Below, one piece after another: positions 1-33,200 of a stretch of 33,200 nucleotides of DNA. How positions within the stretch are numbered: the first letter of the stretch is position 1; each line of letters starts with the position of its first letter. The stretch covers positions 1 to 33,200 of the forward strand of contig QKAF01000027.1 of NCBI GenBank assembly GCA_003246455.1, in the 5' to 3' direction. Made by a program: the position numbers and the translations under genes. Below the pieces are notes generated by a model that saw only the letters and a list, made by a program, of their open reading frames with translations, had not been told where the DNA came from and made no database searches. The DNA is from Bacteroidota bacterium. Its GTDB lineage: Bacteria > Bacteroidota > Ignavibacteria > SZUA-365.

Positions 1-27
1 AAAAAGGCGAGCATTGCTCGCCTTTTT
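1..27 (-). terminator. Rho-independent terminator of the S1 gene
   Basis: A perfect 12-bp inverted repeat (1-12 with 16-27) surrounds a 3-nt loop. The GC-rich core is flanked by five A on one side and five T on the other, so it can terminate transcription in both directions. It lies 20 nt past the stop codon of the minus-strand S1 gene and is the natural end of that transcript. Confidence 0.92.
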
Positions 28-47
28 CATTTCCATTGAACCGGAAC

Positions 48-2000
48 TCAGACTGCCGGCGGAGTGTCATCCTTGGCTTCTTCATCCGCTGCCGGAGCTT
101 CCTCAGTCGCAGGCGTTTCCTCTGCCACCGGAGTTTCCTCCGCTGCTTCGGGAGCTTCTTCGACCGCCGGAGTTTCCTCTGCCACCGGAGTTTCCTCCGC
201 TGCTTCGGGAGCTTCTTCGACCGCCGGAGTTTCTTCGGCTGTCACGGGTGCTTCTTCAGCAGCAGGAGCTTCTTCGACTGCCGGTGCGTTGGCTGCCGCC
301 TCGGCTGCTTCCGCTGCGGCGGTTTCCTTGAACAGCTTCTGCAGTCCTTCGAGATCACCCAGCTTGAAAGCGTTGTCGGAGGAGGACTGATGCGGCATCT
401 TGAAATCGGAGCGCGACTCGGAGCGCTCGCCGCGACGCTGATGCGAAGGCGCGGCGTCACTGTCGTCACGAGCGATGGAGCCGATGAAGGAATGCTTGTC
501 GACGTCCATTTCCACGACGCGAATCCGCACCTTGTCGCCGACGTTGTGCGTCTCGGCGTTTTCTCCGCCATGACGCCGGCGGCCGCCCATCTTTCCGCGG
601 GGGACGAAACAGTCGATATCGAAATCGAGCGCGACAATGGCACCGGCTTCCATCAGCTGTTTGATTTCGCCGTCTGCTTCCGTGTTGGCGGGATAGATGT
701 TCGCAAGGCGAGGCCACGGGTCGGGCTGGGTATCCTTGAGGCTCAGCGCGATGCGGCGGTCCTTCGCACGGATTTCCATGATCTTCACTTCGATCTCGTC
801 GCCGACCTTCACGACCTCGGTCGGATGCTGAATGCGCCTGGTCCACGAGAGATCGCTGATATGCACCATGCCGACGACGCCCGGCTCGAGCTGCACGTAC
901 ACGCCGAAATCGGTGATGTTGCGCACCTTGCCCGTGATCGTGGCACCGACGTTGTACTTCTCCTCGACACCCTGCCAGGGTGACGTGGTGAATTCCTTCA
1001 TGCTCAGTGCGATGCGCTCGTCTTTCTCATTGATGTCGACGATGCGGACCTTGACGTCCTCGCCCAGCTTGACCACTTCGGAAGGAGTGTTGACGCGGAC
1101 CTTGCTGAGACGGGAAATATGGATGAGCCCGTCCACGCCGCCGAGATCGACGAACGCGCCGTACGAGGTGATCGACGTGACCTTGCCCTCGACGATGGTC
1201 CCTTTTTTCAGTTCCATCAGGCGATGCTTTTTCAGGGCGCGCTTGCGGCTGCAGACGAATTTACGTTTTGCGAAGTCCGTCATTTCGATGACAACGAGAT
1301 CAATCTCCTGACCGACCATGTTTTCGATTTCGGCCTGCTCTGCGCGGCCGGAAATCAGGAACTGTGAACGCGGGACGAATCCTTCGAGTCCCTTGTAGTT
1401 CACGATGGCTCCACCCGGGATGCTGCGGCTCAGCTGGAAGCTGAGCATGTCGCCGTTTTCGTGGGCGGCTTTCAGTTCGTCCCAGATCGGCTGCGCTTCC
1501 GCATCGTCCATCTTCTTCCGGCGACGGCTCTTGCCGCCCGACGCTTCGTCACCCTCGTGTTCGCCGTCGGACTCGTCTTCGTCGCCTTCAGTCTCCGCCG
1601 CACCTTCCGCTGCTGCGTCTTCGGCAGCCGCAGGCGCTTCCGCTGCGGGGGCAGCTTCCGCGGGCGTTTCCGCAGGTGCTTCCTCGGCGGGAGCTTCGGC
1701 AGCCGGCGCTTCTTCAGCAGGCACGGTTTCAGCCGTTGCTTCCGCTGCGGGCTCGCTTTCAGCCGGTGCTTCAGGTGAGGGCGTCTCCTCGGCCTGCGCC
1801 GCTTCCGCGGGCGCTGCTTCGGCCGGAACTTCCGCGGCGGGAGCTTCCTCGACCGGTGCAGCTTCGGGCGCTACGGGCGTGGTTTCATTTTCCTGTGATG
1901 CCGCATCCATATTCCCTTTCACCTCTGAGGACTGATTCTCGTTTCCGGGATTGTCAGGCAGGGACTCGGGAGTCTCGTTGTTGGTCGGCTCGTTCGTCAT
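48..2000 (-). CDS. rpsA: 30S ribosomal protein S1 homologue with long acidic Ala/Pro/Glu tails
   Basis: An RNA-binding protein of 650 residues with S1 (OB-fold) repeats, expected to help the 30S subunit bind mRNA. From the chosen start, residues 30-160 are a low-complexity Ala/Pro/Glu region followed by a basic KSRRRKK patch. S1 repeats lie at about 180-255, 266-335 (GKVTSITSYGAFVDLGGVDG), 350-422 (GKVRNITDFGVYVQL) and a degenerate one at 440-515. Residues 565-650 are again Ala/Glu/Pro repeats, including an exact 19-residue duplication. Classical S1 has six repeats and no such tails; four repeats is nearer to the short S1 forms of other lineages. The ATG at 2000 is preferred because a GGAAA lies just upstream and the family-like sequence begins there; an in-frame ATG at 2033 has no such site. 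It is transcribed from tandem promoters upstream and ends at the terminator at 1-27. The role in translation is inferred from the family. Confidence 0.88.
   Translation of the reverse strand: MTNEPTNNETPESLPDNPGNENQSSEVKGNMDAASQENETTPVAPEAAPVEEAPAAEVPAEAAPAEAAQAEETPSPEAPAESEPAAEATAETVPAEEAPAAEAPAEEAPAETPAEAAPAAEAPAAAEDAAAEGAAETEGDEDESDGEHEGDEASGGKSRRRKKMDDAEAQPIWDELKAAHENGDMLSFQLSRSIPGGAIVNYKGLEGFVPRSQFLISGRAEQAEIENMVGQEIDLVVIEMTDFAKRKFVCSRKRALKKHRLMELKKGTIVEGKVTSITSYGAFVDLGGVDGLIHISRLSKVRVNTPSEVVKLGEDVKVRIVDINEKDERIALSMKEFTTSPWQGVEEKYNVGATITGKVRNITDFGVYVQLEPGVVGMVHISDLSWTRRIQHPTEVVKVGDEIEVKIMEIRAKDRRIALSLKDTQPDPWPRLANIYPANTEADGEIKQLMEAGAIVALDFDIDCFVPRGKMGGRRRHGGENAETHNVGDKVRIRVVEMDVDKHSFIGSIARDDSDAAPSHQRRGERSESRSDFKMPHQSSSDNAFKLGDLEGLQKLFKETAAAEAAEAAANAPAVEEAPAAEEAPVTAEETPAVEEAPEAAEETPVAEETPAVEEAPEAAEETPVAEETPATEEAPAADEEAKDDTPPAV
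115..228. repeat. Perfect 2 x 57-bp tandem duplication inside the S1 gene
   Basis: Positions 115-171 and 172-228 are identical. The unit is 57 bp, a multiple of three, so it adds 19 residues (the AEETPAVEEAPEAAEETPV unit twice) to the acidic C-terminal tail without a frameshift. The neighbouring copies are diverged, so this looks like a recent slippage or unequal-crossover duplication within an older repeat tract. Confidence 0.93.
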
Positions 2001-2119
2001 TGTGTTTCCGCAAATAGTGAGAAAATCAGGCACGCGGTGCCGTTGTCAGTGCTGTCATCACGCGATATACGGGGTGGATGTCCTTCCCCATTCAGCCCAT
2101 ACACCAGTGGTGAATACGT

Positions 2120-2176
2120 AATTTACGCTTAAGTTGTTGAATTTACAATATAGAAAAGAGCACCGGTGAGAGTCAA
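2120..2176 (-). promoter_or_regulatory. Two overlapping promoters for the S1 gene
   Basis: Read on the minus strand, the upstream promoter has TTGACT (2176-2171), an 18-nt spacer and TATATT (2152-2147). The downstream promoter has TTGTAA (2148-2143), a 17-nt spacer and TAAATT (2125-2120), so its -35 overlaps the first -10. The region is AT-rich in a GC-rich window. Predicted transcripts carry leaders of roughly 110-140 nt. Identified by eye only. Confidence 0.6.
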
Positions 2177-2187
2177 GCCATTATCGC

Positions 2188-3012
2188 TTAGCGGAGACTT
2201 TCTTCGAGTGCCGTCGCCGCATCGGTTTTTTCATCGCGGTACTTGATGATGAGGGGCGTATAGATCTGCAGGCCCTCGGCGGCGGCATAGGCGCCGCGTG
2301 CGGGACGGCTGCCCGCCACCACCACCGCGTTTTCCGGGATCTCCAGGGGAGCGTCCGCCGTTTTGCGCAGGACGCGGCCGTTGACGAGATCATGCACGGG
2401 CGTCGAGGCGTTGAGGATGACTCCAGTGCCGATCACCGCGCGCCGCCGCACGATCGTTCCTTCGTAGATTCCGCTGTTGCCGCCGACCATCACGTCGTCC
2501 TCGACGATGACCGGGACCGCGCCGACAGGTTCGAGCACGCCGCCGATCTGTACCGCGGCGCTGAGGTGCACCCGTTTGCCGATCTGCGCGCAGGATCCGA
2601 CGAGCGCGTGACTGTCGACCAGCGTATCGGCGTCGACGTACGCACCGATGTTGATATATGCGGGAGGCATGACGATGACCCCCGGGGCGACGTAGGCGGC
2701 GTCGCGCACGGTACTGCCGCCCGGAACGATGCGCCGCCCGCTCTCCGCCGCGAAGCGCTGCACGGGAAGCGTGTGCTTGTCGGTGAAACTGAACGCGCCG
2801 ACGCTGCCGGCATCGGTAAGCACCCCTGCCCGAAAAGCCCAGAGGATGACACGCTTCACATCCGTGTTCGCGATCCATCGCCCGTTCACGCAGTTCGCGG
2901 AGCGCAGGCGCCCCTCGCGCATCGCCGCCCAGACCTGGTCGAGAAGGGCGAAATCCGCGTCGCCGGCATTCGCCGGATCACGCGCGAGCAGAGTGCTGAG
3001 TATTTCATTCAT
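2188..3012 (-). CDS. dapD: Tetrahydrodipicolinate N-succinyltransferase
   Basis: It transfers a succinyl group from succinyl-CoA to tetrahydrodipicolinate in the succinylase branch of diaminopimelate and lysine synthesis, in the cytoplasm. The product is 274 residues, the usual length of the family. After an N-terminal helical part ([15 protein letters not shown]; a substrate-region segment ending KRVILWAFR) it enters a left-handed beta-helix of hexapeptide repeats, seen in runs such as [20 protein letters not shown] and [20 protein letters not shown], and the conserved [10 protein letters not shown]. The ATG at 3012 gives the family N-terminus; the open frame continues upstream but that part (to 3165) lacks family character. 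It is divergent from the exported thioredoxin gene and lies upstream of the S1 gene on the same strand, separated by the S1 promoters. Confidence 0.93.
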
Positions 3013-3107
3013 TCCGGATTTCCGATTGTGTGTGTGAAATGGAAATATGTCACACGGAACATCCGCACACAACTCCGGGTTTATCCCTGTATGCACTTTT
3101 TCCTGCG

Positions 3108-3136
3108 TTGCACGGCCTTCGGGCATTTCGTAACTT
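3108..3136 (+). promoter_or_regulatory. Promoter of the five-gene redox/cobalamin/TonB run
   Basis: TTGCAC (3108-3113), a 17-nt spacer and TAACTT (3131-3136) match the TTG-N20-TAnnTT pattern seen at other gene starts in this window. The predicted start site near 3143 leaves only about 13 nt of leader, which still includes GAGG at 3144-3147. Confidence 0.55.
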
Positions 3137-3155
3137 TTCGAATGAGGTTTACCAC

Positions 3156-3941
3156 ATGAATACATCGCCTGTCAGACTCATTCTCATCGGGTTTTTCCTT
3201 CTTTCCGCTGCCGGCGTTTCCGTCGCCAGTTCCCAGGAGTGGGAGGAAAATGCGCAGTTCGGAGTGGAAATCGGGGGCTCGATAGATCTGAGTGCCCAGG
3301 TGTTCCAGCCGACGAACTATCAGCCGTTCATGATCCTGACCTCGGATGCCCTGCCGGCGCCGGTGCTGCTCGATCTCGCGAAAAAGCGGGTTTTTCTTCT
3401 GAAAACGAATGCCCTGAAGAAAGATGGCAGTTTTCTGAAAACCGATGGCGTCCCGAAAGGGAAGGATGCAGGGAGCTACGCGGTAAAGGGCGGCGTGACT
3501 TCTTTCAAGGTGAAAGGGAAGTCCGTCTCGATGATCATTCGTCAGACCCTCGTCGGGGAAACCGCGCGCTCGATCATCCTCGCCCACAGCCCGGATTATG
3601 AACTGCGCATGAATGCGTACAGCCCGAAGAAATCCGCGATCTCGTTTCTCAAATCGTACAAGAAGAAAACCGAGGTCGTGGTCATGTTCGCCACCTGGTG
3701 CTCCACCTGCAAGATCGTGCTTCCGCGCGTGCTGCGCATTTTCGGAGACGGCGACAACCCGCTGATCCATGTGCGTTACATCGGCATCGCGATGGGGGGG
3801 AACGAGCCGGCTGCCGAACTCGAACGCTACGGACATGACTATCCCGCCGTGATCGTCTACCAGAACGGGAAGGAAATCGACCGCATCGTCGGCGACCCGC
3901 CCGGGGCGATCGAAGACGCCATCGTGAACATCCTGAAATAA
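3156..3941 (+). CDS. Exported thioredoxin-fold protein
   Basis: A 261-residue protein with a Sec signal peptide ([20 protein letters not shown], then VSVASSQEW). Residues about 30-165 form a domain I do not recognise. The last third is thioredoxin-like: [19 protein letters not shown] carries a CxxC redox pair, followed by [17 protein letters not shown], which has the conserved cis-proline position of thioredoxins. It probably works in the periplasm as a thiol reductant or oxidase. The start at 3156 is supported by GAGG nine nt upstream and by the signal peptide; the open frame begins earlier, at 3030. The next gene starts 6 nt after its stop and encodes a MauE-type membrane protein, a family often found beside thioredoxins, so the two probably act together. 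The substrate is unknown. Confidence 0.85.
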
Positions 3942-3947
3942 CCGCAC

Positions 3948-4868
3948 ATGCACCTTTCCTCGAACCGCGTTCTCTTCGTGACCGCCCGCGTGCTCGCAAG
4001 CATCGTCGGAGTGATTTTTCTCGTTGCCGCGCTGATGAAAGCGCTCGATCCGGTGTCATTCAAGGAGCAGATCGCCGCCTACGGGATCTTTCCCGCTCTC
4101 GCACCCGTCGCCGCCTGGGCCTTCATCATCGCCGAAGTCGCCCTGGCGGTGGGCTTGATCGTCAACCTGTTCCCGCGGGTGGTGCCGTTCCTGGTCATGG
4201 CGCTGCTGCTCCTGTTCATCGGCGTGACACTGTACGGAATGTCCATTGGACTCGGCGAAAACTGCGGATGCTTCGGGAATCTCGTCCACCGCGGTCCCGA
4301 ACAGGTGATTGTCGAGGACGCCCTCATGCTGATCGCGCTGGTTTTCGTCACGGTCGTGCTCTGGTCGCACCGGGTGCAGGCTTTGCGGACACGCCTTGCG
4401 ATTGTCGTTGGCGCTGCGGTGCTTGCCGCGGCAGTCACGGGGTTCAGCGCCCGGCTGCCGGTCGACGATTTCGTCACGCAGCTTCATCCGGGCGCACATT
4501 TCACCGCGTGGCCGGTCGACGGTTTGTACGGCAAGGATCTCAACAAAGGCACGCATGTGGTATTTCTCTTCAGCATCGACAGCGATCATGTCGGCGCCGA
4601 TGTCGAGAAAATGAATGCGATTGCGCAGGAGGAGAAGATCACCTCCGCGGTCGGTCTGATCATTGACGGGACGGAACACCTGACGACGCTGATGTTCGAA
4701 TATGCCGCCTCGTTCCCGGTCGCCGCGATCGAACCGCGCTTCGCGAGACCATTGTACCGCGCGCTTCCGCGCGTCTTCATTCTGAAGGACGGGAAGGTCG
4801 CCGCGACATGGTCGGGACTCCCCGCCCCATCCGATGTTGTTCAGGCAATACAGTCTGCAACGCGATAG
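3948..4868 (+). CDS. MauE/DoxX-type membrane protein fused to a cysteine-less thioredoxin-like domain
   Basis: A 306-residue inner-membrane protein. The N-terminal 170 residues hold about four or five hydrophobic segments and a GENCGCFGN motif near residue 105, typical of the MauE/DoxX redox-associated family. Residues about 175-306 lie after the last membrane segment and read like a thioredoxin fold (VVFLFSIDSDH, then LPRVFILKDGKVAATWSG with the cis-proline loop), but the active-site CxxC is missing and this part has no cysteine. MauE proteins are linked to disulfide formation or reduction in exported partners. The gene lies 6 nt after the CxxC thioredoxin gene, so a membrane/periplasm redox pair is likely. 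The family assignment is fairly sure; the direction of electron flow and the substrate are not. Confidence 0.8.
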   Translation: MHLSSNRVLFVTARVLASIVGVIFLVAALMKALDPVSFKEQIAAYGIFPALAPVAAWAFIIAEVALAVGLIVNLFPRVVPFLVMALLLLFIGVTLYGMSIGLGENCGCFGNLVHRGPEQVIVEDALMLIALVFVTVVLWSHRVQALRTRLAIVVGAAVLAAAVTGFSARLPVDDFVTQLHPGAHFTAWPVDGLYGKDLNKGTHVVFLFSIDSDHVGADVEKMNAIAQEEKITSAVGLIIDGTEHLTTLMFEYAASFPVAAIEPRFARPLYRALPRVFILKDGKVAATWSGLPAPSDVVQAIQSATR

Positions 4869-4879
4869 AGAGAGAAAAA

Positions 4880-5422
4880 GTGAAAATCTATACAAAAACC
4901 GGTGATACGGGAGAAACTGCGCTGTTCGGCGGAAGACGTGTCGGGAAAGACAGCGTGCGCATCGACGCGTACGGCACGGTTGACGAACTCAACGCCTGTC
5001 TCGGTCTCGCACGCGCGGGAGCGCCCGACGAAATCGTGGCGGAGATCGCGCCGCTGCAGAACGAACTGTTTATTCTCGGCGCGGACCTCGCCACCCCCCT
5101 GGATACGAAAAACACCGGGATTCAGCGGATCGCCGATGCGCATGTCGAGACCGTCGAAGCCCGCATCGATACGCTCGAGGATCAGCTCGATCCTATCCGA
5201 TTCTTCATTCTCCCCGGAGGCAGCGAAACCGCCGCACGCCTCCATGTATGCCGCACGGTGGCGCGCCGCGCCGAGCGTCTGATCGTGCAGCTGTCCGCAC
5301 TCGAAGATATCAACACCCTGGATATTCGCTACATCAACCGCCTCTCGGATTTCCTCTTTGTGCTCGCACGTTTTGCCAATCACGTCGAGGGCAGGGGTGA
5401 TGTCCGCTGGCAGCAGGAATAA
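4880..5422 (+). CDS. Cob(I)yrinic acid a,c-diamide adenosyltransferase, PduO type
   Basis: It adenosylates cob(I)alamin or cobinamide with ATP to give coenzyme B12 forms. Family motifs are plain: the N-terminal ATP loop IYTKTGDTGETALFGG, RIDAYGTVDELNACLG, then PGGSETAARLHVCRTVARRA with the RTVARRAER signature, and YINRLSDFLFVLAR at the C-terminus. The 180-residue length is typical for a single-domain enzyme. The start is a GTG at 4880, chosen because VKIYTKTGDTG is where the family begins and a purine-rich GAGAGAG precedes it; the upstream ATG at 4808 would overlap the preceding gene. It sits 11 nt after the MauE gene and 3 nt before the kinase gene, so it is surely co-transcribed. The TonB receptor two genes on may import its substrate (inference). 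Confidence 0.93.
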   Translation: MKIYTKTGDTGETALFGGRRVGKDSVRIDAYGTVDELNACLGLARAGAPDEIVAEIAPLQNELFILGADLATPLDTKNTGIQRIADAHVETVEARIDTLEDQLDPIRFFILPGGSETAARLHVCRTVARRAERLIVQLSALEDINTLDIRYINRLSDFLFVLARFANHVEGRGDVRWQQE

Positions 5423-5425
5423 CCC

Positions 5426-6043
5426 ATGCTGATCGCAATCGCCGGCAACATCGGTTCCGGAAAATCATCCCTCACTTCGCTGCTGCATCAGAAGTTCGGA
5501 TGGACGCCGTATTTCGAGTCCGTCGACGACAATCCGTATCTGCCGGATTTCTATGCGGACATGAAGCGCTGGTCGTTTCACCTGCAGGTGTATTTCCTTT
5601 CGAAACGCTTCATCCTCCATCGCGAGATCTTCGAGAGCGCGCAGATGGTCGTGCAGGACCGGTCGATCTACGAGGACGCGGAGATCTTCGCGATGAACCT
5701 CCACAACATCGGCCGCATGGACGATCGCGACTACGAAAATTATCGCGCGCTGTATGCAGCGATGACAAGCTACCTCCGTCCGCCCGATCTGCTGGTGTAT
5801 CTCCGGGCCGACATCTCGACGCTGCAGCGTCAGATCAGGCTGCGGGGACGGGATTTCGAGCAAAGCATCGACGTTTCCTATCTCGAACAGCTCAACATCC
5901 TCTACGAAGACTGGATCAAACGCTATACGCTCGGGCCTCTCCTGGTCATCGATTCGGATGAAACCGATTTCGTGCATGACATGCAGAAGCAGGAAGAGGT
6001 GCTCTACACCATCGACCACGCCGTTCGCAACAAACGAGTCTAG
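5426..6043 (+). CDS. Deoxynucleoside kinase (dAK/dGK family)
   Basis: It phosphorylates deoxynucleosides to dNMPs in nucleotide salvage. The 205-residue product opens with the P-loop IAGNIGSGKSS (residues 5-15), followed by ESVDDNPYLPDFYADMKRW, in which the glutamate and the downstream aromatic residues form the nucleoside pocket. VVQDRSIYEDAEIFA is the DRS motif and RLRGRDFEQSID is the arginine-rich LID. This layout is that of bacterial deoxyadenosine/deoxyguanosine kinases; which base is preferred cannot be read by eye. The start overlaps nothing and lies 3 nt after the adenosyltransferase stop. Confidence 0.92.
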   Translation: MLIAIAGNIGSGKSSLTSLLHQKFGWTPYFESVDDNPYLPDFYADMKRWSFHLQVYFLSKRFILHREIFESAQMVVQDRSIYEDAEIFAMNLHNIGRMDDRDYENYRALYAAMTSYLRPPDLLVYLRADISTLQRQIRLRGRDFEQSIDVSYLEQLNILYEDWIKRYTLGPLLVIDSDETDFVHDMQKQEEVLYTIDHAVRNKRV

Positions 6044-6046
6044 CCT

Positions 6047-8266
6047 GTGGACCTTGCCCGCCGTGTCACGACCGCGATTCCGGTACTGATCGGGATCGCA
6101 TTCCTCTTTGCCGCGACGCCGGTGCTCTCCCAGAACGCCACGCTCTCGGGACGAGTCGCCGATGTCGACGGCGACGCACTCATCGGGGCGAACGTCATCG
6201 TGCAGGGAACCGTGCTGGGCAGCGCGACCGACAGAAACGGCCGCTTCCAGATTACCCGCATTCCCCCGGGGACGCACACCATCGTGTGTTCGATGATCGG
6301 GTATGAGAAACAGAGCATCGAGCTCCGGTTCGGCGCCGGTGAAAATGCGGAGCGGAATTTCACTCTTCCGGAAACCACCCTGCAGACAGGGGTCGTAACC
6401 GTGACCGCGGGCAAGCACGCCCAGAGCTTCGAGGAGATTCCGGTCAGCGTCGCCACGATGGACGGCCGAAGCATTGAAGCGCGCGGCATCGAAACCCTCG
6501 ACAACGCACTCCGCAAAATCAGCGGCGTAAACATCGCGGAGGACCAGGTGAACATCCGCGGATCGAGCGGATACAGCCGCGCGCTCGGAAGCCGCGTGCT
6601 GCTCCTGGTCGACGGCGCACCCGTTCTCGCGGGCGATGCGGGGGAAATCAAATTCGACGTCGTTCCGATGTTCTCCGTCGACCGCATCGAAGTTGTGAAG
6701 GGCGCCGGCTCGGCGCTCTACGGATCGAGCGCGCTGGGCGGGGTGATCAACGTCATTACCCGCGAACCCCGAAGCCGCGTCGCGCGGATACGGCTCAGTT
6801 CCGGATTCTGGGATGATCCGTACTACGAGGAATGGAAGTGGTGGGGGAGCAGTCCCCGATGGCGCAACAGTGTCGACGCCCAGTATGGGAACGTCCACGG
6901 GGCGTTCAGCTACCTGCTCTCGGCCGGCGCGAGCAACGATCAGGGCTTCCGACAGAACGACGACCACGTACAATGGAATCTGAACGGACGGGGCTGGTAC
7001 AAAATCTCGCCGGAAGAGAATCTCAGTGTCTCGATAAATCACAGCAGCCGGCAGCGCGGCAACTGGGTATACTGGCGGGACCTGAGCCACGCGCTTCAGC
7101 CTCCCGCGGCGACGGATCTCAGTGAAAGCCTGGTCTCGGTGAAGACGCAGGTGTCGGCACAGTACCGGCAGGTGCACGGTGCGCGTTTCGCGTCGTCCCT
7201 GCGCATCAATCTCTATCGCACGAGCTATGAGACTTCCAGCGATACCTCGGATTTCACGTTTCGTCCGAGCGATCAGACGCAGTCCACGGCATGGCTGTTC
7301 GGCGCGGAATGGCAGGGGACCTATACCATCGCCAGGGACAATCTCCTGACTTTCGGCGCGGATGCCGATTACACGACGGTGGACTCCCGCACGTACGGTC
7401 AGCGCAGCGGATGGTCGGGTGCACTCTATGCGCAGGATGAAATCGCGTTGAATTCGGACTGGCATCTTTCAGCGGGCGCTCGATTTGATCTGACGACCGT
7501 CGACACCCTCGACGCGGACATGCAGGTGAATCCGCGTCTGGGCCTGACCTATCAGCCCTGGGAACAGGGCGTGCTCCGTGCGGCCTACGGCTGGGGATTC
7601 CGCAGCCCCTCCATCGCGGAACGGTACGCCACGGCCAGTGCGGGCGGGATCCTGACAAAACCGAACCCCGACCTGAAAGCAGAGCGCAGCACGTCATATG
7701 AACTGGGATTCAAGCAGCTGCTGCCTTTTGCGCTGACCTTTGACGCCGCCGTATTCTGGAACGAATACGAGAATCTTGTCGAGCCGAAAATCGATCCGGC
7801 GGACGGACGCATCTTCTTCCGCAACATCACACAGGCGCGCATACAGGGGTACGAACTTTCTCTCGACGCACGTCCGCTCGGGGATCTGCTGCATCTCAGC
7901 GCCGGCTACACGTATCTGTATCCGCGGGATCTGAGTACGAACAGCATTCTCAAGTACCGGCCCCGGCACCTGCTGTATCTGAGCGGAGATATCCGGTACG
8001 CGGATTTCACACTCGGAGCCGACTTCCGCTATCTGTCGCGTATCGAGAACATCGATCGCGAGCTCACGATCGTCATCCCGGATTCAGAAGAGCGAGTCGC
8101 CGCTTACGTAACCGACCTGCGCGCAAGCTGGACCGCCGCTGCGCTGGGACTTCCGCTGCGTGTGTCGTTCTATGTCGACAATGTCTTCCAGTACAACTAT
8201 TCCGAAGTCGTGGCGAACCTGGCACCGATTCGCAGCTACCGGATGACGCTGGATATGGCTTTCTGA
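6047..8266 (+). CDS. TonB-dependent outer-membrane receptor, possibly for cobalamin
   Basis: A 739-residue active transporter of the outer membrane driven by TonB. After a signal peptide (cleavage probably at VLSQ-NATL) comes a carboxypeptidase-D-like regulatory domain (LSGRVADVDGDALIGANVIV, residues about 26-105), a plug domain (GVNIAEDQVNIRGSSGYSRA, then RIEVVKGAGSALYGSSALGG and GVINVITREP), and a 22-stranded-type barrel ending in an aromatic residue (RMTLDMAF). The start is GTG at 6047, 3 nt after the kinase stop; the next reasonable start would remove the signal peptide. The substrate is unknown. Its place in an operon with cob(I)alamin adenosyltransferase suggests cobalamin or cobinamide, but I see no B12 riboswitch upstream and the redox genes could point to a metal instead. 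Confidence 0.9.
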   Translation: MDLARRVTTAIPVLIGIAFLFAATPVLSQNATLSGRVADVDGDALIGANVIVQGTVLGSATDRNGRFQITRIPPGTHTIVCSMIGYEKQSIELRFGAGENAERNFTLPETTLQTGVVTVTAGKHAQSFEEIPVSVATMDGRSIEARGIETLDNALRKISGVNIAEDQVNIRGSSGYSRALGSRVLLLVDGAPVLAGDAGEIKFDVVPMFSVDRIEVVKGAGSALYGSSALGGVINVITREPRSRVARIRLSSGFWDDPYYEEWKWWGSSPRWRNSVDAQYGNVHGAFSYLLSAGASNDQGFRQNDDHVQWNLNGRGWYKISPEENLSVSINHSSRQRGNWVYWRDLSHALQPPAATDLSESLVSVKTQVSAQYRQVHGARFASSLRINLYRTSYETSSDTSDFTFRPSDQTQSTAWLFGAEWQGTYTIARDNLLTFGADADYTTVDSRTYGQRSGWSGALYAQDEIALNSDWHLSAGARFDLTTVDTLDADMQVNPRLGLTYQPWEQGVLRAAYGWGFRSPSIAERYATASAGGILTKPNPDLKAERSTSYELGFKQLLPFALTFDAAVFWNEYENLVEPKIDPADGRIFFRNITQARIQGYELSLDARPLGDLLHLSAGYTYLYPRDLSTNSILKYRPRHLLYLSGDIRYADFTLGADFRYLSRIENIDRELTIVIPDSEERVAAYVTDLRASWTAAALGLPLRVSFYVDNVFQYNYSEVVANLAPIRSYRMTLDMAF

Positions 8267-8290
8267 GTGATGGGGCGTCGTGGCAGTATA

Positions 8291-8318
8291 AAAAAACCCG
8301 CTCGATGAGCGGGTTTTT
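8291..8318. terminator. Bidirectional terminator between convergent genes
   Basis: A perfect 12-bp stem (8292-8303 with 8307-8318) has a 3-nt GAT loop, a CCCGCTC core, and A and T runs on the two sides. It sits 25 nt after the TonB receptor stop and 20 nt before the stop of the minus-strand TPR gene, so it ends both transcripts. Confidence 0.94.
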
Positions 8319-8337
8319 CATTTCGGATTTGTCAGCG

Positions 8338-9090
8338 TTATTTCAGCATTTTCAATTCGTATTCAGCGTTGCGCGCATAGCTGGGATCCTTTTTCGCGCT
8401 TGTGAACGCTTCCTTCGCTTTGGCGATGTTGCCGAGGTTGCGATAGGCGAGCCCCATTTCGAAATAGGCGGCGCCTTTCTGTGGGGATTTGATATACTTG
8501 ATGGCGCTCTGGGCGGCTTTGATCGCCTCTTCGTACTTCCCGTTCTTGTTCTGAGCCTGCGCGAGAATCAGATACGCCTTGTCATACTTGTCGTCATTCG
8601 CGATTGCCTTCTCGCAGAGTTCGATCGAACCGGCAATTTCTCCCTGCCCGAGCAGCGTCTGCGACTGCGCAGTCTGTGCAGCGGCGAGTCCTTTCTTCGC
8701 CTGACCGAGCGTGGGGTTTTCTTTCAGCGCGTTCTCGTAATTGCTGATCGCCTTATCGTATTCTCCCTTCGAGAAAAACGCCCCGGCCAGCGCCGCGTAG
8801 CCTGTCGCCCACTTGGGGTTGGTCTGCACGGCCGCTTCGAAGGAAGCGAGTGCTTCGTCCATCTTCCGCGCCTTTTTCTGCGCAAGGCCGCGCTGGTAAT
8901 AGAAATACTCGTGCTTTTCGATTTTCAGAGCAGCGTCGTATTTGCTAATGGCTCCTTCGAAGTCGCCCGACTTCAGCAGCGCATTTCCATCATTGAAAAG
9001 CTTCTTTGCATCATTGTTGCTCTGGGCCATCGACGGAGACGCCAACAACAGCAAAGCAAGAACGGACAAGAATGCGATGTTCTTGAGCAT
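8338..9090 (-). CDS. Exported TPR-repeat protein
   Basis: A 250-residue secreted or periplasmic protein made almost wholly of tetratricopeptide repeats. The signal peptide is MLKNIAFLSVLALLLLASPS, cleaved after MAQ. Repeats include DAKKLFNDGNALLKSGDFEG, YYQRGLAQKKARKMDEALAS, YAALAGAFFSKGEYDKAISN, YLILAQAQNKNGKYEEAIKA and AYFEMGLAYRNLGNIAKAKE, about six in all. TPR arrays are protein-binding scaffolds; the partner is not apparent. The start at 9090 is set by a strong AAGGAG nine nt upstream and by the signal peptide; the open frame from 9129 would add 13 residues and bury it. Its start lies only 84 nt past the 3' end of tRNA-Leu with no clear promoter between, so it may be read through from the tRNA promoter. 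Confidence 0.88.
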   Translation of the reverse strand: MLKNIAFLSVLALLLLASPSMAQSNNDAKKLFNDGNALLKSGDFEGAISKYDAALKIEKHEYFYYQRGLAQKKARKMDEALASFEAAVQTNPKWATGYAALAGAFFSKGEYDKAISNYENALKENPTLGQAKKGLAAAQTAQSQTLLGQGEIAGSIELCEKAIANDDKYDKAYLILAQAQNKNGKYEEAIKAAQSAIKYIKSPQKGAAYFEMGLAYRNLGNIAKAKEAFTSAKKDPSYARNAEYELKMLK

Positions 9091-9174
9091 GGTTCTAACT
9101 CCTTGCACCTGGGATTTGCGGTGTAACATTAGAAGAGTGACTGCGGCGAGTCTTCATGGGGGCTGAGAGTCTTG

Positions 9175-9258
9175 TGCGGAAGGCGGGACTTGAACCCGCA
9201 TGCCCTTTCGAGCGCCACCCCCTCAAGATGGTGTGTCTGCCAATTTCACCACTTCCGC
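9175..9258 (-). tRNA. tRNA-Leu(GAG)
   Basis: The minus strand folds as an 84-nt class II tRNA. It has a GCGGAAG/CTTCCGC acceptor stem with discriminator A, a D-arm GTGAAATTGGCAGAC, an anticodon stem CCATC/GGTGG holding loop TTGAGGG (anticodon GAG, plus-strand 9222-9224), a long variable arm closed by GCTC/GGGC, and a T-arm GCGGG-TTCAAGT-CCCGC. CCA is not encoded. It follows tRNA-Lys by 21 nt and is presumably processed from the same transcript. Confidence 0.95.
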
Positions 9259-9279
9259 ATATGTTCACTTTTGTGTTTG

Positions 9280-9351
9280 TGAGGCTGGATGGGCTCGAAC
9301 CATCGACCCTCTGCTTAAAAGGCAGATGCTCTACCACTGAGCTACAGCCCC
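9280..9351 (-). tRNA. tRNA-Lys(UUU)
   Basis: A 72-nt tRNA on the minus strand with acceptor GGGGCTG/CAGCCTC (one G-U pair), discriminator A, D-arm GCTCAGTGGTAGAGC, anticodon stem TCTGC/GCAGA with loop CTTTTAA (anticodon TTT), and T-arm GATGG-TTCGAGC-CCATC. CCA is not encoded. Confidence 0.96.
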
Positions 9352-9371
9352 TCCACAAAAAGTGGTCATTG

Positions 9372-9400
9372 AAACTAAGCAATTTATTGCTGCAGTGCAA
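9372..9400 (-). promoter_or_regulatory. Promoter of the tRNA-Lys/tRNA-Leu unit
   Basis: On the minus strand, TTGCAC (9400-9395), a 17-nt spacer and TAGTTT (9377-9372) lie about 20 nt before the 5' end of tRNA-Lys. The spacer contains a 6-bp inverted repeat, AGCAAT-TT-ATTGCT (9378-9391). Confidence 0.5.
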
Positions 9401-9537
9401 GACTCTCGCCGCATACTCTTCATTTTTTAATGAAAAATGTTCAAACTGCAGCGGGTATGTGCTTCAACGAGTTTCCGAAGGTTCTTGTTCCGGGCATCCC
9501 GTATCTGAATTCATCAGTCATTATTCCGGTTCTTCGC

Positions 9538-10218
9538 ATGTCCATTCATCTGCTCATCTGTGATCTCGACGGGACGCTCGTTGATTCGTTCCGTGACATC
9601 GTCACGTCCAGCAACCTTCTCCTTGCCTCCTGCGATGCGGCGCCGCTGACCGATCAGGAGATCGGTCCGTGCATCGGACGCGGTGTTCGCTTCCTCGTCG
9701 AGGGAATCTGCGCCGCGGCGGGAATCGACGCCGGGGACATCGACGAGAAAGTCGGACGTTACCGGGAGATCTATCGTGCGCATGCGATGGACGAGACACG
9801 CCTGTATCCTGGCGTGCGGGAGACTCTCGAGGTGCTCCGCACATGGTCGGACGGGGCACTGCATCTCGCTGTTGTCAGCAACAAACCTGAAACGGCATCG
9901 CATGGGATCCTCTCCGCGCTTGGCGTTGACAGGTACTTTCGCGTTGTGGCGGGCGGAGATTCCTTCGCGGAGATGAAGCCGTCACCGCTCCCGCTGAAGA
10001 AGATCATGGAAGCGGAAGGCGCCGCGCCCGCCGAGACTGCGATGGTCGGCGACTCGGTATATGATATCCAGGCAGGGAAGGGGGCCGGCGTTCGCACCAT
10101 CGCGGCACTGTACGGTTTTCAACCGGCGGAAATGCTGAAGGCGCTCGAACCCGATTATACGGTGAGCGCCTTCGATGAAGTTCTGACCGTCCTCGGCGTG
10201 CCGCGGAATCGGTCCTGA
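9538..10218 (+). CDS. HAD-family hydrolase, phosphoglycolate-phosphatase-like
   Basis: A 226-residue phosphatase of the haloacid dehalogenase superfamily. All four motifs are visible: LLICDLDGTLVDS with the nucleophilic and acid/base aspartates (motif I, residues 6-16), LAVVSNKPET (motif II), the lysine in MKPSPLPLKK (motif III), and MVGDSVYDIQAGKGAGVRTI with the acidic metal ligands (motif IV). A helical cap lies between motifs I and II, as in Gph-type enzymes. 2-phosphoglycolate, formed in DNA repair or oxygenase reactions, is the usual substrate, but HAD specificity cannot be read from sequence. The ATG at 9538 gives the standard N-terminus; the frame is open back to 9430. No good ribosome-binding site or promoter is visible upstream. 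It converges on the barrel gene with only 15 nt between stops. Confidence 0.87.
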   Translation: MSIHLLICDLDGTLVDSFRDIVTSSNLLLASCDAAPLTDQEIGPCIGRGVRFLVEGICAAAGIDAGDIDEKVGRYREIYRAHAMDETRLYPGVRETLEVLRTWSDGALHLAVVSNKPETASHGILSALGVDRYFRVVAGGDSFAEMKPSPLPLKKIMEAEGAAPAETAMVGDSVYDIQAGKGAGVRTIAALYGFQPAEMLKALEPDYTVSAFDEVLTVLGVPRNRS

Positions 10219-10233
10219 AGCAGGGAGCTTCGA

Positions 10234-10776
10234 TCAATCGAACATATAGTAGAGGCCGAGCTGCGGGAGCGGGAGAAACATCCCTTCAGAGAAATAGGTG
10301 AATGCGACGCTGGCACTGAAAATGAGCACATTTGAAATGTCCCACTCGTAGCCGAGGCCGATGCCTGCGCGGAAGGGGCTTTTCAGCCGCGGATCTTCCT
10401 TCCCCTGTTCCCAGGTTCCTGCCGCGACGGTCAGTTCTTCCTCGCCGTTGGTGTAGTATCCCAGGCCGACGAATCCGTAAAAACGGGACCTGTCTCGCCA
10501 GTCGAAATCGAACTGTCCTTCTGCCCCGACCGATGCAGCCACGCCTTCACCGCCGCTGATGGCCCCGCCTGCGATCTGCACGCTCATCCTGCCCATCGGG
10601 TGGACGCGTACGCCGATGCCCATTCCCGACATCAGTCCCGCCTGCGCGCCGACACCAAATCGCAGTTTTTCGGTGTAGTAGCCTCTGCTCCCCTCTGACT
10701 GCGCCTGTGCCTGGAGGGCATTCATAGCGAGGAATGAAAGGGCGGCGAGCGCAAACACAAGAATACGATGTTTCAT
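10234..10776 (-). CDS. Small outer-membrane beta-barrel protein
   Basis: A 180-residue protein of no family I can name. It has a signal peptide (MKHRILVFALAALSFLAMNA, cleaved near ALQAQAQ), then alternating amphipathic strands (RFGVGAQAGLMSGMGIGVRV, SRFYGFVGLGYYTNG, PFRAGIGLGYEWDISN, LIFSASVAFTYF) and a C-terminal aromatic (LPQLGLYYMFD), the pattern of small eight-stranded-type outer-membrane barrels. The start ATG at 10776 has GAGGG eleven nt upstream. It is divergent from the methionine-sulfoxide reductase gene; their promoters interleave. Confidence 0.78.
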   Translation of the reverse strand: MKHRILVFALAALSFLAMNALQAQAQSEGSRGYYTEKLRFGVGAQAGLMSGMGIGVRVHPMGRMSVQIAGGAISGGEGVAASVGAEGQFDFDWRDRSRFYGFVGLGYYTNGEEELTVAAGTWEQGKEDPRLKSPFRAGIGLGYEWDISNVLIFSASVAFTYFSEGMFLPLPQLGLYYMFD

Positions 10777-10798
10777 GTTGAATAGCCCTCAATAGTTG

Positions 10799-10827
10799 TT
10801 GTTCGTATGGTTCAACCTAGGTAAATT
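10799..10827 (+). promoter_or_regulatory. Promoter of the methionine-sulfoxide reductase gene
   Basis: TTGTTC (10799-10804), a 17-nt spacer and TAAATT (10822-10827). The start site would be near 10834, giving a 35-nt leader with AGGTGG before the TTG start. Its -10 lies within the spacer of the oppositely directed barrel-gene promoter. Confidence 0.5.
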
Positions 10828-10842
10828 CGATGTAATGGTCAA
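10814..10842 (-). promoter_or_regulatory. Promoter of the small barrel gene
   Basis: On the minus strand, TTGACC (10842-10837), a 17-nt spacer and TAGGTT (10819-10814), with a predicted leader of about 30 nt. It overlaps the divergent promoter at 10799-10827 by 14 bp. Confidence 0.52.
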
Positions 10843-10868
10843 CTCATTTCCCATGAAAAGGTGGTCTA

Positions 10869-11363
10869 TTGGCCGATGTGCGTATTATGGAAGATGCGAC
10901 GCCCGCGATGCTGCTCGCGCAGATCGATGCGTTGCTCGAGGCAGGAGAACCGCCGCTCACGCTGATGTCGAACATGGCCTCGCTGCTTTTCTGGTCCCTT
11001 CGCGACGTCAACTGGGTGGGATTCTATCTTCATGACGGAGAGCGCCTGCGTCTCGGCCCCTTCCACGGAAAACCCGCCTGCACCGTGCTCGATCCCGGCC
11101 GGGGCGTCTGCGCCGCGGCCGTACGCGACCGCCGGACAATGAACGTGCCCGATGTCGAGGCGTTTCCGGGGCATATCGCCTGCGACGCGGACTCGCGATC
11201 GGAGCTGGTCGTGCCGCTGGTCCTCGCGGGATCGGTCTGGGGAGTGCTCGATGTCGACAGTCCCATCCCGAACCGATTCGACGCGGATACGCATGCAATG
11301 CTGGAGCGTGCGGCGGAAATTCTGGTATCGCGGTTGGGCAGCGGCGCAGTATTTCCTTCTTGA
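10869..11363 (+). CDS. msrC: Free methionine-(R)-sulfoxide reductase (GAF domain)
   Basis: It reduces free L-methionine-(R)-S-oxide with thioredoxin, protecting the cell from oxidative damage. The 164-residue GAF-domain protein shows the family signature: NWVGFYLHDG, GPFHGKPACTVLDPGRGVCA, then VPDVEAFPGHIACDADSRSE and LVVPLV. The three conserved cysteines (in PAC, GVC and IAC) are all present, so it should be active. The start is probably the TTG at 10869, because AGGTGG lies four to five nt upstream and the resulting length matches the family; the ATG at 10887 has no ribosome-binding site. The -35 of the next promoter overlaps its stop codon. Confidence 0.9.
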   Translation: MADVRIMEDATPAMLLAQIDALLEAGEPPLTLMSNMASLLFWSLRDVNWVGFYLHDGERLRLGPFHGKPACTVLDPGRGVCAAAVRDRRTMNVPDVEAFPGHIACDADSRSELVVPLVLAGSVWGVLDVDSPIPNRFDADTHAMLERAAEILVSRLGSGAVFPS

Positions 11364-11388
11364 CAAAACGCTCGGAATACGGTACATT
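11360..11388 (+). promoter_or_regulatory. Promoter of the flippase gene, overlapping the preceding stop codon
   Basis: TTGACA (11360-11365, a full -35 consensus that contains the TGA stop of the reductase gene), a 17-nt spacer and TACATT (11383-11388). The start site would be near 11395, about 180 nt before the preferred flippase start, so the leader is long. The leader contains a small CCGCG-CTT-CGCGG hairpin near 11526-11538. Confidence 0.65.
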
Positions 11389-11572
11389 TTGTGAACGAGA
11401 TTTTCCCACCAACCAGGCGTGCTATAAAACATTCGTTACCATTTGCTGTATCCTCTACGTATACCGTCTGGAACGGATGTATCAATCGCACGTACTTCCA
11501 CGGAAATATTTTCGCAGTCTCCCCGCCGCGCTTCGCGGAGGGATATCGCTGTTGCGCGCTGATCACGCAGGA

Positions 11573-12892
11573 ATGAACAGGCTGCATGACATACGCGGGA
11601 TGATGCAATCCGACCTCGGGCGCAAGAGCACGATCTACTTTGCGGCCCTGATTCTGAACGCGCTGCTGGGGATCGTGGTCTATATCATGCTGGTCCAGTC
11701 GATGGATACGGTGTCCTTCGGCACCTACAGCTTCGTCATCGCGGTCTTTCTGTTCTCGGGAATGTTCTTCGACTTCGGCATCGCTCCGGCGGGCATGCGG
11801 TTGATGGCGCTCCGGTCGTCTGCAGACAGTACGGCGCGGCTCATGGGAGCGCTCTTCCTGATCTCCGCCGGCATCGGTGTGGTATTCTCCGTCGTCATCG
11901 CGGGCGCGTCGTTCGCTGTCGACGCCATCTGGCAGAAGAACGCCGGGGGCATCCTGCTCGCGGCCTCCCCGTTCGCGCTCGTCTATCCGCTTCAGGAAAT
12001 GGTGCTTTCCATCAGCCAGGGCGGCAACCGGATGAAATTCATGTCGGCGTTTCTCCTTCTGCCGCGCGTACTCCTCATCGCGCTGCTTGCCGCGATGATC
12101 CTGGCAGGGGGGATCGACGCCCGCATGGCAGTCATCGCCACGCTTGCGACGCTGGGCGTCGCCATCGGAATGGCGGCGGGGTATCTCCGCCCGGCGTTCA
12201 CCAATCTCGGAGCGGAATTCCGGCTGATCCGCCGCGAGGTGCGCGAGTTCGGACGGCAGGTGTACCTCGGCCGTCTTGTTGACGGCATGACCACCGGTCT
12301 GGACAAAATCCTGCTCGGGAAATTTCACGGAATGGCCCCCGTCGGCTTTTATGCGATCGCGATGACGATGAGCACCCCGTTGAGCATGTTCAGCAAGGCG
12401 GTCGCGCAGAGCGCCTACAAACGATTTGTCTCGGATCAGGGAATTGCGCGGCGGCTTCTGCTGTTGAATCTTGCATGGTGCACGATCGGGGGGCTGGTGC
12501 TGCTTGCCGCCTGTCAGCTGTTTATTCCGTTGTTCTTTACAGACCGTTTCACGGACTCGCTTGTCGTGCTCCCGTGGCTGATGGCCGGTTTCGCTCTTGC
12601 GGGTCTCAATCATCCTTATCATGCGTTTCTTGCCGCGCGGCGGCAGGGAAGGGCTATCCGCATCATGTCCATTGCGACGTCCGCAGTGAACATCGTACTG
12701 AACCTGGCGCTGATCCCGACACTTGCGATGACAGGCGCCGCGATTGCGTTCGTCGCGACTTACGCACTGAACATTGTCATGAACCTGCATTTCTATCGCG
12801 CGTTCATGCGTGGACTGCCGGCATCCGCCGGCGGCGACAATCCGGCTGCCGCGGAAAGCCTGCGCGCAGAGGATGGATCGGTGCATGGATGA
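11573..12892 (+). CDS. Polysaccharide flippase, Wzx/MATE-like (oligosaccharide flippase family)
   Basis: A 439-residue integral membrane protein with about twelve hydrophobic segments, beginning STIYFAALILNALLGIVVYI and ending ALNIVMNLHFYRAFMRG. Family features are the short basic N-terminus before the first helix (LGRKSTIYF), SFGTYSFVIAVFLFSGMFFD after helix 1, and VYLGRLVDGMTTGLDKILLG with GMAPVGFYAIAMTMSTPLSM in the middle. Such proteins move lipid-linked sugars across the inner membrane for O-antigen, capsule or glycoprotein assembly; the substrate is unknown and no glycosyltransferases lie nearby. The ATG at 11573 is preferred because it places helix 1 about 20 residues in; the frame is open back to 11360, with another ATG at 11477. 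It lies 74 nt before porU. T9SS cargo in Bacteroidota can be anchored to a lipopolysaccharide form, so a link is possible but only inferred. Confidence 0.83.
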   Translation: MNRLHDIRGMMQSDLGRKSTIYFAALILNALLGIVVYIMLVQSMDTVSFGTYSFVIAVFLFSGMFFDFGIAPAGMRLMALRSSADSTARLMGALFLISAGIGVVFSVVIAGASFAVDAIWQKNAGGILLAASPFALVYPLQEMVLSISQGGNRMKFMSAFLLLPRVLLIALLAAMILAGGIDARMAVIATLATLGVAIGMAAGYLRPAFTNLGAEFRLIRREVREFGRQVYLGRLVDGMTTGLDKILLGKFHGMAPVGFYAIAMTMSTPLSMFSKAVAQSAYKRFVSDQGIARRLLLLNLAWCTIGGLVLLAACQLFIPLFFTDRFTDSLVVLPWLMAGFALAGLNHPYHAFLAARRQGRAIRIMSIATSAVNIVLNLALIPTLAMTGAAIAFVATYALNIVMNLHFYRAFMRGLPASAGGDNPAAAESLRAEDGSVHG

Positions 12893-12966
12893 ATAATGGA
12901 GTTGCGTCATATCGATTCATTCAGGACTTTTTTCATAATGTCCCATTATCTACCGGCGTCCGTCGT

Positions 12967-15900
12967 ATGAAAAAGCGTCACTACCTTTCTGCTGCCGCGC
13001 TGCTGTTTGTCGCGACGCTTTTCGCGTCGGAAAAGGTGCTGGCCCAGGAAATCACCGTCCTCCGCTCCACCGCGGAGGAACTGATCATCGAGTATCGGCC
13101 GGCAACCCGGGTGATCGATTACGGCGTCAATGGTCAGGTATACGATTTCTCAGAGGCTTCTTCGGCAGATAATGCCGAAGCGGGCAGCCCGGACCTCCGT
13201 TCCCGGGTTGAGCTGATTGCATTTCCCGCCGTCAGCGGGAATACGCTCACGGTGGAGCAAGTCGATTACCGCGAGATCCCCGGGGTGCACATCGCACCCG
13301 TTCCGGGAATGCGCGACGGTGTCGAATGTTTTGATCAGGGAGTGGGGTACGCGGCGGACGGATTCTTCCCGCATGAGGTGGCGCAGCTTGAAAATCTGGG
13401 TTTCTCCCGCGATCGGATTCTCGGGGAGCTTGTCCTGACCCCGGTGCAATGGAACCCGGCGACCGGCATCGCACGCGTGCATGCGCGGATCGTGTGCCGC
13501 ATCCAGTTCGGCACGCCGCAGGCCAACCTGCATAGCGAAGCGATTGAGGGTCCCGCCGGGATGCTCAATCCGGACATGGCTCGCCAGTGGACAGTCACGC
13601 GCACTCCCTCGGTCGCGAAAGCCATCTCCACAACACTCGCCTCGGGCAGCTGGTACCGATTCGACGTGCAGCAGACCGGTGTGTACCGGCTCACGCGCCG
13701 CTGGTTCTCCGATGCCGGGATCGATGTCGGGACGTTCGATCCGCGAACCTTCCGGATGTTCTCCAACGGCGGACGGGAACGCGCACAGAAATTGAGCGAT
13801 GCGCGACCGGATCCCCTGCAGGAAATCGCCGTTGAATTCATCGGCGGTGAAGACGGCAGTTTTGACGATGGGGACTACGTGCAGTTCTACGGACAGGGAC
13901 TCTCCGGCTTTGCGTGGAATCCAGTCCTTCACACCTACGAACATTTTATTCATCGCTACGACGATGCGAATACGTATCTCTTCACCTGGGGCGGCGGCGC
14001 GGGACTGCGCATGCCACAGCAGGCCTCGCTCAGCGAGACAGAGGTATTTACCCCGACGTTCTTCACCGGGCGGGAGTTTCAGGAAGATGAAATTCTGAAC
14101 CTGATGAATTCCGGGAAAATGTGGGTGGGGAAGCGCCTTGTCGCAGGTGCGGGAAGTGCCGCTTCCATGATGTTCACAAGAAAACTCAACGGACTTGTCC
14201 GCAGCCAGCCCGTCACCTACCGGGTACAGACGGTCTCGAGTTCGGAAGTCGCGAACAGTTTCAGCGTCCGGGCAAACGATATCCCCCTGGGACTGATTGA
14301 GATGGGCACGGTGGATTTCAGTTCCGACACGGGCGACCTGGCGAAGCTCTCCGGATCGCGAAGCTACACCGGAACGGGCGACCTCGCCGACGATCGCTCG
14401 ACTCTTTCAGTCACGTACAACTCGACGAATACCGAACGCACGCGGGACGGTCATGTCGACTGGGTGGAGTGGCTGTACGCGCGCCGCTTCGAACCGCTGA
14501 ACGACGAGCTTCTGTTTTCCGCCCCGGATACGACGGCGGTGATCGAGTTCGTGCTGAACGGCTTCACCATGAGCGACATCACCGTGTATGATGTGACTGA
14601 TTATCGAAACGTGATTCGCATCCAGGCGCAGGTGAGCGGAGGGACCGTGCGTTTCCAGGTGGAGAACACGGAGGGGAATCCGCGCCAGTTCCTGGCAGTT
14701 GCCGCCCCGGCGCTCAAGACGGCATCCGCGCCTGCCGCGATGTCGAATTCCGGTCTCCTGGCGTCGACAGGCGCGGAGTACCTGATCATTACCCACCGGG
14801 ATCTCCTCGAGGCAGCCAACCGCCTGAAAGCCCATCGTGAGCGCGCCGGCGAAGATCAGATCAGCGCGATGGTGATTCCGCTGGAATCCATCTACAACGA
14901 GTTCAACAGCGGCGTGGTTGACCCGACGGCCATCCGGGATTTTCTTGCCTGGGCGATGGGTAACTGGAGTACCCGGCCGCGCTATGTTCTCTTCCTCGGA
15001 GACGGGCATTTCGACTACCGCAACTACAGCACCACGGAACCCATCATGGTGCCGGTCTGGGAAACGGAAAACTCGGTGAATCGCATCGCATCCTACGTTT
15101 CCGACGACTACTATGCCCAGGTGGTCGGCACGGACCCGCGCGTCGATCTTGCGACCGGACGTCTCCCCGTTCAGAATCTCGATGAGGCGAACAATATCGT
15201 CGATAAAATCATTTCGTATGAGACGTCGCCCGATTTCGACCCGTGGAAAAACCGTGTCACCTTCGTTGCGGACGACGGGTGGACGGGAGCGTCCGATTCG
15301 GACGGCGACCAGCATACCCGTCAGAGCGAGATCCTCGCCCGAACGGTCCCTGCGGAAATCGAACAGAAAAAAATATACATCGTCTCGTACCGCACCGAGA
15401 ACACGGCGCAGGGACGCAGGAAGCCCGATGCCAACGCGGCGATCATCGATCAGATCAACGAAGGTTCACTGATCGTCAATTACACCGGACACGGCGCGCA
15501 CGACGTGTGGGCGCATGAGCGGATCTTCCTTTCCGACGTCACCATACCCCAGCTGCAGAATCCGGACCGCCTGACCTTTATTGCCGCGGCAACCTGCACC
15601 TTCGGGCTGTACGACTCCCCCGGATTGCGCAGCGGCACAGAGCTTCTCGTGCTCAAGCGCAACGGCGGAGCCATCGGCGGGCTTTCCGCACCGCGCGTTG
15701 TCTTTTCCGGGGAGAACAGTTCTTTCAACCTGGAGTTTTTCCATCACGTGCTGAACGAAGGCCGTGAATCCGACGGGCGGGCACGGCGTCTCGGTGACGT
15801 GATCTATGCGTCGAAGCAGCGGTACAACGGCATCCCCGGCTACGAGAAATTCCATCTCTTCGCGGACCCGGGGCTGCGTCTCGCGCTGCCGCGATACAAA

Positions 15901-16953
15901 GCCGGCCTCGAACGGATACTCGTCAACGATGTCGCCGTCACCAGCGACACCGTGCAGCTGCGCGCGTTCAGCAAAGTCACTCTCGAGGGCAGCGTGCGGA
16001 AAGCCGACGGCACCCCGTGGGATGATTTCACCGGCACCGCCGAAGTCAGTCTCTTCGATGCGGAGAGATCGATGATCGTGCCCGAGTGGCGCGATTACGA
16101 ATACACGCTTCCGGGAGGGCTTCTGTATCGCGGGAAGGCGCGGATCGACGCGGGGCGCTTCACAGTGACCTTCATCGTTCCCAAGGATATTTCCTATGAG
16201 AACAGTCCGGGACGCGTCGCGATGTATTTCAGCAACGACGCGGTCGACGGGGCAGGATACTTCCTTGACCTGCGCGTCGGCGGTTCTGATTCGACAGTGA
16301 CTCCCGACGGTGAAGGCCCCGCGGTACAGCTGTTCGTCGATGGCCGGGACTTTCTCCCCGGGAAACTTGTCGGCAAGGACCCGCTGCTCATCGCAGACCT
16401 TTTCGACGAGAGCGGCATCAACACGACGGGGATCGGCATCGGTCACGATATTGAAGCGTGGCTTGACGGCGATGACCGCAGCGTCGTGCTCAACGACTAT
16501 TACACCGGCGACCTCGATTCCTACCAGAAGGGCAGTGTCGAGTTCCGATTCCGGAACCTTACGGCCGGCAGCCACACCCTCCGACTGCGGGCCTGGGACA
16601 TCTACAACAACTCGACCACCGTGGAAACGCAGTTCACTGTCGCGGAGCAGCTGACCCTGCAGGACGTCCAGAACTATCCCAATCCTGTCACGGATCAGAC
16701 CGTGTTCCATTTCCGCCACAATGTGCTGGATCCCGTCGACGTCGACGTTCTCATCTATGCATCGAACGGCGCGCTGGTGCGGCATCTCCGCGCGGACCAG
16801 GTCAGCAGCCGCATCGTCGAGATTCCGTGGGACCGCCGTGCCTCCAGTGGTGATAATCTGTCGCAGGGGGTCTATCTCTACCGCGTCGTCTGCCGCACCC
16901 TCGGTGGTGCCCAGGGCAGTGAGGCACAGGGGAAGATGCTTCTCCTCCGGTAA
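12967..16953 (+). CDS. porU: Type IX secretion system sortase PorU (gingipain-like, peptidase C25)
   Basis: The surface transpeptidase that removes the C-terminal signal from T9SS cargo and attaches the cargo to a cell-surface anchor. The product is 1328 residues with a signal peptide (MKKRHYLSAAALLFVATLFA, cut near VLAQ). The N-terminal half has PorU features such as SGSWYRFDVQQTGVYRLTRR. The C25 peptidase core runs from about residue 595 to 980: VLFLGDGHFDYRNY, the catalytic histidine H842 in NYTGHGAHDVWAHE and the nucleophile C877 in FIAAATCTFGLYDSPG, followed by KRNGGAIGGLSAPR. The final 95 residues form a sorting-domain-like beta-sandwich (VQNYPNPVTDQTVFHF, GVYLYRV). The dyad is intact, so it should be active. 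The ATG at 12967 gives the signal peptide; no clear ribosome-binding site precedes it. porV follows at once, as in Porphyromonas. Confidence 0.92.
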   Translation: MKKRHYLSAAALLFVATLFASEKVLAQEITVLRSTAEELIIEYRPATRVIDYGVNGQVYDFSEASSADNAEAGSPDLRSRVELIAFPAVSGNTLTVEQVDYREIPGVHIAPVPGMRDGVECFDQGVGYAADGFFPHEVAQLENLGFSRDRILGELVLTPVQWNPATGIARVHARIVCRIQFGTPQANLHSEAIEGPAGMLNPDMARQWTVTRTPSVAKAISTTLASGSWYRFDVQQTGVYRLTRRWFSDAGIDVGTFDPRTFRMFSNGGRERAQKLSDARPDPLQEIAVEFIGGEDGSFDDGDYVQFYGQGLSGFAWNPVLHTYEHFIHRYDDANTYLFTWGGGAGLRMPQQASLSETEVFTPTFFTGREFQEDEILNLMNSGKMWVGKRLVAGAGSAASMMFTRKLNGLVRSQPVTYRVQTVSSSEVANSFSVRANDIPLGLIEMGTVDFSSDTGDLAKLSGSRSYTGTGDLADDRSTLSVTYNSTNTERTRDGHVDWVEWLYARRFEPLNDELLFSAPDTTAVIEFVLNGFTMSDITVYDVTDYRNVIRIQAQVSGGTVRFQVENTEGNPRQFLAVAAPALKTASAPAAMSNSGLLASTGAEYLIITHRDLLEAANRLKAHRERAGEDQISAMVIPLESIYNEFNSGVVDPTAIRDFLAWAMGNWSTRPRYVLFLGDGHFDYRNYSTTEPIMVPVWETENSVNRIASYVSDDYYAQVVGTDPRVDLATGRLPVQNLDEANNIVDKIISYETSPDFDPWKNRVTFVADDGWTGASDSDGDQHTRQSEILARTVPAEIEQKKIYIVSYRTENTAQGRRKPDANAAIIDQINEGSLIVNYTGHGAHDVWAHERIFLSDVTIPQLQNPDRLTFIAAATCTFGLYDSPGLRSGTELLVLKRNGGAIGGLSAPRVVFSGENSSFNLEFFHHVLNEGRESDGRARRLGDVIYASKQRYNGIPGYEKFHLFADPGLRLALPRYKAGLERILVNDVAVTSDTVQLRAFSKVTLEGSVRKADGTPWDDFTGTAEVSLFDAERSMIVPEWRDYEYTLPGGLLYRGKARIDAGRFTVTFIVPKDISYENSPGRVAMYFSNDAVDGAGYFLDLRVGGSDSTVTPDGEGPAVQLFVDGRDFLPGKLVGKDPLLIADLFDESGINTTGIGIGHDIEAWLDGDDRSVVLNDYYTGDLDSYQKGSVEFRFRNLTAGSHTLRLRAWDIYNNSTTVETQFTVAEQLTLQDVQNYPNPVTDQTVFHFRHNVLDPVDVDVLIYASNGALVRHLRADQVSSRIVEIPWDRRASSGDNLSQGVYLYRVVCRTLGGAQGSEAQGKMLLLR

Positions 16954-16958
16954 TTGGG

Positions 16959-16987
16959 TTGAAATTTCGTGTTTTTCGAGATACATT
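16959..16987 (+). promoter_or_regulatory. Promoter of porV
   Basis: TTGAAA (16959-16964), a 17-nt spacer and TACATT (16982-16987), placed directly after the porU stop. The start site would be near 16994. This would let porV be made at a higher level than porU, which fits an abundant outer-membrane protein. Confidence 0.62.
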
Positions 16988-17022
16988 AACTGTTCTGTCT
17001 TCTAGGTATGATGAGGATTCAC

Positions 17023-18189
17023 ATGATTCGCAAGAGCAAAGCCTTTCTCTTCGCCGTTGCCGCAGGCTTGATGCTGCTGTCATTCGCCCAGGATGCAGCC
17101 GCCCAGACCAGCACGGCCGTTCCGTTCCTGCTGATTTCCCCGAGTTCGCGTAACAGCGCGATGGGTGAAGCCGGCGTCGCGATCGCCAACGATGTGTCGG
17201 CCGTGTTCTGGAACCCTGCCGGTCTCGGCTTCCAGAAGGGAATGGAACTCAGCCTCAACCACTCCAACTGGCTTCCGCAATTCCAGCAGAGTGATCTCTT
17301 TTTCGAGTATGCCAGCTACAAGATGGATCTTCCGTCGACCGGCGGTACGCTCGGCGCTGCCTTGACATATCTCAATCTCGGCGAATTCGAGCGCCGCGAT
17401 GAGGGAAACAACTCGCTCGGAACGTTCAAGAGCTACGAGATTGCGTTCACCACGGCGTACGGTACGCGTCTGGACGAGGATTTCTCGCTGGGTATCGGGC
17501 TTCGGCTCATCCACTCCAGCCTTTCGCAGGTCGGAACCGCGCGCGAGCAGGGATCGGGTACTGCGACCGCGGTCGCGGGCGACATCGGCGTGCTCTACCG
17601 TCCGTCGAAGCTCACGATCCCGTTCAGCGATACCGACATCGGCGGTCGCCTTTCTCTCGGCGCGTCGATCACCAACATCGGCCCCTCCATCAGCTATATC
17701 GATGAATCGCAGTCCGATCCGCTGCCGACGGCCCTGCGTCTCGGTTTCGCGTACGATATCGTGCATGAGAAATACAACACGCTCACCTGGACCACGGACG
17801 TTACCAAGCTGCTCGTGAGCCGTACCGACAAGATGGCGGATCCTTTCTACGAGGCCGTGTACAAGAGCTGGGAAGGCGGCAACGTGATCAACACGTTCAC
17901 GCTCGGCACCGGATTCGAGTACTGGTACTCGCAGCTCGTCGGCCTGCGCTTCGGATTCTTCCACGAGGATCCCAGCCAGGGTAACCGCCGCTTCCTCACC
18001 TTCGGCGCCGGCGTTCGCTACGATGTGTACGGATTCGATTTCAGCTATATCTCCACGGCGATTTCCGACGACGATACGCCGAGCCCGCTTTCCGAAACGC
18101 TCCGCTTCACGCTGACAGTGAACTGGGATCGCGGAACCGGACCGGCAGACGACGGCACGCGCATCCCGGCAGACGACGCCGCGAACTGA
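17023..18189 (+). CDS. porV: Type IX secretion system outer-membrane shuttle protein PorV
   Basis: A FadL-like barrel of the outer membrane that collects T9SS substrates from the translocon and hands them to PorU. The 388-residue product has a signal peptide (MIRKSKAFLFAVAAGLMLLS, cleaved near AAAQTS), then the PorV/PorQ hallmark AVPFLLISPSSRNSAMGEAG followed by AIANDVSAVFWNPAGLGF, and alternating barrel strands through to ETLRFTLTVNWD. I chose the ATG at 17023 because GAGGA precedes it at normal spacing and the signal peptide begins there; ATGs at 17008 and 17011 would add five or four residues. It follows porU by 69 nt, has its own promoter and ends before a strong hairpin. Confidence 0.93.
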   Translation: MIRKSKAFLFAVAAGLMLLSFAQDAAAQTSTAVPFLLISPSSRNSAMGEAGVAIANDVSAVFWNPAGLGFQKGMELSLNHSNWLPQFQQSDLFFEYASYKMDLPSTGGTLGAALTYLNLGEFERRDEGNNSLGTFKSYEIAFTTAYGTRLDEDFSLGIGLRLIHSSLSQVGTAREQGSGTATAVAGDIGVLYRPSKLTIPFSDTDIGGRLSLGASITNIGPSISYIDESQSDPLPTALRLGFAYDIVHEKYNTLTWTTDVTKLLVSRTDKMADPFYEAVYKSWEGGNVINTFTLGTGFEYWYSQLVGLRFGFFHEDPSQGNRRFLTFGAGVRYDVYGFDFSYISTAISDDDTPSPLSETLRFTLTVNWDRGTGPADDGTRIPADDAAN

Positions 18190-18231
18190 TCGCCTGTCCA
18201 CGTCTTCGCCCCATGGCAGACCTGACGAAAT

Positions 18232-18258
18232 GCTCACCCTCTGTTGAAGAGGGTGAGC
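18232..18258 (+). terminator. Strong hairpin after porV, probable terminator
   Basis: A perfect 11-bp stem (18232-18242 with 18248-18258) with a 5-nt loop lies 42 nt past the porV stop. Only CGTTTCT follows, not a full T run, so it may be a weak terminator or an mRNA-stabilising hairpin that keeps porV mRNA in excess over the downstream gene. Confidence 0.65.
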
Positions 18259-18309
18259 CGTTTCTACACCATCATTCGAGTATTGCCGATCATCCCAAGG
18301 GATAATTCA

Positions 18310-21300
18310 ATGTTCAGCATCCGGAACATCATCATCACGATCATTCTTTTTTCAGGTGCTGCGTCCATGCAGGCACAGCAGCCTGGCGTGACGCCGCGGT
18401 TGGACCACCGGTTCGCGCCGGTGTCCGGCGGCAGCGCGCAGGTACACTCCGTGCTCCCCGATACGGTGCGCGTTCTTGCGCTGATGGTGGATTTCCAGGA
18501 GGACGACGATACACGGACGAGCGGAAACGGGAAATTCGGATCCATTTATGAATACGACTACGGAACGGAGATCCTCGACCCTCTGCCGCACGACAGGAAC
18601 TACTTTCAGCAGCATCTGCTCTTCCTCGAAAACTACGTGCGCAAGGCGTCCGGCTGGAAGACGTTCCTGAAAGCCACGGTGCTCGACGGCATCGTCACCA
18701 TGCCGAAGAAACTCGGAGACTACACGTTCCGCAAGGGAGAATCCGAAAGTCCTGTTGCGCAGTTCACCGTCGATGCATGGACACTTGCCGCGCAGCAGTT
18801 TCCTGCGGCGGACTTCGGCTCCTACGACATGTTCGTGATTTTTCACGCCGGCCGCGGACGCGACGTTGATCTGACCAGCAGCTACGGTTACGATCCCACG
18901 CCGTTCGACATTCCCTCCCTCTCATTTACCATCGACAGTTATCGCCGTCTCCTCGGTCAGAGTTTCGACGGCATCGGCATGCCCGACGGTTCGCGGATCA
19001 CGAACTGTGCGGTCCTTCCCACAACCGACATCCGCGAAATACCGTACATCGATGGTTCCCGCGGCCTTCTCGAAATCACCATCAACGGGCTGCTTGCCGC
19101 GAGCTTCGGTACCTACGCGGGTCTGCCTGATCTCTTCGACACCGAGACCGGGCTGACGGGAATCGGGCGCTTCGGCCTGATGGACGGCGAGGGGATCTTC
19201 GCATACGGCGGGATCTGTCCCCCGGAGCCCTCTGCGTGGGAGAAGCAGCAGCTCGGATGGACCGTCGCGCGGGAAGCCTGGGCGGGGAAGCGCAATTATC
19301 TCCTGACGGCCTCCGATACGCTCTCCACGCGTGATGTGCTCAGGGTACCGATCACGAACCGGGAATACTGGCTGCTGGAAAACCGTCAGCGGGATCTCGG
19401 CGGCAACGGGCAGCTTGTCACCTTTGTGTCCGGCGGACAGGTGCAGCAGGTACGTTTCCCGAAAGACACCATCGGCTTCGAGAACAGCAATGTGCAGCAG
19501 CTCAAGGGCGTCATCATCGATGTCGAGGATTTCGACTGGGCGCTGCCCGGCGGACGCGTCATCGCGGACAACGCGGAGACGCGCATCAACGGCGGCGTGC
19601 TGGTCTGGCATATCGATGAGAATCTCATCGACGAGAATATCGCGACGAATACCGTCAACACCGGGCGGAAAATCAAGGGTGTCGATCTCGAGCAGGCGGG
19701 CGGACCCCAGGATATCGGAGTCGAAATCCAGACCGTGCTCGGTACGCAGACCGGTACGGGATCTCCGCTTGACTTCTGGACGCGGGACAACATTTCCCCC
19801 GTCTACAAGAACCGTTTCGACGCGTACTCGTCCCCGAATACCCGCGCCAACAGCGGCGCTTTCACCCACGTGACGATGGATAATTTTTCCGCCGCCGGGC
19901 CGATCATGACCGTCGATATCGCGCTCGGTGACAACACGGTCACTCCCGTCGAGGGATGGCCGGTGGACGTGAGCGCATACCTTCCTGCGGATGACATTCA
20001 TCCGGTGGTTCAGACCGCCGATCTTGACGGCGATGGGCAGCATGAACTCCTCGCCGCATATGGCAGGAGCAGCTCCCTGACCTTCGTCGCCGGCGTTCCG
20101 GGACTCGACGCACCACGCGACACGGTGTCCCTCTTCGTCTTCCGTCAGGACGGGCAGCCGTTCCTGGCGAAAAGCCCTCACGTCTTCACCGATCCGCTTG
20201 CCCGGTTCATGTATGCTCCGGCAGTCGGGGACTGGGACGGAGACGGGATCACGAATCTCGCCCTCGTCATGATGGACAGTCTGAGGACCCCGTCCCAGAA
20301 CTCGACCGCCAGCGCGCGGGTGTGGATCCTGCGTGCCCGCGATGATGACGGGGACGGCGGGTTCGACGTTCAGCAGCGTTTCGACTTTCTGGGAGAGGAC
20401 GGCGCGGTGCTCACGCCACCGGCCGTTGTCGCAGGCCGCCTGGTGTTCCGTGTCCGGGGTCCCCAGGAAGACACGGTGTATGTCGTGACGTCCGAAGTAA
20501 AGAAATTCACCCTCCAGCACACACGGTTTCCATTCCCGCCGGCAATCGCGGCGGATGCCAACTATTCCATCGTCGCGATGCAGGGCACACAGGTGCTGCT
20601 GACGGGTGATCAGCTCCGTCTCATGGATATTGAAACCGGCGCGGTGACCCCTCCGGTCATCGACGGCCTGCCGGCAACCTACTCGACCTGGCATCTGCCG
20701 GGGTTCGCTGCGGCCGGCGACATCGACGGAGACGGGACGCGTGAAGCCCTGGTTTCAGAAGAGAATGACCTGTCCGTCATCGGCCAGGACGGAAATACGC
20801 CGGCGACTGTTCGGGCAGGGGACGGAACGCGCATGGACCTGAGCGGCCTCAACCACATCGCGTTTGCCGACGGCGACGGCGACGGCCGGCTTGACGCCGT
20901 CATGAGCTGCGATGCGCGTCTCCTCGTGCTCAACTACAGCCTTTCTTCCATCGACAATTACCCGGCAGCGTACCCGGTGCGCTTCACGCTCGCAGCAGAC
21001 CTCGGCACCGGCCGCGGCCATGCCCTCTTCGGCGTGGGTCGCGATCAGGTCTGGCAGTTCAGTACCGGGGCGAGGCAGGCGGATGGATTTCCGATTCCAA
21101 TCCCGTCATCCGCCGACGTCGTGCTCTTTCCTTCGCGCGGCGGGAAACTCTCGGTGGCGGCCGCCTCGACCGACGGACACATCTATGTCTTCGAGACCGG
21201 CAACAACGTGACGGAGGATCAGCTGATCTGGCGTTCCAGAAACCGTGACGAACGCAATGCGTTTGCCGTGACGCAGGCTTTCATCGCGCCCGCACCGATC

Positions 21301-21588
21301 GAAGAATTTTTTCCGCTCGACCGCTGCTACAATTGGCCGAATCCCGTATACGACAAGGTCACCTATATCCGCCTGTACGTCGCGGATGATGCGACGGCCA
21401 CGATCAAGGTGTACGATCTCGCCGGCGACAAGGTGGATGAGCTGAACGCGCAGCTGGCCGGTGGGACAGACAACGACATCCCCTGGGATGTCTCCGACAT
21501 CCAGAGCGACACCTACCTGGCGCATGTGAAAGTCACCGCAGGCGGAAAAACCGGCGAGAAAATTATCAAGATTGCCGTCGTGAAATAG
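18310..21588 (+). CDS. T9SS-sorted protein with inactive M6 metalloprotease-like domain and FG-GAP-type repeats
   Basis: A 1092-residue secreted protein. After a signal peptide (ending SMQAQ) come M6 scaffold marks: VRVLALMVDFQEDDD, YDMFVIFHAGRGRD, GLPDLFDTETGLTG, GRFGLMDGEG, WEKQQLGW, REYWLLENRQ and VLVWHIDENLID. Where an active M6 enzyme has HEFGH before GLPD, this protein has ASFGT (residues 264-268, positions 19099-19113), so two zinc histidines and the catalytic glutamate are gone; only D274 remains. Calcium-type DxDGDG loops follow at about residues 571, 639, 802 and 854, as in FG-GAP/VCBS propellers. The last 90 residues (CYNWPNPVYDKVTY to the C-terminal KIIKIAVVK) are a type A T9SS sorting domain. 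The ATG at 18310 has AAGGGA seven nt upstream; a TTG at 18244 lies inside the hairpin loop and is rejected. Likely PorU/PorV cargo acting as a binding protein, not a protease. Confidence 0.85.
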   Translation: MFSIRNIIITIILFSGAASMQAQQPGVTPRLDHRFAPVSGGSAQVHSVLPDTVRVLALMVDFQEDDDTRTSGNGKFGSIYEYDYGTEILDPLPHDRNYFQQHLLFLENYVRKASGWKTFLKATVLDGIVTMPKKLGDYTFRKGESESPVAQFTVDAWTLAAQQFPAADFGSYDMFVIFHAGRGRDVDLTSSYGYDPTPFDIPSLSFTIDSYRRLLGQSFDGIGMPDGSRITNCAVLPTTDIREIPYIDGSRGLLEITINGLLAASFGTYAGLPDLFDTETGLTGIGRFGLMDGEGIFAYGGICPPEPSAWEKQQLGWTVAREAWAGKRNYLLTASDTLSTRDVLRVPITNREYWLLENRQRDLGGNGQLVTFVSGGQVQQVRFPKDTIGFENSNVQQLKGVIIDVEDFDWALPGGRVIADNAETRINGGVLVWHIDENLIDENIATNTVNTGRKIKGVDLEQAGGPQDIGVEIQTVLGTQTGTGSPLDFWTRDNISPVYKNRFDAYSSPNTRANSGAFTHVTMDNFSAAGPIMTVDIALGDNTVTPVEGWPVDVSAYLPADDIHPVVQTADLDGDGQHELLAAYGRSSSLTFVAGVPGLDAPRDTVSLFVFRQDGQPFLAKSPHVFTDPLARFMYAPAVGDWDGDGITNLALVMMDSLRTPSQNSTASARVWILRARDDDGDGGFDVQQRFDFLGEDGAVLTPPAVVAGRLVFRVRGPQEDTVYVVTSEVKKFTLQHTRFPFPPAIAADANYSIVAMQGTQVLLTGDQLRLMDIETGAVTPPVIDGLPATYSTWHLPGFAAAGDIDGDGTREALVSEENDLSVIGQDGNTPATVRAGDGTRMDLSGLNHIAFADGDGDGRLDAVMSCDARLLVLNYSLSSIDNYPAAYPVRFTLAADLGTGRGHALFGVGRDQVWQFSTGARQADGFPIPIPSSADVVLFPSRGGKLSVAAASTDGHIYVFETGNNVTEDQLIWRSRNRDERNAFAVTQAFIAPAPIEEFFPLDRCYNWPNPVYDKVTYIRLYVADDATATIKVYDLAGDKVDELNAQLAGGTDNDIPWDVSDIQSDTYLAHVKVTAGGKTGEKIIKIAVVK

Positions 21589-21643
21589 CGAGCAGACAGC
21601 GAACCGCGGCTCCTCGGTCTGTATCGCTGCATCGACGTCTTAA

Positions 21644-21683
21644 ATCTGACACACGAAGTCCATATCCGACATACGGAATCCAT
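21644..21683. repeat. Tandem imperfect 20-bp repeat before the peptidase-propeller-barrel gene
   Basis: Positions 21644-21663 and 21664-21683 match at 16 of 20 bases (ATCTGACACACGAAGTCCAT and ATCCGACATACGGAATCCAT). The second copy runs into the start codon and carries the GGA that would serve as ribosome-binding site. It could be a local duplication or a paired protein-binding site. Confidence 0.7.
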
Positions 21684-24600
21684 GATCCAGAGAACATACG
21701 CCCCCATTCTCATCGTCGCCTTTTTCCTCCTCGGCACCACTTCCGCGTTCGCGCAGCCGGACAATTACTCCGCGCCGGAAAAGGACTGGTATACGATTAC
21801 CACGAAGCACTTCTACGTTCATTTTCACGAGGGTGCCGAACGCACCGCCCGCGTGGCTGCGAAGATCGCCGAAGAGGTGTACGGTCCGGTGACCGCGTTA
21901 TACAATCACGAGCCGGACACACGCGTCAGTCTGATCATGAAAGATATTTCGGACTACTCGAACGGCGCGGCGTATTTCTTCAACAACAAGATCGAGATCT
22001 GGGCGTCGCCACTGGACTTCGAACTGCGCGGCACGCACAACTGGCTGCGAAACGTCATCGCCCACGAGTTCACCCATATCATCCAGATCCAGACGGCCAT
22101 GAAGTTCGGCCGGAGCGTCCCGGCCATCACCTTCCAGTGGTTCGGCTATGAGAAGGAACGCCGCAAGGACGTTCTTTACGGATTTCCGAATCTCCTTGTC
22201 TCTTATCCATTCCCCGGCGTCATCGTCCCGCCCTGGTTCGCCGAGGGCACGGCGCAGTTCCAGCGCGGCCTTCTCGGCTACGAGCACTGGGACGCGCACC
22301 GCGATATGATTCTCCGGAGCTATGTGCTCGCCGATTCCATGCTGAGCTGGGGCGAGATGAGCGCCTTTGGGAAAACCAGCCTCGGGAATGAGAGCGTGTA
22401 CAACGCGGGATACAATCTCACGCGCTACATCGCACAGAATTACGGCGAAGACAAACTGCCGGCGATCACCCGTGAGATGAGCAAGCCGTTCGTGTTCACC
22501 GTCGACGCCGCCATCAGCAACGTGCTGGGAAAGAGCGGGAAGGAACTGTACGCAGAGTGGGCCGCCTCGCTGAAGGACGAGTACGAGCAGCGCATCGCGC
22601 CCGTGCTGAATAACCGGACCGAAGGTGAGATCATCGCACAGGTCGGGTTCGGCAACTTCCATCCGGAGTGGTCGCCAGACGGCAGCAAGCTGGCGTATGT
22701 TTCCAACAAGACCTCGGACTTTTTCGGCCAGTCGGCCATCTACATCCGCGACAATGCCGGCGCGGAAGAGAAAACCGTAGCGCCGGGGGTCCGCTCGACG
22801 ATTTCCTGGTCGCCCGACGGCAGGAAGCTGGTGTATTCGAAGTACAACGATCCCTCCGTCTACGGGCATCTGTATTACGATCTGTATTCGTATGATCTTG
22901 ATACCGATACGGAAGAGCCCCTCACGCGGGGACTGCGCGCGTACAATCCCGCCTGGTCGCCGGACGGGAAATACATCACCTTTGCGTTCGTGGCGGACGG
23001 AACCGTGAACCTCGGGCTTGTCAATGCAGACGGAAGCGGTTTTCGGGCGCTGACCACCTTCACAAACGGGGAACAGGTATTCACCCCGAAGTGGGCGCCG
23101 GACGGCAGCTACATCGTGCTCGGGTATGCTGCCCGGACGAAGCGGCAGGTCGCCCGCGTGAAGCCTGACGGAAGCGGTTTCGAGGTCGTGATCGCCCATC
23201 TTCTGTATGACTGCCGCGATCCGCGCGTCACCGACGACGGAAGTGCGATCATTTACGCGTCCGACCGCGCGGGCATTTTCAACATCTACCGGCACGAGCT
23301 CACGGGAAACAGCCCTGACGCGCAGCTGACGAACGTCGTCGGCGGCGCATTCATGCCCGATGTCACACCGGGCGGCGACCTGGTGTTTGCGGACTACACC
23401 GCGAGCGGATACAAGATCTCGCTCCTGCGTGACGCCCGGCCGCTGGTTCTGCAGGGCAATGACTATCTGCCGTCGCGCATGTATTCTTCCCCGATTGCAT
23501 CGACCGGAGACTGGGACTGGGATGAACTCAACGCCTACGACGATACGCAGACACCGGAATACAAGACGCCCTTCTATGAACGCCTGTTCCAGAGCATGAT
23601 GTATTTCCCGACGATCCGGGTCGACGAATTCAATCCCGACAACAAGGGACTCGATCTGCTCAAGCCGGGACTCATGATGTACGGCACAGATGTGCTCAAT
23701 CGCCTGGAGTTTCTCGCCAGCGCCTCGATCAATCTCAAAGGGGAGCGCGACCTGTACCTCAATGTCACGTACCGCGACAAGCTTCCGCTGTTCAGCACGC
23801 TCGGCCTGTACCCGGACCTGTCCCTCGAAGTGTACAATGTGACCCGCAGCACCAGCACGGAAATCCCCTTTCCCCTCGACACTGTCGGCGTCGATGTCGA
23901 TTTCAACCTGCTCGCGTTCGCCGTCCGCCTCGGTCACAACATCGCGAGCAATCACATGCGGGTCGAGTTCGGATATACGCACAATCGCTACACGTCGACG
24001 ATCGGCCAGTTCCATCTTCCCGACAGCGACATCCCGGTGCCTGCATCGGACAACCTGTACCTTGTGGGCAACGATCTGAGCGCGTCGTTCCGCTACCGTC
24101 AGATGCTCCCGACACGTGACCGCGAGATCAATCCCGTCGGCCTGCGCTTCTCGCTCTTCTACAATTACGAATTCAACAACTACAATCCCGACGGCGACTA
24201 CGAGATCGATCCCAATTCGGGGATGCGGATCCCGCTGTTCACGGATTTCAATTTCCATCGCTTCGATGCGAACCTCCTTGCGGCGATGCCCCTGCCGTGG
24301 GGCGGACACACCCTGTCGATGCGGCTCCGCGGCGCAACGATCCTCGGCGAGGAAGTCGACGACTTCTTCAATTTCTATGCCGGGGGCATCACGGGCATGC
24401 AGGGATACACCTACTATGCGCTCGGCGGAAACGAACTGGCCAGCGCGCAGGTGACGTATCGCTTTCCGATCATCCCGAGCATGGATCTTCGCATCGGACA
24501 TATTTTCTTCGACAAGCTGTACGGCGGGGTGTTCTTCGACATCGGCGACGCCGTGATGGCCCCGGAGCAGTTCACTGCCACGGGACTGAAGAAAGACATC

Positions 24601-24783
24601 GGATTCGAACTCCGGCTCGAGAGTTTTTCTTTCTCGATGTATCCCACGCGCGTGTTCTTCAGCGGCGCATACGGCCTCGATGAATTCACCCGCACGTTCC
24701 AGCTCAGCAACGTGACATACGGCAAGGAGTGGCGCTGGTATTTCGGCGTGTTGTTCGGTTTCGACCTGACTGACGGATTCTGA
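21682..24783 (+). CDS. Gluzincin-like metallopeptidase / PD40 beta-propeller / outer-membrane barrel fusion
   Basis: A 1033-residue envelope protein. The signal peptide ends at SAFAQ. Residues about 30-315 resemble an M1-like (MA clan) peptidase: HEFTH at 128-132, with a downstream glutamate E188 in WFAEGTAQF as the probable third zinc ligand, so it may be active. Residues about 325-565 hold WD40-like PD40 repeats (FHPEWSPDGSKLAYVSN, TISWSPDGRKLVYSK, NPAWSPDGKYITFAF, FTPKWAPDGSYIVLGY). Residues about 640-1033 form a surface-antigen/BamA-like barrel with GGITGMQGYTYYALGGNE, near the position of the usual GG-RG-Y signature, and late strands to the C-terminal DLTDGF. Similar fusions are known in Bacteroidota, often annotated as Tol-like biopolymer transporters, but their function is undefined. 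The start at 21682 has CGGAATCC just upstream. It lies 93 nt after the T9SS cargo gene with no clear promoter, so co-transcription is likely. Confidence 0.83.
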   Translation: MIQRTYAPILIVAFFLLGTTSAFAQPDNYSAPEKDWYTITTKHFYVHFHEGAERTARVAAKIAEEVYGPVTALYNHEPDTRVSLIMKDISDYSNGAAYFFNNKIEIWASPLDFELRGTHNWLRNVIAHEFTHIIQIQTAMKFGRSVPAITFQWFGYEKERRKDVLYGFPNLLVSYPFPGVIVPPWFAEGTAQFQRGLLGYEHWDAHRDMILRSYVLADSMLSWGEMSAFGKTSLGNESVYNAGYNLTRYIAQNYGEDKLPAITREMSKPFVFTVDAAISNVLGKSGKELYAEWAASLKDEYEQRIAPVLNNRTEGEIIAQVGFGNFHPEWSPDGSKLAYVSNKTSDFFGQSAIYIRDNAGAEEKTVAPGVRSTISWSPDGRKLVYSKYNDPSVYGHLYYDLYSYDLDTDTEEPLTRGLRAYNPAWSPDGKYITFAFVADGTVNLGLVNADGSGFRALTTFTNGEQVFTPKWAPDGSYIVLGYAARTKRQVARVKPDGSGFEVVIAHLLYDCRDPRVTDDGSAIIYASDRAGIFNIYRHELTGNSPDAQLTNVVGGAFMPDVTPGGDLVFADYTASGYKISLLRDARPLVLQGNDYLPSRMYSSPIASTGDWDWDELNAYDDTQTPEYKTPFYERLFQSMMYFPTIRVDEFNPDNKGLDLLKPGLMMYGTDVLNRLEFLASASINLKGERDLYLNVTYRDKLPLFSTLGLYPDLSLEVYNVTRSTSTEIPFPLDTVGVDVDFNLLAFAVRLGHNIASNHMRVEFGYTHNRYTSTIGQFHLPDSDIPVPASDNLYLVGNDLSASFRYRQMLPTRDREINPVGLRFSLFYNYEFNNYNPDGDYEIDPNSGMRIPLFTDFNFHRFDANLLAAMPLPWGGHTLSMRLRGATILGEEVDDFFNFYAGGITGMQGYTYYALGGNELASAQVTYRFPIIPSMDLRIGHIFFDKLYGGVFFDIGDAVMAPEQFTATGLKKDIGFELRLESFSFSMYPTRVFFSGAYGLDEFTRTFQLSNVTYGKEWRWYFGVLFGFDLTDGF

Positions 24784-24806
24784 TGCGCGCGGGTCGACCG
24801 CGCGCA
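24784..24806 (+). terminator. GC hairpin immediately after a stop codon, possible terminator
   Basis: A perfect 9-bp stem (24784-24792 with 24798-24806) begins at the base after the TGA stop at 24781-24783. The loop is GTCGA and no T run follows, so Rho-independent termination is doubtful; transcript end protection is an alternative. Confidence 0.45.
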
Positions 24807-24830
24807 ATGCAGGCCTGCGATCACCGCACC

Positions 24831-24859
24831 TTGTTTTTCGGCCGATGAAATTCTATACT
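24831..24859 (+). promoter_or_regulatory. Promoter of the CHASE2/FecR-like gene pair
   Basis: TTGTTT (24831-24836), a 17-nt spacer and TATACT (24854-24859, five of six matches to TATAAT). The predicted start near 24866 gives a leader of about 30 nt. Confidence 0.6.
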
Positions 24860-24896
24860 GTGCCGTCACAGTCACGCAATAACCGCTGAAATATCC

Positions 24897-26939
24897 ATGA
24901 GCAAGCGTCTGTTCCAGTACTTCTTCCGTCTGGAATATCTGACCGCATCCCTGCTGGTTCTGGGAATGGTGCAGGTGCTCATCGTCATTTCCGACAATCT
25001 GCCCGAAGCGGATGAAACCTCTTTCCTGAATCCCATCCTCGACCGTATCGACTTCCTCAACATCGCGGACATCAGTCTCGACGCGATTTTCGCCGTCAAG
25101 GACGCGGAGTTCCCTGACGCGCGCATCAAGGTCGTGAACGTGGGAGAGGTGGCGCCGACCCCTGACGGAATGATCGCCCTTCTCATCCGCAAACTGCATG
25201 ACCTGGGAGCTCGCGTCATTGGCCTCGACGTGTATTTCGATCGCAAGCATTTCGAACGTTTCCCCGAGGACAGGCGGGACGAGATCGATGCGCTCGTCGA
25301 TGCGCTGCGTGAAATCCCTGATGTCGTCGTCGTGAACGCCTTCGACGAAGAAACCCGTCAGCCGGTGCTCCCGCTCGACCCGCGAGTGGTGGATTCAAAG
25401 GCGCAGTTCGGGTTTGCAAACCTCGTTCCCGATCCGGACGGTGTTGTGCGCCGCTTCCTTCCCCGCGCCACCGTCGGCGGAGAGGAGTGGCTCAGCCTGC
25501 CGGTGCGCATGCTTTCCATCGCCGCGCCGGACGCCGTCGCACCCCTCTTCCGGCTTCCTCCGGATCCGCAGATCATCTATTACACCGGGACGTACTACCA
25601 GTTCGAAAGTGTCCCGATCGAGGATGTCGTCTTCGGCGACATGTATGACGGTGCATTCTTCAAGGACGCCATCGTCCTGGTGGGCTTTGTCAACGAAGGC
25701 GGCCTGTTTTATCTCGGCGACACGCACAAGACGCCCATGGGGAAGAAAATCGGCGTCGAGGGTCCCGACATGCCGGGAATTCTCGTTCATGCCAACGTAC
25801 TCAACATGCTCCTCAAGGGCACCTTCATTTCGCCCGTCCCGGTATGGGCAGACTGGCTGCTGGTGTTCATTCTCTCATACATCAGCATCGCGGTGTATCG
25901 CGTCCTTAGGACAAAACCGACGAGCCGCTTCCAGGTCGGCGTGCTCATCACGAGCATGCTGTTCAGCGAGGCGGTGATCGTGTTCTTTCTCCCGCTGATC
26001 GCCTTCTTCTATTTCGACATCAAAATCAGCTACAACCTCATGGCGACGGCGGTGCTGCTTTTCATCCCCGCCAGTGCGTTCACCACACGAATCCGGTTCT
26101 GGCTGCTCGAGCTCCGTGTCAGACGTGAATTTGCGGACAGTGCAAATCCGCTGCCGACGGTGTTTGCCGCGGCGTTTCATGACGAAGAGGCGTTTCCCGC
26201 ACGGGTGCGGCTCATCCACAGCGGGATCGTTCTGACGCAGTTCTCCTGGGCGGTCTCCGCCTGTTCCGAAAGAGACGCGGGACGCGCGTGGATCGCCGCG
26301 GATCTGCTCCCCGGCATCGAGGCGTGGAAACGGGTCGTTCCGGAAGTCGCCGCGGTCTGCGACAGGGAAGCGGCGGAAAACCAGGAACTGCGGTATTTCC
26401 TGCGCTTCCTTGCGGGGAAGAAGGACGAGCAGCTGCGGGAGAGCATGGTTCGGGAGACATATTTTGCAACGGAGCTGCGCGGATTCAATGAATTCGTGTA
26501 CTTCGAGGAATGGGAGCTGATGCTCTCGCGGACGCGGTACCTGTGGCAGGTGATGCTCCGCGAGTATCTCGGCGTCAGGCTCGTATCCGTGGATGAAAGC
26601 GGGCGCCTGCATGCCGTAGGGCAGGGACAGCAAGCGCCAGCGCAGGAAGAGGCGGAGGCGCTGTCGGAACAAGCACCGGGGTTGTACAGTACCAGAAAAA
26701 GTCAGTCATTCGTTTTTACCCGTCTTTCACCGTTTTGCGAATGGGCTGAATGCAAACTGCATCGGAAACCGGAACTGTTCGTTTTTGCCGGGCTCGTACG
26801 AAAGCAGTTTGGATTGCAGAGAATCCCTGCGTACTTCGGACCGACCACGAACTGTGAACCTGCCCTCCCGGTATGGACCGTCCCCGAACTCGAAGAGATT
26901 GAAAAGAGTGTCAATACGATAGAAAGGAGCCCACGATGA
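24897..26939 (+). CDS. CHASE2-domain membrane protein without recognisable output domain
   Basis: A 680-residue inner-membrane sensor-like protein. One membrane segment near residues 13-32 leads into a periplasmic CHASE2 domain (about 45-310) with its typical pieces: IKVVNVGE, LLIRKLHDLGARVIGLDVYF, GFANLVPDPDGVVRRFLP, DAIVLVG and GILVHANVLNMLL. Two or three further membrane helices follow at about 315-400. In known CHASE2 proteins the cytoplasmic end is a kinase or cyclase. Here residues 405-680 contain none of the motifs of histidine kinase, adenylate cyclase, GGDEF or Ser/Thr kinase. The last 85 residues include a CX4C pair (FCEWAEC) and LFVFAGL, and their codons are visibly less GC-rich than the rest. 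The stop overlaps the next start (ATGA at 26936-26939), so the pair is translationally coupled. The function is unknown. Confidence 0.85.
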   Translation: MSKRLFQYFFRLEYLTASLLVLGMVQVLIVISDNLPEADETSFLNPILDRIDFLNIADISLDAIFAVKDAEFPDARIKVVNVGEVAPTPDGMIALLIRKLHDLGARVIGLDVYFDRKHFERFPEDRRDEIDALVDALREIPDVVVVNAFDEETRQPVLPLDPRVVDSKAQFGFANLVPDPDGVVRRFLPRATVGGEEWLSLPVRMLSIAAPDAVAPLFRLPPDPQIIYYTGTYYQFESVPIEDVVFGDMYDGAFFKDAIVLVGFVNEGGLFYLGDTHKTPMGKKIGVEGPDMPGILVHANVLNMLLKGTFISPVPVWADWLLVFILSYISIAVYRVLRTKPTSRFQVGVLITSMLFSEAVIVFFLPLIAFFYFDIKISYNLMATAVLLFIPASAFTTRIRFWLLELRVRREFADSANPLPTVFAAAFHDEEAFPARVRLIHSGIVLTQFSWAVSACSERDAGRAWIAADLLPGIEAWKRVVPEVAAVCDREAAENQELRYFLRFLAGKKDEQLRESMVRETYFATELRGFNEFVYFEEWELMLSRTRYLWQVMLREYLGVRLVSVDESGRLHAVGQGQQAPAQEEAEALSEQAPGLYSTRKSQSFVFTRLSPFCEWAECKLHRKPELFVFAGLVRKQFGLQRIPAYFGPTTNCEPALPVWTVPELEEIEKSVNTIERSPR

Positions 26940-27862
26940 AACGCTTGCGAATGATGATTCTCCCGGTATTCCTGGTGCTGCTCTTCGGCACCGCCGCCGC
27001 GCAGGATGGCTTCGTTGTGATGAGTATGAAAGGGAAGGTGGAAGCACGGAAACCCGGGAGGCGGGCCGCGTGGGTGGCGGTGAAAGTCGGTGATGTGCTC
27101 GGGAAGGACTACAGCGTACGGACATCGTTCGCGAGCTATGTGAAGCTGATGATGGGGAAAAGCCGGCTTCTCAGCATCGACGAGGAGACGACGAAAAAAC
27201 TCTCCGACTTTACGCGGAAAGACAACGGTGAGTCGACAGGGACCTCCGGTGCGCTGCTCGCCTACGCGGCGAAACAGATGAAGAGTTCACGCAAGAGCAG
27301 AGGTGAGCCCGTGCTGGGCGCTGTTCGCGGAAACACGGAGGTGTTCTCCGCGGTTTTCCCGAAGTCCTACGTCATGACCACCGAGCCGCTGTTCGAATGG
27401 GTGGATGCCGACGAGGCGATGAAATACGAATTCGTTCTTCTGAATGATTCGTTCGACGTCGTCACACGGGCGACCCTTTCCGACAACAGTTTCCGGTACG
27501 ACAGCGGTGAGAAACCGGCGCTGCTGGAGGATCGGCAGTACTACTGGCGCATTACGCGCATGTCCGACGGCATGGAGAGCGACATACAGAGTTTTCGCAT
27601 CCTGCCCGCCGATACCATCGCAGCGGTGAACGCCGAGCTGGAGGCTCTTGACCGCGAATTGAAGGCCATGGGTGCCGACGAGGTCACCCTGCATCTGATC
27701 CGTGCCATCTACTTCGAAAAAAAATCGCTCTTCACCAATGCGTTTCTCGAATACAAGGAAACCGTGCGACTGGCACCCGACGTCGAGGAGTATCGGCAGA
27801 TGCTTCGCCGGCTGCTTTTCCAGATGAAGCTCTACGCGGAAGAGGAATACCTGGTGAAATGA
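26936..27862 (+). CDS. FecR-like exported protein coupled to the CHASE2 protein
   Basis: A 308-residue exported protein with signal peptide MKRLRMMILPVFLVLLFGTA, cut near AAAQ. Residues about 24-90 resemble a FecR domain: MKGKVEARKPGRRAAWVAVK then VGDVLGKDYSVRTSFASYVK and LLSIDEETTKKL. Residues about 145-225 look like a fibronectin-type or Ig-like module (PLFEWVDADEAMKYEFVLLN, then QYYWRITRMSDG). The C-terminal 80 residues are helical and TPR-like (FLEYKETVRLAPDVEEYRQM). FecR-domain proteins next to CHASE2 proteins occur in other bacteria, where the FecR part is thought to act as periplasmic partner. The start has a strong AAAGGAG upstream and overlaps the preceding stop. There is no sigma factor gene beside it, so classic FecI/FecR signalling is unlikely. 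It ends at a terminator. Confidence 0.8.
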   Translation: MKRLRMMILPVFLVLLFGTAAAQDGFVVMSMKGKVEARKPGRRAAWVAVKVGDVLGKDYSVRTSFASYVKLMMGKSRLLSIDEETTKKLSDFTRKDNGESTGTSGALLAYAAKQMKSSRKSRGEPVLGAVRGNTEVFSAVFPKSYVMTTEPLFEWVDADEAMKYEFVLLNDSFDVVTRATLSDNSFRYDSGEKPALLEDRQYYWRITRMSDGMESDIQSFRILPADTIAAVNAELEALDRELKAMGADEVTLHLIRAIYFEKKSLFTNAFLEYKETVRLAPDVEEYRQMLRRLLFQMKLYAEEEYLVK

Positions 27863-27890
27863 CCGGTTCCGAGAGTGTGATTCTGTATCA

Positions 27891-27916
27891 GGCGTCTCCC
27901 GCGGGGGACGCCTTTT
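27891..27916 (+). terminator. Terminator of the CHASE2/FecR-like operon
   Basis: A 9-bp stem with one G-T pair (27891-27899 with 27904-27912) and a 4-nt loop is followed by TTTT. It lies 28 nt past the FecR-like stop. Confidence 0.85.
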
Positions 27917-27931
27917 GTTCGTCCCGCGTTC

Positions 27932-27960
27932 TTGTCATTCGCCTTACAGAATAGTACATT
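27932..27960 (+). promoter_or_regulatory. Promoter of the glmU-like/rsmB pair
   Basis: TTGTCA (27932-27937), a 17-nt spacer and TACATT (27955-27960). The start site would be near 27967, giving a leader of about 20 nt. It follows directly on the upstream terminator. Confidence 0.66.
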
Positions 27961-27985
27961 ATCAGGTACCTCATCTAAGTGCACT

Positions 27986-29254
27986 ATGGCAATTTGTCTC
28001 TTCGAAGATCTTTCGATTTCCACGCTCTTACCCCTGACGCACCTACATCCCGATTTCGACCTGCGTTGCGGCATCTTTACAGGACGCGAACGGGTTCAGC
28101 AGTATTTCGCGGGGGAGAGGCTCTCGCTGTACTCGCGTATGGGGCTGGTTGACGTCATGGCGGAACGCTCGGGCCTGCCCGTGAATACCGCGGACGCGGC
28201 CGATCTGTACATCAGCGGCACGGCATTGCTGCGCCCGGCCCTCGCGCACGCCCTGCGGGAGCATCGGGGCAAGGACATGGTTTTCGCGTCCGGGAATACC
28301 GTTCTCGCCGTTTCTGCCGCATCGGATGACGTACGTGAAAAGTTTCAGCACTGGCTGAAGACGGGCCTGCTGCGGGAGGAACTGTCCTCGAGTCCGCACA
28401 GCCATCCCGAACTGACTGCGTTCGGAGCGCCGGTGACGCAGGTGGAGACGGATGCCCTGCGCTATCCGTGGGATCTGATCGAACGGAACGGGTCCATGAT
28501 CGAAGCCGACGCCGCGTTCTTCATGCTCGGGACCGTCGATCCCATGGCACAGATCGCATCCTCGGCTGAACTGGTGCATCCCGAACGGATATTCATCGGT
28601 CCCGATACACGAATCGGTCCGGGCGCCATCCTCGACGCGACGGACGGTCCCATCGTCGTGGATGCCGGTGCCGTGATCATGCCGCAGGCGCTGATCATGG
28701 GACCCGCGTACATCGGGACGCATGCCACGATCAAGGCGGCGGCGAAAATCTACCACAACACCACCATCGGGCCATGGTGCAAAGTGGGAGGCGAGGTCGA
28801 GGGCACCATCTTCCATTCCTATGCCAACAAGCAGCATGACGGTTTCGTCGGCCATTCGTATCTCGCCTCGTGGACCAATCTCGGCGCGGACACGAATACC
28901 AGCGACCTGAAGAACAACTATTCTTCCATCCGTGTGACGCTCGAGGGCAGGGAATTTGAAACCGGCAGCATGTTTCTCGGCACCATCATGGCCGATCATA
29001 CAAAATGCGGCATCAACACCATGTTCAACACCGGGACGGTGGCGGGCGTGGGCTGCAACATTTTCGGGGGCGATTTTCCGCCGAAATTCCTCCCCAGCTT
29101 TGCCTGGGGCGGCGCCGACGGATTGCAGGAATACGATTTTGACCGCTTCTGCGCGACCGCATCCATTGTCATGCAGCGCCGAGGAAAACAGTTAACTGAA
29201 AACGAACGGCAGCTGCTGCGCGACGTCTTTGTCGAGACTTCCGGACAGCGCTGA
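27986..29254 (+). CDS. Alternative GlmU-family nucleotidyltransferase/acetyltransferase
   Basis: A 422-residue cytoplasmic protein of the GlmU-like group common in Bacteroidota, proposed to make UDP-GlcNAc from glucosamine-1-phosphate in organisms lacking standard GlmU. The N-terminal half (LFEDLSISTLLPLTHLHPDF, CGIFTGRERVQQYF) is the divergent nucleotidyltransferase-like part. The C-terminal half is a left-handed beta-helix: IGPDTRIGPGAILDATDGPI, MPQALIMGPAYIGTHATIKA, and the conserved block YANKQHDGFVGHSYLASWTN, GADTNTSDLKNNYSS. The ATG at 27986 fits the family start (MAICLFED), although its ribosome-binding site is poor; the frame is open back to 27932, inside the promoter. rsmB follows after 34 nt. 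The family is clear; which sugar it uses is not proven by sequence. Confidence 0.83.
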   Translation: MAICLFEDLSISTLLPLTHLHPDFDLRCGIFTGRERVQQYFAGERLSLYSRMGLVDVMAERSGLPVNTADAADLYISGTALLRPALAHALREHRGKDMVFASGNTVLAVSAASDDVREKFQHWLKTGLLREELSSSPHSHPELTAFGAPVTQVETDALRYPWDLIERNGSMIEADAAFFMLGTVDPMAQIASSAELVHPERIFIGPDTRIGPGAILDATDGPIVVDAGAVIMPQALIMGPAYIGTHATIKAAAKIYHNTTIGPWCKVGGEVEGTIFHSYANKQHDGFVGHSYLASWTNLGADTNTSDLKNNYSSIRVTLEGREFETGSMFLGTIMADHTKCGINTMFNTGTVAGVGCNIFGGDFPPKFLPSFAWGGADGLQEYDFDRFCATASIVMQRRGKQLTENERQLLRDVFVETSGQR

Positions 29255-29288
29255 TTCGCATCGCAATATCCAGACAGCATATAACACC

Positions 29289-30653
29289 ATGAATAACGAC
29301 ACCCACTCCCTGCCGCCGCTCTACATCGGTGTGCGAGGAATCGCCGTGAAAATCCTGACCCGCGTCGAGCGCACCGACGCCTACCTTGACAAACTGCTCG
29401 ACATCGAACTCGAGACCGGCGATCTCAACCCGCCCGACAAGCGCCTTCTCAACGAGCTTGTTCATGGTGTGCTTCGCAACCAGTCAAAGCTCGACTGGGT
29501 GCTTACGGGGTTCTATCACGGGCAGTATTCGAAAGTGGCGCCGAACGTGCGCAACGCCCTTCGCGTGGCGCTGTACCAGATTCTGTTTCTCACCCGTATT
29601 CCGCATCATGCGGCCGTGAACGAGGCTGTGGAATTCGTGAAGAAGTACCGGGGCCAGCGGCTCGCGGACACGATGAACGGCCTGCTGCGCAATATCGCGC
29701 GCAACGTCGAGAACATCCGATACCCGCTCGCGACGAACGATGAAATCCAGTATCTCTCGGTGGTGCACTCGCATCCCAGCTGGATCGTCAAGCGCTGGCA
29801 CGCGCGCCACGGGTTCGAAGAGACCGAATCGCTGTGCAAGGCCAACAACATGCGTCCGTTTCTGACGCTGCGTCCCAATCCTCTGCGCATCGATTACAAG
29901 CAATTCGTGGATGAACTGGTCGAGGTGGGGATCGATTATCGGCGCTGCTTTTACATGCGCGATTATGTGACGGTACGGAATCTCCCCAATATCCGTCACA
30001 GCCGTCTGTTCACGGAGGGACTGTTCACGATCCAGGATGAGAGCGCGGGGCTCGTCGGCGATCTTCTTTCGCCGAAGCCGGGTGAAACCGTGATCGACCT
30101 CTGTTCCGCGCCGGGCGGAAAGGCCCTGCATGCCGCGGAGCACATGCAGAATCAGGGGCGGATCATCGCTGTCGACAAGTATGACGTGCGCCTCAACCTG
30201 ATCAGTCAGGCAGCGGAACGCGACGGGATCTCCATCATCGAGGTGCAGGAAGGCGACGCGACGGAAATTACGCTCGAGCCGGCGGACAAGGTGCTCGTCG
30301 ATGCGCCGTGTTCAGGCCTGGGGACGCTCAGCAAGAAACCTGACATCAAGTGGAAGCGGGAGCTGGAGGATATCCAGAAACTCAGCACCACCCAGCGTGC
30401 GATTCTCGAAAATGCCGCCCGCCTCGTTCGTCCCGGCGGAGTGCTGGTTTACAGCACCTGTACGATAGAACCGGAAGAAAACCAGCTCATCGTCAGGGAT
30501 TTCCTGGAGAAGCATCCCGAGTTCACGCTCGAGAACGCCGCGCAGTACCTCCCGGCGCGCGTTGTGGACGAAGAGGGCTTCCTCTCCACCTATCCCCACA
30601 AGCACCGGATGGACGGTGCGTTCGGCGCACGCATGGTGCGCAGCAGCGAGTAG
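29289..30653 (+). CDS. rsmB: 16S rRNA (cytosine-967-C5)-methyltransferase RsmB
   Basis: It methylates C967 of 16S rRNA using S-adenosylmethionine. The 454-residue protein has an N-terminal NusB-like RNA-binding domain (about 10-150, with RVERTDAYLDKLLD, LNELVHGVLRN and PHHAAVNEAVEFVKK) and a C-terminal RsmB/NOP2 methyltransferase domain: VIDLCSAPGGKALHAAEHM (SAM binding, residues 268-286), VLVDAPCSGLGTLSKKPDIK with the release cysteine C341, and VYSTCTIEPEENQ with the nucleophile C391. Both cysteines are in place. The ATG at 29289 is favoured because the in-frame start at 29229 would overlap the upstream gene and adds unrelated sequence. It is co-transcribed with the GlmU-like gene and converges on ftsH. 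Confidence 0.93.
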   Translation: MNNDTHSLPPLYIGVRGIAVKILTRVERTDAYLDKLLDIELETGDLNPPDKRLLNELVHGVLRNQSKLDWVLTGFYHGQYSKVAPNVRNALRVALYQILFLTRIPHHAAVNEAVEFVKKYRGQRLADTMNGLLRNIARNVENIRYPLATNDEIQYLSVVHSHPSWIVKRWHARHGFEETESLCKANNMRPFLTLRPNPLRIDYKQFVDELVEVGIDYRRCFYMRDYVTVRNLPNIRHSRLFTEGLFTIQDESAGLVGDLLSPKPGETVIDLCSAPGGKALHAAEHMQNQGRIIAVDKYDVRLNLISQAAERDGISIIEVQEGDATEITLEPADKVLVDAPCSGLGTLSKKPDIKWKRELEDIQKLSTTQRAILENAARLVRPGGVLVYSTCTIEPEENQLIVRDFLEKHPEFTLENAAQYLPARVVDEEGFLSTYPHKHRMDGAFGARMVRSSE

Positions 30654-30685
30654 AGAGAAAGCAGATTTGGGGTGCGGCCGCAGCG

Positions 30686-30714
30686 CCGCGGGCGGTCCCG
30701 TGCTGTTCCCGCGG
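30686..30714. terminator. Possible hairpin between convergent rsmB and ftsH
   Basis: CCGCGGG (30686-30692) can pair with CCCGCGG (30708-30714) across a 15-nt loop. There is no T run on either side, so this is weak evidence. It is the only notable structure in the 77-nt gap. Confidence 0.3.
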
Positions 30715-30730
30715 GGTGTTTCCAGCCCGC

Positions 30731-32650
30731 TCAGTGCTTCCCGTTCTCACGCAGGTGGTCGGGGATGCGCTTCTCGCTGATGATCACATCGAGTTCATCG
30801 CCTTCCAGAATTTCCTTCAACAGCAGTGCCTCGGAAATCAGGTCGAGGGTCTGTCGGTTGTCCTGAAGCATGCGCCGGGCACCGTCATAGGCTTCCTCGA
30901 TCATGCGACGCGTCTCGCCGTCGACGAGTTTCAGCGTCTCTTCGCTGAAATTCCGCTGATTGAACGGGTTGTCGCTGATATAGGATTCCCCGGAGGGGTC
31001 CATCAGCGACATATGTCCGAGTTTGTCGCTCATGCCGTAGCGGGCCACCATGTTGCGCGCGAGCGTGGTCGCATGCATCAGGTCGTTTTCGGCTCCGGTG
31101 GAAATCGACCCGAACACGATGTCTTCCGCCGCGCGCCCGCCGAACAGCACATTGAGTCTGGAGCGAAGGTATTCGACCGTGTAGTTGTGGCGTTCGTCCA
31201 GCGGGGTCTGCATGGTGACGCCGAGCGCACGGCCACGCGGGACGATGGAGACTTTCGTCACCGGGTCGGAATCGGGCATGAGTTTCGCAATGAGCGCATG
31301 TCCGGCTTCATGATACGCCGTTCGTTTTTTCTCGTCGTCTTTCAGGATCAGGCTCGAACGGACATGCCCCAGCATGATGGTATCGAGCGCGTTCAGGAAA
31401 TCTTCTTTCTCGACTTTGTCCTTGCGCTTTTTCGACGCCATGATCGCCGCTTCGTTGACCAGGTTCTGCAGATCCGCGCCTGAATTTCCGGGGGTCGCAC
31501 GGGCGATGTCGCGCAGACTGACATCGTCGGCCAGCGGGACGTTGCGGACGTGGACGCCGAGGATCTCCTCGCGTTCGGTGAGATTCGGAAGATCGACCAT
31601 GATGCGGCGGTCGAATCGGCCCGGACGCAGAAGCGCGGGATCCAGGACGTCTGGCTGGTTGGTCGCGGCCATGACGATGACGTCTTCGTTCGGCTCGAAC
31701 CCGTCCATCTCCGAAAGCAGCTGGTTGAGCGTCTGTTCCATTTCGCTTGCCCCGCCGCCATAGAATCCCTGGATGCCGCCGCGACGGCGGCCGATGGAGT
31801 CTATTTCGTCGACGAAGACAATGCACGGCGCGTTCTTCTTTGCCGTCGCGAAGAGATCCCGCACGCGGCTCGCGCCGACGCCGACGAGCATCTCGAGGAA
31901 CGCGGACCCCGCGACATGGAAGAACGGCACTCCCGCCTCACCGGCCACCGCGCGCGCGAGCAGGGTTTTGCCCGTTCCCGGAGGGCCGACCAGCAGGACG
32001 CCTTTCGGTGCGCGGCCTCCGAGACGATGGAAATCCTGAGGGCGGCGAAGGAAGTGTATCACCTCGAAAAGGGCTTCCTTCTGTTCTTTGGCGCCGGCGA
32101 CGTCGTCAAAAGTGGTTTTGACTTTTTCCTTGGTATACGACTGGGCGTTCATCTTTCCCATGGACAGCAGCCCGCCCGAACCGCCTCCCCGAAGACGCGA
32201 ACTCATGAACATGAAAAATCCGACCATCAGTGCGAGGGGGAGAACGAACCAGATGATGGTGTTCCAGAGTTCGGACGTGTTCTGCACCGCCACGACCGTC
32301 ACGTTTTTCTCTTCGAGAATCTTCATGAGGGTTTCATCCGGCACGGAGGTCGGGATGACGACGCTGTAGGCCCGGCCGGCTTTGGCCGCATCGTCGCCGT
32401 CGCCTTTTTTTCCGTAAGCCGTCAGCGACCCCTGATCGATTTCCACCTTTGCAATCTTGCCGTCGGCAACCATCCTCTTGAAGTCGCTGTAGGGGAGCGC
32501 GGATCCCTGCTGCGCCCAGTTCCAGAAAAACTGCATCGCGAAAATCAGGGCGAAGGCCACGAGCAGCCATCGATACATCAAGAGACCTTTGAAGGGAGAT
32601 TGCGGTCCCTGCTGCTGCTGCGTTTTCTGCGGATCCTGTTCCTGATTCAT
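30731..32650 (-). CDS. ftsH: ATP-dependent zinc metalloprotease FtsH
   Basis: The membrane-anchored AAA+ protease that removes misfolded membrane proteins and short-lived regulators. The 639-residue product has two membrane segments (about 26-44 and 132-150) enclosing a periplasmic FtsH-external domain, then the AAA module: Walker A GPPGTGKT (222-229), Walker B IVFVDEID (277-284), second region of homology [20 protein letters not shown] (329-348), and the peptidase with HEAGH (447-451). The pore-loop motif, usually FVG, reads LVG here (L255). The ATG at 32650 has AGGAG six to seven nt upstream; the frame is open to 32704. It lies 156 nt after der on the same strand. The N-terminal tail is Gln-rich ([13 protein letters not shown]). 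Confidence 0.96.
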
Positions 32651-32806
32651 ATGTGCTCCTGTCGTAACGTCGTTCTTGCCGGCGGTGTCGCCTGCCGGGT
32701 GCAATTACCCTAACAAAGAAGACGCCCGGGAAATTTCATACGAGGAAAAGATATGCACGCCGCGGCAGTCCCGCCGCAAGTCGTGCACCGGGGTATCCCG
32801 GCCGGA

Positions 32807-33200
32807 TCAGTCGGGTTTGGTCTTGCGGAACTGCACTGTCAGCGGCACCCCCTTGAATGCCCAGATTTCCCGGATCTGGCGTTCGACGAATCGTCGGTAG
32901 CTCTCGGGGATGTGCTTCGGTTCGTTGGCGAAGAGCACAAGCACCGGCGGAGCTTCCCGCACCTGCGTGGCATAGAAGAACTTCACCTGCTTGCCGGTGG
33001 GGGAGGCCGGAGGCGGGGTCGCGCGGAGGATCTCGATGATGCGGTCGTTGAGCTCCGAGGTCGGAATGCGCTTGTTCCGTTCCTCGAACACTTCGAAGCA
33101 GAGGTCGAGCGCCTTCACAACGCGCTGCTTTGTCATCGCGGAGACGAAGATGACCGGAATGTAGTCGAGCATCTTCACGCGCGCGTAGATTTCCTTGGTG
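32807..33200 (-). CDS. der: GTPase Der (EngA), C-terminal part
   Basis: The 3' end of a gene running off the window. The visible 131 residues (from TKEIYARVKMLDYIPVIFVS to the C-terminal QFRKTKPD) cover the last beta-strand of the second GTPase domain, with the G5 motif SAMTKQRV, and the KH-like domain typical of Der: RIPTSELNDRIIEI, PPPASPTGKQVKFFYATQV, PPVLVLFANEPKHIPESYRR and FERQIRE-like VERQIREIWAFKGVPL. Der assists assembly of the 50S ribosomal subunit. Its two P-loops would lie beyond the window edge. Confidence 0.93.
   Translation of the reverse strand, partial: TKEIYARVKMLDYIPVIFVSAMTKQRVVKALDLCFEVFEERNKRIPTSELNDRIIEILRATPPPASPTGKQVKFFYATQVREAPPVLVLFANEPKHIPESYRRFVERQIREIWAFKGVPLTVQFRKTKPD

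Follow-up and report, generated by a model that had tools for sequence, protein, structure and literature searches.

Introduction

The experimental work on the T9SS on which we draw was carried out in Flavobacterium and Porphyromonas. In P. gingivalis, PorU, PorV, PorQ and PorZ make up an attachment complex (PMC8545088), while type B cargo is often encoded directly 5' of a dedicated SprF/PorP outer-membrane barrel (PMC12618676). In the patatin-Omp85 protein PlpD, the enzyme domain lies in the periplasm (PMC11116518). The WD40-Omp85 subfamily carries a TolB-like propeller N-terminal to its Omp85 barrel, an arrangement likened to a 'BamA-BamB fusion', and some of the other Omp85 subfamilies described in the same paper have other N-terminal domains (Heinz and Lithgow, 2014; PMC4104836). 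The word 'peptidase' is absent from the main text of that paper, and no link to the T9SS was found there. Here we describe a locus in which PorU, PorV, the family name of a third protein and the propeller-Omp85 class of a fourth are already known, and in which the third and fourth proteins form a strictly co-inherited pair.

Four genes in a row

The window, the whole stretch of 33,200 nucleotides that was analysed, belongs to a 4.1 Mb genome, in which it lies on contig C47, and carries, all on the + strand, porU, porV and two genes that we call M6i (M6-type pseudoprotease with a probable T9SS sorting domain) and PPB (peptidase-propeller-barrel protein). The intergenic gaps are 54 nt (porU-porV), 120 nt (porV-M6i) and 93 nt (M6i-PPB). 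An earlier note on this DNA had described porU and porV as adjacent and followed on one strand by a sorting-domain protein and a barrel protein; all four genes were found where it placed them, and its gaps of 120 and 93 nt match our recomputed values. A scan of the window found no strong terminator-like site on the + strand between the four genes, and the sole strong extragenic site on that strand lies at 27890-27913, 3' of a FecR-like gene. The block may form one transcript. A MATE-like gene lies 5' of the block, and CHASE2 and FecR-like genes (24897-27862) lie 3' of PPB. The latter two overlap by 4 bp, have the strong terminator-like site at their end, and are found behind PPB in the nearest relatives only.

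The product of porU (12967..16953, +) is the T9SS sortase, a C25 peptidase with a signal peptide and a C-terminal sorting domain. It scores 966 bits against NF033707 (curated cut-off 420), matches Peptidase_C25 at 4e-89 and finds the solved PorU structure 6za2 with a phmmer E-value of 3.6e-95. Its translation shows the motifs NYTGHG and AATCTFG, which may hold the catalytic His and Cys of family C25, and GHG is present in 52 of 52 relatives. The adjacent porV (17008..18189, +) encodes the FadL-like outer-membrane shuttle for type A cargo, at 266.5 bits against NF033710 (curated cut-off 250) and 2.4e-40 in phmmer against the solved PorV, 6h3i. At one locus (L171:344-8661) PorV is preceded by a tandem pair of PorU-like genes that score 1020 and 1023 bits, and the window's genome (G000) encodes more C25-type proteins on contigs C152, C145 and C159, some perhaps of the PorU2 kind.

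M6i is an inactivated M6 protease with a probable sorting domain

M6i (18310..21588, +) probably starts at the ATG at 18310, in a frame that is open from a TTG at 18244, and ends with the stop codon at 21588. At 722 bits against a cut-off of 600, it belongs to NCBIfam NF052323, the T9SS-dependent M6-like inactivated metalloproteases. An AlphaFold2 model (pLDDT 86.5) consists of an M6 domain, a propeller and, at the end, a domain made of strands only, and the M6 domain aligns with InhA2 (4yu5) at Z 22.1 over 375 residues. Alignment columns place the former zinc site at residues 264-276 (19099..19137, +), where ASFGTYAGLPDLF stands in place of HExxHxxGxxDxF. HExxH was found in none of the 58 aligned sequences and in none of 60 further sequences, so that M6i has the fold of peptidase family M6 but lacks the motif of its active members. 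As the zinc site is missing, M6i is expected to bind and not to cleave.

The probable C-terminal T9SS sorting domain occupies approximately 21310..21588 (+; the start is approximate). Its match to Por_Secre_tail (2e-5) is under the curated cut-off, and its scores against TIGR04183 and PF18962 fall just short as well (21.3 vs 23 bits and 25.2 vs 27, respectively). The region nevertheless forms the all-strand end domain of the model, the coverage of NF052323 reaches the last profile position, and a profile comparison matches it to the last part of PorU 6za2. The full sorting domain is kept across M6i proteins, including those of genomes without PorU, and M6i is usually present as a single copy per genome. 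The protein also carries a Sec-type signal, and the combination of this signal with the sorting domain leads us to expect export through SprA and PorV.

In four genomes of the f13 lineage (G001, G006, G011, G016; loci L103-L106) the main stretch of M6i scores 358-388 bits, below the NF052323 cut-off of 600. These M6i genes have the same neighbours and the same PPB as elsewhere; the cut-off misses this lineage.

PPB is predicted to join a metallopeptidase to an Omp85-type barrel

PPB (21682..24783, +) is a protein of 1033 aa with a signal peptide, a gluzincin-type metallopeptidase domain, a TolB-like propeller and a 16-strand Omp85-type barrel, as judged from domain matches to Peptidase_MA_2 and PD40 and from a model (pLDDT 84.9) whose propeller resembles TolB at Z about 27. 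The predicted zinc site is the HExxH motif HEFTH at residues 128-132 (22063..22077, +), with E188, in WFAEGTAQ near 22243, as the predicted third ligand. Each of 54 sequences has H128, E129, H132 and E188 unchanged, and another 52 of 52 have HExxH. PPB therefore has the sequence hallmarks of a gluzincin, HExxH and a downstream Glu, and its metallopeptidase is probably active.

The barrel (residues 640-1025; 23599..24756, +) has 16 strands in the model and aligns with the whole BamA barrel (9co2 residues 425-806) at Z 20.2 and an rmsd of 4.8 over 308 aligned residues; by prediction, PPB is thus a member of the Omp85 superfamily. POTRA domains were found neither by a Pfam scan nor among the top structural matches, and in the model the peptidase and propeller occupy their place. 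In BamA-type barrels the N- and C-termini are both periplasmic. The peptidase and propeller stand N-terminal to a barrel of this type, with both ends on the same side, and the peptidase is therefore predicted to face the periplasm and not the surface.

A distant PPB-like paralogue is encoded in the window's genome about 5 kb from porZ (C85:17626-18813 and C85:23186-23650; L187), and a similar pairing of a PPB-like gene with porZ is seen on contig C31 of G004 (23698, 32131).

Gene order is conserved across the phylum

The earlier note had proposed scoring how often the two downstream genes follow porV in related genomes, and held that their scattering away from porU and porV in close relatives would speak against a conserved arrangement. 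We extracted 60 M6i loci spread over the phylum, together with 8 kb of flanking sequence wherever the contigs were long enough. M6i follows porV directly in 59 of the 60, PorU lies 5' of PorV in 51, and PPB is the next gene 3' of M6i in 51, at a distance of at most 400 bp in 47 of these. A second set of 80 named loci from Ignavibacteria, Kryptonia and related groups concurs on the order, with exceptions that are mostly contig ends: PorV is directly 5' of M6i in 75 of 80, and in the other five the contig ends less than 200 bases upstream of M6i. Close and distant relatives alike keep the order, and these counts rule out chance adjacency of porV, M6i and PPB. The nearest relatives (L108, L110, L112 and L124) share the wider neighbourhood, while farther out it is chiefly the four-gene block that persists.

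At seven loci (L118, L121, L123, L125, L126, L128 and L131) M6i and PPB are separated by a reading frame of 208-236 aa, the start of which is lipoprotein-like in most cases. We considered a conserved extra gene at this position and rejected it, as the frame is present in only part of the relatives.

Co-inheritance of M6i and PPB

Of 148 genomes, 61 have both M6i and a full-length PPB orthologue, and the other 87 have neither. The PPB orthologues, one of which is split over two contigs, score at least 1024 bits, against 156 bits for the next relatives. In an enlarged phylum sample, which contains the first 148 genomes and is hence not independent of them, the two are found in an identical 152 of 395 genomes without exception. 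The pairing outlasts linkage: in about 19 of the 152 the genes are far apart or on different contigs (a few of them owing only to contig ends), and the pair is retained though unlinked in f16, f31, G013, L134, L139, L150 and L170. Of seven genomes reached via the named loci, namely four without PPB beside M6i, two linked Kryptonia controls and L179 (with a fragment), all seven encode PPB.

As Fisher p-values ignore kinship, we built a SprA tree of 80 genomes with MAFFT and FastTree. On this quick tree, some branches of which are weak, the pattern needs at least five changes, each common to M6i and PPB. By covariation of evolutionary rates, M6i-PPB (partial correlation 0.805) did not stand out from M6i-PorU (0.815), a comparison that is uninformative because all linked genes correlate. 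The idea that the two downstream genes belong together is supported by their joint inheritance. Their perfect pairing suggests that M6i and PPB each need the other, their fixed position behind PorV suggests that they act at the shuttle step, and, being present in exactly the same 152 of 395 genomes, the two are a strong candidate for an accessory component of the T9SS that has not been described before.

The pair is tied to PorV and not to the sortase

SprA is encoded in every genome with M6i; in the window's genome it is split over two contig ends (C12 and C103), which is probably an assembly gap. PorU exceeds its cut-off in 57 of the 61 M6i genomes vs 46 of the 87 others. Four genomes (G061, G081, G108 and G119) have PorV, M6i and PPB and lack PorU, the PorZ N-terminal propeller and an over-cut-off PorQ. 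G061 does not group with G081 and G108 in the SprA tree, and the pattern suggests that PorU, PorZ and PorQ were lost at least twice. The retention of PorV-M6i-PPB in the four PorU-less genomes ties the pair to PorV and translocation, and we reject a tie to the sortase on the same evidence.

PorP/SprF (TIGR03519) exceeds its cut-off in 35 of the 148 genomes, none of which is among the 61 listed with M6i, a mutual exclusion that probably reflects one deep split. The T9SS lineages f5, f6, f8, f10, f11 and f15, together with all PorP/SprF-bearing ones, are without the pair, which places M6i and PPB outside the universal core.

Discussion

Our favoured explanation, which we consider about evenly balanced between right and wrong, is that M6i is an exported non-catalytic subunit of the T9SS and PPB its dedicated outer-membrane partner. 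M6i would enter the periplasm by Sec, cross the outer membrane through SprA and then be collected by PorV via its sorting domain; it would stay outside, where its dead M6 groove and its propeller would serve to bind other proteins. PPB would be held in the outer membrane by its 16-strand Omp85-type barrel, with metallopeptidase and TolB-like propeller in the periplasm, and could serve both as a receptor or anchor for M6i at the surface and as a proteolytic checkpoint for T9SS clients beneath. We favour, by analogy, a logic like that of type B cargo with its cognate SprF barrel. The explanation builds on computed results, namely the protein families, the order and co-occurrence of the genes, the loss of one active site and the retention of the other, and the predicted folds; from these we infer the export of M6i, the periplasmic side of the peptidase, physical contact between the two proteins and the checkpoint role. 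We put forward only tentatively a more far-reaching form, in which M6i and PPB would be an undescribed trans-outer-membrane T9SS complex docked on PorV, with the pseudoprotease outside and the Omp85-anchored metallopeptidase inside, for sortase-independent processing or licensing of type A cargo in lineages without PorP/SprF.

PPB might alternatively be an Omp85-anchored quality-control protease at the T9SS entrance, with a task like that of BepA, and M6i an exported partner that acts as a periplasmic adaptor or inhibitor before its export. The invariant HExxH and Glu of PPB, the predicted periplasmic position of its peptidase and the perfect co-occurrence of the two proteins would all fit; we nevertheless think this unlikely, as the full sorting domain of M6i, kept also in PorU-less genomes, points to an extracellular job. 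The same sorting domain is cargo-like, and M6i might be an ordinary abundant type A cargo, an adhesin or binding protein, that shares an operon with an outer-membrane biogenesis factor for supply only, a role for PPB that recalls the BamA-BamB likeness of WD40-Omp85 proteins, as that class is described in PMC4104836. That M6i is usually single copy, is fixed behind PorV, occurs without PPB in none of 152 genomes and remains paired with it after unlinking makes this quite improbable.

Two further readings appear very improbable. M6i could be a counterpart of PorZ in the attachment complex and, as a propeller protein, remain with PorU after export and pass the glycolipid on to it; M6i and PorZ both combine a propeller with a sorting domain, and PorZ (5m11) is the top Foldseek match of the M6i model (E 2.8e-10). 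This match tells little, however, because propellers are common, and its TM-scores are low; a domain scan found no match in M6i to PF21544, the PorZ N-terminal propeller family. The window's own genome encodes PorQ on C16 and a PorZ-type protein on C85, so that M6i replaces neither, and the four genomes named above keep M6i without PorU, PorZ or PorQ. The earlier note, in turn, had all four proteins acting at the cell surface as a dedicated module, with a barrel-anchored peptidase working with the T9SS outside the cell. PPB is indeed a predicted outer-membrane protein with an intact metallopeptidase site, but its enzyme is N-terminal to an even-stranded Omp85-type barrel, and the comparable enzyme domain of PlpD is periplasmic (PMC11116518). 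From the barrel type, we judge a surface position of the peptidase unlikely, its predicted place and that of the propeller being the periplasm.

Should M6i and PPB prove to be a genuine accessory part, the T9SS would exist in a second form elsewhere in the phylum, equipped with a protease in the periplasm and a pseudoprotease at the surface. Translocation would then be naturally separated from attachment in those genomes with PorV-M6i-PPB that lack PorU, PorZ and PorQ. The pair would also provide a first testable context for a WD40-Omp85-type protein.

Comparison with known systems

The open-access literature searched here, to which most subscription journals do not belong, yielded no description of the conserved set, the obligate pairing, the sortase independence or the periplasmic assignment of the peptidase. 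M6i is a member of NF052323 and shares its architecture and inactive site; the text of that entry names the protein only, and it is new here that its members are linked to PorV and PPB and that the family extends to f13 (358-388 bits). With the P. gingivalis attachment complex (PMC8545088) the locus has PorU and PorV in common, and PorZ resembles M6i in being an exported protein that combines a propeller with a sorting domain; in this genome the genes for PorQ and PorZ lie at other sites, and M6i and PPB are retained in four genomes that lack PorU, PorQ and PorZ. As in the type B cargo/SprF systems (PMC12618676), the gene of an exported protein lies 5' of a barrel gene, but the sorting domain of M6i is type A-like, and the barrel of PPB is of the Omp85 type and not PorP/SprF. 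PlpD (PMC11116518) and PPB both place an enzyme domain N-terminal to an Omp85 barrel, where PlpD has patatin-like and POTRA domains and PPB a metallopeptidase and a propeller, with no POTRA seen. The WD40-Omp85 subfamily, as far as its published architecture allows comparison, has the propeller and the Omp85 barrel in common with PPB, to which PPB adds an N-terminal metallopeptidase with an invariant HExxH.
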